NCBI RefSeq assembly: GCF_030816855.1
Contig: NZ_JAUSYK010000001.1
Span: forward strand, 3,545,761 to 3,609,760
Length of the DNA stretch: 64,000 nucleotides
From: Arthrobacter sp. B3I4
GTDB taxonomy: Bacteria; Actinomycetota; Actinomycetes; Actinomycetales; Micrococcaceae
Direction of reading: 5' to 3'
Made by a program: the position numbers and the translations under genes. This document shows, one piece after another, positions 1 through 64,000 of this stretch. Position 1 is the stretch's first letter. Each line of letters starts with the position of its first letter. The notes below the pieces were generated by a model that saw nothing but the letters and a program-made list of their open reading frames with translations, had not been told where the DNA came from and made no database searches.

Positions 1-266
1 ACCCGCAGGATGCTGAACTGGAAGTGCCGTGCGTGGCTGGCATCGGCACCCGCCAAATCCTTGATTGCACCGTTGTCGCCATGGCCGCTCCTGGCGTAGT
101 CGCTCCACCGTCCAAGGAACCGTTCGGCACCGGCGGCCTTGCCCACCGAGGCTGATGCCCCGAACGTTCCCGGCTGCAGGGCCACGGCGGTCTCACCGGC
201 ACCATGGCCACGCCCATTTCGACGCTCACCGTCGCTTGCGCTTCCTGACAGTCGGCCGCCTTTCAA
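1..266 (-). CDS. possible partial coding region running off the left edge, function unknown
   Basis: On the minus strand one frame stays open from about position 290 to the left end and has the G/C-rich third positions expected of this genome. It reads, near the edge, as a soluble segment containing GAERFLGRWSDYARSG and ending in HARHFQFSILR. A TTG at 266 could start it, but no ribosome-binding site decides this. I do not recognise the family. It lies back to back with the permease remnant that begins at 279. It may be a real gene cut by the window or another decayed fragment. Confidence 0.22.
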   Translation of the reverse strand, partial: MKGGRLSGSASDGERRNGRGHGAGETAVALQPGTFGASASVGKAAGAERFLGRWSDYARSGHGDNGAIKDLAGADASHARHFQFSILR

Positions 267-278
267 TCGGAGCCGACC

Positions 279-500
279 GTGACTGCCACTCAGATCATCC
301 CGGTTGCAATCCTTTTGGTGATGTTCGTCGTCGCCACCAAATGGACGTCGAACATCTCTCATGCGGCTTGTGGGGTCCATCGGACGTCGACTATCTCATG
401 CTCGGCATGGGCGACAAGGAAACCCTCGGGGATTTTCAGCCCAGCCCAGCCCGGTCCGTCCACCAGCTGCTGGCTGAGTCGGCACGGCGTCGAACATCAA
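279..500 (+). pseudogene. shredded remnant of an SLC13/MatC-type dicarboxylate permease N-terminus
   Basis: A GTG at 279 opens a good membrane-protein start (MTATQIIPVAILLVMFVVAT). That frame then loses sense. The homology continues in the next frame (LVGSIG, around 373) and then in the third frame (YLMLGMGDKETLGDF, around 389-434). This order of motifs matches the MatC_N domain of C4-dicarboxylate/SLC13 carriers, where a first helix is followed by a GTLxLGxxDKExLxGFP segment. At least two indels within about 60 bases separate the pieces, and nothing of the remaining ~350 residues is visible downstream. From about 500 to 765 I see no gene. The remnant marks the decayed left edge of the defence island. 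Confidence 0.55.
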
Positions 501-765
501 GTTCTGGAACGGCGCCAAGCTATGGGGGCGTCTGGCAAGACCACTTGCGGACTGTCCCCGGCCGGGTGCCCCACCGCTTGGCAACCACGTGACGCGACGA
601 GCTGAGGGAACGGGACCGCCGCGTCCGGCTCGAACGCGCACAGCACTCTTCCAGCCAAAGATCCCTTAGGCTACTCCTTGCTCGATCGCCACCCAGCAAT
701 TGCACTAGCAGGCACGTCATCGAACTTTGAATGGGACCTATTCTGACACCCAGTCAAGCCGGTTT

Positions 766-1659
766 TCATAAATTCAGAGAAGCATGGGTGGCAAAATTCA
801 CGGAAGTATGCGCGTTGAAGGCCAGACAAGTCCTGCCGAGCAAAGCATCTACCGAAGCCTTGACGGCCAACGTCTCAGGCGCCCGAGCGGGGCGGACTAT
901 TCCAGCACCGTCGACCACAATATAGCCCCATTCGAACAAAGCATCACAACCCAGGTTGCAGACGAGCATGGCGGCAGAAAGATAATCAAGGCGCTCATTC
1001 TCACTACAACGGCTCCGCGGTTTGATATGGCCGGCGACCAGCAACCTTGCAGGCAGTTCCGCAGCGCAGATTGAGCATCGGCCGTGAGCCCTGCCTTGGA
1101 GCAAGTGTTGCCGAAGGTGAGCCTGTTCCGCTCGGACCTTCCGAAGGGCAGTCCTGTCCGTCTCCGCACCCCCCCAGAAGGAGTCCGGCCTGCCCAGAGA
1201 GCCGTCACCGCGAGTGAGGGTAACATGGTTTTGCAGCACAAAAGATAGGGCTGGAGACGCATCAAACTCTAGTCGGGACGCGTTAAGCAGCCAGAATCGA
1301 TCGTTCAACCATAGAGTCAAAAGTGTCTCGCCCCCGCCAACATAGCGGGGGATTCCGGGAAACCAAATTCTGCGATCTCCCCTTGTTCTTGCTCGATAAA
1401 GATTGGCCTTGGGCAAATCGACGGTATTGCCACCCAAGATGATACTTGCCGGGAGGCGACGACCATTCGTCTTCCCGTCCCAGGGCTGCTCGTCGTACTC
1501 ATGGATAGCAGGCTGAAGAAAGTCCCTAAATTCCTGGGTGGCATCTATGATCGAGTTACTTAGTCCATTTTCAGTCGGCTGCAGATAGCCGTAATCCACA
1601 CGGATACGTTCCAAGAACTCGGTATTTGCCTCTTCAAAGCTATTCAGCGGCCTTGGCAT
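766..1659 (-). CDS. HNH restriction-type endonuclease with an N-terminal domain shared with the MvaI-like enzyme
   Basis: Predicted 297-residue cytoplasmic nuclease. The C-terminal part (about residues 195-255) carries an HNH fold: CSICAAEL, then GHIKPRSRCSENERLDYLSA, then a CNLGCDALFEWGYI zinc/metal half, typical of HNH restriction endonucleases. Residues about 15-128 align closely with residues about 14-127 of the MvaI/BcnI-like enzyme at 3604-4854: FL.R..D.G.L.PT..GL, DAT.E.R.FL, H.YD.QP, GD.R.WF, LW..D..W.LNA. This shared block is probably a DNA-recognition module, perhaps EcoRII-N/B3-like (inference). The ATG at 1659 is preferred over the ATG at 1686 because GGGGAG lies five bases upstream. 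It is transcribed away from the methyltransferase. It may cleave modified or unmodified forms of the same site; its exact role is unknown. Confidence 0.8.
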   Translation of the reverse strand: MPRPLNSFEEANTEFLERIRVDYGYLQPTENGLSNSIIDATQEFRDFLQPAIHEYDEQPWDGKTNGRRLPASIILGGNTVDLPKANLYRARTRGDRRIWFPGIPRYVGGGETLLTLWLNDRFWLLNASRLEFDASPALSFVLQNHVTLTRGDGSLGRPDSFWGGAETDRTALRKVRAEQAHLRQHLLQGRAHGRCSICAAELPARLLVAGHIKPRSRCSENERLDYLSAAMLVCNLGCDALFEWGYIVVDGAGIVRPARAPETLAVKASVDALLGRTCLAFNAHTSVNFATHASLNL

Positions 1660-2228
1660 ACTAGCTCCCCGTATCATCGTCGCCATTCAGGATGATGAGT
1701 ATATGTGAAACAGCGCCTCTCACTTCTCAGGCTCTTCCGCGATCCATATGTGTCCCTAAAGGACCCAACGGATCCGTGACGGGAAGACAAGGAACAGGTA
1801 CGCCTCAAGCTGATCGGATCTGGGACTCTTATTAGGCGGGACCGCCCGGACGAAGAGCTGCCCCCCACTACACAATCGGATGCGTATCCACCGGACCGTC
1901 GAAGCCAGCGGCGGGCTGCCCTTATCGGCGACGTCAATCGCGTCCCACCGAGCACCTCCGCCGGGATGGGAGCAACATCGACTTCCTCTACCACCCCGTC
2001 GGACCAAGGCAAGAGATCCACGACGCGGGAAAATCCCAAACTTTTCAAGCCGAGAAACCGTGACACTCCTGCCCGCTCATAGCCTCGTCATTCGCCGTCT
2101 CCGCATGCCTGCGAGTGTGTTTGCTCACGTTCAGCCGCCCTCCGGCCCGGGCGAACAAGCCGACGACCGTCCCGAGCCAACTGGCCTTCCTGGACTTTGT
2201 CGTTGCCGTGCGGCACAATGTAGACGTG
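1660..2228. other. intergenic region between the HNH nuclease and the methyltransferase
   Basis: This 569-base stretch separates two divergently transcribed genes and presumably holds both promoters. Reading frames here lack coding character. A GTG at 2115 would extend the methyltransferase upstream, but the added residues do not look like part of that family. I see no tRNA, repeat or clear control-protein gene. Confidence 0.5.
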
Positions 2229-3626
2229 ATGAAATACGTAGACCTTTTCGCGGGCTGTGGTGGACTCTCCCTCGGCATCGAACGCGCCGGAGGAGAACTC
2301 GTCGTGGCCGTCGAAAAATCCGACATGGCCGCCCGGACCTTCTTCCATAACCTCGTAGACGACGCTTCTGACCTACATGCCTGGAACCAATACGTCGCAT
2401 CACCCGTCGAGGAACAGGTACGCCGTGGGGTGCTGGTCAGGGAACTCAACGTCCTGCTCGGTCAGGACTCCCTCATGGACAACCTCGCAGCCGAGGGAAT
2501 CGATTTGGTGGTGGGCGGTCCTCCCTGCCAGGGCTTCTCTCTGGCAGGGAGGCGGGATTCCGAAGACGTCCGTAACAAGCTCCCATGGGAATATCTGGAG
2601 TTCGTGGCCCGTACCAGACCGAAGGCAGTCGTCATCGAAAACGTTGTCGGCATGAACCAGAAATTCAGCTCACAGGACGAATCGTCGTTCGTACAACTGC
2701 AGCTGGCACTGGCCAGGACTGAACCGGGTTACACGGTCCAGGGTGTTCAGGTCAATGCCATGCATTACGGTGCGCCCCAACACCGGCCTCGCTTGATGAT
2801 CATCGCTGTGCGTTCGGACATCGCCGCATCGAAGGGCATCGAATCCACGGGCAAGCTCTGGAAATCGGATTTCCTCGACAAACTATCGCACCCGCTACCC
2901 GATCTGGCCCCGGTGCCCACCGTCTCCAGCGCTGACGTGAGGACCGTCGCCCAGGCTATTTCGGATCTTTCCCCTCACGCCCCGAGGGGCAATGGGCCCG
3001 CCAACAAGGACTATCGGCGTCAAATGCGCCACCCCGAATGGAAGCTGCGGCTCAAGCCCGGCCCGGAGGAACACAATCACGTACCCCGCAACCACGCGGC
3101 ACGCACCACGGAACGTTTCCGCCTCTATCAGTATCTGGCCAAGAGCGGTCTCGACCAGCGCATCATCAGCCGCGCGGCCATGTTGTCCGAGTCGGATGCT
3201 GCCCTGTACGTCAAGACACAGCTCGTGGACGCGCCCCTTCCCGCTCTAGCGCCTGATGGAACGGAGCTGGCGACAAGCGTGGACGAGTTGTGCCAGCTCG
3301 TCCAAAAGCTCGCAACCAAGAAGCACTCACAGAAAGTACTCGGCTGGAGTCAGCCGGCCCGCACCGTCGTAACGCTCCCTGACGACTATGTCCATCCGGT
3401 CGAGCCTCGCATATTCACGGTGCGCGAAATGGCTCGCTTTCAGGGATTCCCGGCGGCCTTCGAGTTTCTAGGCAAGGAAACCACGGGCGCTCATCGCCGC
3501 CGCGTGGAAGTACCGCAGTACTCGCAAGTAGGAAATGCAGTCTCTCCCTGGCTATCGTTAGCCGTAGGCAACCGGATAGCGGCACTTTTGGGGGAAAAGC
3601 GAAGTGAGGGAACTGACCGACCGTGA
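2229..3626 (+). CDS. DNA (cytosine-5) methyltransferase of a type II R-M system
   Basis: A 465-residue enzyme that transfers a methyl group from SAM to cytosine C5 in its recognition site. Motif I (VDLFAGCGGLSLG) is at residues 3-15. Motif IV contains the catalytic Pro-Cys (GGPPCQGFSLAG, about residues 95-106). Motif VI is the ENV after VVI. The C-terminal motifs IX/X include QPARTVV and QVGNAVSPW. The ATG at 2229 places motif I three residues from the N-terminus, normal for Dcm-type enzymes; the longer start at 2115 adds unrelated sequence. Its 3' end overlaps the restriction gene by 23 bases, so the two are co-transcribed and probably translationally coupled. The partner Vsr gene downstream fits C5 methylation, because Vsr repairs the T:G mismatches left by 5mC deamination. 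Confidence 0.93.
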   Translation: MKYVDLFAGCGGLSLGIERAGGELVVAVEKSDMAARTFFHNLVDDASDLHAWNQYVASPVEEQVRRGVLVRELNVLLGQDSLMDNLAAEGIDLVVGGPPCQGFSLAGRRDSEDVRNKLPWEYLEFVARTRPKAVVIENVVGMNQKFSSQDESSFVQLQLALARTEPGYTVQGVQVNAMHYGAPQHRPRLMIIAVRSDIAASKGIESTGKLWKSDFLDKLSHPLPDLAPVPTVSSADVRTVAQAISDLSPHAPRGNGPANKDYRRQMRHPEWKLRLKPGPEEHNHVPRNHAARTTERFRLYQYLAKSGLDQRIISRAAMLSESDAALYVKTQLVDAPLPALAPDGTELATSVDELCQLVQKLATKKHSQKVLGWSQPARTVVTLPDDYVHPVEPRIFTVREMARFQGFPAAFEFLGKETTGAHRRRVEVPQYSQVGNAVSPWLSLAVGNRIAALLGEKRSEGTDRP

Positions 3627-4854
3627 AGTAGAGAATATCGGCTTCCTTACCCGATACAGTCTGGACTTCGGGTTGTTGGAGCCGACCCTGACCGGTCTGG
3701 GCAAGGGAATCATGGACGCGACGGCGGAGTACAGGGCCTTCCTTAGCCGCCAGAAGATACATGACTATGATGCCCAGCCCAAAGGGCCAGACTACAAGCG
3801 CATGGTTTCAGCCAGGATTGTCACGCCGGCCGGCGACGTCATCGAGGCACCGGCGAGCATGTATCGGCCAGCCACCAAGAACGGCGACCCCCGCGTGTGG
3901 TTTTCACGGATGAAGCAGTATTGTGCGCCGGGAGACATACTCGTCAGCCTGTGGGTCGACGGTCACATCTGGGTGCTCAACGCTACCGGCGTCCGCTTTG
4001 GCGAGGCCGCGACTCGACTTAGCGCGTACAGCAAGTTGCTCCGCCCTCTGGTCAGCGGGAGGGAGAGCGTGTTCGAGGAACTCCTGGAGAAGCTACGCGA
4101 GATATCCGCGCGCGGATTCCTCCGCACCCTCAGGTCAGGCGACACAGGCATCGGCCATCTCCTCGAAACCGAGCTGGGCATCAAAGCGAATTCGAGCAAG
4201 AGCCCCGACTACAAGGGCGTCGAGATCAAGTCCACCCGCGGCACGGCAACCCGGACCCAAACACTTTTTGCCAAAGTGCCGGACTGGGATATTAGCCAAC
4301 TCCACAGCTCCCGGCAGATGCTGCAGGAGTTCGGCTACGACCGGGGCGACGACTTCAAGCTCTACTGCACGGTCAGCTCTAAAGCCTCCAATTCGCAGGG
4401 TCTAAGGCTTCAAGTGGACGATAAAGCGGGGTTCCTCCACGAGGCTTCGAATCGTCCCGCTCTGGGCCGTCCCGTGACATGGCGGCTCGACGGCCTACGC
4501 GACGCCCTTGCAGAAAAACATGCCGACACTTTTTGGGTCAAGGCAGAGTCCCGGAAAGATGCCACAGGGGAATCCATCCACTTTCAGTCCGTCATGCAAA
4601 CGACGAAGCCCATCCTGCAACAACTTGCCCCGATGTTAGCCGCCGGGACAATAACGGTAGATCACCTCATTTCCCGCAAGGGCAATAAAGTCACCGAGCG
4701 GGGGCCACTCTTTAAGCTGAACAGAAAGCACTTCGCCGATCTCTTCGCTCCTCCGATCTACCACGATCTTCGCGCGGACGGACGACGGCCGGCAGCACCG
4801 AAACATCCAATGGACGCCCTACTCATCGAGAAACCCTTTCACCTCTTCGATTAG
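3604..4854 (+). CDS. MvaI/BcnI-family type II restriction endonuclease
   Basis: A 416-residue PD-(D/E)XK nuclease. The catalytic core begins around residue 155. The segment TGIGHLLETELGIK leads into PDYKGVEIKS, giving D202-x4-E207-x-K209, the spacing of the MvaI active site. MvaI and BcnI themselves are about 240 residues and cut CCWGG/CCSGG. This protein carries an extra N-terminal domain (about residues 14-127), also found in the HNH protein at 766-1659. It starts at a GTG (3604) inside the end of the methyltransferase gene, preceded by a purine-rich stretch. Its stop overlaps the convergent vsr gene by 36 bases. The recognition sequence cannot be read from the protein; a CCNGG-like site is only an inference. 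Confidence 0.88.
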   Translation: MRELTDREVENIGFLTRYSLDFGLLEPTLTGLGKGIMDATAEYRAFLSRQKIHDYDAQPKGPDYKRMVSARIVTPAGDVIEAPASMYRPATKNGDPRVWFSRMKQYCAPGDILVSLWVDGHIWVLNATGVRFGEAATRLSAYSKLLRPLVSGRESVFEELLEKLREISARGFLRTLRSGDTGIGHLLETELGIKANSSKSPDYKGVEIKSTRGTATRTQTLFAKVPDWDISQLHSSRQMLQEFGYDRGDDFKLYCTVSSKASNSQGLRLQVDDKAGFLHEASNRPALGRPVTWRLDGLRDALAEKHADTFWVKAESRKDATGESIHFQSVMQTTKPILQQLAPMLAAGTITVDHLISRKGNKVTERGPLFKLNRKHFADLFAPPIYHDLRADGRRPAAPKHPMDALLIEKPFHLFD

Positions 4855-5250
4855 TTTCTGACCCGCGTTCACTTCACACTCCCAGACCACGAGTGACTCC
4901 CACCCGAGAGCCTCTAGCTGTTGGAGCGCTTTCTCATCGCGGCTCTGGTTGCGTCGACGTTTTTCGGCCCAAAACTCCGTGTTCGACTTCGGCAATCGAT
5001 CTCCAACCGAACACCGATGCCCATGCCAAAAGCAGCCGTTGACAAAGACCACTTTCCTGCGGCCCGCAAAGACAAGGTCGGGTTTGCCCGGGAGCCGCCG
5101 ATCGTGAATCCTGTACCGATACCCCGCAGTATGTAACGCCTTCCGAAGCAGGAGCTCGGGCTTTGTGTCCTTCGAACGAATCTTGGCCATATGTGCGCTG
5201 CGTTGCTTCGCGCTCATGAAGTCCGTCACAGATTCAATCCTAGTTTTCAT
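4819..5250 (-). CDS. vsr: very short patch repair (Vsr) DNA mismatch endonuclease
   Basis: A 143-residue protein with the whole Vsr signature: MSAKQRSAHMAKIRSKDTKPE at the N-terminus, GKPDLVFAGRRKVVFVNGCF with the catalytic Asp, then FWHGHRC zinc ligands, and SNTEFWAEK...N..RD. Vsr nicks 5' of the T in T:G mismatches made when 5-methylcytosine deaminates, so it protects the sites of the neighbouring methyltransferase from C-to-T mutation. The gene converges on the restriction gene and overlaps its last 36 bases. The length is normal for the family. Confidence 0.93.
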   Translation of the reverse strand: MKTRIESVTDFMSAKQRSAHMAKIRSKDTKPELLLRKALHTAGYRYRIHDRRLPGKPDLVFAGRRKVVFVNGCFWHGHRCSVGDRLPKSNTEFWAEKRRRNQSRDEKALQQLEALGWESLVVWECEVNAGQKLIEEVKGFLDE

Positions 5251-5492
5251 GCGATGAAGAAACTACTCCCGTTGGCAACGGCTCAGGTACTGGTCAAGTA
5301 ACAATCGACAGTCCCGTTGCGGGGTTGCAGGTTCGGCCTGAAGCCGTCGTAAGCATAGACAGCCGCTCCATGAAGGGCTGACACCAGGCAAGTCAGCCCC
5401 GCCAGAGGACTCCGGGGCGCCTTACAAGAACGGGAAGGGGCGGGCCCACGCCTCCGCGATGGCCCACCCAAGACCGTGCTCTGGCTGCCCGT

Positions 5493-7583
5493 CTAAGCGC
5501 GCAGCACCTCGTCTTCGTCGATGGACGCCCTCCCGGCGTAGACATCGTCGTCCTCTTCCTCGTAGATGGGGGCGACCGTCGGAGCTATCCGCTCAGCGTG
5601 GCGGTTCCAGAATTTCAGGTCGAGGGAGACAGCGTCGAGGGTTTCCCATTCCTTATTCTCGAGGGTGAGTCCCTCTTTCTCGATGAGGCTTTCGCCGCTG
5701 GGCAGTTCAATGCTCTTGAGACGGTCGGTGATCTCCTTCAACGCAGCTGCCTCCTCGACCAACTTCCGGCGGTAGAGATCGCGTGCCACGTAGGGGTCAG
5801 AAGAGGGGTCGATCCGCGGGGACCAGTTTTCGTTCTTGTACCTGTACAGGTCGTCCGTGGTCAGAAGCGCACGGTCTGCGGCGCTGGCAGACCCGGCGGC
5901 TTCTCCGTCGAGCAGGCGCCGTGGCGCGCGGTCGCCCCGGACATCCACTACGATCTGGGCCAGCTGTTGGATCCCGTTCTCGCTCGCGACCATCTTCTGA
6001 ATAATCTGTTGCGGCTCGGGCATATACTCCCCGTTGACGCGCGTGTTGGACCGGATGAGCAGTGCGCCGCCTTCTCCGTCCTTCAGGCTCATCACGCCCT
6101 CGACTAGGCAATAGAGTCCGAGAGCGCCAAGCTCGGCGGCATCGGCGGAGACTTCCCTGCCATTGTCTTCGAAGATGGCCCGCTGCTCCCGGATCTTCTG
6201 GATGGCGGCGTCCCTGATGTCCAGGATCGGGCGACGGGTCAACAGAGCGTTCTTCAGGGTCGGTGTGGCAAGCACGCGCTGCACGGTTGAGCGCCGGCCC
6301 TTGAACCCGGAATCGAGCCCCTGACCGAGTGCAATCCTGTTCACGCGCATCGCGGTGTCCGCCGCCAGAGCCGCGCGTTCGGACTTCAGGGGCTTCTTGC
6401 CAGTGAGGGAGTGGACGGCCGTATTTACGACTCGGGCGCGCTTCGGGTCCAGCGGGGAGATCAGTGCCTCCGAAGCGAGGAGCAGAACCTCGTCGGGGTG
6501 CAGGCCGCTGAGGGATACCGCACCGGGGGACCCGGATTCGTCCTTACCGTTTTCAGACTGTAGGACTTTGAAGACCTCCTCCGCCGAGAGGCCGTCGACC
6601 GGAGGCATCATGTCCGCGGTGTGAACGGCCTCGAGCGCGATGCGCGCCTTGAGCGCATTCTCGGTGCTGTCAAGGAACGGCAGGGGCGGTTCAAGGTGGA
6701 TGTGTCCGACGAGGGAACGGCGAACTTCCGCGAAGGGCGGCTGGTTTTCGCCGGGGCGCAGCCCAATCTTGCGGTAACCGACGATGATCTGCGCGCGGGG
6801 CATGACACTGGAGCGAAGGCGAGCCGCTGCGATCTCGCCGGTCTCGCTCTCCACGTCCGCTTCCCCGGAGTCTCGAAGATCGATCAGTTCGTGCCTGAGT
6901 TTGTTCTCGGTGGCATCCCGCTGCAAGTCGAAAAGGACCTCGTCGATATCGATGCCGGATCCGCGTTGCGCGCCGACCGTGCGACTAAACCCGTCGGTGG
7001 CATCGAGGATGCCGATAGTGTCATTGTCACCCAGCGCGAGGCGGGTAATTGAAAGCAGCCCGGGGGTCTCGATGCCGCGCATCGGAATGGAGCGGGAATG
7101 CGGGTTCTTGTCCCAGATGCCCTTGGTCTGCGACCGCAGCGAACGAACAACGAAGTCGGGATCCTGGTTCGAAAGGCCGAGTACGGGCTGGCTGGAGAGC
7201 GGCGTCTCGTACCGCAACGCCTGCCCGGACTTCCAAGCGCGGTCCCCCTCAAAGCGGATGTTTTCCAGGGAGGGGACAATACGCCAAGTCACGACGTCGA
7301 CTTCGACGAAGGTGATTTCGTATTGGCCGTACCGGCGCGTCTGGGCCGACCGCGCGGCTTCCTTCAGCTGGCTTAGATCGGCGGCGGAGCGCGCAACCGT
7401 TTCAGCGTCGAATGCTTGCAGGTCAAATTCCCGCATCAGGAGCTCCACTGCGGCGGCTCGAGCCTTGACATTCTGGGTGCGGAGATTCGAGCACACCAGA
7501 TCGTAGGGCGTCGCGTACTCGTTGTTCTCCCGGCTCTGTTCGAGGTGGCGGGCTACTGTGGCTGCGCGATTTCTTTCGGACAT
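5493..7583 (-). CDS. large unknown protein with a ParB/DGQHR-like motif
   Basis: A 697-residue protein that I do not recognise as a named family. The ATG at 7583 (MSERNRAATVARHLEQSREN) is preferred; an in-frame start at 7745 adds low-quality sequence. Around residue 200, SRSIPMRGIETPGLL is followed by IGILDATDGFSRTVGAQ. This resembles the pattern of ParB/sulfiredoxin-like and DGQHR-domain proteins (DndB, ParB-type nucleases), where a conserved DGxxR follows a P-x-x-V strand. The rest is mostly alpha-helical, with a very acidic C-terminus (EEEDDDVYAGR). There is no signal peptide or membrane segment. It sits between the R-M cassette and a helicase remnant, so a role in DNA defence or as an accessory subunit is plausible but unproven. 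Confidence 0.6.
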   Translation of the reverse strand: MSERNRAATVARHLEQSRENNEYATPYDLVCSNLRTQNVKARAAAVELLMREFDLQAFDAETVARSAADLSQLKEAARSAQTRRYGQYEITFVEVDVVTWRIVPSLENIRFEGDRAWKSGQALRYETPLSSQPVLGLSNQDPDFVVRSLRSQTKGIWDKNPHSRSIPMRGIETPGLLSITRLALGDNDTIGILDATDGFSRTVGAQRGSGIDIDEVLFDLQRDATENKLRHELIDLRDSGEADVESETGEIAAARLRSSVMPRAQIIVGYRKIGLRPGENQPPFAEVRRSLVGHIHLEPPLPFLDSTENALKARIALEAVHTADMMPPVDGLSAEEVFKVLQSENGKDESGSPGAVSLSGLHPDEVLLLASEALISPLDPKRARVVNTAVHSLTGKKPLKSERAALAADTAMRVNRIALGQGLDSGFKGRRSTVQRVLATPTLKNALLTRRPILDIRDAAIQKIREQRAIFEDNGREVSADAAELGALGLYCLVEGVMSLKDGEGGALLIRSNTRVNGEYMPEPQQIIQKMVASENGIQQLAQIVVDVRGDRAPRRLLDGEAAGSASAADRALLTTDDLYRYKNENWSPRIDPSSDPYVARDLYRRKLVEEAAALKEITDRLKSIELPSGESLIEKEGLTLENKEWETLDAVSLDLKFWNRHAERIAPTVAPIYEEEDDDVYAGRASIDEDEVLRA

Positions 7584-8200
7584 GAAAAAGCCTCTCGGGC
7601 TAGCTGGGACCGGAGTCCCGACCGTAACCGCTCTGGTTCCGGCTTCGGGTAGCCCGCCGAGGCGAGTAACCCATATAGGCTCGGACACCCAGATGGGTGC
7701 CATGGAGCACATGGGGCACGCACTTCCCGATCGGCGTTCAGTCACCCATGCTTACGGTCCGGCCGGAGCTGGAGCGCTTCGCGTGTACTGACTTGGTCGT
7801 TCCCCGCTTACTGGAAAGTACGTGTCATGCATCTCATAAGTTAGGACATAAGCCCTTTCCCGTCAATGGCACCGGGCGTCGCGCCGCGAGGCCCGGTGCC
7901 ATAGGCGGCCCCGGCGACGGCTGCTGCCCTGATCGGTGCAAACTCGGATGCCCGGCCCCGGCCTTACCGCAACCCCCTACGGCGTGGCGCCACATCGAGT
8001 GGCTCCCAAAGCTTGACGACCACGGGATTCCCGGCAGGCTGCTCGTCGAGTGAGAGCAACTAATTCGCGTTTTTGGACCGTCCAGCAGCGGGGTCCACCT
8101 GAGTCTCGAGCTGCGGACCGGAGGTGTCAGATCCGGAGTTGCAGCCGGGACCGTCAGGCTTTGGCATGCAGGCGGGTGGACTAGCTTTCGTCATTCATCT
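7584..8200. other. intergenic stretch with one perfect hairpin
   Basis: No credible gene is visible here. A perfect 10-bp inverted repeat (GGCACCGGGC at 7868-7877 and its complement at 7891-7900, 13-base loop) could act as a terminator or a remnant end. It has no T-tract on either side. The region probably includes the promoter of the unknown gene ending at 5493. Confidence 0.4.
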
Positions 8201-8497
8201 TCACTTCCACGCCGTGGGGTTTGACGGGCCCGGTTCGGCGATGGCAGTGGTCCCGTGGCGTTCCGTGGCGCCCATGTAGGTGGTGGTGATAACACGCAGT
8301 CTGGCCCCGCGTTCCTTGACCCGTTGCAGAGCTGGCTCCAGGAGCCTCAGTCCGGTCCAGCGGACGAAGGCGCAGAGCAGGTCCACCGTGTTGGCAGACT
8401 TGGTCTCGGTCCTGAGCTCTGCGGCGAAGTTGGGATCGTCCTTGTTGTTGGTGAGCAGGGCGGAGTCGCTCAGCATCGTGGTGGGCCGGTGGAAAAC
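8201..8497 (-). pseudogene. fragment of a DUF3427-type helicase: N-terminal PLD-like nuclease domain
   Basis: The minus strand encodes LSDSALLTNN, then ELRTETKSANTVDLLCAFVR, then RVITTTYMGATE. This is the hallmark start of the PLD-like domain that precedes the DEAD/DEAH helicase core in large DUF3427 proteins. Both ends are missing. Before this there should be about 100 residues more, and after GATE the sequence turns into unrelated residues where the HKD motif and helicase should follow. It is therefore a truncated remnant of a protein of about 1000 residues. The 8498-8752 gap downstream of the ATPase gene holds nothing further that I can identify. Confidence 0.7.
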
Positions 8498-8752
8498 TGG
8501 AACTGGGCAACTGACGAACTGCCCCTCGCCGAATATACCTAGTCACTTCGCTAGGCTAATTGGTGGCGGCGACGAATGCAGCGCCAGCCAGCTCGTGTTG
8601 TTATATTGACCGTTTGCTCGAAATCTTCACTGGGGATGTAAGACGTAACCCAACCGCCTCGCGCCCGAGGCTGGTGGACAAAAACTTCACCACCAGCCTC
8701 GAGCACGCCCGCGCTGCACACAGGAATCGACGCCGCGTGCGAAGAATTTGGA

Positions 8753-10342
8753 CTATCCCGACAGGTACTCATAGACTGCGGCGTGAGCTGCGTTGTGCAT
8801 TCTGGAAGCCCGTACTGGCCCAATGTATGGAGCTGCCTTCAGAACTCCCACGTCAGCCTTTAGAACATCTCCGATTGTCCTGAGGCCCACACTCCCCATT
8901 GCCGTCCTCATGAAATCAGAAAGGTCCAGCACGTTCAGCGAGCGGCCGAGTTGTTCCTGAACTGAAGCATTCGGCTGGCTGAAGGCCAAAGACTCATCCT
9001 CGACAAGCGATCCGTAGAAGGGGTGTTTAGCTCCATATTCAATCATTCTCTTCAATGATAAGCTGTCCATGATGCTAGCTCCAAACTTGATTGGAGAACT
9101 ATCCAGAGAAAACTGACATCCAAGATTTAGAATATACCGAGTGCCAATTTCGCTTCGCGTTGCTTTAATCCCAGCCGTTCCTTCTTGAAGGATGCCGCTG
9201 TAGCAAAGGAGTCGTAACGACTCCTTCACAGCAGCTGGTGCATCGCGGTGAATCCAAAGATACGAAGACGTTGCGCCAGGGTTCCTCAGGTTACGCGCAT
9301 ATAAAGCTGGTAGCACTTCCTGCTCAATAAATCGCCGACCCCACGATATGAGCGGCTCATGACCAGGATATTTATCGGCGAGCAGAGAATGCTCGGACCA
9401 AATCTCCTCTCGATAGTAATTCCGGAAGATTAGCTCTGCACTGGCTGTATTAATCTTGCTCATGGTCTGCATCGTTTTCAGCAGTATTCGCGGATTGCCG
9501 GTAGCAGCGTATGCCAAGACATCAAATACCTGCCCATTCCGCTTGATATCGGAGATAAGCTCTGGCGCCTGCTTGAAAACGATTTCGCGCAGTTGCTCTC
9601 GATATTCTGGATCACTAACATTCCTGTCTACAGACACAAATGTCGCATCATGCTGCGGCTGAAAGTATTCCCCGAACGATGTGACGCCCGGATAGACGGC
9701 GGCCTTTACGGCCAAGTAGGCACTTCGAAGAGATCTCATGAGCGTGAAAAACTCACGCTGTTGCGCGGGTATGAAGACATGTGCCGCTTCATCGATAAGA
9801 ATTATTGTGCGAGTCAGATTATTTTCTTCAGAAAACTCCTGAAGGGCTTCAAGAAACAACTCGGGATCCGGCGCCTCGGCCAGGTCAGGATCGGCACCTT
9901 CATTGCGCCAGGAGTTTTCATAATCTACCGCCAATCTCTCCATCACCGACACACCGCTTTGGTCCCTGTTTGCCAGGCGATCAAGTGAGGAACCGACTCG
10001 TAAAGCCAAACCAAACTCGCTAGCGGACTTGAGAAAACTTGCCGCTATCCTCGACATCATCCAGGCACGGAACTTTTCTGGAGTTGGGTTCGAAATGAGT
10101 GTAGCAACGGCGAAAGTTACATAGACTGGCATTATGCGTTTAACCGCAAAGTCTTGCCGCAGGCGCTGCTCCGCAACACGCATTAAGAATGACTTCCCGA
10201 CGCCACGACTGCCCTCAAGTACGGCCGGCGTTCGCCCCAAAAGGGCATCAATCACTTTATCGTCAGCAACACCTTTTACATAGTATTCCAAGACTTCATC
10301 ACGCCGGAAGTCTTCAGTCCTGAAGAGAAAGTCACTGGCCAT
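8753..10342 (-). CDS. P-loop (ORC/AAA-like) ATPase of a two-gene candidate defence operon
   Basis: A 529-residue soluble ATPase. Walker A is GSRGVGKS at residues 44-51 and Walker B is IILIDEAAHVF at 180-190, with D184 and E185. The overall order (short N-terminus, P-loop, helical lid, then a winged-helix-like middle) resembles ORC/Cdc6 or STAND-type AAA ATPases. The last ~45 residues (IGDVLKADVGVLKAAPYIG) look like a helix-hairpin-helix DNA-binding tail. The start overlaps the upstream partner gene by 11 bases, so the two are co-translated. Base composition is clearly more AT-rich than the flanking genes, which suggests recent transfer. The function is not known to me. The partner is HEPN-like, a combination common in abortive-infection systems. 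Confidence 0.7.
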   Translation of the reverse strand: MASDFLFRTEDFRRDEVLEYYVKGVADDKVIDALLGRTPAVLEGSRGVGKSFLMRVAEQRLRQDFAVKRIMPVYVTFAVATLISNPTPEKFRAWMMSRIAASFLKSASEFGLALRVGSSLDRLANRDQSGVSVMERLAVDYENSWRNEGADPDLAEAPDPELFLEALQEFSEENNLTRTIILIDEAAHVFIPAQQREFFTLMRSLRSAYLAVKAAVYPGVTSFGEYFQPQHDATFVSVDRNVSDPEYREQLREIVFKQAPELISDIKRNGQVFDVLAYAATGNPRILLKTMQTMSKINTASAELIFRNYYREEIWSEHSLLADKYPGHEPLISWGRRFIEQEVLPALYARNLRNPGATSSYLWIHRDAPAAVKESLRLLCYSGILQEGTAGIKATRSEIGTRYILNLGCQFSLDSSPIKFGASIMDSLSLKRMIEYGAKHPFYGSLVEDESLAFSQPNASVQEQLGRSLNVLDLSDFMRTAMGSVGLRTIGDVLKADVGVLKAAPYIGPVRASRMHNAAHAAVYEYLSG

Positions 10343-11075
10343 TTTCGGTCCTTGGGGTTTCGAGAATTTTTCTTACCGACGGCAAATGTGCAATTGTTTC
10401 CAACATAGTGTTTTCAACACTACCGCTATCACTGGGTAAGAGTTCTTGACCATAGCGGCTAAAAAAGAGTACTTGGACGCATTCGATCGCATCGCTGGCC
10501 AGCTTACACCACTGCTCCAAGGTATTCTGTGAATAGACAAGCTGACTGGGGATTGTGCTTGTCGATGACTCTTTTCCGTGAATGAACTGCGAGCAGTCCC
10601 GGTACACTGCAGCGGCTTTGGCTTTGTACGACTGAGCATCAACGACTGCAGACTGATTGAAGGCTCCGACAAAGTCACTGGAAAGTACTCCGTCTGCTTC
10701 ATTAAGCGCGGCAGACCATGAGAAGTCATACGAATCAGCTAGCCATTTCCGGCGCTTTAGTTCATTTGCAGAGAAGAAGATGGCAGCGAAGCTCAGTTCC
10801 AAGTACAGGCGCAAACCCGCAAACGCTGCCCCATAGTGACCGCCACAGGCCAGATAAATGGCACGCCCAAACTCACGACGGCCGTTAATTATGAGCGTCC
10901 CCTCCGGCTCATTTGTTAGGAGGTCTTCCCATGCCTTCATTGCATGGTCCAAACTGAGCAATCTACCTACGGATCCGCGCTGTTCCCTTAGCGCCTCATC
11001 AATTACACCTTTCTGATTCTCTTGAATCTTAACGAAGATGTCATCGATGGTTCCAACGGGTGAACCTTGGGCCAC
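10332..11075 (-). CDS. HEPN-like partner protein of the ATPase
   Basis: A 247-residue, mostly alpha-helical soluble protein. The segment YRDCSQFIHG contains R159 and H166 with six residues between them, matching the Rx4-6H motif of HEPN ribonucleases and the similar helix of DUF5677-like proteins. Upstream lies a helical pair including GGHYGAAFAGLRLYLELSFA. No membrane segment or signal peptide is clear. It is the first gene of a two-gene operon and overlaps the ATPase by 11 bases. Like the ATPase it is AT-richer than the genome. The HEPN assignment rests on one motif plus predicted helicity. Alternatively it is a non-catalytic adaptor. Confidence 0.6.
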   Translation of the reverse strand: MAQGSPVGTIDDIFVKIQENQKGVIDEALREQRGSVGRLLSLDHAMKAWEDLLTNEPEGTLIINGRREFGRAIYLACGGHYGAAFAGLRLYLELSFAAIFFSANELKRRKWLADSYDFSWSAALNEADGVLSSDFVGAFNQSAVVDAQSYKAKAAAVYRDCSQFIHGKESSTSTIPSQLVYSQNTLEQWCKLASDAIECVQVLFFSRYGQELLPSDSGSVENTMLETIAHLPSVRKILETPRTENGQ

Positions 11076-11477
11076 TTTTTAGCCTTTCGCGAGGAGACAA
11101 ACAAGAAGTAATGTACTACCGATGTGCTGGAAAATATCTTTCGACCCGCGCGGCGCACTTGAGGATGGCACCCGTGGCGGCGGCGCGCCTGACGGACAAC
11201 TCGCCTTTCGGGCTCCCAAATGTGGGTCGAAGACCAAGGTCCATGTCACCGATGCCTACAAGGCGTGTACTCTCCGCGCAAGATTTTCCTGTCCTTCCCG
11301 AGGTAAGACGGTGCGAAGCCGGAGTCTTTCGTCGCGTGATGGGCGGCGCTCGGCCTGAGGTCCGGGAGTCAACTACTGCCTGCTGCCTGCCGCCTGGCGG
11401 CTTTGGAGTAATCCCTCAGAATCCGTTGCTTTGTGCGAATATTCACCTTTGACACTCGAAGGTGACGCCGAAAGCTT
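11076..11477. other. intergenic region upstream of the HEPN/ATPase pair
   Basis: About 400 bases with no frame that looks coding. It separates the low-GC minus-strand pair from the plus-strand HhH remnant and presumably holds both promoters. No repeat or tRNA was seen. Confidence 0.4.
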
Positions 11478-12061
11478 GTGGTCTGCATGGACTGTCTTGG
11501 ACCAGAGGCCTCAGCTGAACGCACTAGGGGTGAAAGTATCGGCGCCATCGTTGTCGACGCCGTGCTGCAAAAGCGGCAAAACTACGCCGCGACGGTCAGA
11601 CCCCGTGTAGCTGCGGTCGTGGAAGGGTGGCCCGACGCCCTCACGACGGCGGGATTTCGTCGGCGGCTGGACACCGAAAAGCTGTCTGAAGTCATCAGCT
11701 GGTCGGGGCCGGCACGACTGACACCAAATAGAACGCATTACCAGCGTTCTGGAACACGAGAACATTTCCATTGAAACTGTGTAGGAACTCCGGCGCAACC
11801 TTGAGGATCCAGCCATGAGAACCCCTCTACGCAAGGCACTCCGGGGAGTGCGGCACGTCGGGCCCAAGACACTGGACTACTTCGACATTCTCTGCGGCAT
11901 CTTCCACGGGAGTTGCGATCGATTTGCGGATACGTCGAAGGGCCGAAGCGGCTGGCATCGATGATTTGTCCTATGATCATCTCGCCGCTGTCATACACCG
12001 AGCTGCGCTGCGCCGCGGCTGGCGACCCGGAGACCTGGACGCCGCACTATGGGACGGCTAG
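11478..12061 (+). pseudogene. broken gene for a ~190-residue helix-hairpin-helix protein
   Basis: The product can be followed across three reading frames. The first piece runs to SGPARLTP (about 11,725). One extra base then shifts the frame to IERITSVLEHENISIETV, followed by an in-frame TAG near 11,783 and ELRRNLEDPAMR...GVRHVGPKTLDYFDIL. A second shift near 11,905 moves to VAIDLRIRRRAEAAGIDDLS, which ends with RRGWRPGDLDAALWDG and a TAG at 12,061. The VGPKTLDY segment is a helix-hairpin-helix of the kind found in DNA glycosylases and related proteins. Two indels plus one stop make it non-functional unless the lesions are sequencing errors. It ends 11 bases before the PD-(D/E)XK gene, so the two once formed an operon. 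Confidence 0.72.
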
Positions 12062-12072
12062 AGAGTGCACAC

Positions 12073-12501
12073 ATGAACAGAATACCGATTAGAGATCCGG
12101 AACGACTACTAACCGAGGATGAAGTTGTTGCCGCTGTCCTAGGCCACCTTTCAAATGCTGGGTGGAACATCGCGAGTTGGGCGCTTGCCACGGAACATGG
12201 AGTCGACCTTGTTGCCGAGCAGGTCGGCCGGCGTCTACTCGTGGAGGCCAAAGGAGAGGGGAGCTCCAAGGCTGGAAGTGCAAGATTCGGTAGTCCGTTC
12301 ACGAGTAGTCAGGTCAGCAGCCACGTTTCCCGTGCCATTTATAGGGCACTGTGTGCGCTTGCCGAGAACGAAGAAGCCGCAGTCGCCTTCCCTGACACAC
12401 CACGGCATCGGGCGATGGTAAGAAGTGTGCAGCCCGTGATCTCACGTTTAAGAATTTCAGTCTTTTGGGTGGATCGAACAGCGTCTGTCACAGTCGAGTA
12501 G
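12073..12501 (+). CDS. small PD-(D/E)XK nuclease-like protein
   Basis: A 142-residue soluble protein. D45 in EHGVDLVAE, followed by E58 and K60 in RRLLVEAKGE, gives the D...ExK metal-binding pattern of PD-(D/E)XK nucleases. A conserved-looking Gln/helix (FTSSQVSSHVSRAI) follows, as in Mrr/restriction-like folds. The ATG at 12,073 is 11 bases after the end of the HhH remnant. A longer start at 12,049 would lie inside that gene. With its upstream partner destroyed it may be an orphan. It could be a nuclease or an inactive relative; the substrate is unknown. Confidence 0.6.
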   Translation: MNRIPIRDPERLLTEDEVVAAVLGHLSNAGWNIASWALATEHGVDLVAEQVGRRLLVEAKGEGSSKAGSARFGSPFTSSQVSSHVSRAIYRALCALAENEEAAVAFPDTPRHRAMVRSVQPVISRLRISVFWVDRTASVTVE

Positions 12502-12689
12502 AGACCTCGGTATGGACAACGTTATGGAAGCAGCGCCACTCGATCGAAGTAATGAACCCACGGCGACTTCCTTGGTTCCAGTTAGTCCATGAGACGCCAC
12601 CCTAGATTCCCCCCGTTGAAACGCCAGGCCTACTTCACGCCCGCCCCGCCCCACACGGTTTGTACCATCTAGAGCTTGATTGGCCCTGC

Positions 12690-12766
12690 CAAGGCCATCA
12701 TGCTGAGCTGGCGCGGTTCAGGGCTGCGCCGGGTGGGCGGGCCAACGTCGTTGTCTGTTGTTCCAT
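12690..12766 (-). pseudogene. remnant copy A of an amino-acid permease N-terminus
   Basis: From an ATG at 12,766 the minus strand reads MEQQTTTLARPPGAALN, then a one-base deletion moves the homology to PRQLSMMALAG. This matches the cytoplasmic start of APC-family amino-acid permeases and the better preserved copy at 13,701. The DNA at 12,693-12,780 is an imperfect direct repeat of 13,626-13,715, including the bases upstream of both ATGs. The gene is cut off after about 27 codons. The flanking bases 12,502-12,689 and 12,767-12,996 hold no other gene that I can identify. Confidence 0.6.
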
Positions 12767-12996
12767 GACGATTCCTCTGCCGGAGCACGTCCACCGTCCG
12801 AGCGGTATGGTGGAACGAGTGGATGAACGCGACGAACGGGGTGTCCGCTGATCCACTTTGCTTTCGCGCTCTCTCCCGTTCCTTGTTTGTGCGTGCAATC
12901 ATCGCCGCAAACCTCATGGGCCATTCGTTCTCGGTCCCGTCTGCCTAGGATAGGCAGGCGGCACCAACGCCGAACAGCGACCATTCAAGGGGACAA

Positions 12997-13278
12997 GTGG
13001 AACAACACGCAGTACCGCAGATCATGACAGCCTTCATTAGCTCCGATGGTAAGGAGTGGCAGGACGAGTACGGTGAAGTGACGCCGGTATCTGGGCAATT
13101 CATCTATAGAGGAACTGGCAACGGCTACCAGGCCTACAGGATCGCTGAGGTCTGGCTAGTTGAGGAAAAGCGAGGCCCAGTAACCCACGGACTCACCGTT
13201 TTCCTCGACCCGGTCGACGTGATGGAGACTCGCCTCGGCCAATATTCACCAGAATATTACGGAAACGGAGGATTCTAG
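12997..13278 (+). CDS. small hypothetical protein
   Basis: A 93-residue protein that I do not recognise. It starts at a GTG (12,997) preceded by AAGGGGA at a suitable distance; an internal ATG at 13,024 is the alternative. It has beta-strand character (GQFIYRGTGNGYQAYRIAEV), no signal peptide and no membrane segment, and ends in a Tyr/Gly-rich tail (SPEYYGNGGF). It stands alone between two permease remnants. Its good ribosome-binding site and clean frame suggest it is expressed. Confidence 0.5.
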   Translation: MEQHAVPQIMTAFISSDGKEWQDEYGEVTPVSGQFIYRGTGNGYQAYRIAEVWLVEEKRGPVTHGLTVFLDPVDVMETRLGQYSPEYYGNGGF

Positions 13279-13399
13279 CCGTGGGAGAACAACACCGTAT
13301 CGGTCAGTTTCGAACGAAACCAGAGTTCGCATAAGAACCGCCGGCGCCAGCAACGGGTGCCCTTCTTGTAGGCGTCGCAGTCCGCCTGGCCGCCCACTT

Positions 13400-13701
13400 C
13401 TTGTCGGCCTTCTTTTCCGGCGGCGGGATGCCGCCGCCCTAGATCAGCAGCAGGGTCACGAACATCGGCGACAGCAGGGGCACCCGCTGCCAGCCCGCCA
13501 AGCGCCCACATCATCAGGATGCCCGCGACGAGGTAGGAGATCAGCACCGCCGGGCCGGCGGCCTGGATGCCGGCGCGCTGGATGCCGGCGGGCTGGATGC
13601 CGGCGCGCGCCAGTCGCGGCGCCCAGGCCCATCATGGTGAGCTGCCGGGGTTTTAGGGCCGCGCCGAGCGCGCGGGCAGACCTCTTTGTCTGTTGTTCCA
13701 T
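13400..13701 (-). pseudogene. remnant copy B of an APC-family amino-acid permease
   Basis: From the ATG at 13,701 the frame reads RALGAALKPRQLTMMGLG, the standard start of APC permeases. A frame change and a 15-bp repeat expansion follow. The first membrane hairpin continues in another frame as AAGPAVLISYLVAGILMMWA. After about residue 60 all similarity is lost. The rest of the ~450-residue carrier is absent. The remnant lies immediately downstream of the HisC remnant on the same strand. Confidence 0.68.
13563..13607. repeat. three tandem 15-bp repeats inside the permease remnant
   Basis: Units at 13,563-13,577, 13,578-13,592 and 13,593-13,607 share CTGGATGCCGGC plus a three-base G/C end. 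Read on the minus strand each unit encodes xAGIQ, which is the GAGIQ turn of the permease amplified in frame. This is replication slippage within a dead gene. Confidence 0.8.
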
Positions 13702-13769
13702 GGGGATTCCTCTGGTTGTAGGCGGAACGGAGTGAAGGGTTGGGGTAAGTCAGTTGTCTGCCCGCGTGG

Positions 13770-14312
13770 GCTGCCAGAAGCCGGAGCACGCGGTCGTTTG
13801 GCGGCGGGGTCGGCCACGGTGATGCGAACGCCGTCGCCCTGATACCCGCGCACCAGAATGTCTGCGCGGTCAAACGCGTCCACCAGCGTCGCCCGAGGGT
13901 GTCATCGGCACGGATCCACAGGAAGTTGCCTTGGCTTGGATACAGTTACCAGCCCTGCGCTTCCAGCTGCGCGGCCACCTGTGCGCGCTCCTGCTTGACG
14001 GCTGCCACCCGCGGTTCACCTCGTCCCCGGCGTCCAGCGACGCGATCGCGGCCTTCTGGGCCAGCGCACTCACCGAAAAGGGAAGCGCGGTGCGGCGCGG
14101 TTCCTCCGCGATGGCCGGCGCGGCCACGGCGTAGCCCCGGCGGTAGAGCGCCAGGGAATCGGGGCCGCTGCCCGCTTCGGCGCATTCCACGTAGGCCTCG
14201 TCGACCACCACGAGGATGTCGGAGCGGCGGGCTCCAGGAAGGCCTCGAAGCCCTCGTGGTTGATCGGCACTCCGGTGGGGTAGCCGGGGTTGCAGAGCAC
14301 CTTTCGGAAAGA
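13770..14312 (-). pseudogene. C-terminal remnant of a HisC-like (class I/II) aminotransferase
   Basis: Pieces in three frames spell VLCNPGYPTGVPINHEGFEA, then SDILVVVDEAYVE, then SLALYRRGYAVAAPAIAEEP, then ALPFSVSALAQKAAIASLDA, RVAAVKQERAQVAAQLEAQG and ILVRGYQGDGVRITVADPAA. These are in HisC order. The first ~150 residues are missing. The segment between ALYRR and GYAVAAP, which should contain the FSKAYGLAG loop with the PLP-binding lysine, is deleted. At least three frame changes occur. The broken N-terminal edge lies just before the operators of the sugar operon, so the operon promoter now occupies the place of the lost 5' half. Confidence 0.75.
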
Positions 14313-14330
14313 TCGGCTGACCACCCCCCC

Positions 14331-14419
14331 GTTTACGAAACGCAACGCGATCCGCAACCCACCCCTTACTGTTGATCCTGCGCGCAACGAAACCGTTTAC
14401 GTAAACCGTTTGCGTAACG
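14331..14419 (+). promoter_or_regulatory. cluster of LacI-type operators upstream of the alpha-glucoside operon
   Basis: Three CG-centred palindromes are visible: GTTTACGAAAC at 14,331-14,341, the perfect GTTTACGTAAAC at 14,395-14,406, and GTTTGCGTAAC at 14,408-14,418. LacI-family regulators bind such sites. Their position 54-142 bases before the LacI start codon suggests autoregulation and control of the downstream genes. Confidence 0.75.
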
Positions 14420-14472
14420 CGCCCAACAGCAAGCGGGCCAGCACCCGCAGGAACCCTCAGAGAGGAGGAACA

Positions 14473-15477
14473 GTGGTCACCATCCGCGATGTCGCCAAGC
14501 ACGCAGGCGTCTCCCCGGCCACTGTTTCCCGGGTGGTCAACGGTTTGGTCGGCTACTCCGACGAAACGCGCGAACGCGTCGAGAACGCGGTCAAAAGCCT
14601 CTCCTACGAAACGGACTACCTCGCCCGGGGCCTGAAGACCCGGCAGACCTCCGTCATCGGGCTCCTCGCCCCGATGGTCTCCGACGCCTTGGCCTCCCAG
14701 GTAATGCAGGGCGTCGAGGAGGAAGCCCAGGAACGCGGCTACGCCGTCATGCTCGGCCGCACCGGCGCCAGATCCGCCTACATCGCCGGCTACCTCCGCA
14801 CCCTGCGCACCTACCGGGCCGCCGGCGTCATCCTCATCTCCGCGGTGATCACGCCGGAGACGCGGCAGCTGCTCGGCCCCAACGTCCCGATTATCTCCGT
14901 CGCCATCAGCGACAAGTCGGGTTCGCCGAGCGTCGCCATCGACGACGAGCAGGCAGCCTACGACGCCACCCGTCACCTGCTGCGGCTCGGCCACCGGCGC
15001 ATCGGCCTGCTGGCCGGCGACCCGGCGTCGATCTACGTCGCCCAGCCCCGGAAACGCGGCTACCTCCGCGCCATGACCGAAGCGGGCTGCAACCCGGTCA
15101 CCGCCACCGGCAGCTTCTTCTACGAAAGCGGCGCCGCCGGAGTCGACGAACTCCTGCAGCAGGACCCCGGGCTCACCGCGATCTTCGCGATGAGCGACGA
15201 GATGGGCGCCGCCGTCGTCAACGAACTGCAGCGGCGCGGACTCCGGGTGCCCGAAGACGTCTCCGTCCTGGGCTTTGACAACACCTCCACCTCCCGGCAC
15301 GTGAACCCGCCGCTGAGCACCATGGCCCAGCCGCTGGAGGAGATGGGACGGATGGCCGTGAAAAAGCTGCTCCGCTCCCGCGACCTCGGGCCGAAGATCA
15401 TGCCGCACACGCTGGTCGAGCGCGGCTCCACCGCGCCGCCGCCTGCAGAGTCGTCGAACAAGATACCCAGCGGCTGA
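14473..15477 (+). CDS. LacI-family transcriptional regulator of the alpha-glucoside operon
   Basis: A 334-residue repressor. The N-terminal helix-turn-helix and hinge are visible in TIRDVAKHAGVSPATVSRVV, followed by a periplasmic-binding-protein-like ligand domain (VIGLLAPMV, DDEQAAYDATRHLLRLGHRR, VLGFDNTS). The start is the GTG at 14,473, with AGGAGG seven to ten bases upstream; longer in-frame starts would run through the operators. It heads an operon with a sugar-binding protein, two permeases and a GH13 enzyme, so its effector is probably an alpha-glucoside or breakdown product (inference). It probably binds the sites at 14,331-14,419. Confidence 0.92.
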   Translation: MVTIRDVAKHAGVSPATVSRVVNGLVGYSDETRERVENAVKSLSYETDYLARGLKTRQTSVIGLLAPMVSDALASQVMQGVEEEAQERGYAVMLGRTGARSAYIAGYLRTLRTYRAAGVILISAVITPETRQLLGPNVPIISVAISDKSGSPSVAIDDEQAAYDATRHLLRLGHRRIGLLAGDPASIYVAQPRKRGYLRAMTEAGCNPVTATGSFFYESGAAGVDELLQQDPGLTAIFAMSDEMGAAVVNELQRRGLRVPEDVSVLGFDNTSTSRHVNPPLSTMAQPLEEMGRMAVKKLLRSRDLGPKIMPHTLVERGSTAPPPAESSNKIPSG

Positions 15478-15599
15478 CCAAGACCACCCACCCCCAAGGC
15501 GGCCGGCACAGGAGCGCACCACCGCTGCGCCCCGCACCGGCCGCCGCAGTTTCGCACGCACCACACACCTCGCACAAATCAGATAACAAGGAGCAACAC

Positions 15600-16925
15600 A
15601 TGAGGCAGCGCCGCCGCACCTGGCAGACTCTTCTCACCACCACCGCCACGCTCACCGTGGCCGCCACCGCCCTCACCGGCTGCGGCGGATCCGGATCCGC
15701 ACCGGAAGCGAAGAGCACCCCGAAGGCGTCCGCAGCGTCCTTCGAGGGCAAGGGCCCCATCAACTACGTCTCCAACCGCGACGCCTCCGGCGCCGCGAAC
15801 AAGAGCATCGAGGAATGGAACGCCGCCCACCCGGACGAGAAGGTCACCTTCATCGAACTGCCGGACTCCGCGGACGCCCAGCGCCAGCAGCTGATCCAGA
15901 ACGCGCAGATCAAGTCGGACACCTTCAGCGTGCTGAACCTCGACGTCGTCTGGACCTCCGAGTTCGCCGCGAACAAGTGGATCATGCCGCTGCCCGCGGA
16001 CGCCGTCCCCACGGACAAGATGATCCCGGCCACCGTCGATGCCGCGAAGTACCGCGACACCCTGGTCGGCGCCCCGTACTACACCGACGGCGCGCTGCTC
16101 TACTTCCGCTCCGACCTGCTCAAGGCCGCCGGCATCGCCGCCCCGCCGAAGACCTGGGACGAGATGAAGACCGCCTGCAAGGCCATTCTGGCCCTCCCTG
16201 AGGCCGCGGGCATGTCCTGCTACGCCGGCCAGTTCGACAAGAACGAGGCCCTCACGGTCAACTTCTCCGAGGCGGTCGCCTCCGCCGGCGGCAAGATCGT
16301 CGACGCCGACGGCAAGCCCACGGTGGACACCGCCGAGGCCAAGAAGGGCCTGAACCTGCTGGTGGACGGCTTCAAGGACGGGATGTTCCCCTCCGACGCC
16401 ATCACCTACCTCGAGGAGCAGGGCCGCCGCGCGTTCCAGGACGGCAAGGTCGTCTTCCTGCGCAACTGGCCCTTCGTCTACGCCTCACTGACCGCCACCG
16501 ACGGCTCCAGCAAGGTCAACGGCAAGTTCGACATCACCTCCATCCCCGGCACCGACGGCCCCGGCGTCTCGACCCTGGGCGGCCGCAGCCTGGCGATCTC
16601 CCCGTTCACCCCGAACAAGGCCACGGCACTGGAGTTCGTCAAGTTCTTCACCAGCCAGGAGCAGGCCCAGAAGCGCCTGGCCCTGTCCTCCCGCGCCCCG
16701 GTCTACGGCGCCCTCTTCGGGGATCCCGCCGTCGTCGCCAAGCGCCCGTTCTTCCCCACCCTGCTGAAGTCGCTGAACAACGCCCAGCCGCGCCCGAAGG
16801 TGGTCCAGTACGGCGCCACCACCAAGGCGATCCAGGAAGAGGCCTACGCCGCGATCACCGGCAAGAAGGACACGGACACCGCGCTGAAGGACATGCAGAC
16901 CAAGCTCACCGAGCTGGCCAAGTAA
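15600..16925 (+). CDS. ABC sugar transporter substrate-binding lipoprotein
   Basis: A 441-residue extracellular solute-binding protein (family 1, maltose/trehalose type). It has a signal peptide with a lipobox ending in LTGC around residue 27, followed by a low-complexity linker. The mature part has the usual features, with WTSEFAANKWIMPL, an NWPFVYAS segment and a C-terminal EEAYAAITGK repeat region. It is the first structural gene after the regulator. A strong hairpin follows it, which would let it be made in excess over the permeases. Confidence 0.92.
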   Translation: MRQRRRTWQTLLTTTATLTVAATALTGCGGSGSAPEAKSTPKASAASFEGKGPINYVSNRDASGAANKSIEEWNAAHPDEKVTFIELPDSADAQRQQLIQNAQIKSDTFSVLNLDVVWTSEFAANKWIMPLPADAVPTDKMIPATVDAAKYRDTLVGAPYYTDGALLYFRSDLLKAAGIAAPPKTWDEMKTACKAILALPEAAGMSCYAGQFDKNEALTVNFSEAVASAGGKIVDADGKPTVDTAEAKKGLNLLVDGFKDGMFPSDAITYLEEQGRRAFQDGKVVFLRNWPFVYASLTATDGSSKVNGKFDITSIPGTDGPGVSTLGGRSLAISPFTPNKATALEFVKFFTSQEQAQKRLALSSRAPVYGALFGDPAVVAKRPFFPTLLKSLNNAQPRPKVVQYGATTKAIQEEAYAAITGKKDTDTALKDMQTKLTELAK

Positions 16926-16943
16926 CACCCGCATTCCCCCGCT

Positions 16944-16972
16944 TGGCCGGCCGGTTTTGCACCGGCCGGCCA
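16944..16972 (+). terminator. perfect 12-bp hairpin between the binding protein and permease genes
   Basis: TGGCCGGCCGGT at 16,944-16,955 pairs perfectly with 16,961-16,972 across a TTTGC loop and is followed by GGCGTTTT. It lies inside the operon, so it probably acts as a partial terminator or an mRNA-stabilising 3' end for the binding-protein transcript. Confidence 0.72.
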
Positions 16973-17026
16973 GGCGTTTTGAACACCCTTAGAACCACCG
17001 CTCTCCACTCCAGTTAGGTACCGAGC

Positions 17027-18037
17027 ATGACGACGACGACCGCCCCCGCCGGCCTGCAGCCCGCGCCGGACGCCAGCAAGCCCCGGAGGCGCGGCAAACG
17101 CACCGCCGGCGAAGGCCGGATGGCCGCGATGCTGCTCTCCCCCACCCTGCTGGTGCTGGCCCTGGTGATTGCCTACCCGCTGCTCTCCGCGGTGCACCAG
17201 TCCCTGTTCCGCGCCGAGTCCGGCCTGGACGCGGACGGCTTCGTCTCCGACGTCGACGCTTTCGTGGGCCTCGCCAACTACGCCGACCTCTTCGTCGGCG
17301 AATCCGGCCGGCGCTTCCTCAACGCGTTCGCCAACACCACCTTCTTCACGCTCACCACCGTGTTCCTCGAAACCGTGCTGGGCCTCTGCCTGGCCCTGGC
17401 CATGAACCGCGCCTTCCGCGGCCGATCCTTTTTGCGCGCCAGCATCCTGGTCCCCTGGGCCGTCCCCACCGCCGTCTCCGGCCTGCTCTGGCGCTGGATC
17501 TTCCAGTCCGACGGCATCGCCAACACCCTGCTGGGCAGCGAAATCCTCTGGACCGCCGAGGGCACCGCCTCCAAGTTCGCCGTCATCATCGCCGAGGTCT
17601 GGAAGACCGCCCCGTTTATCGGGCTGCTGGTCCTGGCCGGCATGCAGGTCATCCCCGGTGAGGTCTACGAGGCGGCCCGGATCGACGGCGCCGGCTGGTG
17701 GCGCCAGCTCGGCTCCATCACCCTCCCGCTGGTCAAGCCCACCCTGCTGGTGGCCGTGCTGTTCCGCATGCTCGACGCGCTGCGGATGTTCGACCTGCCC
17801 TTCGTGCTGGTGGGCCCGGGCAAGGAGTCCGTGGAGACCCTGTCCATGCTGGCCTGGGACGAATCCAACCAGCTGCGCTACGGCTCCGCCTCCGCGTTCG
17901 CCGTGATGCTCTTCCTGTACGTCGCCGTCGTCGCGATCGTCTTTGTGAAGGTGCTCGGCGCCGACGTTACCGGCGCCAAGGAACTGAAGCTGATCACGAA
18001 GAAGTCCCGCACCAAGAAGACCGAGGCCACCCGATGA
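17027..18037 (+). CDS. ABC sugar transporter permease, MalF/ThuF-like
   Basis: A 336-residue inner-membrane permease with six predicted helices after a basic N-terminal tail (KPRRRGKR). The EAA loop that contacts the ATPase is EAARIDGAGWWRQLGSITLP, about residues 210-229. It pairs with the next permease. No ATPase gene is in the operon, as is usual for actinobacterial carbohydrate transporters that share MsiK. The stop overlaps the next start (ATGA). Confidence 0.92.
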   Translation: MTTTTAPAGLQPAPDASKPRRRGKRTAGEGRMAAMLLSPTLLVLALVIAYPLLSAVHQSLFRAESGLDADGFVSDVDAFVGLANYADLFVGESGRRFLNAFANTTFFTLTTVFLETVLGLCLALAMNRAFRGRSFLRASILVPWAVPTAVSGLLWRWIFQSDGIANTLLGSEILWTAEGTASKFAVIIAEVWKTAPFIGLLVLAGMQVIPGEVYEAARIDGAGWWRQLGSITLPLVKPTLLVAVLFRMLDALRMFDLPFVLVGPGKESVETLSMLAWDESNQLRYGSASAFAVMLFLYVAVVAIVFVKVLGADVTGAKELKLITKKSRTKKTEATR

Positions 18038-18960
18038 CTCTCTCCGACCTCCGCAACGCCGCCGCCGACTCCGGCGCACCCGGTTCCGGCTCACAAAATG
18101 CGGGCACTGCCGTCGTCGGCGGCTCCAGCAAACCCAAGCGCACCTGGCGCTCCTACAGCGTCTACCTTGGCCTGGCGCTGATTTTCGCGTACTGCCTGGC
18201 GCCGTTCTACTGGATGCTGGTCTCCAGCCTGCGCCGCACCGCGGACATCTTCGACAACACCCTGCTGCCGGCGCCGTTCTCGCTGGAGAACTACACGAAG
18301 GTCTTCGACGGTTCCACCATGTTCGGCCAGGCGCTGCTGAACTCGCTGATCGTCGCCGGCACCACCACGGTGTTCGCGCTGCTGCTGGGCGTGTTCGCCG
18401 CCTACGCCATCTCCCGGCTGAACTTCCGCTTCAAGTCGCTGATCCTAGGCGTCATCATCGCGACGTCGATGTTCCCCGGTATCTCCGTGGTGGTGCCGCT
18501 GCTGCGCCTCTTCACCGACATCGGCTGGATCAACACCTACCAGGCCATGATCGTACCCAGCCTGTCCTTCGCAATCCCGCTGGCGGTCTGGAACCTCACC
18601 ACGTTCATGAAGGCGCTGCCGTATGACCTTGAGGAAGCCGCGATGATCGACGGCTGCACCAAGTGGCAGGCGTTCCGGAAGGTGCTGCTGCCGCTCGCCG
18701 CGCCGGGCGTGTTCACCACCGCGATCCTGACCTTCATCCACAGCTGGAACGAATTCATCATCGCGCTGTCCATGATCAACGACCCCAAGATCCAGACCGC
18801 CACCGTCGCGATCTCCAAGTTCACCGGCGCCACCGAATTCCAGGCGCCGTTCGGCGAGCAGATGGCCGCCGGCGTGATCGTCACTGTGCCGCTGGTGATC
18901 ATGGTGCTGATCTTCCAGCGCCGGATCGTCGAAGGCCTCACCGCGGGCGCGAGCAAATGA
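18034..18960 (+). CDS. ABC sugar transporter permease, MalG/ThuG-like
   Basis: A 308-residue permease with six helices. Its EAA loop is EEAAMIDGCTKWQAFRKVLL. The start is the ATG at 18,034, overlapping the upstream stop by four bases; longer in-frame extensions upstream are antisense-like sequence in another gene. It overlaps the GH13 gene by four bases, so translation of all three is coupled. Confidence 0.92.
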   Translation: MTLSDLRNAAADSGAPGSGSQNAGTAVVGGSSKPKRTWRSYSVYLGLALIFAYCLAPFYWMLVSSLRRTADIFDNTLLPAPFSLENYTKVFDGSTMFGQALLNSLIVAGTTTVFALLLGVFAAYAISRLNFRFKSLILGVIIATSMFPGISVVVPLLRLFTDIGWINTYQAMIVPSLSFAIPLAVWNLTTFMKALPYDLEEAAMIDGCTKWQAFRKVLLPLAAPGVFTTAILTFIHSWNEFIIALSMINDPKIQTATVAISKFTGATEFQAPFGEQMAAGVIVTVPLVIMVLIFQRRIVEGLTAGASK

Positions 18961-20591
18961 GCGCTCAGTCCATGAGCACTGCGCCCTTGGTTGAGGAAAC
19001 CGCGCTGACGCCGGCCGCCGACTGGTGGGAGACGGCCGTGATCTATGAGGTGTACCCGCGTTCCTTCGCCGACGGCGACGGCGACGGCGTGGGCGACCTC
19101 GCCGGACTCACCACACGGCTGCCGTACATCGCCGCCCTCGGCGTCGACGGGATCTGGATGACCCCGTTCCAGCCCTCCCCGCAGGTAGACCAGGGCTACG
19201 ACGTCACCGACTACTGCGGCGTGGACCCGCTGTTCGGCACGCTGGAGCAGTTCGAGTCCCTGCTGGAGCAGGCGCACGCTTTGGGGCTGCGGATCCTGCT
19301 CGACGTCGTCCCCAACCACTGCTCCTCCGAGCACCCGCTGTTCCAGGCGGCCCTCGCGGCCGGGCCGGGCGCGCCGGAACGGGAGATGTTCCACTTCGTG
19401 GCCGGCCCCGGCGGCGACGTTCCGCCCAACAACTGGCAGAGCGTCTTCGGCGGCCGGGCCTGGAGCCGCGCCGACCCCTCGTCCGAGACAGACACCGACT
19501 GGTACCTGCACCTCTTCTCCGCCGGCCAGCCGGACTGGAACTGGCGCAACCCTGCCGTCGGTGACTACTTCGACGGCGTGCTGCGCTTCTGGTTCGACAA
19601 GGGCGTGGACGGGCTGCGGATCGACGTGGCCCACGCGCTGTTCAAGGCCGAGGGGCTCCCCGACTCGCCGTCCGAGGGCGGCGTGGTGGACGGGCTGCGG
19701 TCCAACCCGCAGGTCTCCGACCAGGAGGAAGTCCACGACGTGTACCGGCGCTGGCGCGCGCTGGCCGAGAACTACGAACCGCACCGCCTGCTGGTGGGCG
19801 AGGTCAACCTGGAACCGGCCCGCGCCGCCCGCTACACCCGCTCCGATGAGATGCAGCAGGCCTTCGCGTTCGCGTTCGTGAAGCTCGGCTGGGACCCGGA
19901 AGCCTGGGCCGCCGTCGGCAACGACCTCGAGGCCGCGCGCCGCCTGCACGGCGCCACCCCGACGTGGGCGCTGGAGAACCACGACATTGTCCGCTCCGCC
20001 ACCCGGTTCGGCGGCGGTGAGATCGGTGCTCAGCGGGCGCGTGCGGCGCTGGTGGCGCTGCTGGGGCTGCCGGGCCCGGCGTACATCTACCAGGGGCAGG
20101 AGCTCGGGCTGCCCGAGGTCGACGTGCCAGTGGAGGCACGGGTGGACCCGATGTGGGCCCGCGGCGGCGTCTGCCGCGACGGCGCCCGCGTGCCGCTGCC
20201 GTGGACTGTTGATTCCTCGCTGAACCACGGCTTCTCGCTGGATACTCCCGCTGCCAAGCCGTGGCTTCCGCTGCCAGCAAACTGGGGCGGCCGCGCCGTC
20301 GACCTGCAGGAGCAGGACGCGGGGTCCGCGCTGAACCTGACAAAGGCGGCGCTGGAGCTGCGCCGGAAGCTATGGAAGAACGAGGTCTTCGCCACCGACG
20401 ACGGCGGCACTTGGCGCGTCGAGCCCGGGAACCTGCTGGTCTGCGAGCGGAACCCGTACTTCCTGGTCGCCGTCGCGATGGGCGACGAACCCGTGCGACT
20501 GCCGGCCGGCACGGTGCTGCTCAGCGCGGCACCGCTCGAGCAGGACGGCTGGCTGCAGCCGAACAACGCCGCCTGGGTGCTGCGGGGCTAG
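18957..20591 (+). CDS. GH13 alpha-glucosidase (oligo-1,6-glucosidase type)
   Basis: A 544-residue cytoplasmic glycoside hydrolase. The N-terminal (beta/alpha)8 signature is IYEVYPRSFADGDGDGVGDL, followed by DVVPNH. The catalytic triad is D223 in GLRIDVAH, E282 in LLVGEVN and D343 in ENHDIV. It hydrolyses short alpha-glucosides brought in by the linked transporter. The stop codon TAG lies inside the 6-bp target duplication of the IS481 element, so the insertion left the protein intact. Confidence 0.93.
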   Translation: MSAQSMSTAPLVEETALTPAADWWETAVIYEVYPRSFADGDGDGVGDLAGLTTRLPYIAALGVDGIWMTPFQPSPQVDQGYDVTDYCGVDPLFGTLEQFESLLEQAHALGLRILLDVVPNHCSSEHPLFQAALAAGPGAPEREMFHFVAGPGGDVPPNNWQSVFGGRAWSRADPSSETDTDWYLHLFSAGQPDWNWRNPAVGDYFDGVLRFWFDKGVDGLRIDVAHALFKAEGLPDSPSEGGVVDGLRSNPQVSDQEEVHDVYRRWRALAENYEPHRLLVGEVNLEPARAARYTRSDEMQQAFAFAFVKLGWDPEAWAAVGNDLEAARRLHGATPTWALENHDIVRSATRFGGGEIGAQRARAALVALLGLPGPAYIYQGQELGLPEVDVPVEARVDPMWARGGVCRDGARVPLPWTVDSSLNHGFSLDTPAAKPWLPLPANWGGRAVDLQEQDAGSALNLTKAALELRRKLWKNEVFATDDGGTWRVEPGNLLVCERNPYFLVAVAMGDEPVRLPAGTVLLSAAPLEQDGWLQPNNAAWVLRG

Positions 20592-20592
20592 G

Positions 20593-20618
20593 TGTACTCG
20601 GCCAGGACGTTAGTTACA
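20593..20618 (+). repeat. left terminal inverted repeat of the IS481 element
   Basis: It pairs with 21,627-21,652 on the opposite strand with two mismatches, at positions 14 and 16 of the repeat. Confidence 0.9.
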
Positions 20619-20684
20619 CGTTGAAAGGGTGAAGACCTCTTAGGTTGGTGGTTACCACACACACCGAACGACTAAGAGGTCTTC

Positions 20685-21635
20685 ATGGTCCACCGTAACG
20701 CCCGGCTGACTCCTGCCGGAAGAAGCATCCTTGTCCAGCGTGTTCTCGATGGCCGTCCCGTGGCCCATGTGGCGAAGGAAATGGGGGTCTCCCGTACCTG
20801 CGCGCACCGGTGGTTCCGGCGCTATGTGGAACACGGCTGGGCCGGGATGGAAGATCGTTCGTCCCGTCCGCTTTCGTGCCCGCATGCAACCGCCGAGGCG
20901 AAGATCGACGAGGTCCTCGCGGCGCGGGTGAAGCACCGCGAGGGCCCGGTCGAGCTCGGCGAACGCTGCAAGGTCCCGGCCCGCACGGTCTCGCGGATCA
21001 TCGCCCGTGCCGGGCTGCCCCGATTGTGGGAACTGGACCCAATCAGCGGCGAACGCATCAGGGCCGGCCGCGCCACCGACCACCGCTATGAACGCGACAC
21101 CGCCGGTGAACTGCTGCACATTGATGTGAAGAAACTCGGGAAGATCCCGCAGGGAGGCGGCTGGCGGGTCCACGGCCGGTCCGAAGCCGTGAAAGGCCGC
21201 GGACTGGGCTACGACTACGTCCACGTCGCGGTCGATGACCACTCCCGACTGGCCTATGTCGAGGTCTTGCCGGACGAGAAGGGCCCGACGTGCGCCCGGT
21301 TCCTGGCCAACGCTGCGGCGTTCATGGCCGCGCACGGGGCACCCGTGCAGGAAGTCATGACCGACAACGCCCTGGCCTACATCCGGTCCGCCGCCTTCGC
21401 CAAAGTGATGGCCGACCTGGGCGCCAAACACCGCCGAACGAAACCGCGCAGCCCCTGGCAGAACGGCAAAGCCGAACGGTTCAACCGCACCCTCCAGGAC
21501 GGCTGGGCCTACAAGAACGCCTACGACTCCAGCGACCACCGCACACACGCCCTCACCGGCTGGCTAGACTTCTACAACCACCGCCGCAACCACGCAGCCC
21601 TCGGAGGACGAGCACACATCAGCAGATGTAACTAA
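20685..21635 (+). CDS. IS481-family DDE transposase
   Basis: A 316-residue transposase. An N-terminal helix-turn-helix (HVAKEMGVSRTCAHRWFRRY) is followed by an rve-type DDE core: D125 region in ELLHIDVKKLG, D in EVMTDNALAY, and E in WQNGKAERFNRTLQ. The 3' end runs into the right inverted repeat. The frame is intact, so the element is probably active. Confidence 0.95.
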   Translation: MVHRNARLTPAGRSILVQRVLDGRPVAHVAKEMGVSRTCAHRWFRRYVEHGWAGMEDRSSRPLSCPHATAEAKIDEVLAARVKHREGPVELGERCKVPARTVSRIIARAGLPRLWELDPISGERIRAGRATDHRYERDTAGELLHIDVKKLGKIPQGGGWRVHGRSEAVKGRGLGYDYVHVAVDDHSRLAYVEVLPDEKGPTCARFLANAAAFMAAHGAPVQEVMTDNALAYIRSAAFAKVMADLGAKHRRTKPRSPWQNGKAERFNRTLQDGWAYKNAYDSSDHRTHALTGWLDFYNHRRNHAALGGRAHISRCN

Positions 21636-21652
21636 CCTGCTGGCCGAGTACA
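21627..21652 (-). repeat. right terminal inverted repeat of the IS481 element
   Basis: It is the complement of 20,593-20,618 and overlaps the last codons of the transposase. Confidence 0.9.
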
Positions 21653-21653
21653 G

Positions 21654-22148
21654 CTAGGCTCCGGACGCGGCCTTATCGGCACGCCAGTGCTCCTCCTTGG
21701 CCCGCGCACTCGCGACGGCGTCATCGATGACAAGCGGCGCAGCCGGGTCGATCTCGGTGTGGGATTCCACCGAGTAGAACCGAACCTCGTGACCGTCCGG
21801 GTCGTGCAGCATCGGCAGGATCCATCCGATCGTGGCGAAGTGCACCCCGGCATGGGCCTCGCCGAGGCTGCTTAGGTGGGTTGCCAGCGCCTCGATGCTG
21901 TCCCTGTCGGGTACTCCGATGGAGAAGTAGTCGAAGCCGGCTGAGGCCTTCGCCCGGTCCGGGTTGAGGTTCAGCGCGAGGTCAGGCCCGCCGTCGGGAT
22001 GCGTCATCACCACGCCGGTGCGGCGACCGTGCTCGCGGAACTCGATGACGACTTGGTAGCCGAGCCGGGAGCCGTACCACTGGATTGACCGGTCCAGGTC
22101 TGAGACGGGCAGCTTGAGGTGGTGCACCCCGGCCAGTTGCGGAATCAT
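21654..22148 (-). CDS. VOC-family (glyoxalase/bleomycin-resistance-like) protein
   Basis: A 164-residue cytoplasmic protein with the paired beta-alpha-beta-beta-beta units of the VOC superfamily: GVHHLKLPVSDLDRSIQWYG at the N-terminus, FDYFSIGVPD at the second half, and HDPDGHEVRFYSVE with the metal-ligand-type Glu. Substrate unknown. Its stop codon overlaps the target duplication of the IS element, and before the insertion it shared the CTAG with the GH13 stop. It is divergent from a TetR gene that probably controls it. Confidence 0.85.
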   Translation of the reverse strand: MIPQLAGVHHLKLPVSDLDRSIQWYGSRLGYQVVIEFREHGRRTGVVMTHPDGGPDLALNLNPDRAKASAGFDYFSIGVPDRDSIEALATHLSSLGEAHAGVHFATIGWILPMLHDPDGHEVRFYSVESHTEIDPAAPLVIDDAVASARAKEEHWRADKAASGA

Positions 22149-22167
22149 GGGAAATCCTCCCTAATTA

Positions 22168-22197
22168 CAGTTCAACTGCATCTATACAGTTAGACTG
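22168..22197. promoter_or_regulatory. probable TetR operator pair between the VOC and TetR genes
   Basis: CAGTTCAACTG (22,168-22,178) is a perfect odd palindrome and CAGTTAGACTG (22,187-22,197) is a close copy one 19-base step away. They sit centrally in a 55-base divergent promoter region, the usual place for a self-regulating TetR repressor. Confidence 0.75.
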
Positions 22198-22203
22198 CAT
22201 CTT

Positions 22204-22848
22204 ATGAGCGAAGACGTCAAGGGATCTCCTCTCCGCACAGCGGACTTGAGAGCCAAACGAGTGGCCCGAACCGAGGCCCAGCTTATTGAGTCCGCGAGCG
22301 TGCTGTTCGTCGAGCAGGGCTACGTGGCCACCACACTTGCCCAGATCGCAGAGCACGCCGGAGTCGCCGCCCGTACCGTCTACGTTCGCTTCGGGACGAA
22401 GGCGGCCCTGTTCATCCGTGTCATCGACCAGGCTCTCGTGGGTGACGCTGAACCGGTCGATGTCGCTCACCGCCCCCGCTCGCGGGACGCGATGACCGCC
22501 GCCACCCTGGCCGAACGGATCGAGGCCCTCGCCGATGTTTCCGTCGGTATCGCAGAGCGTGCAGGGCCGCTGTTCGAGGTGGCCGCCCAGGCCGAGGGTC
22601 TTGAGCCGGAGCTCACCGAAGCCGCTCAGGCCGGGCGCCGCGCCACCACCGAGCTATGCCGGTCGTTCTGGGACCATGCCGCCGCGGATGGCCTCCTCGC
22701 GAAGGGTCTGCATCCGGAACGCCGCACCCTCGTCACCGACGTTCTCCTCTGTGCAGACACGGTCGTGCACATCCGGCGAACCCACGGCTGGTCTGCCGCC
22801 GCATACCGGTCACTCATCGTTAACACCCTGACGGCCCTCACCATATGA
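22204..22848 (+). CDS. TetR/AcrR-family transcriptional regulator
   Basis: A 214-residue repressor. The N-terminal helix-turn-helix is ATTLAQIAEHAGVAARTVYV within about residues 20-65, starting after RTEAQLIESASVLFVEQGY. The C-terminal half is the helical ligand-binding domain. It is divergent from the VOC gene with two palindromes between. The ligand is unknown. Confidence 0.9.
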   Translation: MSEDVKGSPLRTADLRAKRVARTEAQLIESASVLFVEQGYVATTLAQIAEHAGVAARTVYVRFGTKAALFIRVIDQALVGDAEPVDVAHRPRSRDAMTAATLAERIEALADVSVGIAERAGPLFEVAAQAEGLEPELTEAAQAGRRATTELCRSFWDHAAADGLLAKGLHPERRTLVTDVLLCADTVVHIRRTHGWSAAAYRSLIVNTLTALTI

Positions 22849-23098
22849 GCGCTCTCAAGGAAACCAGTACACCCAAGACGTGAGACGCCGGGCGGTTCCC
22901 CAAAGTCGGCGCTACACCCCGCCAAAGCCGCTCTGGAACTGCGCCGGAGCTGAGTCCTCCCAAACCTGCGATGGCCTATGCGCGCTGGGTGATGTTGACT
23001 CTCCAGCAGGATCTCTGAGCGAGGGCTCCTGCGACGTGGGCACAGCTTGGAACGAAGAGACGCACCGAAGGTGACTGAACGAAGGTCGCGAGGGGAAG

Positions 23099-23791
23099 TC
23101 ACGGGGCGAGCTTGATGTCCTCGCCCCGGAGATTGGCGCGGAAGCCGTCGCCCTGCACGGCAACGTCCTGCAGTACGAGGCCCTTAGGCAAACCCTCGAT
23201 GTCGTATTCAATGGTCACGAGCCTGCGCACGACGGCGGCAGTGGCGGCGGAGAGGAAGTCCGGCCCGCCAATATCGATCGAACGTGGTTCGACAACGAGC
23301 TTGCCGGCTTTGGCTTCAACCGTGCCGGTGGCGGTGACGCGCAGGTCCCGGCCCAGGACCGGGACGGTGCGAACCACTGTGGCCTGGCCTCCGTCGGCGG
23401 AACGGACCTCGCTGCCGTTACCGAGCTTGCGGGCGACGACCTCGAACGGCACGGTCGCGTCCACAGCGAGCCGTGCAGCGACCACTCCGTCCGGGCTCGT
23501 GACCACGTCCTGCCCGACGGCCCGAACGTCCCGAAGTGTCGAGCCGGCGGCCACTACCGTCCCAGCGTCCAGTACAAGGTCGCCGAGCCACACCTGGTCC
23601 TCGCGCAGGCCTGCGGGAGGCTGGCTAGCCGGCGCCCGGCCAGCTCCCACCGGCGGTGACGGCACAGGCCCTGCCTCGCCCCCATCTGCCGGGCCGCTCA
23701 CCGCCAACCAGAAGATCGCAACCACCACCCCCAGAAGGAGGAGCATCCCCGCAGCCCCAATCAGCCAGTCCTTCACACGCGTCCTGTTCAC
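23099..23791 (-). CDS. DUF2993 (LmeA-like) membrane-anchored protein
   Basis: A protein of about 230 residues: a basic start (VNRTRVKDW), one N-terminal membrane helix (LIGAAGMLLLLGVVVAIFWL), a Pro/Gly linker, then the beta-rich DUF2993 domain (VVAARLAVDATVPFEVVARK, GLVLQDVAVQGDGF) near the C-terminus. Actinobacterial DUF2993 proteins such as LmeA act in the cell envelope. The GTG at 23,791 is chosen because it puts the basic residues and anchor at the N-terminus; longer starts up to 23,881 would run into the divergent channel gene promoter. Confidence 0.75.
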   Translation of the reverse strand: MNRTRVKDWLIGAAGMLLLLGVVVAIFWLAVSGPADGGEAGPVPSPPVGAGRAPASQPPAGLREDQVWLGDLVLDAGTVVAAGSTLRDVRAVGQDVVTSPDGVVAARLAVDATVPFEVVARKLGNGSEVRSADGGQATVVRTVPVLGRDLRVTATGTVEAKAGKLVVEPRSIDIGGPDFLSAATAAVVRRLVTIEYDIEGLPKGLVLQDVAVQGDGFRANLRGEDIKLAP

Positions 23792-23895
23792 TAGGACATT
23801 CTGATGGTTCGCCCTTGGGGCGCGAAACCGCCAACGCCACTTCACGTCCCAAAGTCCGCGACCGTCTCGAAGCACTGCCACCCCTAAGATGAGGC

Positions 23896-24789
23896 ATGGA
23901 CTTAGAGGACACGCTCTGGACAGTTCTAGGGGCCGGGCTGGTTCTGCTGATGCTGGTGGACGTCTTTCGTACCTTGCTTTATCCCCACGGTTCGGGCCCT
24001 CTGGGCAAGGCGATCATGCGGGGATTCTGGCTAGCGTCAAGAAAACTCCGGGGCCGGGGCTCCGCCATCGCAGCACCTCTCGCCATGGCCGCAGCCATAG
24101 GCGCCTGGGCCGCACTCGCGGCCATCGGCTGGGCCCTGCTGTACTTGCCCCACCTGACAACCGGGTTTGTCCATGGAGCCGGGGTGCCGCAGGGAGGCGA
24201 CTTCGCAGAAGCGCTTTACCTTTCCTTGGTCACGCTTTCCACTGTGGGCTTCGGTGAAATCGCGCCGGTGCATCCGTTGCTCAGGCTGGTTGTGGCTCTC
24301 CAAGCCGTCACCGGTTTCGGCTTGCTGACGGCAACGGTCACCTGGATCCTGCAGATGTACCCTGCCCTCAACCGCCGTCGGGCCCTTGCCCACGAGCTGA
24401 ACCTGTTCAGGGAGGCTGCAGGTCCTGTGGGTGTCCTTTCCCTCGACCCCGGTCATGCCGCCAGGCTGCTGGAGTCCATGGCCGGAAACGTCGCCCTCGT
24501 GGGGATTGATCTGCTGTCGTTCCATGAGACCTATTACTTTCGTGAAATCGATCAGCGCGGCTCCTTGCCCGACACGGTCGCCTACGCTCAGGAGCTGGCA
24601 GCCCAGGCCCAGCGCAGCGACAACCCTGAACTGCAGTTCGCCGGACGGATTCTTGCCGCGGCGCTCGACGGGCTCGCGGACGTCCTTCGCGGCAAGTTCG
24701 GCCATTCGGGAGAGACGTCTTCTGATGTCTTCGGCAGCTACGAGCTGCACCACCGGCACCTGCGGGGTGGGGAACCGGGCTCGCACTAG
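23896..24789 (+). CDS. two-pore-domain/Ion_trans_2-type K+ channel-like membrane protein
   Basis: A 297-residue membrane protein. N-terminal helices (LGAGLVLLMLVDVFRTLLYP) and others precede a pore loop with the selectivity filter TLSTVGFGEIAP (TVGFGE at 116-121), then a last helix. The cytoplasmic C-terminal domain of about 150 residues has no RCK/TrkA motif and is unfamiliar. It probably conducts K+ or a related cation. It is divergent from the DUF2993 gene. Confidence 0.82.
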   Translation: MDLEDTLWTVLGAGLVLLMLVDVFRTLLYPHGSGPLGKAIMRGFWLASRKLRGRGSAIAAPLAMAAAIGAWAALAAIGWALLYLPHLTTGFVHGAGVPQGGDFAEALYLSLVTLSTVGFGEIAPVHPLLRLVVALQAVTGFGLLTATVTWILQMYPALNRRRALAHELNLFREAAGPVGVLSLDPGHAARLLESMAGNVALVGIDLLSFHETYYFREIDQRGSLPDTVAYAQELAAQAQRSDNPELQFAGRILAAALDGLADVLRGKFGHSGETSSDVFGSYELHHRHLRGGEPGSH

Positions 24790-25101
24790 CATCTATCCGT
24801 TGCGCTATCACTCGTAGCCGTCATCGGGTCCCGATAGCAGCTACAACTGATAGAGCAACGCGGCGTTGCTGCGGCGGCGTGAAACTCGACGCCCGCCTTC
24901 CCTAGCGTCGAAGTAGGGTCTAGTTCGCGGCTCTTCCCGTCCGAAGGTGAAGTGTGCTTCACTAGTTGAATACGGAGGGGAGTATCCCCCATCCAGTCCG
25001 TCGTCAATACGGGAGTCCCAGTACTCTCCGGCGGGCAGGGCCGCTCATCGCGGCCGGGAGAGACCTCCAGTTGGTGAGTCACTGACTGGAAGCAGGTCCC
25101 T
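24790..25101. other. intergenic region, no gene seen
   Basis: A 312-base gap between the channel gene and the thymidylate kinase-like gene. No frame looks coding and no strong hairpin or repeat is evident. Confidence 0.4.
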
Positions 25102-25764
25102 ATGAACGCTCCCCTCGTCCACAGTGTCGCAACGATCGACACATCCGCGTATCCCCGTCCGGCACGACGGCGCCGCGCGCTGATCATTGTCCTTGCCGGC
25201 ATTGACGGCGCAGGAAAGTCGACGGCGGGGAGACTGTTGGCCCGGCAGCTCGACGCGGCCGGGCGTCCTGCGATCTACACGATGAATCCCTGCGGACGCA
25301 GCAGGATGATCGCCTGGAGCGACCGCCTGGGCCTCAAGGTCCCGAGCAGCTTGCAGGACGTAGCAGAAACGACCATCCGCTGCGTCAACGTGCTGGTCTC
25401 CCAGCTGCGCGCCGCGTATTTCCCCGGCATCGTCATCATGGACCGCTACCTCTACTGCCAACTCGCCCTCAAACGGGTCAAGGGCCTGAGCCCGGGACAG
25501 CTACTGCCGTGGTTGCTGCGGTTACTCCCCCGCCCGGACGTCGTGTTCTACTTCGATGTGCCGGCTCATCTTGCCCTCACCAGAATCTTCAAGCGGGCTA
25601 CCGATACCGAAGACCTCGAGACTCTCGAGGACTTCGACAAGGGCTACCGGGAGCTTGACGACTTTCCCTCCTTTGTCAGGATCGACGCCGGGCAGTCCCC
25701 GGAGCAGATTGTTGAGGACCTTTGGCGGGAGCTAGTCGCGACGGGCCGGGTGCCTCGGAGCTGA
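25102..25764 (+). CDS. thymidylate kinase-like nucleotide kinase
   Basis: A 220-residue protein. The P-loop is LAGIDGAGKST (about residues 33-43), preceded by an unusually basic leader (RPARRRRALII). A DRYLYCQLAL segment corresponds to the DRY/H region of dTMP kinases. The C-terminal part has the DVPAHLALTRI helix. It phosphorylates a nucleotide, or may be a paralogue for another substrate; the P-loop 'FEGIDGSGKST' of true Tmk is conserved here only in part. It is a single gene. Confidence 0.75.
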   Translation: MNAPLVHSVATIDTSAYPRPARRRRALIIVLAGIDGAGKSTAGRLLARQLDAAGRPAIYTMNPCGRSRMIAWSDRLGLKVPSSLQDVAETTIRCVNVLVSQLRAAYFPGIVIMDRYLYCQLALKRVKGLSPGQLLPWLLRLLPRPDVVFYFDVPAHLALTRIFKRATDTEDLETLEDFDKGYRELDDFPSFVRIDAGQSPEQIVEDLWRELVATGRVPRS

Positions 25765-25801
25765 GGGCAACTGCTGTGCGACCGGCGCCGTTCGTGGCAA
25801 A

Positions 25802-26563
25802 GTGTCCGGCATGGCAGCTTTCGACCAGTCCGACGACCTCCAGGGCGCGACCTTCACCGACGTGAACCTGCGCGGCGCGCGGTTCGTCCGGTCGGACCTG
25901 TCCGGTGCAGTGATGCGCGCGGTGGACGCCGCCGGGGCGGACATCGATGCGCCGTGGCTGGTGGATAGCGGGAGCCGCCTGCGCGTCAACGGCGTCGACG
26001 TGGTCCCTTTCGTGGAGGCGGAACTCAACCGCCGCTTCCCCGGCCGCGGAGACAGACTCGCCAAGGATCCGGACGGGCTGCGCGCCGCCTGGGCCGTGCT
26101 GGAGCAGACCTGGCAGGCCACGGTGCAGCGGGTCGCCGCGATGCCGGCCGGCACGGTCGATGTCTCGGTGGACGGCGAGTGGTCCTTCGCCCAGACGCTG
26201 CGCCACCTGGTGATGGCCACGGACACCTGGCTGGGACGGGGCATTATGGAGCTCGAGCAGCCGTATCACCCGATTGGGCAGCCCAACGCGGAGTACGAGA
26301 CGGACGGCTACGATCTGTCGGTCTTCGCCACGCAAACGCCGTCGTACGCGGAAGTTCTTGAAGTCCGGGCAGCCCGGCAAACCATGGTCCGCGACTACCT
26401 CGCCGTCGTCACCCAGGCGGAGTTATCCGCAGCCCGCTGGAATCCGTGGGCCCCGGACATGCCGGTGAGCGTCCTGTCGTGTCTGCACACCATCCTCAAC
26501 GAGGAGTGGGAGCACCTCCGTTACGCTGTCCGTGACCTGGACGCCGTCCAGACGCAGAGCTAG
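25802..26563 (+). CDS. pentapeptide-repeat plus DinB-like domain protein
   Basis: A 253-residue cytoplasmic protein. Residues about 8-45 have the A(D/N)LxG rhythm of pentapeptide repeats (LQGATFTDVNLRGARFVRSD). Residues about 90-245 form a DinB-like four-helix bundle, with a conserved His in LRHLVMATDTWL and HTILNEEWEHLRYAV near the end. DinB proteins often are metal-dependent thiol transferases or hydrolases, but the substrate here is unknown. It starts at a GTG (25,802); ATG at 25,811 is the alternative. The next gene starts one base after its stop. Confidence 0.82.
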   Translation: MSGMAAFDQSDDLQGATFTDVNLRGARFVRSDLSGAVMRAVDAAGADIDAPWLVDSGSRLRVNGVDVVPFVEAELNRRFPGRGDRLAKDPDGLRAAWAVLEQTWQATVQRVAAMPAGTVDVSVDGEWSFAQTLRHLVMATDTWLGRGIMELEQPYHPIGQPNAEYETDGYDLSVFATQTPSYAEVLEVRAARQTMVRDYLAVVTQAELSAARWNPWAPDMPVSVLSCLHTILNEEWEHLRYAVRDLDAVQTQS

Positions 26564-26564
26564 G

Positions 26565-27683
26565 GTGAGCCGGCGCAACGCAGGACCTGTGACCCAGGGA
26601 GGAACCATCACGAGGCGAAGGATTCTGATTGCCGCGGCGGCCGCGCTCATTGTTGTTCTGGCCGGCCTCTTTGTCGCCACTTCACGCAACGACGGCGGGG
26701 CCTCCCCGCCGTCGTCGGCCCCTGCAGCGGACGGCACAGCGAGCGCCAGCGCCGGCGCGCGCAGCGGCCCGCTCGACCTGCAGGCGCACCGCGGGGGTCG
26801 CGGTGAATGGACCGAGGAATCCCTGGCCGCATTCGCGAATTCACTGAAGCTGGGCGTAACCACCTTAGAACTGGACACGCACCTGACAACTGACGGCAAA
26901 ATCGTCGTCTGGCACGACGACACCATCCAGGCCGACAAGTGCCAGGACACCACGCCGGTCACACCGGGCGACGCCGCCTTCCCGTACGTCAGCGACCGGG
27001 TCGCCGGCCTGTCGCTGGCGCAGGTTAAGACGCTGGACTGCGGCTACGCCCAGCTCCGGGGCTTCCCGGAGCAGGACGTCATCAAGGGCAACCGCATCGC
27101 TGAGCTCAAGGACCTGTTCCAGCTGGTGCGCGACGCCGGAGCCGAGAAGGTGCGCTTCAACATCGAGACCAAAGTCGAGGACGGGAAGGCCGGCGGCGAC
27201 GGCATGGTGGCCCTGACCAAGGCCGTCGTCACCGAGATCCAGGCCTCCGGCATGGCCGGGCGCAGCACCCTGCAGTCGTTCGACTGGTCCGCACTGAACC
27301 TGGCCAAACGGCTCGCCCCGGACCTGCCGCTCGTGGCCCTGTCTGTCGGCGACGCCTGGCTGGAGGTCGGCCGGGACGGCGCCAGTCCCAACCTCCGCGG
27401 CATCGACATCGATAGCTACGGCGGTTCGCTGGCAGCCGCGGCCGCCGCCCAGGGCTATGGCGCCATCTCCCCCGAATTCAGCTCCGTCACGCCCGGCATG
27501 GTTACCGACGCCCACAAGCTGGGACTGCAGGTCATCCCGTGGACCGTCAACAGCACCGACGACATGAAGCGGCTGATGGACCTCGGCGTGGACGGCATCA
27601 TCACCGACTACCCCAGCCGGCTGCGCACGGTGATGCAAGAACGCGGACTGGAGCTCCCGACGGCTTACCCGCCCAAGGTTTAG
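26565..27683 (+). CDS. secreted glycerophosphodiester phosphodiesterase
   Basis: A 372-residue enzyme that splits glycerophosphodiesters. It has an N-terminal signal/anchor helix (ILIAAAAALIVVLAGLFVAT) and a Ser/Ala-rich linker. The GDPD core begins at LQAHRGGRGEWTEESLAAF with the catalytic His-Arg, then TTLELDTHLTTDG with the metal-binding Glu/Asp and VVWHDDTI with the second His, and ends with DGIITDYPSRL. The start is uncertain: GTG at 26,565 or at 26,589. It is tightly linked to the preceding gene. Confidence 0.85.
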   Translation: MSRRNAGPVTQGGTITRRRILIAAAAALIVVLAGLFVATSRNDGGASPPSSAPAADGTASASAGARSGPLDLQAHRGGRGEWTEESLAAFANSLKLGVTTLELDTHLTTDGKIVVWHDDTIQADKCQDTTPVTPGDAAFPYVSDRVAGLSLAQVKTLDCGYAQLRGFPEQDVIKGNRIAELKDLFQLVRDAGAEKVRFNIETKVEDGKAGGDGMVALTKAVVTEIQASGMAGRSTLQSFDWSALNLAKRLAPDLPLVALSVGDAWLEVGRDGASPNLRGIDIDSYGGSLAAAAAAQGYGAISPEFSSVTPGMVTDAHKLGLQVIPWTVNSTDDMKRLMDLGVDGIITDYPSRLRTVMQERGLELPTAYPPKV

Positions 27684-27696
27684 GCCCGCTGCGTTC

Positions 27697-29040
27697 TCAG
27701 CGGCTCCAGTCCATCAGGCTCTGGGCCGTCCTGAGCAGGTCATCGTCCCGGTGAAGGTTGCCAACCAGCTGGACACCAACCGGCAGTCCGTTAGGTCCCT
27801 CCAGAAGGGGAAGCGAGATGGCAGGACAGTGGAGCAGCGTCCACGAACGGCCGAACAGGGGGTCTCCTGTGGCCTGCAGTCCCATCGGCGCTTCACCGAT
27901 CACGGCCGGGACCACGACGGCGTCGATTGCCCCGAAGACCTCGGGCAGCATGGCCCTGCACTTGTCGGCCAGTTCCAGGGCGGCGGAGTAGTCCGACGCC
28001 GAGATGGCTGCGCCGCGTTTCAGGACCTCCATCAGGCTGCTGCTCACCAGTTCCGGATTCTTCTCGCAGCGGCTCATCAGCGCCTTGCTGACTTCGAAGT
28101 CCATGATGAGGGACTGGGCGGCGGTCAGGCCGTCGTATTCGGCCGGAAGGCTGGTTTCCACGACCTGGGTGTTGCTGTCCATCAGCTGGAGCTTCAAGGC
28201 TTCCAGGCCTGCGCGGGTCTCCGGGTCCGCCCTGTCCCATTCAACGGGTCGGGCGAATCCGAGCCTCACGGGTTTCGTCCCGCCCGGACTCACCGTCGCG
28301 CCTGCGCCGGCACCGGCCTGTGCATCGCTGCGGGAGGAACCGGCCCGGACCACGTCAAAGACCACCGAAATGTCGGCAACGCTGCGGCTGAGCAGCCCCA
28401 CGGTGTCCAGGGTTTCGCTGATCGGGAACACTCCGGTCCGGTCAATCGCACCAAAGGTGGGCTTGAACCCGACGATGCCGCAGAACGACGCCGGCCGGAT
28501 AACGGAACCAGCCGTCTGGGTCCCGAGCGCAACCGGAAGCATCCCCGCGGCAACGGCCGCCGCCGAGCCACTCGAGGAGCCACCGGGAGTGCGCTGCAGG
28601 TCGCGCGGGTTTCGTGTCGGGCCGGGGCTGAAGCAGGCGAACTCCGTCGTCACGGTCTTGCCGACGGGCAGCGCTCCCGCGTCCCGCAGCTTCCGCACCA
28701 CGGCTGCGTCGCCCGCGGGACGATGACCGGCAAACAGCCTCGAGCCGTATTCGGTGGGCTGGTCTGCGGTGTCGATGAGGTCCTTGACGCCGACCGGCAG
28801 CCCGAGCAGGGGCTTTGCCCTATCCCCCGGTGGGATGCGGTCGAGTTCCCTTGCCTCCGCGAGCACGGCCTCCGGGTCCAGGTGCACGAACGCCTTGATG
28901 TCCGGCTCCCGGGCCTGGATCGTGTCCAGGCATTCGCGGGCCGTCTCGGAAACGGTCCTTCGCCCGGAGGCGATTGCTGCCAGGATCGCCTTGCCCGGGG
29001 CTTCGGCCGCCCCGGCCGCGGGCTGGGCCGGCTTAGACAT
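27697..29040 (-). CDS. amidase-signature hydrolase (first of two in the operon)
   Basis: A 447-residue amidase of the Ser-Ser-Lys triad family. K86 is in GVKDL; the Gly/Ser-rich loop is TPGGSSSGSAAAVAAG (151-166); the nucleophile Ser179 is in TQTAGSV, where the usual second Gly is Ala. It hydrolyses an unidentified amide. The ATG at 29,040 lies within the end of the AtoE-like gene, so the two overlap. It is the last gene of the LacI-controlled minus-strand operon. Confidence 0.9.
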   Translation of the reverse strand: MSKPAQPAAGAAEAPGKAILAAIASGRRTVSETARECLDTIQAREPDIKAFVHLDPEAVLAEARELDRIPPGDRAKPLLGLPVGVKDLIDTADQPTEYGSRLFAGHRPAGDAAVVRKLRDAGALPVGKTVTTEFACFSPGPTRNPRDLQRTPGGSSSGSAAAVAAGMLPVALGTQTAGSVIRPASFCGIVGFKPTFGAIDRTGVFPISETLDTVGLLSRSVADISVVFDVVRAGSSRSDAQAGAGAGATVSPGGTKPVRLGFARPVEWDRADPETRAGLEALKLQLMDSNTQVVETSLPAEYDGLTAAQSLIMDFEVSKALMSRCEKNPELVSSSLMEVLKRGAAISASDYSAALELADKCRAMLPEVFGAIDAVVVPAVIGEAPMGLQATGDPLFGRSWTLLHCPAISLPLLEGPNGLPVGVQLVGNLHRDDDLLRTAQSLMDWSR

Positions 29041-30466
29041 ATGGAACAATCAGCATGGCGATGCCGAAGACCACGAAGCCGACCAGGAAGGCGGCCACGG
29101 TGTAGCCCATGACCTTGCGGACGTTGAGCTTCGCGATGGCCAGCACCGGCAGCAGCCAGAAGGGCTGGATCATGTTGGCCACGGCTTCACCCGCCGCGAC
29201 CGACATGGAAATCTTGCCCAGGTAGGTGGGCGAGTTCTGACCCAGCTGAAGGGCAGTTTCGACGGCGATCGGTCCTTGAACGGCCCAGTGGCCGCCGCCG
29301 GACGGGATAAAGAGCGAGATGATGATGGAGCCGAGGAAGTTCAGGAAGGGAAGGGTCGCCACCGATGCCCCGGCAACGATGGCGGAGGAGATGACCACCT
29401 GAAGCGGGTGGGTGTTCTGGTTCGGAGCATACGCCAGCAGACCCACGATGCCGCCGTACAGCGGGTACTGCAGCAGAAGCGGGCCGCAGGTCTTGGCCGC
29501 CTCGGTAAAGGCGCGGATGAAACGGATCGGAGTGCCGTGCAGCGCGGCGGCCAGAATAGTGAACAGCATGACCATGGAGGAAATGTTGAGCGCGAAGCCG
29601 CTGATCACAAAATATGCTGCACCGGCAAGGAACAGCGCCACGTTCAGGATCCAGAGACCCTCAAGGCGGTCCGCGAAGGTCCGCGGCCTGTCCTCGCGGG
29701 GAGCTTCGGCAGGTTCGGCCGCGAGCAGCGCGTCGCGGTCGACGTCGTCGGTCTCGTGCGGGGCCATCTTCCAGATGAGCAGGGCCAGGGCTGCGATGGC
29801 GACGAGCACCGTCACCCAGCTGTAGGGCTGGAGGATGGTCAGGTCCAGCGGAACCACCTGGTGCGTCAGCGTGTAGATGACGTTCAACTTGCTCGTAGTG
29901 TCCGTGTTGGCCAGGGCGATCGAGCTGGAAAGACCGTTCGTCCACAGCATGTAGCCCATGTAGCCGGCGGCGATCATGTAGCCGAAGTTGGCGTTGGACA
30001 GCCGGGCAAAGATACGCCGGCCCAGCAGCGCACCGACCACCAGGCCAAGGCCCCAGTTCAGCAGGTTGGCGACGGCGGCGGCGCCGAAGCAGAGCAGGGC
30101 TCCCTCAACCTGGTTCCGCGGCTTGGAAGCAAGCCAGTTCAGGCCCTTCTTCACCACCGGCGCCTCCGCCAGCGTGTAGCCGCTGACCAGGATCAGCACC
30201 ATCTGGAGCGCGAAGGTGAAGATGTTGTTGGTTCCCCAGACACCCTGGTACCAGCTCTGGATGATGCCGGCGCCGGACGCGTTGGGGACCCACAGCAGGA
30301 TCATGACCACGACGACGAGGGTCAGGATGACGGCGAAGAGGTACGGGTCCGGCATGAACCGCTCCACGTACCGCACACAGAGGTCCGTGAACCGCTGAAT
30401 AAGGTTCCTTCGACGAATTTCGGGGGTCTTTGCTCCGGCGTCGGCCTGCGGCACAGATGATGACAT
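29033..30466 (-). CDS. AtoE-like short-chain fatty acid transporter
   Basis: A 477-residue membrane protein with about 12 hydrophobic helices. It fits the AtoE/TIGR00366 family: RFTDLCVRYVERFMPDPYLF at the start, WGLGLVVGALLGR, IPSGGGHWAVQGP and a C-terminal VANMIQPFWLLPVLAIA. It moves short-chain fatty acids or similar anions, possibly the acid released by the two amidases. It lies between the amidase genes. Confidence 0.88.
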   Translation of the reverse strand: MSSSVPQADAGAKTPEIRRRNLIQRFTDLCVRYVERFMPDPYLFAVILTLVVVVMILLWVPNASGAGIIQSWYQGVWGTNNIFTFALQMVLILVSGYTLAEAPVVKKGLNWLASKPRNQVEGALLCFGAAAVANLLNWGLGLVVGALLGRRIFARLSNANFGYMIAAGYMGYMLWTNGLSSSIALANTDTTSKLNVIYTLTHQVVPLDLTILQPYSWVTVLVAIAALALLIWKMAPHETDDVDRDALLAAEPAEAPREDRPRTFADRLEGLWILNVALFLAGAAYFVISGFALNISSMVMLFTILAAALHGTPIRFIRAFTEAAKTCGPLLLQYPLYGGIVGLLAYAPNQNTHPLQVVISSAIVAGASVATLPFLNFLGSIIISLFIPSGGGHWAVQGPIAVETALQLGQNSPTYLGKISMSVAAGEAVANMIQPFWLLPVLAIAKLNVRKVMGYTVAAFLVGFVVFGIAMLIVPYV

Positions 30467-30572
30467 GGCTATTCCTTAGTTAAGGCTGGGATTTACGGCT
30501 GGGATATACGGCTGGAGCAGGACGCAGCAGCGGGCAAAGTGTCCTTGGCGTGGAAACTGAAAAGTGCGGACG

Positions 30573-31991
30573 CTAACCATCGGAGGCCTTGAGGCTTCCT
30601 TCCAGCGCCGCCGCCGCGTCGAGGAGTTGGTGTTCGTGCCCGGGTTTGCCCACGAGTTGGACGGATCGCGGCAGTTCCGCGCCTGTGCCCGGAACGGGGA
30701 CGCTGACGGCCGGAAAGCCCAGCACGCTCCAGGGTGAGGTCATCGACAGCAGGGCAGCCCGTGGGCTTGTCCAGCCTGCCTGGCCGTCGAGCTCGCGCTG
30801 TCCGATGGCCGGGGCTTCGATGGGTACCGTCGGCATGATCACGATGTCCACGGACGCGAGCCTCTGCAGTACGGCTGACCGAAGGCGGTTCCGTGTTTGA
30901 AGCGCTTGCACGTACTCCCAGCCGCGCACCTCCGCAGCGGCCCTGAGCCGGTCCAGGACTTCCGCGTCAAACAACTCCGGCGCCTGTTGAACCCTTTCCG
31001 CGTGGATCGCATAGGCTTCCGCGGACTGGATGATCCCGTACGGGTCGAGGCATTCGTCGATTTCAGGCACGCCGACGGTGGGGACGCCGGCGCCTGAGCC
31101 GCTCAGAGCGCGGATTGCGTACTGCGCGGCCTCCTGCACGACGTCGGAGGTCTTCCGGGTCAGCTCGCAGGCCAGCTCGCCGAACCTGAGCGCGAGCCCG
31201 CGGGAACGGTCCGGAGTGGGATACGCGCTCCACGGCGGAGTGACGGTACCGGCGTAGTCGGGTTTCGCGCAGAGAGCCCACCAGGCGGCGGCGGCATCAG
31301 CGACGGTGGCGGCCAAAGGACCGACGATGTCCATGGCGGGTGACAAGGGGAAGACCCCTGTCGAACTCAACGCCCCTTGGGTAGGCCTCAGGCCGACAAT
31401 CCCGCACAACGCTGCCGGTACCCGCACCGAGCCTCCGGTGTCGGTTCCCAGGGCGATGGGCACGATGCCCGCCGCCACGGCAGCCCCCGATCCCCCGCTT
31501 GATCCTCCGGTCATCCGTTGCAGGTCGTGGGGATTGCGGGCCGGGCCGGTGGCAGCGCGGTCGCTGGTCGGACCGTAGGCGAACTCGTGCGTCTGGGTCT
31601 TGCCGATAATCACCGCGCCGCAGTTGCGCAGCGACGTGACCACCTCCGCGTCCGCCGTCGGAATGTGGTCGCTGAAGTGGCGGGAGCCCATGGTGGTGCG
31701 CAGCCCCGAGGTGGCGATCATGTCCTTGACGCCTACGGGAATGCCATGGAGCGGGCCGCGGTCAAGACCGGACTCCAGTTCCCGGTCCGCCTGCTGGGCG
31801 GCCCGTTTGGCGCCTTCATCGTCAATGGTGACGAAGCAGTTGAGCGCGGGATTGAGCTGGTGTGCCGCGCTGAGGGCCTGTTCTGTGAGTTTCTGGGCGG
31901 TGATTTCGCGGCGCCGTAGCCGGGCGGCGACCTCGACGACGGAAGTGGCACCGAAGGGGCCTGCCGCAACTAACGACTGCATTGTGCTCAT
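30573..31991 (-). CDS. second amidase-signature hydrolase
   Basis: A 472-residue amidase. The triad is K89 in GVKDMI, the cis-Ser in TGGSSGGSGAAVAAG (161-175), and Ser188 in TDTGGSVRVPA, a fully canonical set unlike the first amidase. The start is the ATG at 31,991, which overlaps the end of the MFS gene by four bases. An uninterrupted reading frame continues upstream into the MFS gene, but that results from the MFS frameshift and is not a natural fusion. Confidence 0.9.
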   Translation of the reverse strand: MSTMQSLVAAGPFGATSVVEVAARLRRREITAQKLTEQALSAAHQLNPALNCFVTIDDEGAKRAAQQADRELESGLDRGPLHGIPVGVKDMIATSGLRTTMGSRHFSDHIPTADAEVVTSLRNCGAVIIGKTQTHEFAYGPTSDRAATGPARNPHDLQRMTGGSSGGSGAAVAAGIVPIALGTDTGGSVRVPAALCGIVGLRPTQGALSSTGVFPLSPAMDIVGPLAATVADAAAAWWALCAKPDYAGTVTPPWSAYPTPDRSRGLALRFGELACELTRKTSDVVQEAAQYAIRALSGSGAGVPTVGVPEIDECLDPYGIIQSAEAYAIHAERVQQAPELFDAEVLDRLRAAAEVRGWEYVQALQTRNRLRSAVLQRLASVDIVIMPTVPIEAPAIGQRELDGQAGWTSPRAALLSMTSPWSVLGFPAVSVPVPGTGAELPRSVQLVGKPGHEHQLLDAAAALEGSLKASDG

Positions 31992-33365
31992 GCGCTTATC
32001 CCGGTCGGCTGACGCTTCGTACGGACGCCGGGCTTGACGAATACCATGGCCAGCATGCCGATTCCGGTTGCCACCGCGGTGGCGATGAACATCGAGTTGT
32101 AACCGTGGAGCGCGACCAGGAAACCGGTGAGAGTGGGCGCGACGATGGTGGCGATGTTGGTAATGAAGTGGCTGATGCCGCCGAAGGTGCCGGCGCGGGA
32201 GGGGGCGGTGTCGATGATGACGATCCAGTAGACGGCATTGGGCAGCGAGTTCAACGCGTTGCCGATTGCCATGATCAACAGAACCGCCCAGACGCTGTGG
32301 ACCATCGGGATCAGGCAGAAGCACAGCGTGGTCAGCAGCAGCGACACAGCAGCGAATCCACTGCGTGCGCTCCAGAGGCTTCCGGTGCGCCGGCGCAGCC
32401 AGTCGGAGATCTTTCCGCCAAAGAGCACGGTGAAGCAGGAACCGATCCAGGGAATCATGCCCAGGTACCAAAGCGAACCGAGATTGAAGCCGAACTGGTC
32501 CTGCAGGTACTTCGGCGTCCACGTCAGGATCATGAAGTTCACGTACTGGAAGGCGAAGTATCCGAGGGCGTTGCACACCAGGGTGCGGCTCTTGAAGAAG
32601 TACCACCACGGCACTTTCTCTTCTTCCGTGGCAAGGCTGCGTTCCTCGGCGAGCATGCCGTCGGTGCTGCGGATAAGGGCTACTTCCTCCGGTGAGACGC
32701 GGGGATTGTCCTCCGGCAGGTCCGTGAAGGCCCCGCCGCCAGAAAACGAGCCAGACCAGGCCCAGCAGGCCGAGGATGATGAACATCCAGCGCCAGCTGC
32801 CCGTGACGGTCAGCAGCAGGACGGCGATGGGCGCGGCCAGAAGCGCACCCAGCGGAGTCCCCAGCAGGCCCAGTGACGCGGCGAAGCCACGTTCGCGCAC
32901 CGTGGCCCAGTTCGCCATGGTGCGGTTGATGGTTGAAAACGTGGGGCCCTCCGCGACGCCGAAGAGCACCCGGAAGACCGCGAAGCCCGCGATGGCCGAT
33001 CCTCCGAACAGCGCAATGCCGATGTTTCCGGCGAAGGCCATTCCGATTTCAAAGACGGACCAGAGCAAGACGGCCCAGATCCAGACCCAGCGCGGACCCT
33101 TCCGGTCGGCGAGTGCTCCACCGACCAGGGCTCCTGCCATGTACCCGTATCCGAAGTACCCAAGAACCTGTCCCCACTCGATCTTGTCCAGACCGAATTC
33201 GGTGATCATGGGATTGGCGGAGTAGGAAATCGCCCCGCGGTCAACGTAGTTGATGACGGTGATGATGACGACCAGGGCAAAGATTGTGTGCCGGTAGTTC
33301 GGCCGGATGGACTTAGCGGCGGCCACCTGTCGGGCAGATACGGCGGCAGTGTTTTGGGGACCCAT
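31988..33365 (-). pseudogene. MFS (ACS/anion-cation symporter type) carrier interrupted by a 1-base frameshift
   Basis: From the ATG at 33,365 (MGPQNTAAVSARQ) the protein runs through six helices (NYVDRGAISYSANPMI, GYFGYGYMAGALVGGALADR) to LVWLVFWRR. There a run of four C at 32,731-32,734 has one base too many for the frame. The second half continues in another frame (PEEVALIRSTDG..., VPWWYFFKSRTL, SRAGTFGGISHFITNIAT) to the stop at 31,988. Without the extra base one gets an intact MFS carrier of about 459 residues. Either the gene is newly dead, or the base is a sequencing error. It is the first gene of the amidase operon and would be its importer. Confidence 0.8.
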
Positions 33366-33529
33366 ACGGGCGTGCCTTTCTCCTTTGCGGCGCGAGGGCG
33401 ATGCCTGGCACCTCGGCTCCATTCCCGCAAGGACTGTGTGGGACGCAGCGAGTGCTGCCGTCGAAAGGACAGAACCGGGACTGTGACGTGGATTACGGAA
33501 AGACGGTAACACCTGCTCCCGGGGTTGCG

Positions 33530-33603
33530 CAATCGTTTGTGCACTATGAAGACAAACGATTGTGCTGCTCGGGTACGCTGGACTTGTTCCCAATCGAACG
33601 ATT
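33530..33603. promoter_or_regulatory. LacI operator array between the MFS operon and its regulator
   Basis: CAATCGTTTGT (33,530-33,540) and ACAAACGATTG (33,552-33,562) form a perfect 11-bp inverted repeat with an 11-base spacer. Each arm is itself CG-centred like a LacI half-pair. A third site, AATCGAACGATT (33,592-33,603), lies just before the regulator's ribosome-binding site. The arrangement suggests autoregulation plus control of the divergent operon, perhaps with looping. Confidence 0.8.
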
Positions 33604-33618
33604 TCAGGAGGCGGGACC

Positions 33619-34650
33619 TTGGTTGATGCCCACGGCCGCCCGATCACGCTGCGCATGATCGCAGCGGAGACGGGGGTGCACGCGTCCACGGTTTCCCGCG
33701 TCCTGAATGCCACGGACGGTGACGTTGCGCGGTGGGCTTCACCGGAAACTGTCGAGCGGATCAGGGACCTTGCGCGCAGCCGTGGCTATCGCCGGAACGT
33801 CTATGCTTCGAATCTCCGGACCGCCAAGTCCAACCTGGTGGGCGTGATCGTTCCGCGCCTTCAGGACTTCGTGCTGGCCACGATCTATGAGGGGATTGAA
33901 GAAGCAGCAATCCAGCTGGGATATTCGACCTTTGTCACCAACTCCCTGGACATCGACGAAAACCGGCAGGCCCGGACGGCCATGATGCTTGAGCGCCGCG
34001 TCGGAGGCCTGATCTTCGGTGACGCCCACCTGGAAGACCCGTTCCTTGCTGAACTGGAAGAACGTGCGGTTCCGCTTGTTCTCGTCAGCCGCCGCACTGC
34101 AGGACACACCTCCGTCACCTGCGATGACTATCAGGGCGGGCGGCTGGTTGCCGAGCACCTGATTGCCACCGGACGGCGGAACGTCGCCGTCCTCGCCGGC
34201 CTGCCTTTCGCCTCCACTGCCGCCGACCGGGTCCGAGGACTGGTGGACGGCTTCCGCGAGGCAGGCCTGGAGGTCCCCGAAAGCCGCATCGTCTACGGAC
34301 CCTTCGACGCCGCGGGAGGCAGGAAAGCAACCGAGGAAATTCTGGCCTCGGGGTACCGTCCTGACTCAATCTTCGCTACAAACGACTTCGCCGCCATCGG
34401 CGCGCTGGGAACATTGCGGGATAACGCCTTGACGGTTCCCGACGACGTCGCGGTCGTAGGTTTCAACGACACTCCCCTGGCTGCCGAGATGACCATCCCG
34501 CTCACTACCGTGCGATCACCCATGCACGATATGGGCCACCGATCCTTTGAACTGCTGGTGCAGCGGATGCAGGGCGAAAGGCCCCAAAGCGAGCAACTGA
34601 CGCCTCAGCTGATCGTCCGCGCTTCGAGCCGGCCCTCCCCGCATTCGTAG
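33619..34650 (+). CDS. LacI-family regulator of the amidase/transport operon
   Basis: A 343-residue repressor. The helix-turn-helix is LRMIAAETGVHASTVSRVLN; the ligand domain has VGVIVPRLQDFVLATIYEG, DDYQGGRLVAEHLI and VVGFNDTPLAAEM. The TTG at 33,619 is preferred because AGGAGG lies seven bases before it. Longer in-frame starts would place the operators inside the gene. It is divergent from the MFS/amidase/AtoE operon, so the inducer is probably its substrate or product. Confidence 0.9.
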   Translation: MVDAHGRPITLRMIAAETGVHASTVSRVLNATDGDVARWASPETVERIRDLARSRGYRRNVYASNLRTAKSNLVGVIVPRLQDFVLATIYEGIEEAAIQLGYSTFVTNSLDIDENRQARTAMMLERRVGGLIFGDAHLEDPFLAELEERAVPLVLVSRRTAGHTSVTCDDYQGGRLVAEHLIATGRRNVAVLAGLPFASTAADRVRGLVDGFREAGLEVPESRIVYGPFDAAGGRKATEEILASGYRPDSIFATNDFAAIGALGTLRDNALTVPDDVAVVGFNDTPLAAEMTIPLTTVRSPMHDMGHRSFELLVQRMQGERPQSEQLTPQLIVRASSRPSPHS

Positions 34651-34730
34651 CAACGTCCCGCTGCCCGAGCATCCGGAAGGCCATCGGTCGTGCACTTCCG
34701 TCAGCGTCCCCGCGATGCCAGAGTGGAACG

Positions 34731-35201
34731 ATGCATAAGGAAAGCGTGAACGAAGAGCACAGCGGTCTGGCCCTGAATCTGGAGTACACGCTCGAGGCCG
34801 GTCCGGAGGAAGTCTTCCGAATGCTGACCGATGCGGCCGAACTGGAGAAGTGGTGGGGTCCGCACGGCTTCACCATCCCCGCCGTCGAACTGAACCTCAC
34901 CGAAGGCGGCCGGTACCGGTTCCGGATGGCGCCGCCGGAGGGCGAACCGTTCCACCTCTCCGGCGAGTTCCTGGAGATCGACCCGCCCTGGCGCCTGGTG
35001 TACACGTTTCGCTGGGAGGAGCCCGCACCCGATGACCGGGACACCGTCGTCGACCTCTCGCTCCTGGGCGCCGACGACGGCACGCGGGTGGTGCTCTCGC
35101 AGGGGCCCTTCCTGACGGAGGAACGGCTCGCGCTGCACCGCAGCGGCTGGACCGAGTCACTTGAGAAACTGCAGGCGGTCCTGCGGGACAAGGCAGAATA
35201 G
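34731..35201 (+). CDS. SRPBCC/AHSA1-domain protein
   Basis: A 156-residue cytoplasmic protein of the START/SRPBCC fold. LEAGPEEVFRMLTDAAELEK and WWGPHGFTIPAVELNLTEGG are the usual AHSA1 start; FHLSGEFLEIDPPWRLVYTF forms the central strands, and HRSGWTESLEKLQAVL the C-terminal helix. It binds a hydrophobic ligand or acts as a chaperone-like factor; the ligand is unknown. The next gene starts five bases after its stop. Confidence 0.88.
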   Translation: MHKESVNEEHSGLALNLEYTLEAGPEEVFRMLTDAAELEKWWGPHGFTIPAVELNLTEGGRYRFRMAPPEGEPFHLSGEFLEIDPPWRLVYTFRWEEPAPDDRDTVVDLSLLGADDGTRVVLSQGPFLTEERLALHRSGWTESLEKLQAVLRDKAE

Positions 35202-35205
35202 AGGC

Positions 35206-35790
35206 ATGACCCTCACAACCTTCGCCCTCATCCGCCACGGCCAGACGGACTGGAATGCGGAGCGCAGGCTTCAGGGATCCACCGACATTCCGTTGAACGA
35301 CGTCGGCCGGGCGCAGGCGCGGGACGCCGTCGCCGCCCTGTCCGGCTCCGGCTGGGACGCCGTCGTGTCCTCGCCGTTGAGCCGGGCCGCGGAAACGGCC
35401 GACCTGATCGCCGCCGGGCTGGGACTCAGCGTGGCCCGACGCGTGCCGGAGCTGACAGAGCGCTCCTACGGCCCGGCGGAAGGCATGCAGGACGGGCCCG
35501 AGCTCGATAAGCTGCGGATCCCCGGCGGATTCCGCGGGGCCGAGAGCGAAGCCGACGCCGCGAACCGCGGGCTGGCGGTGCTGGAAGAACTGGCGGAGGA
35601 GTACCGCGGTTGCCGCGTCCTGGTGGTGACGCACGGGTCGCTGCTCCGGGTGAGCCTCAGCCGGGCAGCCGGCCGCCCGCTACCGAGCATCGACAACGCC
35701 GTGCTGAACCTGGCCCACCACCACGCCGTCGACGGCTGGCAGCTCGAGTACCTCAATGGGGAACGGCTGAGCACCGCCGACGCGCTCTGA
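35206..35790 (+). CDS. histidine phosphatase (phosphoglycerate mutase-like) family protein
   Basis: A 194-residue protein. LIRHGQTDWNAERRLQG contains the catalytic RHG with the phosphorylated His near residue 10. SSPLSRAAETADLI supplies the Arg, ERSYGPAEGMQDG the acidic residue, and VTHGSLLRV the second His. It is a small-molecule phosphatase or mutase; the substrate cannot be read. It is coupled to the SRPBCC gene. Confidence 0.9.
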   Translation: MTLTTFALIRHGQTDWNAERRLQGSTDIPLNDVGRAQARDAVAALSGSGWDAVVSSPLSRAAETADLIAAGLGLSVARRVPELTERSYGPAEGMQDGPELDKLRIPGGFRGAESEADAANRGLAVLEELAEEYRGCRVLVVTHGSLLRVSLSRAAGRPLPSIDNAVLNLAHHHAVDGWQLEYLNGERLSTADAL

Positions 35791-35923
35791 CGACAAACGC
35801 CGCCCTCAGGCCGCCCTCAGAGTGACGTCGGGGCCGATAATCAGGGTATGGCCGGCCTCGCGCTCTCCCTGGCAGCTCTTGCCGCCCTCGTCTCGCTGGG
35901 CGCCATTGCAGTCGCCGTAATTC

Positions 35924-36105
35924 TTGTTGCGGCGCTCCACCGAGGCCGTGCGCCGGGCCACCATGCAGCTGACCTGCATCGCAGGCATCGCCGGGCTCCC
36001 GGCGGTCACCCTCCCGCTGGCCACCGCCGCGGGACTACCCTGTGGCGTGAGTATGGTAGGTCCGGTACACCGCGACGCCGATCTCCTCTGGCTGGCATGC
36101 CAGCT
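35924..36105 (+). pseudogene. C-terminal fragment of an amidase-signature enzyme
   Basis: One frame encodes MQLTCIAGIAGLPAVTLPLA followed by GLPCGVSMVGPVHRDADLLW. This is the conserved end of amidase-signature proteins (compare 'aiSLPL...GLPVGVQLVG..HRDDDLL' of the amidase at 27,697). The catalytic part is missing. It overlaps in another frame a short potential membrane segment starting at 35,848 (MAGLALSLAALAALVSLGAI), which might be an independent tiny protein but is more likely chance. The fragment ends just before the DUF1275 gene. Confidence 0.6.
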
Positions 36106-36149
36106 CAGCACGCCATCCACTGCCGGGATCCAGCAACGAAAGATGACCC

Positions 36150-36896
36150 ATGCTTAAACGATTAAAGTCCGCCGAACCGGCCCGGTTGCACCTGATCTTG
36201 ATGCTGGTGCTGACGTTCTCCACCGGGGTGATCGACGCTGTGGGCTACCTCGGCCTGGACCGGGTCTTCACCGGCAACATGACCGGTAACGTGGTGATCC
36301 TTGGCATGGCCCTGATCGGCGCGGACAACCTGCCCGTGGTGGGCCCGTCCATTGCGTTGGCCTGCTTCATGCTCGGCGCCGTGATCGCCGGCCGCGCCCT
36401 GCGGCCCGAAGCCGCGGGCTGGAGCCGGCGGACCACGGCCCTACTCACCGCCGTCGGTGCCACCATGGCCGCCGTCGCCGTCGTCCTGTTCCTCCACGCC
36501 CCGCACGCCGGCGACCCCGTCACCCTGGCGATCACCGGAGCCCTCGCCGTCGCGATGGGAATCCAGGCGGCCACCGCCCGGCACCTGGCCGTCAAGGATG
36601 TCACCACGGTGGTGGTGACCTCGACGCTGACCGGCCTGGCCGCGGATTCCCGGCTCGGCGGCGGATCCGGCGCGCACGGCGGACGCCGGCTGGGCGCCGT
36701 GGTGCTGATCCTGTGCGGCGCCACCGTGGGCGCCGCGCTGCTGCATATGCATCCGGGGCTTGGGGTGTTGCTGACCGCGCTGCTCACGCTCGGGGTAGCG
36801 GTGGCGGGCGGGATCGCCCGGAAGCAGGCCCGGGGCGAAGAGGTCGAAGAGGCCGCCGCCGCAGGGCCTGCGACGGCGGCGGCCTCCGGCCGCTAA
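36150..36896 (+). CDS. DUF1275 (YoaK-like) membrane protein
   Basis: A 248-residue inner-membrane protein with six hydrophobic segments. The family signatures VFTGNMTGNVVILGMALIG and DVTTVVVTSTLTGLAADS are both present. Function is unknown across the family. The C-terminal tail is Glu/Ala-rich. The gene converges on the GYD gene, seven bases apart. Confidence 0.9.
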   Translation: MLKRLKSAEPARLHLILMLVLTFSTGVIDAVGYLGLDRVFTGNMTGNVVILGMALIGADNLPVVGPSIALACFMLGAVIAGRALRPEAAGWSRRTTALLTAVGATMAAVAVVLFLHAPHAGDPVTLAITGALAVAMGIQAATARHLAVKDVTTVVVTSTLTGLAADSRLGGGSGAHGGRRLGAVVLILCGATVGAALLHMHPGLGVLLTALLTLGVAVAGGIARKQARGEEVEEAAAAGPATAAASGR

Positions 36897-36903
36897 ATCC
36901 GGG

Positions 36904-37224
36904 CTACCGCCCGGGGGCCCGGTAGGACGGTGTCTTCTTGGCCGCTTCGTCGAGGTCTTCCACGGTCATCAGCGGCCTCAACCGCACGTCCACGTTGCCG
37001 GTGGAGTTGATCATCAGGGAGAGGGCCGCGGCGGCGGCGGTGCCCGGAACATCGAAGACGCCGAGGACGTCGGTGTCCCCGAAGGCGTAATAGAAGCACT
37101 CAAGCGATCCACCGACGGACTCGAGGGCGTCCACCAGGGCGTCACGCCGCTTGGTGCCCCCTTCGCGCATCAGTCCCTTGATTCCGTCGCCCACGTAATT
37201 CGCTTCAAACAGATACTTGCTCAT
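36904..37224 (-). CDS. GYD-domain protein
   Basis: A 106-residue cytoplasmic protein. SKYLFEANYVGDGIKGLMRE and FYYAFGDTDVLGVFDVPG follow the GYD domain pattern, here with GDTD in place of the name-giving GYD loop. The role is unknown. It lies 167 bases downstream of mobA on the same strand and may be co-transcribed with it. Confidence 0.85.
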   Translation of the reverse strand: MSKYLFEANYVGDGIKGLMREGGTKRRDALVDALESVGGSLECFYYAFGDTDVLGVFDVPGTAAAAALSLMINSTGNVDVRLRPLMTVEDLDEAAKKTPSYRAPGR

Positions 37225-37391
37225 GGTGTTTCCCGTCCCGTGATGTCCAGGACACGGGCACCCATCCCAGCGAAGGAGGGTCCTGGAGCGGTCCCCGGAG
37301 TGGGGCCGTCGCGCACAGCGTAGGCTTTTGGCCGCGCCCTGACAACGGTCGCTGGAAACTCGCCGAGAAGCCCTACACGCGGCGCCCAGCT

Positions 37392-39290
37392 TTACACGCG
37401 GTGGGCCATCCGGTCCGGCAGCAGCGGCGCGAAGAACGCGCCGAGCTCCGCCGTCGCCGTCAGCGGCAGGACGGTGGCCACGTACTGGTCCGGGCGGACC
37501 ACCACCACGACGCCGCTGCGGTCCAGGCCGCGCTGCTCGAAGATGTCCGCGTTCGGGTCAGCGGCATAGACATTATCCAGGTAGTTCAGCTGGAACGGCC
37601 CCACCTGCGGCTTGAACACTGCCGGCACCGCGGTGATGTCGACGCCGGTGTGCTCCTGCTGGTAGATGACCTTCAGCTCAAACCAGGCGTCTCGGTCCAG
37701 GCCTTCCGGGGTACCGGCCAGCGGTGACTCCGGCGCCTCCGCCAGCCAGGCCGCCAGGTCGGTGGTCGGCGACGGTTCCCCGGCGACGGCCGGGTCCGCG
37801 AAGACGTAGATCCGCCAGCGGCCGTCGGCCTTGGCTTGATGGCCGAGGTGGACGGGGTTGGTGTCGCAGACCCGGTGCACCGGCGCGGACTTGAAGCGCT
37901 TGCCGATCGGGAAACCGGCGGCCAGCTCCTGGTGCTCCGCCTCGCCGATCAGCATGGACGGCGCGTACTGGGTCATGAACCCGGCGGGGAACTCGGCAGT
38001 ACTGACGTAGAAGTCCTCAAGCTGGGAGGGGCTGTCGAACTCCTCGGGCTTCTTGGCCATCAGGGTCGACCATTCCTTGTCGAAGTCGATGAGGTTCTTC
38101 GCGACGACCTGGCGTTCCTCCGAGTAGGTCGTCAGCAGGCTCTCCGGGCTGCGGCCTTCCAGCACGTGTCCGAGCTTCCAGCCGATGTTGAAGCCGTCCT
38201 GCATGGAGACGTTCATGCCCTGGCCGGCCTTGGCGCTGTGCGTGTGGCAGGCGTCGCCGGTGATGAACACGCGCGGGGTGCGGGTGCCACGCTCCGCCGG
38301 CACGACGTCGTCGAACCTGTCTGTGAGCCGGTGGCCGACCTCGTAGACGCTGTGCCAGGCGACGTTGCGCACGTCGAGCGTGTAGGGGTGGATGATGGCG
38401 TTGGCCTTGGCGATGATCTGTTCGATGCTGGTGTTGCGCACCGCGCCGGCGTCGTTCTCCGGGACCACGCCCAGGTCCACGTACATCCGGAAGAGATGGC
38501 CGCCCTCGCGGGGAATCAGCAGGATGCTGCCGCCACCGCCCGAGGTGATCGCGCACTTGGTCCGGATGTCCGGGAAGTCCGTGTTGGCGAGCACGTCCAT
38601 GACGCCCCAGGCGTGGTTGGCCTTGTCGCCGGCCATGGTGCAGCCGATCGCGTCCCGCACCTTGCTGCGGGCGCCGTCGGCTCCGATCACGTACTTGGCG
38701 CGGACCACGCGCTCGACGCCGGCGTCGGGCCCGGAGGAGTGCGCGAGGGTCACGCTGACGGGGTACTCCCCCTCGCCGACCTCCAGCCCGTGAAATTCGT
38801 AGCCGTAGTCCGGCTTCATCCGCGTGGGTGAGTTCGCCATGAACTCCGCGAAGTAGTCCAGGACACGGGCCTGGTTGACGATGAGGTGCGGGAACTCGCT
38901 GATGCCGGACGGATCATCCAAGGTGCGGGCGGCCCGGTGGATGCGGGACGGATCGGCGGGGTCCGGCTTCCAGAAGGCCATCTCGGTGATCCGGTAGGCC
39001 TCGGCGATGATGCGCTCGGCAAAGCCGAACGCCTGGAAGGTTTCCACGCTGCGGGCCTGGATGCCGTCCGCCTGGCCGATGACCAGCCGACCGGGCCGCC
39101 GTTCCACGATCCGGGTGGTGATGCCCGGGAACTGGGAAAGTTGCGCGGCGGCGACCATGCCGGCGGGCCCGGTCCCCACGATGAGCACGTCAACCTCGTC
39201 GGGAAGCTCTTCAGGCCGGTTCAGGCCGACGCCGGCGGCTGGCTGGACCCGGGGGTCTCCGGATACATAACCGTAGTGGTGGAAGTGCAC
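37392..39290 (-). CDS. mobA: FAD-dependent 3-hydroxybenzoate 4-monooxygenase (MobA-type)
   Basis: A 632-residue flavoprotein that hydroxylates an aromatic ring using NADPH and O2. Best match by sequence style is MobA, which makes protocatechuate from 3-hydroxybenzoate. FAD motifs are VDVLIVGTGPAGMVAAAQLS (GxGxxG at 39-44), KYVIGADGARSKVR, and FITGDACHTHSAKAGQGMN. The C-terminal thioredoxin-like domain of phenol hydroxylases follows (FKPQVGPFQLNYLDNVYAAD, then GVVVVVRPDQYVA). It has its own promoter region containing an inverted repeat. A member of the wider phenol 2-monooxygenase family with another substrate cannot be excluded. Confidence 0.85.
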   Translation of the reverse strand: MHFHHYGYVSGDPRVQPAAGVGLNRPEELPDEVDVLIVGTGPAGMVAAAQLSQFPGITTRIVERRPGRLVIGQADGIQARSVETFQAFGFAERIIAEAYRITEMAFWKPDPADPSRIHRAARTLDDPSGISEFPHLIVNQARVLDYFAEFMANSPTRMKPDYGYEFHGLEVGEGEYPVSVTLAHSSGPDAGVERVVRAKYVIGADGARSKVRDAIGCTMAGDKANHAWGVMDVLANTDFPDIRTKCAITSGGGGSILLIPREGGHLFRMYVDLGVVPENDAGAVRNTSIEQIIAKANAIIHPYTLDVRNVAWHSVYEVGHRLTDRFDDVVPAERGTRTPRVFITGDACHTHSAKAGQGMNVSMQDGFNIGWKLGHVLEGRSPESLLTTYSEERQVVAKNLIDFDKEWSTLMAKKPEEFDSPSQLEDFYVSTAEFPAGFMTQYAPSMLIGEAEHQELAAGFPIGKRFKSAPVHRVCDTNPVHLGHQAKADGRWRIYVFADPAVAGEPSPTTDLAAWLAEAPESPLAGTPEGLDRDAWFELKVIYQQEHTGVDITAVPAVFKPQVGPFQLNYLDNVYAADPNADIFEQRGLDRSGVVVVVRPDQYVATVLPLTATAELGAFFAPLLPDRMAHRV

Positions 39291-39341
39291 GGGAATTCCT
39301 TACGTCTTTGTAGGGCTGGCTACCGCGGCGGCGCGGGAGTT

Positions 39342-39376
39342 GTTCGATAATAGAACACATAGTTCTAATATCGAAC
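39342..39376. promoter_or_regulatory. operator-like inverted repeat upstream of mobA
   Basis: GTTCGATAATAGAAC (39,342-39,356) and GTTCTAATATCGAAC (39,362-39,376) are inverted copies with two mismatches across a five-base spacer; each arm is itself GTTC-N7-GAAC. It lies 52-86 bases before the mobA start, in an AT-rich pocket. It resembles sites of IclR- or MarR-type aromatic-pathway regulators, but no such gene is in the window. Confidence 0.7.
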
Positions 39377-39536
39377 TGCTGCTACGACTGACTATAGGCG
39401 CCGCCGCCGAGTCGCCGCAAGTATTTTTGTGAGGCGGAGCACAGCGCGGCCGGTCATCCGGGCGCGAGACCGGCGGCAGCAAGGGCGCGAGAGGCCCGGC
39501 GGCGGCGCACGGCGCCTGGACAGGGCGTCTAGCCGA

Positions 39537-40892
39537 TCAGGCGGTGCGCTGTTCCCGCCAGGCCAAGGACACAACGAGCACCACCGCGCCCAGGCCCAGC
39601 ATGACGAAAACCATCAGCCCCCAGTTCGCCTGGGTGACGCCGCTGCCGTAGAAGATGCCGATCAGCACGGTGGCCGTGATGGCGCCCAGGTACCGGCAGG
39701 TCTGGTAGATCCCGGCGGCGACGCCGCGTTCCTCCAGCCGGGTAGACACGTACATGCCCTGGCTGGAGGCGATGCTGACCACGCAGTACGGCAGGCCCAG
39801 CAGGGCGGTCAGCGCCAGGACCAGCGGAACGGCCAGCGACGCGGTCAGCAGCCACATCGCCGCCGATCCGACGATCAGCAGCACGACGCCGGCGATCAGC
39901 ACCCGCCGCACCCGGAACCGGTCGATGGCGCGGACTGCGAACGGCGTGATGACCACTGACATCGCGGCGAGCGGCAGCATCAGCAAGCCGACGATGCCGG
40001 GGTCATAGCCGCCGGCGGTCTGCAGCAGTTGCGGGAGGCCAAAGAACGCGAAGTAGTAGACGCCGCTGAACAGTGCGAAGCCCAGATAGACCAGCAGCAG
40101 CGGCCGGTTCCGACCCAGCAGCCGCAGGTCAAGGAACGGCCGGTTGAAGCGCAGCTCCCGCAGCGCGAACAGGACGGCCAGCAGCAGGCCGGCGCCCAGC
40201 AGCCACCACCGGTAGCCGGGCAGAACGTTGAGCAGCGCCATCATCACCAGGACGAGGGAACCGATGAAGGCCCCGATGCCGGGCAGGTCCGAATCCCGCA
40301 GCAGTTCCAGCACCGGTCCGCGCTCCGGCTCCGTGTCCGCCGGGGCAAACCGGCGGACCATCAGGATCGCCGCCAGCGAGAGCGGAATGTTGATCAGGAA
40401 CAGCGCCTGCCATCCCACCAGGCTCACCAGCAGCCCGCCGACCACTGGGCCGACGGCTGCCGCCGACGTGTTGGCCATCTGGATCTGCCCCAGCGGCCGG
40501 GTGGATTGCGCCTTCGCCTGCCGCGCGAGTTCCGCGACCATGACGACGGCGCTCGGGTACGCCGTCGCAGTCCCCAGCGCCATGAAGGCCCTGGCTACGC
40601 AGAGCAGGGCGAAGTTCGGCGCAAAAGGAGCCAGCGCACAGGTCGCGGCGACCAGGACCATGCCGAGCAGGAACAGCCGGCGCGGGCCAAAGCGGTCCGC
40701 AAGCCGTCCCATCAGCGGCTGGCCGGCCGCGGAGGTGAGGTAGAAGGAGGTGATCACCCAGGTCACCGTGGCGACGTCGAGCTGAAAGTCCGCCTGCAGC
40801 ACCACCAGCGCGACGGCGATCATCGAAGAGTTCAGCGGGTTCAGCGCAGTACCAAGGCTGAGCCCGGCGACGGCCCAACTGGCCCGGGACAT
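39537..40892 (-). CDS. MFS (DHA-type) transporter
   Basis: A 451-residue membrane carrier with 12-14 helices. Motif A is in GRLADRFGPRRLFLLGMVL, between helices 2 and 3; LNSSMIAVALVVLQADFQLD and WVITSFYLTSAAGQPLMG are typical of the drug:H+ antiporter groups. It lies upstream of mobA on the same strand and might handle an aromatic acid, but DHA homology suggests export of a drug or metabolite. The ATG at 40,892 gives a normal start; a longer start at 41,027 would run towards the ABC ATPase gene. Confidence 0.85.
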   Translation of the reverse strand: MSRASWAVAGLSLGTALNPLNSSMIAVALVVLQADFQLDVATVTWVITSFYLTSAAGQPLMGRLADRFGPRRLFLLGMVLVAATCALAPFAPNFALLCVARAFMALGTATAYPSAVVMVAELARQAKAQSTRPLGQIQMANTSAAAVGPVVGGLLVSLVGWQALFLINIPLSLAAILMVRRFAPADTEPERGPVLELLRDSDLPGIGAFIGSLVLVMMALLNVLPGYRWWLLGAGLLLAVLFALRELRFNRPFLDLRLLGRNRPLLLVYLGFALFSGVYYFAFFGLPQLLQTAGGYDPGIVGLLMLPLAAMSVVITPFAVRAIDRFRVRRVLIAGVVLLIVGSAAMWLLTASLAVPLVLALTALLGLPYCVVSIASSQGMYVSTRLEERGVAAGIYQTCRYLGAITATVLIGIFYGSGVTQANWGLMVFVMLGLGAVVLVVSLAWREQRTA

Positions 40893-40989
40893 GTTGCTCA
40901 CAGCAACAGTCTGTCGCACAGCACGGGCTGACTCCGAATCGGGCCGCCCAGCGGACGACGCAGAGGACTTCGGCTTAGAGGACGTCGAC

Positions 40990-41757
40990 TTAGAGGACCT
41001 TGGACAGAAACGCCTTGGTCCGCTCATGCTGCGGATTGCCGAGCACCTGCCGCGGCGGCCCGGCCTCCACCACCACGCCCTCGTCCATGAACACCAAGGT
41101 GTCCGCCACTTCCCGGGCGAAGCCCATCTCGTGCGTGACGACGATCATGGTCATGCCGCTCCTGGCCAGTTCTTTCATCACGTCCAGAACCTCGCCCACC
41201 AACTCCGGGTCCAGGGCGCTGGTCGGCTCGTCGAAGAGCATGAGCTTCGGATCCATGGCCAGGGCCCGGGCAATCGCCACCCGCTGCTGCTGGCCGCCGG
41301 AAAGGTGCGCAGGAAAAGCGTCGCCCTTATCCTCCAGCCCTACCCGGGCCAGCAGCTCCAGGGCCCGGGCCGTGGCCGCGGCTTTGGAGACCTTCTTGAC
41401 CCGCATGGGGGCCAGGATGATGTTCTCCACCGCGGTCAGGTGCGGAAACAGGTTGAACCGCTGGAAGACCATCCCGATCTCCTGGCGCTGGAACGCGGCC
41501 TCACTGAGCTTGAGTTCGTAGAGCTTTCCGCCGCGCTGGCGGTAGCCGACCAGCTGCCCGTCCACCGAGAGCCGGCCGCCGTCAACGCGTTCCAGGTGGT
41601 TGATGCAGCGCAGGAAGGTCGACTTGCCGGAGCCGCTGGGCCCCACGATGCAGAGCACCTCCCCGCGGTCCACTTCCAGGCTGATCCCGCGGAGCACCTT
41701 GTTGGTGCCGAAATTCTTGGACACCTTTTCCGCCAGAACCATGGGCGCGCCGGTCAT
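40990..41757 (-). CDS. polar amino-acid ABC transporter ATPase
   Basis: A 255-residue GlnQ/HisP-like ATPase. Walker A is GPSGSGKST (39-47), the Q-loop FQRFNLFPH, the signature [15 protein letters not shown], Walker [13 protein letters not shown] and the switch VVTHEMGFA. It overlaps the permease gene by four bases. It energises uptake of an amino acid or related compound. Confidence 0.95.
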
Positions 41758-42845
41758 CCTTTTCCTCCAAAGTCGGTACCGAGCGGGGCGGGCGGCGCCT
41801 CGGGTGCGGCACCCGCGGCCGGTGCCACAGCGCCCGGACCGGGCGCCAAGGTCCCCTTGTCTGAACGTGCCCGGCCGGTTCCCCGGGAGAAGCGCTTCTC
41901 AATGAAGTGCTGGCCAACCATCAGCAGTGACGTGAAAAGCAGGTACCAGAGGGAAGCGACGATCAGCAACGGCACGGGGGTGAACGTTACGGCCGAAATG
42001 CCCCGCGAGACGCCGTAGAGGTCGATGCTCAGCGGAATCGCGGCGACCAGTGAGGTGGTCTTGAGCATGGAGATCACCTCATTGCCGGTCGGCGGAATGA
42101 TGATCTTCATCGCCTGCGGGACCACGACGAACCGCATCGTTTGCCCCCAGGACATCGCCAGCGCCGTCGACGCCTCCGCCTGGCCTTCGTCCACGGACAG
42201 CAGCCCGGCCCGGACGATTTCGGACATGTAGGCGGCCTCGTTCAGGGCCAGCCCGATGACGGCGGTGATGAACAGGTTCGTGAAGATCTCGTTCGGGATC
42301 GTGACCCAAGGCGTCATGAACGGAATCCCCAGGGTGAACACCGGATAGATCAGCGACACGATGCCCCAGAACACCAGCTGCACGTACACCGGGGTGCCGC
42401 GGAAGATCCAGATGTACAGCCAGGCGATGCTCTTGAGCACCGGGTTTGGCGAGAGCCGCATGATCGCCAGCAGCAAGCCGATGACGATTGCGCCCATCAT
42501 CGCGTAAATGGTCAGCCAGAGCGTCACCCAGGCGGCCTGGCTGATCCGGCGGTCGAAGATGTACTTTCCCACATCGGCCCAGCCGTAGTCCGGGCGCTGG
42601 GCCGCGTCCAGGATGAACACCGCCAGCCCGATCACCAGGAGCACGGCGATGACGTTCCGCCACGGGTGCCGCAGCGGAATGGCGACGATGGCGTCCGCCG
42701 CTGAATCATCGGCCGGCGCTCCTGAGCCGGGAGCGTGGCCGCTGGCCGGGGCCCTGCTCGCGCCGCCCCTGCCGGATCCCGTGCCGGCGTTCAGCTTTTC
42801 GGCAGGGTCAGGATCAATCATCCTGCCCGGTTCCCGCTCGTCCAT
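41754..42845 (-). CDS. polar amino-acid ABC transporter permease
   Basis: A 363-residue permease of the HisM/GlnP type. It has an unusually long cytoplasmic head of about 65 residues rich in Gly, Ala and Asp, then helices including [20 protein letters not shown] and the diagnostic [13 protein letters not shown]. The EAA-type loop is [21 protein letters not shown] Gly/Ala/Pro tail follows. The long N- and C-tails are unlike most family members. It probably forms a homodimer, since it is the only permease in the operon. Confidence 0.93.
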
Positions 42846-42851
42846 GGTTTG

Positions 42852-43763
42852 TCACCCTTTGGCAGCCACGTTGAGCTCGGCCGTCTTGACGCCGCCGGCT
42901 TCCACTCCCCATTTGGACAGGATCTTGGTGTAGGTGCCGTCATCGATCAGCGACTGGAGTGCCTTCTGCAGCACCGGAGTGAACTCACTGCCCTTGGCCA
43001 CCGGGATGCCGTACGGCGCCACTTCGAAGGCGTCGCCGGCGGTCTGCAGCTTGTCCTTGGTCTTGGAGATCGCATACAGCGTCACGGGCGAATCCGCGCT
43101 CATCGCGTCGACCTGCCCGACCGTTAGCGCGTTCGTGGCCTGGTCCTGGGCGTCGTACCGGAAGATGGTGATGGCCGGCTTCCCCGCGTCGGTGCAGGCC
43201 TTCGACTTTGCCGGCACCTCGTGGGTGTCCTCATAGGTGGTCGCCTGCACAGCGACCTTGAGCCCGCAGGCGTTTTTCGGATCCACCGTCTTGCCCTTTG
43301 GCGAAGCCCACTGGATGCCGGCGGAATAGTAGTTCACGAAATCCACCTGCTTTTCGCGCTCCACAGTGTCGGTGAAGGACGACATCCCCATATCGTCTTT
43401 GCCAGCACGGACGGCAGGCAGAATGTTGTCGAAGGTGCCAATATCGAAGTTGACCTTCAAGCCCATCACTTTGCCGAGCGCATTTGTCAGGTCCACGGAC
43501 CAGCCGGCCGGTGCACCGTTATCGTCCTTGAACTCATTGGGCGGGTAGTTGTTGGCCATGCCGACATTCAGGACGCCGGCGGTTTTGATTTTCTCCGGCA
43601 GCGACGCGGCAATCGAGTCGTTCTTCTTGACGTCGACGGCGGCGGCGCTCGCGGTCGAGCCGCTGGCACCGCCGGTGGCGGCGGGTTCGCTGTTGTTGAC
43701 GCAGCCCGAGAGGGAGAGTGCCGTAGCGACAGTGACAATGGGAACAAGGTAGCGAGTACGCAT
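42852..43763 (-). CDS. amino-acid ABC transporter substrate-binding lipoprotein
   Basis: A 303-residue family 3 solute-binding protein. The signal peptide ends with the lipobox LSLSGC at about residue 21, then a Ser/Ala linker. The mature domain has VGMANNYPPNEFKDDNG, GWSVDLTNALGKVMGL and DDGTYTKILSKWGVE. The ATG at 43,763 fits the lipoprotein signal; an upstream start adds an unlikely leader. The linked FMN 2-hydroxyacid dehydrogenase hints that the ligand is a hydroxy or amino acid. Confidence 0.92.
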   Translation of the reverse strand: MRTRYLVPIVTVATALSLSGCVNNSEPAATGGASGSTASAAAVDVKKNDSIAASLPEKIKTAGVLNVGMANNYPPNEFKDDNGAPAGWSVDLTNALGKVMGLKVNFDIGTFDNILPAVRAGKDDMGMSSFTDTVEREKQVDFVNYYSAGIQWASPKGKTVDPKNACGLKVAVQATTYEDTHEVPAKSKACTDAGKPAITIFRYDAQDQATNALTVGQVDAMSADSPVTLYAISKTKDKLQTAGDAFEVAPYGIPVAKGSEFTPVLQKALQSLIDDGTYTKILSKWGVEAGGVKTAELNVAAKG

Positions 43764-43843
43764 GATTTCCTTAGCTGTTCGAGGATTCTTAGCCCCGCGC
43801 AACGCCGCGTGGGTGCTCTGGGGACCTGCTTGACCGGAATGAA

Positions 43844-45115
43844 TCACTTCGTGCCGCCTGACGCTGAAGTTTCAACAATTTCGCCGGAATGTCGAAGGTC
43901 CCGGAGAATCTCATTTCCCCTGGCTTTCAACTCCGGAATGCTGGAAACGCCTACCAACGTCATGGTACGCCGGAGTTCGTCCGCGAGGATGTCGATAACG
44001 CGTCCCACTCCGGGCGAGCCCGCAGCGACCAAGCCGTACAGGTAGGCCCGGCCGATGGAACATGCGTCGGCGCCCAGGGCGAGGGCTTTGAGGATGTCAC
44101 TCCCCCGCCGGATCCCGGAGTCGACGTAGATCTCGAGCGCATCCCCCACCCGCTGCCGGGACTCCTGTAGGACATCCATCGGGCTCAGCATGTGGTCAAG
44201 CTGCCGTCCGCCGTGATTGCTCAGCTGCACGGCATCCAGGCCGATCCGGGCTGCCTTGGCGACGTCGTCCGGGTTCACGCAGCCCTTCAGCACGATCTTG
44301 CCGTCCCACTCCTGCCGCAGGGTCTCGAGTTCCCTCCAGCCGCTGGTGGCATCCGAGTGGCCGAGGATCTGCTGCCACATGGACGGCGTGACCAGGGAGG
44401 TGGCGGCTGCGCTGCGGGGGTCAAGGTTTGGAAAGGTAATCCCCTCCGCCTTCAGGAAGTTGATCCACCAGGCGGGCCGCCGGGCGATGTCCGCGATGGT
44501 GGAAAGCGTCAGGGCGGGCGGCGCGGTGAAGCCGTTGCGCAGGTCCCGCTCCCGGGATCCCAGCGCCCGGGTATCGACGCCGACAATCAGCGTGGTGAAA
44601 CCTGCGGCTTTACAGCGTGCCAGCTTGGCATGCCTGGCCTGGGCATCGGAGCCAAGACCGAAGTTGAACCAGCGGTCAAGGCCGGGCTGCCGTTCAGCGA
44701 TCGCTTCCATCGACACCGTACTCAGCCCGGCCAGCCCGTAGGGAATACCCGCCCGGGCAGCGGCCGCGGCGACGGCTAGTTCGCCCTCGGGATGGAACAG
44801 CCGGGTCGCGCCGGTGGGGGTCAAGGTGAGCGGCAGGGAGCTAGCCTTTCCCAGCAGCGTCGTGGCCAGGTCCGGACCGGCCACCGGTCCCCACGTGGGC
44901 ATCAGGGCCCACGCATCAAAGACTGCCCGGTTGCGCTGGAGCGTCACTTCATCCTCGGAGCCGCCGTCCAGGTAGTCGAAGATACCGGCCGGCAGCGCCT
45001 TCTGCGCCGCCTTCCGGTACTCCTCCACGTTGAACGCGTCGGCCAGCACCCGACGTTTGCGCGACAGCACCGGTGCCTTGACCTGGATGAGCTGCCTGGC
45101 CTCGCTGAGTTTCAA
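43844..45115 (-). CDS. FMN-dependent alpha-hydroxy acid dehydrogenase/oxidase
   Basis: A 423-residue enzyme of the lactate dehydrogenase/lactate monooxygenase/glycolate oxidase family. It oxidises an L-2-hydroxy acid to the 2-keto acid. Visible residues: Tyr in FDYLDGGSEDE, the Lys in IVLKGCV, catalytic His and Arg in LSNHGGRQLDH, and the phosphate loop VDSGIRRGSDILKALALGA. The start is the TTG at 45,115, with GGAGG six bases upstream; the ATG at 45,142 has no such site. It heads the amino-acid ABC operon and is divergent from a PucR regulator. Confidence 0.88.
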   Translation of the reverse strand: MKLSEARQLIQVKAPVLSRKRRVLADAFNVEEYRKAAQKALPAGIFDYLDGGSEDEVTLQRNRAVFDAWALMPTWGPVAGPDLATTLLGKASSLPLTLTPTGATRLFHPEGELAVAAAAARAGIPYGLAGLSTVSMEAIAERQPGLDRWFNFGLGSDAQARHAKLARCKAAGFTTLIVGVDTRALGSRERDLRNGFTAPPALTLSTIADIARRPAWWINFLKAEGITFPNLDPRSAAATSLVTPSMWQQILGHSDATSGWRELETLRQEWDGKIVLKGCVNPDDVAKAARIGLDAVQLSNHGGRQLDHMLSPMDVLQESRQRVGDALEIYVDSGIRRGSDILKALALGADACSIGRAYLYGLVAAGSPGVGRVIDILADELRRTMTLVGVSSIPELKARGNEILRDLRHSGEIVETSASGGTK

Positions 45116-45244
45116 AAGGAACCTCCGCTTGCGTACGTGCACTATCGTTCAGCGTATGAAGCGCAAGGCGGCGGGACTATGGACATTGCGACAAATCGAG
45201 CGCCCAGGACCTAGCGGGAACTACCAAACTGTCGGGGAGCCGTA

Positions 45245-46921
45245 ATGTCGGCGCTCCCTACAGAAGCAGGCCATCCGTTGCCCACTCTTGCCGACGTCGC
45301 ACGCGCGGCGGCGTCCGAGATCCTCAGCCCCGTGCACTTGCCGGCAGATGACCAGCAGCTTGTCGCCGGTGCTGTGCTCTACGACGCCACGGCCACGACG
45401 GAGAAGTTCCCGGGTGCGATCGCCCTCGCCATCGGGCTGTCCCTGGCGGGTAAACGTCTCCCCGCACGCGTGCAGGAACTTCGCGAAGCCGGCTATGTGG
45501 CCATGGTCTATAAAACAAACGGCAAGCCGGACGGCGCCCTCCTGTCCGCCGCCCGGGACTCCGGCATGGCCCTATTCCGGGCCTCCGATGCGGTGCCGTG
45601 GAACCAGATTGCGGAGGTTCTGGATGCCGCCGTCGTCCCCCACAGGCAGTCCGGCCGCACCCTGGCGGACATCCGCCCGGGAGACCTGTTCGGCCTAGCC
45701 AACATTGTTGCGGCCCAAGCCGGCGGTGCGGTCGCCATCGCCGATCCCGAGCAGACCATCCTGGCGTACTCGACCCTCCGGGACCAGCCCATGGATGAGA
45801 CCCGCAGGGATTCGATCCTGCGGCTGCAGGTGCCGCACTCATCGGAAACCGACAGCGACTACCGCCGCGTCCACGCCGCACGGACGGCGCTGGATGTGGC
45901 TTCAAAGGATGCCTCGCTCCGGCGGACCGCGATCGCCATCCGCGCCGGCGACTCCGTGCTGGGTTCACTTTGGCTGCTCCAGCGCAGGGACGCCGGCGAA
46001 AAGGGACAGCCCACCGCTGACGGGTCCACCGCCGACCGGTCCACCGCCGACGCGCACCGGGTCCTCCAGGAGGCAGCCAACGTCGCCGCGCTCCATCTGC
46101 TGCACAAGCAGACCAGCTTCGTCTCAAACCTCACCCGGCAGATCGATCTGGTCCAGCCGCTGCTTTTCGATCCGAAACGCGCCGCCCTGGCCGCCGTCCG
46201 GCTGGGCATCTCCGCTTCCACCGTCCGTGTGGTTGCCCTCAGCATCTGGCCCTCCGAGGCGCTGGCCGCCGAAACCCTGCAGACCCGGCTGCGCTTGTTC
46301 GACACGATCCGGACAGCCTGCGCCATCCGGCTGCCCTCCGCCGTGTGCGGACTTTCGGACAACATCGTCTACGCCGTGCTGCCGCAGACCACGGACTCCT
46401 CACGGCTGTTCCAGCACAGCGCCCTGCTGAAAATCGTCCACAATGCGCGGCGGCTGCTCGCCCGCCCGGTCCTGGCCGCGCTCGGGGCGGAGGCCACCAT
46501 CGACCGGATCGAGGAGTCCCGGGTCAACGCGGAACTGGTCCTGGCCGAACTGGTCCGCAATGTGGCCGAGGGCCGCATCCCGCCGGATTCGGATGAGGTG
46601 GTGGCCGACGACGAGTCCCTGGGCTCCCGTCTCCAACTCCACCAGATCGCGTCCGCCCTGGGCGCGTCCGGGCACCTGCCCGGGGCCCATGCGCTCAGGA
46701 TCGCCGAGCACGACCGGCTGTACAAGAAGTCCTTCGAGGAAACCGTCTACGTCTACCTGAATTGCGGCGGAAACGCGATCGAGGCGGCCAAGGCCCTGGA
46801 CGTCCACGTCAACACCGTCCGCTACCGCCTGTCGCGTGTGAACCCCCTGTTCGGCATCGACCTGGAAGATCCCGAAACACGCCTGCTGGTGTGGCTTCAA
46901 CTCTGGGCGCGCCACAACTAG
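45245..46921 (+). CDS. PucR-family transcriptional regulator
   Basis: A 558-residue activator-type regulator. The N-terminal part is a PucR-like ligand domain (TLADVARAAASEILSP, ALAIGLSLAGKRLP). The C-terminal HTH_30 is visible in AIEAAKALDVHVNTVRYRLS, followed by the family ending GIDLEDPETRLLVWLQLW. It is divergent from the hydroxy acid dehydrogenase/ABC operon and likely controls it. It overlaps the cupin gene by four bases at the 3' end. Confidence 0.9.
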   Translation: MSALPTEAGHPLPTLADVARAAASEILSPVHLPADDQQLVAGAVLYDATATTEKFPGAIALAIGLSLAGKRLPARVQELREAGYVAMVYKTNGKPDGALLSAARDSGMALFRASDAVPWNQIAEVLDAAVVPHRQSGRTLADIRPGDLFGLANIVAAQAGGAVAIADPEQTILAYSTLRDQPMDETRRDSILRLQVPHSSETDSDYRRVHAARTALDVASKDASLRRTAIAIRAGDSVLGSLWLLQRRDAGEKGQPTADGSTADRSTADAHRVLQEAANVAALHLLHKQTSFVSNLTRQIDLVQPLLFDPKRAALAAVRLGISASTVRVVALSIWPSEALAAETLQTRLRLFDTIRTACAIRLPSAVCGLSDNIVYAVLPQTTDSSRLFQHSALLKIVHNARRLLARPVLAALGAEATIDRIEESRVNAELVLAELVRNVAEGRIPPDSDEVVADDESLGSRLQLHQIASALGASGHLPGAHALRIAEHDRLYKKSFEETVYVYLNCGGNAIEAAKALDVHVNTVRYRLSRVNPLFGIDLEDPETRLLVWLQLWARHN

Positions 46922-47277
46922 GAGCGTTCCCCCTCCGCTGCTCCGCCCCGGGCCTTCGCCACGGTCATCAGGATCGCGCAGTCCTCCTCGGCGTGCAGGC
47001 TGTGCATTCCGTCCGGCACGATCAGCAGATCTCCTGCCTTCCCCTGCCAGGAATCGTCGCCCGACTGCAGCCGGACGCAGCCCCGCAGCACGAAGACCGT
47101 CGCCTCCCCTGGGTTCAGGTGTTCGCTGAGCTGGGTCCCGGCCTTGAACGCCATCACCGTCTGCCGCAGAACCTTTTCGTGGCCGCCAAAGACGGTGTCG
47201 GCGGCCCGTCCGCTTCCGGCGGCAAGCGCCGCGGTGATCTGCTGACGGGCCAGGGCTTCAATCGATATTTTCTGCAT
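46918..47277 (-). CDS. small single-domain cupin protein
   Basis: A 119-residue cupin. The first motif is AGTQLSEHLNPGEATVFVLR with His and Glu, the second GDLLIVPDGMHSLHAEEDCA with His. It probably binds a metal and a small ligand, or acts as a sensor. It converges with the PucR gene. The ATG at 47,277 begins MQKISIEALA. Confidence 0.88.
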   Translation of the reverse strand: MQKISIEALARQQITAALAAGSGRAADTVFGGHEKVLRQTVMAFKAGTQLSEHLNPGEATVFVLRGCVRLQSGDDSWQGKAGDLLIVPDGMHSLHAEEDCAILMTVAKARGGAAEGERS

Positions 47278-47420
47278 GGGCCTACCGTACTCAGGATCCG
47301 GGCCGATGCCGAGAGCTGCTTGCCCCGCGAACATTCCCGGCAGCCCCCGGCGAGGAGGGGTTAGGCTGAAGGGGCGGCTGAAGCAGACGGCCCACCGAAC
47401 GTCCCAGCGGAGCAACACTC

Positions 47421-49310
47421 ATGATTAAGGCCACCGCAGGCCCTCCTGCAAAGAAATCCTCCAAGACTCCTGCCTCTGAAGCAGACGCCCCAACCGCGCC
47501 CGCGCCCACCCGGGGAACCGCCACCGCCGGCAAAGATCCGGGCTCCGGCAAGCGGAAATCCGGGTCCGACGCCGGCCTCCGCACGCTCGCGGCGGAAGTC
47601 TTCGGTTTCTCCAGCCTTCACGACGGCCAGCTGGAGGGGATGCGCGCCCTCGCCGCCGGCCGGGACGTCCTCGCGGTGATGCCCACCGGGTACGGAAAGT
47701 CGGCGATCTACCAGGTGCCGGGCCTGCTGCTGCACCGCGGGGATTCCAACCACAAGGATCCGTATGAAGAGGAGCGCCCGACCGGCCGCGGCACCGCGCT
47801 GGTGGTCTCGCCGCTGATCTCGCTGCAGGAAGACCAGCTGGACGGGCTGCTGGAGGCCGCCGGGCCGGACGCTGCCGTCGCTATCAACTCCTCCCACGGC
47901 GCGGCGGAGCAGGAAGAAGCCTGGCAGGCCGCGGAAAGTGGAAAGGCCGCTTTCCTGTTCCTCGCCCCCGAGCAGCTGGCCAAGGACAGCACGGTGGAAC
48001 GGCTCGCCGCCCTGAACATCACTCTGTTGGTGGTGGACGAGGCGCACTGCGTCACCGCCTGGGGCCACGATTTCCGCCCCGAATATCTCCGGCTCGGCGA
48101 GGTCCGCGAGCGTTTGGGCAACCCGACGACGGCGGCGCTCACCGCCACCGCTGCTCCCCCGGTCCGCGAGGAGATCCAGCAGCGTCTCGGGCTGACGGAG
48201 CCCCTGGTCCTGGTCCGCGGCTTTGACCGGCCCAACATCAGTCTCGACGTCGTCAGGCACCACGAGGACAAGGAGAAGCGCCGCGCCGTCGTCCGGCAGG
48301 CCACCGACCTCGTCGAGCAGCTGAGGACCCGGGACGCCGGGGGCTGCGGCCTGATCTATGCCGCCAAGCGCAAGGACACGGAACGATACGCCGAGAAGCT
48401 GGCCCGCAATGGCCTGCGTTCTGCCGCGTACCACGCCGGCATGGCGGGCGCGCAGCGGGCGGCCGTCCACGAACAGTTCCTCGACGGCGAGCTGGACGTC
48501 GTCGTCGCCACCACCGCGTTCGGAATGGGCATCGATAAGCCGGACGTCCGTTTCGTGCTGCACGCCGACGTGCCCGAATCCCTCGACAGCTACTACCAGC
48601 AGTTCGGCCGTGCCGGCCGCGACGGCGAACCCGCCCAGGCGGTGCTGCACTACCGTTCCGAGGACCTGGGCCTGCGCCGGTTCTTCGCCACCCACTCCCC
48701 GGACGAGGCTTCCCTCCGCGTCGTCCTCGCCGTCCTGAAGAAGGCCAAGGGACAGCTGCGGCGCAAAGCGCTCGCAGAGCAGACGGGTTTCCCGCCCCGG
48801 CGGCTCACCGGCCTGCTCAACCAGTTGCAGGACACCGGAGCGATCAGCACGGAACCTGACGGACTGCGCCTCCAAGCGTCAGGGAACCTCAACAAGGCGG
48901 TGGACCGCGCGATCGAACTCGCCGAGTCACGCGGACGGATTGACCAGTCCCGCGTCGAGATGATCCGCGGCTATGCCGAGACACGGCACTGTCGCCGCCA
49001 GTTCCTGCTGGGCTACTTCGGCGAGGACCTGCCCGAGCCGTGCGGCAATTGCGACAACTGCACGGCGGGCGACGCCGACGAAGAGTTGGCGGCGGCCGCC
49101 AGCGGGGCCGGGAACAATACGGCCGACGCATCGTCCGACGACGGCGGCTTCCCGGTGAACGCGGCCGTCGTTCATTCCGAATGGGGCACCGGCATGATCA
49201 TGCAGCACGACGACGACGTCCTCACCGTGCTGTTCGACAGCGAGGGCTACAAGACGCTGTCCCGGAAGGCCGTGCAGGAGCGCGGGCTGCTTACGCTGGC
49301 CGCCGACTGA
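47421..49310 (+). CDS. recQ: RecQ-family ATP-dependent DNA helicase
   Basis: A 629-residue 3'-5' DNA helicase for recombination and repair. A disordered Lys/Pro head of about 50 residues precedes motif 0 FGFSSLHDGQLEGMRALAAG. Walker A is MPTGYGKS (87-94), the DEAH box VVDEAHC (205-210), motif III LTATAAPP, and motifs V/VI TTAFGMGIDKPDVR and YYQQFGRAGRDG. The RecQ zinc cluster is formed by C-R-R-Q and later CGNCDNC. In place of an HRDC domain the end resembles a small beta domain (VVHSEWGTGMIMQHDDDVLT). Confidence 0.93.
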   Translation: MIKATAGPPAKKSSKTPASEADAPTAPAPTRGTATAGKDPGSGKRKSGSDAGLRTLAAEVFGFSSLHDGQLEGMRALAAGRDVLAVMPTGYGKSAIYQVPGLLLHRGDSNHKDPYEEERPTGRGTALVVSPLISLQEDQLDGLLEAAGPDAAVAINSSHGAAEQEEAWQAAESGKAAFLFLAPEQLAKDSTVERLAALNITLLVVDEAHCVTAWGHDFRPEYLRLGEVRERLGNPTTAALTATAAPPVREEIQQRLGLTEPLVLVRGFDRPNISLDVVRHHEDKEKRRAVVRQATDLVEQLRTRDAGGCGLIYAAKRKDTERYAEKLARNGLRSAAYHAGMAGAQRAAVHEQFLDGELDVVVATTAFGMGIDKPDVRFVLHADVPESLDSYYQQFGRAGRDGEPAQAVLHYRSEDLGLRRFFATHSPDEASLRVVLAVLKKAKGQLRRKALAEQTGFPPRRLTGLLNQLQDTGAISTEPDGLRLQASGNLNKAVDRAIELAESRGRIDQSRVEMIRGYAETRHCRRQFLLGYFGEDLPEPCGNCDNCTAGDADEELAAAASGAGNNTADASSDDGGFPVNAAVVHSEWGTGMIMQHDDDVLTVLFDSEGYKTLSRKAVQERGLLTLAAD

Positions 49311-49334
49311 GCACGGAGCGCGTGAATTCACGAC

Positions 49335-49652
49335 TCAGTACACGACGTCGAACGCGCAGAACTCCCCGGTCGCGGTGGACATCGATTCCTCGACGTGGTC
49401 CACGCGGCCGGGGGCTTGCTGCGAGCGCAGCCAGCTCCGGAACTGCAGCACCACGGGTTGCGGGCCCTCGACGACGACGCCGACGGTGCCGTCGTCGTTG
49501 TTCCGCACCGTGCCGCTGAGCGCCAGTTCCCCGGCCTTGCGTACCGTCCAGTAGCGGAACCCGACGGCCTGCACCATGCCCTCCACCCGCGCGGTGAGCC
49601 GCACGTCCGTGCCGCTGTTCGTGCCTTCGGAGTCCTCGCCTATTGCAGCCAT
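49335..49652 (-). CDS. acylphosphatase
   Basis: A 105-residue enzyme that hydrolyses acyl phosphates. VEGMVQAVGFRYWTVRKAGE holds the catalytic Arg (VGFR) and GTVRNNDDGTVGVVVEG the catalytic Asn. The usual VQGVGFR is VQAVGFR here. A Gly/Ser/Asp leader of about 15 residues precedes the core. It converges on recQ, 24 bases apart. Confidence 0.92.
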   Translation of the reverse strand: MAAIGEDSEGTNSGTDVRLTARVEGMVQAVGFRYWTVRKAGELALSGTVRNNDDGTVGVVVEGPQPVVLQFRSWLRSQQAPGRVDHVEESMSTATGEFCAFDVVY

Positions 49653-49807
49653 GGCTCCAATGTAGTCCCGGCGCGGCAAGGGCCCTATCCGGGACTTTAG
49701 CCCCTTTCAGCCGCGGCATAGCCCCGGGATGGTGGAAGGAGACCTCCGGCACTGGGCACTGCGGAAACCCCGCGGTGGCCGCCGGAACGCCTGAAAGGAC
49801 AAAGACA

Positions 49808-50074
49808 ATGGCAGGACAATTCGAGATCTTTACCGACGCAGAATCCAACGTCCGGTTCCGGCTGCTGGGTGCGGACGGCACAGTGCTCGCTGTGTCCAAA
49901 GCCTTTGAGGACAAGCGCTCCGCAGCAGACGGCATCATGGCGGTCCGCGAGTGCGCGGGAACCGGGCTGATCCGGGAATCGCATGCGACACCGTGGGGCG
50001 GCACGACGTGGACCAAGAGCAGCCAGGCCTCCCACTCGGCCCTGCGCCGCCGGCGGCACTTACCCGCCGTGTGA
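49808..50074 (+). CDS. DUF1508 (YegP-like) protein
   Basis: An 88-residue protein. GQFEIFTDAESNVRFRLLGA followed by GTVLAVSKAFEDKRSAADGI is the DUF1508 repeat pattern. The tail is basic (SALRRRRHLP). It has a single DUF1508 unit; E. coli YegP has two. Function unknown. A ribosome-binding site AAAGGA precedes the ATG. Confidence 0.85.
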   Translation: MAGQFEIFTDAESNVRFRLLGADGTVLAVSKAFEDKRSAADGIMAVRECAGTGLIRESHATPWGGTTWTKSSQASHSALRRRRHLPAV

Positions 50075-50137
50075 GCTGCTGTTCGAAGCCGCACGTGTGC
50101 GGGTCCCCCACTTTGGTCGGTTCTTCGTAGCCGGCCC

Positions 50138-50174
50138 CGAAGGCCGCCGGCTGTAGGTTAGCCGGCGGCCTTCG
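50138..50174. terminator. perfect 14-bp hairpin between the DUF1508 and lipoprotein genes
   Basis: CGAAGGCCGCCGGC (50,138-50,151) pairs with 50,161-50,174 across a nine-base loop. It sits between two converging genes and likely terminates both. The right arm belongs to the first 28-bp repeat. Confidence 0.7.
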
Positions 50175-50236
50175 CCGGCTGTCCGTTAGCCGGCGGCCTT
50201 CGCCGACTGTAGGTTAGCCGGGTGCCTTCGCCGGCC
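50153..50236. repeat. three tandem 28-bp repeats at the end of a lipoprotein gene
   Basis: Units at 50,153-50,180, 50,181-50,208 and 50,209-50,236 share GTTAGCCGG and CCTTCGCCG blocks. The innermost unit includes the stop codon and last codons (LRPAKAPG) of the lipoprotein gene; the others are extra copies of that 3' end downstream. Confidence 0.88.
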
Positions 50237-50960
50237 GCAGCGAGGTGATCATTTTCCGGATGTCCCGATATTCCGCGGTGTCTTTGTAGAGCCGTGCCTT
50301 CTCCAGGTAGGCCAGCGCCGGATCGCCCGGCGTGCGGTTGTGGGCGGGGTCGTAGGTGCTGCCGAACAATGCACCGCTGGGGGGCCACAGGAACAAATGG
50401 AACATCGGACAGGCCAGCGGTCCGGACTCGTCAGGCATCATGGTGATCCCGTACCGGGCCGTGGTCGACTGCGTGGGACCGGGGTCGGTGCCGTCCCCGC
50501 GGGATTCGAAAACATAGCGCGGTGCGGGCCGGTCCGCGGCCCCCGGTTCTGTGAGGGCTTGCAGCGGCTGGGAGTCGTAGACCTGGTAGGGGTACTGCCC
50601 CGTGCATTCCGCGCCGGTGACGATGTTGGTCCGCAACTGCGCCATCGGCTTGCCTTCCGCGTTGCTGACGTCCACGAACACGCCGCCCAGCGCACCGCCG
50701 GGGTCCCTGACAGTCCAGTCCGCCGGGTAGTCGAAGGACAGCCCGTCCGAGGTGGTGAACGTCTTCCAGCCCGAGGGTGCAGTGGTCGACGGCGCGGAGC
50801 CTGGTTGTTGTTTGGTGGACGGCGCTGTCGTGGACGGGGCAACGGTGGACGGGGTGTCGCCCGACCGTGCAGCTTCTGATGGCTGACCCGGTACGCCGCA
50901 GCCACCCAGCAACAGGTTTAGCCCGATGGCAGCGGCCGCAGCAGACAGCGTGCGTGTCAC
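50214..50960 (-). CDS. lipoprotein, paralogue of the next gene
   Basis: A 248-residue lipoprotein with a lipobox LLLGGC (about residue 21), a Thr/Ser/Pro linker with APSTTAPST repeats, and a globular part with SGWKTFTTSDGLSFDYPADW, IVTGAECTGQYPYQVYDS, FLWPPSGALFGSTYDP and DTAEYRDIRKMITSLRPAKA. The same pieces occur in the gene at 50,969-51,760, so the two are tandem paralogues eight bases apart. I do not recognise the family. It is anchored on the outer face of the membrane. Confidence 0.75.
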   Translation of the reverse strand: MTRTLSAAAAAIGLNLLLGGCGVPGQPSEAARSGDTPSTVAPSTTAPSTKQQPGSAPSTTAPSGWKTFTTSDGLSFDYPADWTVRDPGGALGGVFVDVSNAEGKPMAQLRTNIVTGAECTGQYPYQVYDSQPLQALTEPGAADRPAPRYVFESRGDGTDPGPTQSTTARYGITMMPDESGPLACPMFHLFLWPPSGALFGSTYDPAHNRTPGDPALAYLEKARLYKDTAEYRDIRKMITSLRPAKAPG

Positions 50961-50968
50961 CTGAGCAG

Positions 50969-51760
50969 CTACTTCTCGGCCGGCCGCAGGGACATGATCA
51001 TCTGCTTGGCCTGCTGGTATTCGGTGGTGTCCTTATATGCTTCGGGGGTGTCGACATGCATCGGTTTGCCCGGCGTGGTGTCGAAGGGGTCGTACACGCC
51101 GCCGAAGGAGGCGCCGCTGGGCGGCCAGTTGAAGAAGTGCGCCATGGGGCAGGCCTCGGTCCCGGTGGGCTCCGGCGCGGAGGTGAGACCGAACGCGAAC
51201 GTCGTCGCCTTCGCCGGGTCCCGTGCCGTCGTTTGGGTCCGGGCTTCGTAGACGAAGCGCGGAGCCAGACCGCCCTGCGCCAGGGCCGGCACGGCCGCAG
51301 AGTCATAGACCATGAACGGCATCTTCTCTGCGCACTCAGCCCCGGTGACGATTCCGGTGCGCAGCGAGGCAATGGTCCTCCCGTAGTCGGTCAGCACGTG
51401 CACGTCCGCACCGTTGCCACCGGAAGTGGCATCCTTGATGGTCCACGTCGCCGGGTAGTTGAAGGTCAACGTGCCGTCCGTTGTGGTGAACGACTTCCAG
51501 TCTGCCGGGACGGTGGGTGCGGCACCGGTACCCGCCGTTGGTGGAGCAGCCGTCGCCGTCGCGCTCGCCGGAGAGGAGCCGGGGGTGCCCGGCTGGGAGG
51601 AAGCGCTCGACGTTGACGACCCTGTCGACGTCGGCGCGGCCAGGGAACTGGCTGTGGGGGACTCCGTCGCCGGCGCGGCGGCCGGGGATCCACATCCTGT
51701 CAGGAGCAGCGTCCACAACGCGCCAGCACCGGCGGTGGCAAATGCTGCAGTTGCCCGCAT
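50969..51760 (-). CDS. lipoprotein, paralogue of the previous gene
   Basis: A 263-residue lipoprotein with lipobox LLLTGC, a longer Ser/Thr/Pro-rich linker, and the same globular core: DWKSFTTTDGTLTFNYPATW, IVTGAECAEKMPFMVYDS, FNWPPSGASFGGVYDP and DTTEYQQAKQMIMSLRPAEK. The ATG at 51,760 is chosen because GGAGG lies just upstream. It is first of the pair. Function unknown; the fold could be a PsbP/LpqN-like envelope domain, which is a guess. Confidence 0.75.
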   Translation of the reverse strand: MRATAAFATAGAGALWTLLLTGCGSPAAAPATESPTASSLAAPTSTGSSTSSASSQPGTPGSSPASATATAAPPTAGTGAAPTVPADWKSFTTTDGTLTFNYPATWTIKDATSGGNGADVHVLTDYGRTIASLRTGIVTGAECAEKMPFMVYDSAAVPALAQGGLAPRFVYEARTQTTARDPAKATTFAFGLTSAPEPTGTEACPMAHFFNWPPSGASFGGVYDPFDTTPGKPMHVDTPEAYKDTTEYQQAKQMIMSLRPAEK

Positions 51761-51947
51761 GTCACCCTCCCCCGGAGTCGCCGGTATTTGCACTATTCTC
51801 GGCGGTTACGGCGCGGAGCGTAGGGCCTTAGGTCCCTAAAGGCGCCCGGGGTCCGCCAGCAGGTGCCGCCTCGTGCGGCGTGAGCAGACCCACGTTGACA
51901 TTCCGCCGATTTCAACGGAAGGGGTGAAGCTTGCTAGACCTGAAAAG

Positions 51948-53180
51948 ATGCAAGATTTTCTGAGCTCTGCCATGCCCTTCCTCGCCGTCGCCCTGGCCGT
52001 GGCCGCCGGTCTGGTCGCTTCCTGGGTGGTGCGCCGGATTGTCCTGCGGCTTTACCGGAAGCAGGAGGCGCTGCGGGAGACGTCCAGGGTGGCGCGGCTG
52101 CCGCTGCGCTTTGTCCTCTGCCTGATCGGCGTGCGGATCGCCCTGGCCATGGCCACCGACGACGCCGAGTGGCGCCGAAACGCGGATCATGGCCTGGTTA
52201 TCGCGCTGATCGTCTCCGTGGCCTGGTTGGCGATTGCCGTACTGCTGATCATCGAGACTATGGTCCTCACGCGCTATCGGACCGATGTGGCGGACAACCG
52301 GCGTGCCCGGCGGCTTCGTACCCAGGTCATCTTGGCCCGGCGAATCGGCGTCGCGCTGGTCGCTGTCGTAGCACTGGGCAGCATCATGCTCACCTTCCCA
52401 GCCATCCAGGCACTCGGCGCCGGGCTGCTCGCCTCCGCCGGCGTGATCTCGATAGTGGCCGGCCTCGCGGCGCAGACCTCGCTGGTTAACGTCTTCGCCG
52501 GGATGCAACTGGCGTTCACCGACGCGATCCGCGTGGATGACGTCGTCGTGGTTCAGAAGGAGTGGGGCCGGATCGAGGAAATCACCCTGACCTACGTGGT
52601 GGTCCACATCTGGGATGACCGCCGGCTGATCCTGCCCTCGACATACTTCACCACCACCCCGTTCGAGAACTGGACCCGACGTCAATCCGAGGTGATGGGC
52701 ACTGTCGAGTTTGACCTCGACTGGCGTGCGCCGGTGGGTGCGATGCGGGTCGAACTCAAGAAGGTCCTTGCCAGCACCGAGCTTTGGGACGAGCGGGTCG
52801 GCATCCTGCAGATCACTGACGCCACTGCCGGCTTTGTCCGGGTGCGCATCCTGGTCAGCGCCGCGGACAGCGCCGCGCTCTTCGACCTGCGCTGCCTGAT
52901 CCGCGAAGAGCTGGTGCTCTTCCTGCAGGAAAAGTACCCGAGCGCGCTCCCCCATATCCGGCTCGAGTCCGCGCCCGTTGCCGCTTCTCCGCAGCACACC
53001 CCGCGGCGGCCCGGCAAGATCTCCGCCGCGGACGAGACCGCCGCGAGGCTCCCCTCCGACCCGCACGACTCCCAACTCTTCACCGGCTCCATCGAGGCGG
53101 TGCAGCGCTCCCGGGCGTTCTCCGGACCCGGCGACGACGTGTTCGAGGACCGGGATAAGTCGATCGCAGCGCAGAACTAG
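51948..53180 (+). CDS. MscS-family mechanosensitive channel
   Basis: A 410-residue membrane protein with about five helices; the pore helix and beta domain are in AIQALGAGLLASAGVISIVA and SLVNVFAGMQLAFTDAIRVD, followed by DVVVVQKEWGRIEEITLTYV and RRLILPSTYFTTTPFENWTR, all MscS family signatures. The C-terminal tail is long and polar. It releases solutes on osmotic downshift. A GTG at 51,924 is an alternative start; the ATG at 51,948 is preferred for its direct entry into the first helix. Confidence 0.9.
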   Translation: MQDFLSSAMPFLAVALAVAAGLVASWVVRRIVLRLYRKQEALRETSRVARLPLRFVLCLIGVRIALAMATDDAEWRRNADHGLVIALIVSVAWLAIAVLLIIETMVLTRYRTDVADNRRARRLRTQVILARRIGVALVAVVALGSIMLTFPAIQALGAGLLASAGVISIVAGLAAQTSLVNVFAGMQLAFTDAIRVDDVVVVQKEWGRIEEITLTYVVVHIWDDRRLILPSTYFTTTPFENWTRRQSEVMGTVEFDLDWRAPVGAMRVELKKVLASTELWDERVGILQITDATAGFVRVRILVSAADSAALFDLRCLIREELVLFLQEKYPSALPHIRLESAPVAASPQHTPRRPGKISAADETAARLPSDPHDSQLFTGSIEAVQRSRAFSGPGDDVFEDRDKSIAAQN

Positions 53181-53222
53181 GGCCTCTTCAGGGCTCGTCG
53201 TCCTTACTTCTCCTCGCGGCTG

Positions 53223-53270
53223 TCGTCCCTGGTGTCGTCCCTGCCGTCTTCCCTGGCGTCTTCCCTGGCC
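53223..53270. repeat. four tandem 12-bp repeats
   Basis: Units at 53,223-53,234, 53,235-53,246, 53,247-53,258 and 53,259-53,270 have the form GTCKTCCCTGSY. They lie in the non-coding gap after the MscS gene. Confidence 0.85.
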
Positions 53271-53296
53271 GGCGCGTCGGGTCGATAATCGGTGCC

Positions 53297-53539
53297 ATGA
53301 CGATACCTCCGCAACCCGACCCCGATCCGTTCCCGCCCGAGCCGGGACCGACGTCGCCGTCTCCGCAGCCCGGCGAGCCGTTCCCGCCGGCCCCGGGGCC
53401 GACACCGCCGCCGCCCATCCCGGCACCCGGACCAAGCCCTACGCCGGGCCCCACACCGCCGGGACCGCTGCCGATTCCGGACCCCGGCCCGGTCCCGCCA
53501 CCGCCCGTTCCGCCTAGCCCGGACCCCACGCGGTTCTAG
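53297..53539 (+). CDS. small proline-rich protein, doubtful
   Basis: An 80-residue frame made almost only of Pro, Gly, Asp, Ser and Thr (PQPDPDPFPPEPGP... ending PSPDPTRF). No signal peptide is present. It stands alone between a repeat and a hairpin. Codons are biased towards CCG/GCC, which could mimic coding. Such Pro-rich small proteins occur in actinobacteria, but this one may not be translated. Confidence 0.4.
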   Translation: MTIPPQPDPDPFPPEPGPTSPSPQPGEPFPPAPGPTPPPPIPAPGPSPTPGPTPPGPLPIPDPGPVPPPPVPPSPDPTRF

Positions 53540-53563
53540 CTCCCGACGCGCCATCACGCCCGC

Positions 53564-53621
53564 GACGCGCAAATGACCCTGCGACACCGAAATTACGGGG
53601 TCGCAGGGTCATTTGCGCGTC
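53564..53621. terminator. perfect 22-bp hairpin, terminator or dispersed repeat
   Basis: Left arm 53,564-53,585 and right arm 53,600-53,621 are perfect complements with a 14-base loop. The arms begin GACGCGCAAATGACC. No T-tract follows. Such length and perfection exceed an ordinary terminator and suggest a dispersed palindromic element that also ends transcription between converging genes. Confidence 0.75.
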
Positions 53622-53645
53622 GGCAGGCTATTTCGCTATCGGTGC

Positions 53646-54551
53646 TTAGTCGACGACGATGTCGCGGGTCCGGTGGTCATAGCGGATGATCAGGACCCCG
53701 CCGCGGTGGTGCACCTCATGGTTGGCTCCGTCGAACACACCGAAGGCGCCATAGTTCTCATCCCAGGAACGGTTGAGCGCGATCTTGAAGCTGTAGGAAC
53801 CTGCCGGCAGCTCCGCGGCGAGCTTCCAGAGCTGGTCCACCTCATCCAGCTGCATCTGGGATTCGTCGTACTGCGGAGCCCAGTTCGCGGGCGCGCCCAG
53901 CAGGACGTTGAAGTCACCGGCGACGGCCACCTCGGCCGGCTGCTCGACGGCGGGCGCTCCGGCGGACGGCTGCTCGGCGGCGGGCGCTCCGGCGGGCGGC
54001 TGCTCGGCGGCGGGAGCCTCGGCAGCAGCGGACTCGTCAGGCGCCTTCTCCGCAGACTTCCGCTTCCGGACAGCCTTGGCCACCGGGGCAACGGCTTCTT
54101 CGACCAGCTTGGCCGCCTTGTCGGCCACCTTCTCGGCGACCTGCACGGCTTTCGGAGCCGCCTTGGGAGCGTGGTGCCCGGCCGGGGCGGCAGGCAGCGG
54201 GGTGTCGGCCGGAACCGGAGTACCGGCGTCGAGCGCTGCCGTGAAAGCGGCGGGATCGGCGAAAGCGACCGTGGCCCGCTGGCCGTCCTCGGTGATGGTC
54301 CAGCCGGAGCGGCCCTTGACCAGCCAGCCGGCCTTGACCAGCTTGGCCGTGGCGCTGGTGAGCGCCTTGTGGCCACGGGGGATGCCGCCGCTGAGCAGCT
54401 CGCGCTCGTGGTCGTTGAGCGGCACCCGTGCGATCGCCTCGCCCAGCACGACGCCGGCGTTCAGCTTCTCGCCCGACCACACCCCCTCAGCCAGGACATC
54501 CAGCACAGCCTTAAGCCGAAGGTTAGTGTTTTCCGCAGCGTTCGCGCCCAT
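53646..54551 (-). CDS. winged-helix protein fused to an X25/pullulanase-type starch-binding-like domain
   Basis: A 301-residue protein with no signal peptide. Residues about 10-95 form a winged-helix-like domain resembling the N-terminal domain of Mrr-type proteins (VPLNDHERELLSGGIPRGHK, TSATAKLVKAGWLVKGRSGW). A Lys/Ala-rich coiled region (about 130-170) and a linker with repeats of AAEQPPAGAP follow. Residues about 212-301 resemble the X25 domain of amylopullulanases (VAGDFNVLLG, WDENYGAFGVFDGANHEVHH). The combination suggests a cytoplasmic sensor of glycogen or oligosaccharide, but no member with known function comes to mind. AAAGGAG precedes the ATG. Confidence 0.65.
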   Translation of the reverse strand: MGANAAENTNLRLKAVLDVLAEGVWSGEKLNAGVVLGEAIARVPLNDHERELLSGGIPRGHKALTSATAKLVKAGWLVKGRSGWTITEDGQRATVAFADPAAFTAALDAGTPVPADTPLPAAPAGHHAPKAAPKAVQVAEKVADKAAKLVEEAVAPVAKAVRKRKSAEKAPDESAAAEAPAAEQPPAGAPAAEQPSAGAPAVEQPAEVAVAGDFNVLLGAPANWAPQYDESQMQLDEVDQLWKLAAELPAGSYSFKIALNRSWDENYGAFGVFDGANHEVHHRGGVLIIRYDHRTRDIVVD

Positions 54552-54809
54552 GGGTCTCCTTTAGAAACAATTGATCCTCCTGCATTTTGTCAAGGTTCTG
54601 CGGGTTCCGCGACCGCCCGAGGATACCCGCGTGTGTCGTGACCCGATATGACGGTTCGGGGACCGGCCGCTGGCTGCCCGCAGAGCTGCCCATGGCGCCG
54701 CCCTCGGGCGGGTCAGGAGCAGCGTTATCCGTGGGACCATGGATCAATTGCTGGCCGTTGCGCGTACTTTTCGCGCATGTCCGGACAGTGACGACGAGAG
54801 GAGCCCGCC

Positions 54810-55238
54810 ATGCCAGGTCCCATCAGGAAGTGGCTGCTGTCCTACGCCGTAACCGCCGTCATCTTCGCTGGAGTTGACGCCGTCTGGATTCTCACCGTAG
54901 TGAACAACCAGTACCGGAGCCAGATCGGCGACCTGCTCGCGGACCGGTTCAACCTGGCGGGCGCGGTCCTGTTCTACCTTATTTTCGTGGCGGGCATCGT
55001 GCACTACGGCGTGCGGCCCAACGACGCCGGGGCGACCCTGCAGAGCCGGGTGACGGGAGCGGCCCTGTACGGGTTCTTCACCTACGCGACCTGGGCCCTC
55101 ACCGCGTTCGCCGTCCTCAAGGGCTTCCCGGCTTTGGTCGCCGTGACTGACATCGTCTGGGGCGCCGTCGTCTGCAGCGGGGTCACCGCCCTCACCGCCG
55201 TGATCCTTCGGCTGCGCCCCCGCCCGCCTGCCGACTAA
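54810..55238 (+). CDS. DUF2177 membrane protein
   Basis: A 142-residue membrane protein with four helices. WLLSYAVTAVIFAGVDAVWI and LAGAVLFYLIFVAGIVHYGV match the DUF2177 pattern, where an Asp and a Trp in helix 1 are typical. GAGAGGAG provides the ribosome-binding site. Function unknown. It is divergent from the winged-helix gene. Confidence 0.85.
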   Translation: MPGPIRKWLLSYAVTAVIFAGVDAVWILTVVNNQYRSQIGDLLADRFNLAGAVLFYLIFVAGIVHYGVRPNDAGATLQSRVTGAALYGFFTYATWALTAFAVLKGFPALVAVTDIVWGAVVCSGVTALTAVILRLRPRPPAD

Positions 55239-55414
55239 GCTGCCTGCACGGACCGGTGGCTGGAACTGCGGTGGCACTGCGCCGTGGCCAGCTCCCGGCT
55301 GCTGGTCTCCTTTCGGGAAACCGTTGCCCGCGGCAAGCAGGCTGGTTAGAGTGGCTTGATCGCCGCCGCCGCTGTGGCTGATCCGCGGCACTCCCCCTCT
55401 GGTCAGGAGATCCC

Positions 55415-56385
<971 letters not shown>

Positions 56386-56389
<4 letters not shown>

Positions 56390-58002
56390 GAACGGGAACG
56401 GTATGGCCTGTCCGCAGCGGCGGGACGAGCCGTAGCTTCCATCTCCCCGGCTGCGCTCAGCGAGGAGCGCCACAGTCCATAGAGAGCGTCGGCAGCGTGA
56501 GGTGCCGCGGCCAGAACGCCTCCCGATGCGGGAAAGCAACAGCGCCGTCCCTCGGCGTCGAGCACTGTCCCGCCGGCCTCCTGCACGATGAGGGCGGCCG
56601 CGAGATGATCGGCCGGGCCGAAGTGGTGGATGACTGCTCCGGCGCCGCGGCCGGCCGCGATGCCGACGACGGACATGGTCCCGGATCCCATCACGCGCAG
56701 GGTGCAGTGCCGCTCGCTCAGCGCCGCCAGCATCTCCAGCATGCCGGGCCAGGTCCGATGGTTGGCCAGTTCTGTGGACACGATGCGGCCGCTCAAGGGA
56801 TCCCCGTCGACGGCTTGAAAGGGGATCCGCAGCGGGGCGCCATTGAGCTTCGCACCTCGGTCCTGCACCGCTTCGAAGATTTCATTGCGCCACGGGTCAG
56901 CGACAACGCCGACCAACGGGACGCCGTCGAGCGCAAGGGAAAGCGAGAATGCGTTCCAGGGAATGCCGTTCGCGAGGTTGGCTGTGCCATCGACCGGGTC
57001 GAGGTACCAACACGGAACGCCGGGCACCGACGAACCGCCCAGCTCCTCCCCGACGAAACTGTGGCCGCTGAACTGCGCGCCAATGATCTCCCGGACATGA
57101 CGTTCGACCCCAACATCGACCTCCGTCACCAGGTCCGCTGGGTCTTCTTTGGTGGAGATCTGCCCGGGGTCGGTCGAGCTGATGAACTTGATCGCCCACT
57201 CGCCAAGCTGCCTGGCGACCGCAGCCGCGCGGTCCAGGTCGAGGCCGGCCGGACCGGCATCTGTCCGGGACCCGTACCCCGGCTGACGTCGGGGCCGTCC
57301 CCGAAGAAGCCGCTGCAGGTCCGGCAGCCGGTTCGTGGTCACGGAGTCCACGCCCGCATCGAGCATCCGCAGCATGCCCGGCTCATCGTCCACCGTCCAT
57401 ACCGCCACTTTGTAACCCAAGGCGTGGACGGCCCGGACAAGGCCTGGGGTTACGAAGCGCACGTCCGAATTGATGAACTCCGGTGCGAGGGCCGCCGTGT
57501 CCGCTGCTGTGGGCGGCTGCGGCTTATCCCACGGCATCCAGACCCGGGCGTCTGCATCCACAGAACGGATCAAGCGCATACCGTCCAGGTCACCGCACCA
57601 GGCAACGTTGACGCCGCTCCCGGAGGCAACCTCGTAGGCCGCTGCTGCCGGTTCGGCGGAGTCCATGTCAATGAGAAGCGTCGATTCCGAGGCTGCAAAC
57701 AGCGGCAGGACCTCGGCCAGCAAAGGTATCCGCTGCGTACCGTCGCCGGCACTGCCTATTTCCTCACGTGTCATCTCGGAGACAGCCCTGTCCACTCCCC
57801 ACAGGCGCTCGAGGGTCGGGTCATGCAGCACGATAACCGTGCCGTCCGCAGTCACGCGCACATCGATTTCGACGAAATCGGCACCGGCCGCCAATGCGGA
57901 CGTGACCGCAGCTATGGTGTTCTCCCGGTGCCGGCTTGTGTCGCCGCGATGGGCACAGGCGCACGGACCTTGATGCTTCTGCGAGCGTCCGCCCTCGGTC
58001 AC
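56386..58002 (-). CDS. fusion of glycerophosphodiester phosphodiesterase and inositol monophosphatase-like domains
   Basis: A 538-residue cytoplasmic fusion. Residues about 15-235 are a GDPD domain: AHRGD with His18-Arg19, REN at 26-28, [20 protein letters not shown] with Glu45, Asp47 and His60. Residues about 258-515 are an IMPase-like phosphatase: DLVTEVD (290-296), GEE (318-320), DPVDGTANL with metal ligands (335-343), and [17 protein letters not shown] near the end. Both active sites look complete. The pair could cut glycerophosphoinositol and then free inositol from its phosphate (inference). It is the last gene of the ABC operon and overlaps the ATPase stop by four bases. Confidence 0.85.
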
Positions 58003-59084
58003 GGGCGCACGCTCGTGGTCGAGGGGTCCGAAACGAGCTGGTCATCGCGGAACGTCATGGCCTTGTTGATGCGGACGAACCCGGACGATCCGAGCGGCGG
58101 GACGTCTCCCGAAATGTAGGCCCTGAGTTTCGCATCGGCGCGCTGCAGAAGGACTTCGTGGAAGTGGCCCCTGGGCACGATCCGTTCCACCGTGGCCGGA
58201 TGGCTTCCCGGCACCTGCACGGCGCTGAAAACCACATCCTCGGGCCGAATCCCGACTACGTCCTCACCGGGCAGAATCACCCCGTCACGGTACGTGCCTT
58301 CAATCCGGTTCATGGTGCCGATAAAACCGGCGACGAATGCGGTTTTTGGCTGCGCGTACAGCTCCGCAGGGGTGCTGTACTGCTCGATACGCCCGTTGTT
58401 CATCACGGCGATCCGGTCGGACATGGACAGGGCCTCATCCTGGTCATGAGTCACAATGACGGTGGTAATGCCGAGCCTTTGCTGGATCTCCCGGATGTCT
58501 TCACGGACTTTGACACGCAATTTGGCGTCCAGGTTGCTCAGCGGTTCGTCAAGGAGCAGGAGATCCGGTTCCTGTACCAGGGCCCGGGCCAAGGCCACCC
58601 GCTGCTGCTCTCCGCCTGAGATCTGTCCGGGCCGGGAATGTTTGTGATGCAGCAGGTTCACCAGTCCCAGCACGTTGCTGACATGTTCTTCAATCTCCGC
58701 CTTCGGCAGTTTTCGCAGCTTCAGCGGAAAGGCGACGTTCTTGAAGACGGTCATGTGCGGCCACAGGGCGTAGTTCTGGAACACCATGGCGCTCGGCCGC
58801 TTGTCGGCGCCGAGAGCGGTAACGTCCCGGCCCGCCACCTTAATCGACCCCTGGTCCGGGGTGAGGAATCCGGCGATCATGCGCAGTGTCGTCGTTTTGC
58901 CGCAGCCGGAGGGGCCAAGGAGGGAAACGAGTTCGCCCTCGTTAACGGACAGATTGAGATCGTCGATGATGGTTCGGCCGCCGAGAACTTTGCTCAGCCC
59001 GGTGATCTCGAGACCCTCCAGCGGTTGACCGGGAATCGTTCCCCGGCGTGCCGCGGGAGGCGCTGTTTCGTGTCGTGTGTTCAT
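57999..59084 (-). CDS. ABC transporter ATPase, PotA/FbpC-like
   Basis: A 361-residue ATPase with Walker A GPSGCGKTT, Q-loop VFQNYALWPHM, signature ISGGEQQRVALARAL, Walker B LLLLDEPLSNLD and switch VVTHDQDEA, then a TOBE-type C-terminal domain (VVGIRPEDVVFS). It energises import of the operon's substrate. It overlaps the fusion gene by four bases. Confidence 0.93.
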   Translation of the reverse strand: MNTRHETAPPAARRGTIPGQPLEGLEITGLSKVLGGRTIIDDLNLSVNEGELVSLLGPSGCGKTTTLRMIAGFLTPDQGSIKVAGRDVTALGADKRPSAMVFQNYALWPHMTVFKNVAFPLKLRKLPKAEIEEHVSNVLGLVNLLHHKHSRPGQISGGEQQRVALARALVQEPDLLLLDEPLSNLDAKLRVKVREDIREIQQRLGITTVIVTHDQDEALSMSDRIAVMNNGRIEQYSTPAELYAQPKTAFVAGFIGTMNRIEGTYRDGVILPGEDVVGIRPEDVVFSAVQVPGSHPATVERIVPRGHFHEVLLQRADAKLRAYISGDVPPLGSSGFVRINKAMTFRDDQLVSDPSTTSVRP

Positions 59085-59095
59085 GGTGCGCCCCG

Positions 59096-60007
59096 CTATC
59101 TGATCTGGAAGCCCTCGGCGAGTTGGCCACCCATAATGTGTTTACGGGCCGCCAGCATCAGGGCAACGGAGGGGATGGACAACAGGATGGAGAAGACGGC
59201 CGCCACCTGGTTGGGATAGTTCAGGACGAGGGTGTACATCTGCGTCGGCATGGTGAAGTATTCCGGTGCGCCGACGAGGTAAGTGCCCTGGGCCTCATCG
59301 AACGCTGCGATGAACGACATGACGATGGCGACCAGAATTCCCGGCAGCGCCATGGGGAGCGTCACGCTAAAAAGAACCCGGACTTTTGAGGCACCTGCAT
59401 CCCTGGCCGCTTCTTCAAGACTTCGCGGTACGGCGGCGAAGGCAGCGGCTGGAATCCAGGTCATGAAGACAACGGTGCCGAGGATCTGCACGATGACAAT
59501 ACCGGCGACGGTGTTCATGAGATTCAGGGTGTAGAACAACGACGCCATGGTCGCGTACAGGCCCATCTTGGGAAAGGCGTTGGTGGCGAACAGGCCGATC
59601 AGAAATGTCCTTCTGCCGAAAAAATCGAACCGGCCGAAAGCATAGGCGGCCGGCAGGCAAATAACAGCCGAAGCGAGAACCACGATCGGGGTGATCGTCA
59701 AAGAGTTTTGAACTGCGGCGAAAAGTTGCTGATCCTGGAACACTGTCTGCCACCACCGCAATGTCCAGCCGTCCGGCCCCAAATTCGGGTACGTCCAGTC
59801 GACGGCAAAGGCGTGCACCGCCAGCCAGAGCAAAGGCCCCAGGATGAACACCACCATGAAAGCAACGAACAACGCTACGAGCATTTTCGCGCCGAACGCT
59901 CCCATGCGGTTCGCCGGTACAGCGCCTATCCCCCTGCCCAGCCGGGCTGGACGGTCCACGCCCTCACTTGCGGCGGGACTTGGAGTTTTGGTCAAGTTGA
60001 CCATCAC
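59096..60007 (-). CDS. ABC transporter permease, PotC-like
   Basis: A 303-residue permease with six helices. The EAA loop is LEEAARDAGASKVRVLFSVT. It lies 11 bases before the ATPase gene and overlaps the other permease by four bases. Confidence 0.92.
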   Translation of the reverse strand: MMVNLTKTPSPAASEGVDRPARLGRGIGAVPANRMGAFGAKMLVALFVAFMVVFILGPLLWLAVHAFAVDWTYPNLGPDGWTLRWWQTVFQDQQLFAAVQNSLTITPIVVLASAVICLPAAYAFGRFDFFGRRTFLIGLFATNAFPKMGLYATMASLFYTLNLMNTVAGIVIVQILGTVVFMTWIPAAAFAAVPRSLEEAARDAGASKVRVLFSVTLPMALPGILVAIVMSFIAAFDEAQGTYLVGAPEYFTMPTQMYTLVLNYPNQVAAVFSILLSIPSVALMLAARKHIMGGQLAEGFQIR

Positions 60008-61017
60008 ACCCTGCCTTGGTCCTTGGCGCTACGCAGGTTCGCCCAGACGTAGAAGCCGGCTATTCCCGACGCAGCAATGAACACCGCAAATGCCATCACC
60101 ATTGACTGCTGCGGCTGATTGAACGAGATGAAGTATTTTGTGAGTTCAACCCCGAGCATGTTCGGCGTATTCGGGCCGGTGAAGTAGGGGACGGTGAAAG
60201 AACCGATGACGCTGATAGCGGTAAAAGTGCCCGCAATGACGATCGGTACGAATGCCATCGGCACCATGATCGAGGTGACAATCCGCAGGAACCCGGCGCC
60301 CGCGTCCCGCGCTGATTCGATCATGGCATCGGGAATCGCCTGCAGGCCGGAAGCGATCATCAGGACTGCGAAGGGCAGGGACGTCCAGATGGAAGCGATG
60401 ATGACAGCGACGACCGTGTACCCCCAGGCAGGGGCTTCGACGCCGAACTGGGCGAAGAAGCTGCGCACGAAGCCGTTACCGGAATAGAACGTCAGAATCG
60501 CCCAGGAGGCAATGACGACGGGGATGAACAAGGGAACGACGGCGAGGCCCGAGAGGAGGCTGGCCAGCCAGCCTCCTCTCAACCTCAAATACAGCCCGAT
60601 CCCCATAGCCATAAACAGCACGGTGGAGGCACTCACCACAGTGACAAGGAGGGTGACTCCGAGGTCGGCCAGGAACATCGGATTCGTGAACACATCCTGA
60701 TAGGCCGCCAGCGTCCCCCACCAGTTCTCCGCTTCATGGACGTTCAGCCCGATCGTGGCTACGACCGAGTTCAGTCCCCCCGTGAAGCCGAGACTGAATG
60801 CCAGCGCGAGGACTATCGGGAAACCGACGAAAGTCAGGATGAAAAGGATCGGCGGCAGGGCCATGGCGAAACCAAGGCGGGAAAGACCCTGATTCTTTTG
60901 GCGAGCCGGCCGCGACCGGCGCGCCAGCCGTCCCCGGCGGACCGGCTGCGCCTCCCCGCCCGTACTCGGAACTGACGCCATGGTGCCCTCGCTACTGCCG
61001 CCGTCGGACTCTTGCAC
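60004..61017 (-). CDS. ABC transporter permease, PotB-like
   Basis: A 337-residue permease with an N-terminal basic tail (RRGRLARRSRPARQK) and six helices. The EAA-like loop is IESARDAGAGFLRIVTSIMV. It pairs with the PotC-like protein. It starts four bases after the binding-protein stop. Confidence 0.92.
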   Translation of the reverse strand: MQESDGGSSEGTMASVPSTGGEAQPVRRGRLARRSRPARQKNQGLSRLGFAMALPPILFILTFVGFPIVLALAFSLGFTGGLNSVVATIGLNVHEAENWWGTLAAYQDVFTNPMFLADLGVTLLVTVVSASTVLFMAMGIGLYLRLRGGWLASLLSGLAVVPLFIPVVIASWAILTFYSGNGFVRSFFAQFGVEAPAWGYTVVAVIIASIWTSLPFAVLMIASGLQAIPDAMIESARDAGAGFLRIVTSIMVPMAFVPIVIAGTFTAISVIGSFTVPYFTGPNTPNMLGVELTKYFISFNQPQQSMVMAFAVFIAASGIAGFYVWANLRSAKDQGRV

Positions 61018-61021
61018 GGTG

Positions 61022-62182
61022 CTACTTCCCCGGCACCTTTTCAGCCCACAGCCTGTTCAGGTCCTTCGTCATCGGGTTGAAATAGGTCAGCCGAAGGTTT
61101 TCGGTGTCAGCCCTCTCGAACTGCTTCTGGACCTCGGGAGGCAATTTGTCCAGGCTGATGACCGGGTAACCAGCCAAGGTGTCGACGGTGAGGGCCTGCG
61201 CCTTCGGGGTGAGGACCCAGTTGGCCAACTTGAGCGCGGCGTCCTGCCGCGGAGAGGTTTTTGGGATGCCCAGGTACGCCGCGCCGCCGGTCAGTGAAGG
61301 TTCACTGATCTGCGTGTAGGCCACCGTCTTGGGGATCTGCCCGGTTTTCTGGCCGTTGATGAACATGTCCGACCACACCGGGGCCATCGCCAGCTCGCCG
61401 CTTCCGAGCATTTTCAGGACTTGGTCGTTGCCGTTGGGGTAGACGCCTTTTTGGTAGACGTAGGGGTTCAGGCTGGCCAGCGTCTTGAATCCTTCGTCCC
61501 AGTATTTCTCCAGATCGGGCTCATAGCCGGTGACCATTTTCTGGCGGACATCCGCAGGGACGTTCATATCCAGGACCGAAGTGACGAAGGACTGACCGGA
61601 ACCGCCGGAGTTAGGCGTGTTGTAGGTGAATTTGCCCGGGTTCGCCTTGATCCAGGCCAGCACATCGGCCATGGTCTTCGGCGGGGTAGGAACCGTTTTG
61701 GTGTCGTAGGCCAACAACACTGAGGAACCGCGGTAAGGAATGCCTCCCGAGCCGCCTGCGGTGACGGTGTCTTTGGGAAGACCGTCCAAGGCAGCGATGT
61801 TGCTCGGCGAAACAGGCGTGAGCAGATTGGCTGCGGACGCCTGGGAAACGAACCCGGCATCGACGAGGTCAAAACCCGGGTCTTTGCCCTGCTGGACGGC
61901 GCTGGTCATCTTCGCCATCGTCTGCTGGTCATGTTCGCCATGCAGGTCAAGCGTCACTTTGACCTTGTAGCCCGGGTTGTCCTTCTCGAAGGCGGGACCG
62001 AGCGAATTCTGCCAAAGATCACTGACGTTGGACCCGCCACTGATGAAAACGGTCAAGGTCTTGTCTCCGCTATCACCGCCGGCGGCCGGCTGCGACCCGC
62101 TGCTGCTTTGCACGCAGCCGCTCAGCGCCAGGGCCGTGACCCCTGCCATCGCACCTGCTGTGACCAGTTTCTGTATTTTCAC
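61022..62182 (-). CDS. ABC transporter substrate-binding lipoprotein
   Basis: A 386-residue binding protein of the family 1/Fe3+-AEP-like type. The signal peptide ends LALSGC at about residue 23. The mature protein has TLTVFISGGSNVSDLWQNSL, FDLVDAGFVSQAS and YLGIPKTSPRQDAALKLANW. First gene of the minus-strand operon that ends with the GDPD-IMPase fusion. Its ligand is probably a phosphodiester or organophosphate (inference from the linked enzyme). Confidence 0.9.
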   Translation of the reverse strand: MKIQKLVTAGAMAGVTALALSGCVQSSSGSQPAAGGDSGDKTLTVFISGGSNVSDLWQNSLGPAFEKDNPGYKVKVTLDLHGEHDQQTMAKMTSAVQQGKDPGFDLVDAGFVSQASAANLLTPVSPSNIAALDGLPKDTVTAGGSGGIPYRGSSVLLAYDTKTVPTPPKTMADVLAWIKANPGKFTYNTPNSGGSGQSFVTSVLDMNVPADVRQKMVTGYEPDLEKYWDEGFKTLASLNPYVYQKGVYPNGNDQVLKMLGSGELAMAPVWSDMFINGQKTGQIPKTVAYTQISEPSLTGGAAYLGIPKTSPRQDAALKLANWVLTPKAQALTVDTLAGYPVISLDKLPPEVQKQFERADTENLRLTYFNPMTKDLNRLWAEKVPGK

Positions 62183-62428
62183 TGTTCCCCCTGAGATTTA
62201 GCGTCGAAGCAAGTTCAGGACAGCGGGTCCGGCCAGGCGGTGAGTTCCGCGAAGGACCATGGGCTCGCAATAGCGGTGCCCTCTTCCCAAGCACCATTGC
62301 TATTTTGTAAGAAGGTACTGACAAACGGACATATACGCAAGGGGTTCATGGAGCCCCAGGCCCGGCCGACGGCAGGGGGCGAAAGGCGGTCGACGTCGCC
62401 GAGACACCGACTGTTATTATCGAGTCAC

Positions 62429-62448
62429 TTGTCCTAACAAGCTGACAA
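62429..62448. promoter_or_regulatory. possible GntR operator before the regulator gene
   Basis: TTGTC (62,429-62,433) and GACAA (62,444-62,448) form a short inverted repeat 30 bases before the GntR start. A second TTTGT/ACAAA pair lies at 62,304-62,325, nearer the ABC operon start. HutC-type GntR proteins often bind two such sites in a divergent promoter. Confidence 0.4.
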
Positions 62449-62478
62449 AGGGACACAAGCATTGAAGGGAACGACGTC

Positions 62479-63216
62479 ATGGTTCGGTTGGACCTGAACA
62501 TCGACCGCACATCTCCTGTACCGCTGTACCACCAGGTGGCCCAAGGCATCGAGTCGGCCATTCACAGCGGCGCCTTGGCCCCGGGCAGCCGGCTTGAGAA
62601 TGAAATAGACCTGGCTGCACGGTTCAGCCTTTCCCGGCCCACCATGCGCAAGGCAATGGATGAGCTAGTGCGCTCCGGGCTCGTGGTCCGAAAGCGCGGC
62701 GTGGGCACCCAGGTGGTCGCCAGCCAGGTAAGGCGCAATCTCGAGCTTTCCAGCCTCTTCGATGACCTTCAGCACAGCGGAAAGCGACCCACCACTGAAG
62801 TCCTGTCGGTTGCCCACATCGACGCCGACGACGTCACCAGGGAGGCGCTGCAGCTGCCCCAGGGCGCCCGGGTCTACCAGATCAGCCGGGTCAGGTCGAT
62901 GGACGGCAAGCCACTGGCATTGATGGAAAATCTGGTCCGCGACGACATCGTGGACCTTGACGAGGAAAGCCTCTCGGAGCGCGGGCTGTATGAGATTCTG
63001 CGCGCGGCGGGAGTCAATTTCCGGCTGGCGAACCAGCGTATCGGAGCCGTGACGGCCAATGAGCAGCAGGCGCGGCTGCTCAAGACCACAGTGGGCGCGG
63101 CGTTGGTGACCATGGAGCGCACAGCCGTGGACGACCAGGGACGTTCCGTGGAGACCGGACGGCACGTTTACCGGGCAGATGCGTACAGCTTCGAGATGAC
63201 CCTGGTCCAACGCTAG
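62479..63216 (+). CDS. GntR-family (HutC/UTRA) transcriptional regulator
   Basis: A 245-residue regulator. The N-terminal winged helix is visible in RLENEIDLAARFSLSRPTMR and MDELVRSGLVVRKRGVGTQV. The UTRA ligand domain follows (PLALMENLVRDDIVDLDEES, ETGRHVYRADAYSFEM). It is divergent from the ABC operon and adjacent to the DUF6454-like gene, and probably controls both. Confidence 0.92.
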   Translation: MVRLDLNIDRTSPVPLYHQVAQGIESAIHSGALAPGSRLENEIDLAARFSLSRPTMRKAMDELVRSGLVVRKRGVGTQVVASQVRRNLELSSLFDDLQHSGKRPTTEVLSVAHIDADDVTREALQLPQGARVYQISRVRSMDGKPLALMENLVRDDIVDLDEESLSERGLYEILRAAGVNFRLANQRIGAVTANEQQARLLKTTVGAALVTMERTAVDDQGRSVETGRHVYRADAYSFEMTLVQR

Positions 63217-63240
63217 TTGTAGCCGATTCATCGTGATCTG

Positions 63241-64000
63241 GTGGTGCCGGTGGACAGCCCTCGGGGAAATCCGTCCCTGGCGGGAGACCACGGCTGGGAA
63301 CTTAGGCGGCGCCTACCGCTGGCCTTTCCGACCCATCACCCCCAAGGGCTCACGTTCGCCGACGGCCGCACGTTCCTGTCGTCGGTGGAAGTCCTTGAAG
63401 CGCCGGCGGCCCTTCCATCGCCCCCGGGGACAGCCCCGGGGCTGTCCCCCGCTTGCTCCTCCGCCTACTCCCCCGGCCGTGGAATCGGGCACATCTTCGT
63501 CGTGGACTCCCGGGGAGTTCTGGTCCGCGATGTCCGCGTGGGTCGCGGCGACATCTACCACCCGGGTGGCATTGATTTCGATGGCACCAGTATCTGGTTC
63601 CCCGTCGCCGAGTACAGGCCCCGGAGCAACAGCGTGATCTCGACATTGGACCCGGTGACCCTTGAGGTGCGGGAGAGGTTCCGCGTCAAGGATCATGTCG
63701 GCTGGGCGGTCCATGACCCCGAGAGCGGTCTTGTTCGCGGCGGCGGGTGGGGTTCTCGCCGGTTCTACACCTGGACGTCGGACGGCGTCGAGGTGAGCCT
63801 GTGGGACAACCCGGGCAGCTTCGTTGACTATCAGGACTGCCAGTACGTGGGTCCGGGCCGGGCACTCTGCAGCGGCCTGTCGGTACTGCCCTTCGCGGAC
63901 GGACAATCTGAGCTCGGCGGTGTTGCTCTGGTTGATTTTGCCCGGCAGCAGATCCTGCAGGAGACTCCTGTCCGGGTCGTCAGCAGTGCCGGCCACGTCG
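63241..64000 (+). CDS. DUF6454-like protein, cut by the window's right edge
   Basis: At least 253 residues, open at the right end. FPTHHPQGLTFADGRTFLSS, VGRGDIYHPGGIDFDGTSIW and FPVAEYRPRSNSVISTLDPV are the beta-propeller-like repeats of the DUF6454 family. A Pro/Ser-rich loop (about 63,415-63,475) is unusual. Candidate starts are GTG at 63,241, 63,244 or 63,250; no clear ribosome-binding site decides. It lies downstream of the GntR gene. Confidence 0.75.
   Translation, partial: MVPVDSPRGNPSLAGDHGWELRRRLPLAFPTHHPQGLTFADGRTFLSSVEVLEAPAALPSPPGTAPGLSPACSSAYSPGRGIGHIFVVDSRGVLVRDVRVGRGDIYHPGGIDFDGTSIWFPVAEYRPRSNSVISTLDPVTLEVRERFRVKDHVGWAVHDPESGLVRGGGWGSRRFYTWTSDGVEVSLWDNPGSFVDYQDCQYVGPGRALCSGLSVLPFADGQSELGGVALVDFARQQILQETPVRVVSSAGHV

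Follow-up and report, generated by a model that had tools for sequence, protein, structure and literature searches.

A VcaM4I-family HNH nuclease bearing a B3 domain beside a B3-MvaI restriction-modification system in Arthrobacter sp. B3I4

Two unrelated nucleases with homologous B3 domains are encoded around one DNA methyltransferase in Arthrobacter sp. B3I4. One is an MvaI/BcnI-family restriction enzyme. The other is an HNH nuclease whose catalytic body has relatives that carry an EVE domain where the B3 domain sits. This B3-HNH protein is a variant of two known kinds, the B3-fused restriction enzymes and the VcaM4I-family HNH endonucleases. The reading favored here, at a probability of about one half, is that a type IV nuclease body has been re-aimed by a B3 domain; it would then be an accessory second cutter directed to a site, with the single methyltransferase as protection. 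The window, i.e., the whole stretch of 64,000 nucleotides analyzed, is the end of a single-contig genome of 3.61 Mb.

The restriction-modification locus

The methyltransferase of the restriction-modification (R-M) system is a C5-cytosine enzyme encoded at 2229..3626 on the forward strand, with matches to PF00145 (5e-46) and TIGR00675. The start is read at 2229; the family-library scans covered 2235-3626. It is clustered with the MvaI_BcnI enzyme, as in type II R-M systems. The restriction enzyme (3604..4854, forward, 416 aa) has its B3 domain at the N-terminus (3604..4008). The Vsr mismatch endonuclease is encoded at 4819..5250 on the reverse strand (PF03852, 2e-31; TIGR00632, 7e-43). Together these three make up an ordinary type II R-M system, to which the HNH enzyme would be accessory.

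The B3-HNH gene is located at 766..1659 on the reverse strand and encodes 297 aa, or 306 aa with a start at 1686. It was recognized from its open reading frame, a BLASTP match to the MvaI-type B3 and an HNH match to VcaM4I and TagI. On the same strand, the B3 domain occupies 1249..1656, and the HNH body, together with a conserved stretch preceding it, occupies 769..1212.

UbaLAI is composed of a B3 domain and an MvaI-like domain. EcoRII, a type IIE enzyme, and UbaLAI resemble the protein of 3604-4854 in carrying B3 N-terminal to the restriction nuclease, and the order of domains is that of UbaLAI. By domain order only, it is a putative type IIE (EcoRII/UbaLAI-like) enzyme. The solved chains of MvaI and BcnI (249 and 238 residues) match only its C-terminal part. 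Unlike EcoRII and UbaLAI, the window has a second B3 domain, on an HNH enzyme.

The MvaI-type B3 is widespread, with 174 confirmed places in the genome_contigs collection. Eighty loci were kept, mostly Bacteroidota by title, and in all 80 the B3 is joined to an MvaI-type domain (in L076, split over two frames). A methyltransferase is also present in 79 of them, within 500 bases in 72 and at 1.7-2.3 kb in seven; the one remaining locus begins at a contig end. Genome composition gave no target. Site statistics used 400 kb from each of three genomes with the R-M system and 200 kb from each of four without it (no match to alignment A5). Among 78 testable palindrome-type motifs, counted from the depleted end, CCWGG ranked 15th and CCSGG 49th, and no clear depletion of a CCNGG-type site was observed between these three and four genomes.

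Two B3 domains on unrelated nucleases

The preliminary description of this DNA proposed that the HNH and MvaI/BcnI-like proteins have a common N-terminal domain and unrelated catalytic domains, and both points are borne out. The N-terminal domains align over ~130 residues with 53 of 133 identical (40%; BLASTP E 2e-26), and the catalytic domains are unrelated. A profile built with both copies has two matches in the whole genome, both at this locus. In predicted structures, the MvaI-type copy models well and adopts the B3 fold known from EcoRII-N, LlaJI, and BfiI. The HNH protein is modeled poorly across its B3 half (pLDDT 75, pTM 0.48), and its B3 assignment follows from homology to the well-modeled copy. 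The fold check proposed earlier is thus answered by modeling for one copy and by homology for the other. No PDB chain is convincingly similar by sequence to either B3 subgroup. Both copies are predicted sequence-specific DNA readers.

Residues kept in both subgroups include T29, G32, D39, A40, R45, H53, and Q58 (297-aa numbering of the HNH protein), among others, and further common residues are Y88, R89, G94, D95, R97, W99, and N126. Other positions separate the MvaI type (44 rows) from nine actinobacterial companion B3 domains on other nuclease bodies, the window HNH copy among them. In the numbering of the MvaI-type protein, K34 and K65 are present in all 44 MvaI-type rows and are each changed in eight of nine companions. 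K92 is present in 42 of 44 and is arginine in every companion. P89 is alanine in all nine, and P96 is arginine in eight. T40 is changed in eight companions, but the window HNH protein keeps it. The altered positions are in or near loops that probably contact DNA. Because the companions differ at K34, K65, K92, P89, and P96, they may read another target than the MvaI type does, or a target in another modification state. Alignment A1 is made up of the window protein and 52 of 64 other MvaI-type proteins, and A6 of 11 of 17 slices.

The HNH body and its VcaM4I-like relatives

The HNH protein has 105 protein matches, 98 without B3 and seven with it. Only two are B3-HNH proteins, the window's own and P0002, which has 66% identity to the query and covers 96% of it. 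The HNH body matches VcaM4I and TagI in sequence alignment. Most of the 98 relatives without B3 have a VcaM4I-like N-terminus by eye; for P0103, the sole relative compared, the alignment with VcaM4I is full-length (E 1e-22). Two other matches, P0020 and P0067, carry MrcB_N. As a separate observation, P0105, an HNH protein of the same family, has a BRCT-like N-terminus by eye, an apparent further reader swap.

Within the genus (206 genomes), the HNH body has matches at 25 places outside the window. An EVE domain was found by a home-made profile at all 23 places that were fetched of these 25, once in split frames; Pfam called EVE in none of the members scanned. The window HNH protein matches the B3N profile and has no match to the EVE profile. 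In 61 of the 98 relatives, similarity to the window protein begins at residue 145-159 (297-aa numbering), which places B3 at the position of EVE, with the stretch just before the HNH body retained. The EVE, HNH, MrcB_N, PD, Dcm, and Vsr labels of loci all come from home-made profiles; Pfam served as a check on MrcB_N in five proteins, and a PDB comparison as a check on one EVE-HNH member.

The catalytic histidine, aspartate, and second acidic residue are all present in the window HNH domain. H224, D250, and D254 of VcaM4I, named in passages of PMC7897488, align with H220, D248, and E252 (306-aa numbering). Conservation across 100 rows is 98% for H220 and 100% for D248. E252 is invariant in alignments of 13 and 18 rows and falls below the 93% cut in the large alignment. 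Cysteine residues are conserved in the HNH relatives alongside the catalytic residues. The equivalent of VcaM4I N241, whose change had only mild effects according to the same passages, is not conserved. These alignments place the window HNH body in the VcaM4I (EVE-HNH) family of modification-dependent endonucleases.

VcaM4I (PDB 6YEX) thus resembles the window protein in its HNH body and catalytic residues, the last being glutamate in the window, and in having an N-terminal sensor followed by HNH at a similar length. It differs in its sensor, an EVE domain described in PMC7897488 as flipping 5mC/5hmC, where the window protein has B3. A further difference is that a methyltransferase gene adjoins the B3-HNH gene. 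No report of a B3-HNH fusion was found in searches of the open-licence PMC literature.

The fusion could be an incidental chimera of neighboring defense-island genes with no maintained function. The searches found only the window protein and P0002, and no B3-HNH was found in the genome-contig and plasmid scans; the HNH protein has matches in 15 plasmid records, and no match extends over 80% of its length. This explanation is improbable in light of the similarity of P0002 over nearly the whole window protein, the conserved catalytic and cysteine residues, and comparable grafts on other bodies next to R-M systems of this type.

Companion B3 domains in other genomes

The genus search found a B3 of this family in seven of 206 genomes, with two copies only in the window genome and G863. 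The second B3 of G863 is joined to a PD-(D/E)XK-like (PD) nuclease, beside a methyltransferase, a B3-MvaI enzyme, and Vsr. A third case is L011, a Flavobacteriales contig, where B3 with NOV_C (PF13020, 4e-9) directly follows B3-MvaI and is ended by the contig end. L011 is the one such locus among 79 B3-MvaI loci searched for a second B3. The survey of co-occurrence suggested earlier therefore extends the arrangement beyond this locus, and the two-nuclease pattern is recurrent, though rare. Its presence with a different cutter in a related genome hints that bacteria re-aim such nucleases by grafting a reader.

Two side observations concern gene order. L011 has two genes between its methyltransferase and B3-MvaI (2531-4829). 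Inserted open reading frames between R-M genes form two clusters, each in six of 79 loci.

Genome context is known for two actinobacterial companions (window and G863), and each is within 4 kb of a B3-MvaI gene. Protein searches, which return proteins without context, gave five B3-MrcB_N-PD proteins (P0016, P0039, P0058, P0074, and P0167) and one B3-PD protein (P0062). The source contigs of P0058 and of P0119, a B3-MvaI protein, have the same length (13,028), which hints at one contig; the pair was not counted. The D, E-x-K, and Q residues are typical of PD-(D/E)XK nucleases, and the PD-(D/E)XK reading rests on their invariance in alignment A8; the PD-like body of the L109 companion and of P0062 has no Pfam match.

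MrcB_N is retained in five of seven PD-bodied companions, and PD bodies without B3 carry it in both places examined (L226 and L259). According to passages of PMC7641849, MrcB_N (DUF3578) is the specificity module of Escherichia coli McrB, which restricts modified cytosine. With EVE on the HNH relatives and MrcB_N on the PD relatives, the companion B3 is borne by two bodies whose relatives carry modified-base readers.

Ten genomes of the family, which we take to be Micrococcaceae from the taxonomy of Arthrobacter, have B3-MvaI: the window genome, G529, G610, G666, G752, G757, G758, G817, G863, and G884. Eight of them have no second B3 match, and the companion is thus optional to this R-M type. 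The order sample (396 genomes) gave matches in the window genome only, and the class sample (394 genomes) gave one further B3-MvaI gene (G908) and no companion. In genome_contigs, 26 pattern matches to the companion B3 yielded none confirmed. In viral contigs, the companion alignment matched one weak fragment, where gene calling suited to GC-rich DNA found no B3 gene; the B3-PD protein query gave no match, and the MvaI-type alignment gave six matching loci.

A B3 domain on yet another body is found at L096 (G633, same family), on a protein with a P-loop-like motif that adjoins a similar methyltransferase. This B3 keeps K34, T40, and K65. The fetched stretch of L096 has no MvaI-type gene beside the methyltransferase. 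From 5905 to 16000, the methyltransferase is followed by the 814-aa B3/P-loop-like protein, which has only sub-threshold Pfam matches, then a 479-aa protein and a long, truncated open reading frame that matches DndH weakly where it breaks off. A possible role of the L096 B3 is to give specificity to a DndFGH-like machine. The B3 family is a portable module across MvaI, HNH, PD-(D/E)XK-like, NOV_C, and P-loop proteins.

A separate lineage of companion B3 domains

A tree was made from 55 hand-picked B3 domains with a midpoint root; 20 of its 51 inner forks are open, and the L011 row is very long. A single clade (support 99/95) unites the nine actinobacterial companions, whose bodies are HNH, PD, or MrcB_N-PD; in it the window HNH copy groups with the eight others. 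The L096 B3 is placed next to this clade (88/87). Companions and L096 nest among actinobacterial MvaI-type B3 domains with only moderate support. The two B3 copies of G863 are 26% identical to each other, and its companion is 50% identical to that of the window. Together, the clade and the low identity within G863 indicate that the companion B3 is a separate lineage on different nuclease bodies and not a fresh copy of its neighbor.

A local origin, in which the HNH gene received a duplicate of the MvaI-type B3, was considered and rejected, since companions of different loci group together and the G863 pair shows so little identity. The earlier picture of one recognition module on two cutters keeps its homologous modules, unrelated cutters, and single methyltransferase. 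A common site for both copies stays conjectural; the HNH copy belongs to a distinct lineage with changed loop residues.

A proposed re-aimed nuclease and competing explanations

In the favored reading, the EVE domain of a VcaM4I-like HNH nuclease would have been replaced by a B3 domain related to that of the restriction enzyme. Passages of PMC7897488 describe HNH bodies of VcaM4I that dimerize and are held inactive by sensor and linker. By analogy, the HNH bodies of the window protein may dimerize and be kept inactive in the same manner. Binding of B3 to its unmodified target would free them, and they would cut within or close to that site. The single methyltransferase would, by methylation, keep B3 off host DNA, and the cell could bring two unrelated catalytic folds to bear on one site or on related sites.

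This reading is supported by the B3 homology and fold, the VcaM4I-family body, the EVE domains of its relatives, the MrcB_N of the PD relatives, the recurrence of companions beside the same R-M type, and the L096 B3 next to a similar methyltransferase. A precedent that also supports it is LlaJI, described in passages of PMC12707154 as a relative of McrBC whose B3 domain reads an unmodified site and whose own methyltransferases protect it. LlaJI, like the window protein, bears B3 on a nuclease of a modification-dependent family; unlike the window system, it is NTPase-driven, has an asymmetric site, and lacks a separate MvaI-type enzyme. Counted against re-aiming are the changed companion residues, the retained MrcB_N, the optional pairing, the finding of only two B3-HNH proteins in the searches, the lack of any hint of the target in genome site counts, and the weak model of the B3 half.

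The main competing explanation is that of a site-matched type IV enzyme. Here the companion B3 would read the R-M site only when its cytosines bear a foreign modification that stops the MvaI-like enzyme, e.g., hydroxymethylation or glucosylation in phage DNA, and HNH would be a backup against modified phages. The preliminary description had raised a backup against altered phage DNA, which fits the VcaM4I-family ancestry. The modification-dependent origin of the body, the modified-base readers (EVE and MrcB_N) on the same or partner bodies, and the divergent companion loops speak for it. So does Arthrobacter alkaliphilus (G757, locus L009), a genome with no second B3 match in which an EVE-HNH gene stands apart, ~2 kb past the Vsr of the same R-M type; a GmrSD_N-HNH gene lies between the two. 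The B3-HNH protein, however, lacks a modified-base reader, which points rather to unmodified sites. No prokaryotic B3 is known to read a modification. The B3 of LlaJI reads unmodified DNA (passages of PMC12707154). A site-matched type IV enzyme is rather unlikely, although, given the changed loops and the MrcB_N of five PD-bodied companions, the companion may read a modified target. A broader form, in which B3-MvaI systems recruit type IV nucleases by grafting their own kind of reader and the companion B3 is specialized for a phage-altered site, is doubtful. If true, one locus would cover plain and modified versions of a site with two catalytic folds.

A companion that binds the R-M site but does not restrict alone, acting as an accessory subunit or regulator, is improbable. 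It could assist the MvaI-like enzyme, compete with it, or nick DNA on its behalf, or it could avoid cutting host-methylated DNA. An allosteric effector role is described for the N-terminal domain of EcoRII in passages of PMC4081073, and five companions combine B3 with MrcB_N, as though a second condition had been added. Passages of PMC8989522 also describe conflict between type II and type IV enzymes in one cell, the CCNGG system PcaRCI and the HNH enzyme PcaRCII. The conserved catalytic residues and the several nuclease bodies suggest instead that cutting is selected. Under re-aiming, swapping a modified-cytosine reader for B3 would remove such a conflict with the resident m5C methyltransferase.

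Re-aiming suggests a modular route by which a modification-dependent nuclease becomes site-directed, namely by exchanging its modified-base reader for a relative of an R-M reader. Two cutters with one methyltransferase also provide an experimental pair for asking whether they are redundant cutters against phage counter-defense or matched backups against modified DNA.

Neighboring genes

A ~700-aa protein of unassigned function is encoded at 5493..7745 on the reverse strand and has no match above cut-off in Pfam, NCBIfam, or PADLOC. Its family adjoins the methyltransferase/B3-MvaI set in six of ten loci of the bacterial family, window included, and the homologs in the other five loci are 44-77% identical. 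The protein is a candidate R-M-associated component and is counted outside the two-nuclease pair. In two genomes, a common multi-gene module adjoins the R-M system (L109 778-7428, reverse; L112 11475-18202, forward), with proteins of about 200, 1090, and 920 aa; in L109 the 920-aa protein is split. Near the R-M locus of the window, 8753-10342 on the reverse strand has an ORC-CDC6-like match (PF24389, 1e-10) and is possibly another defense gene.
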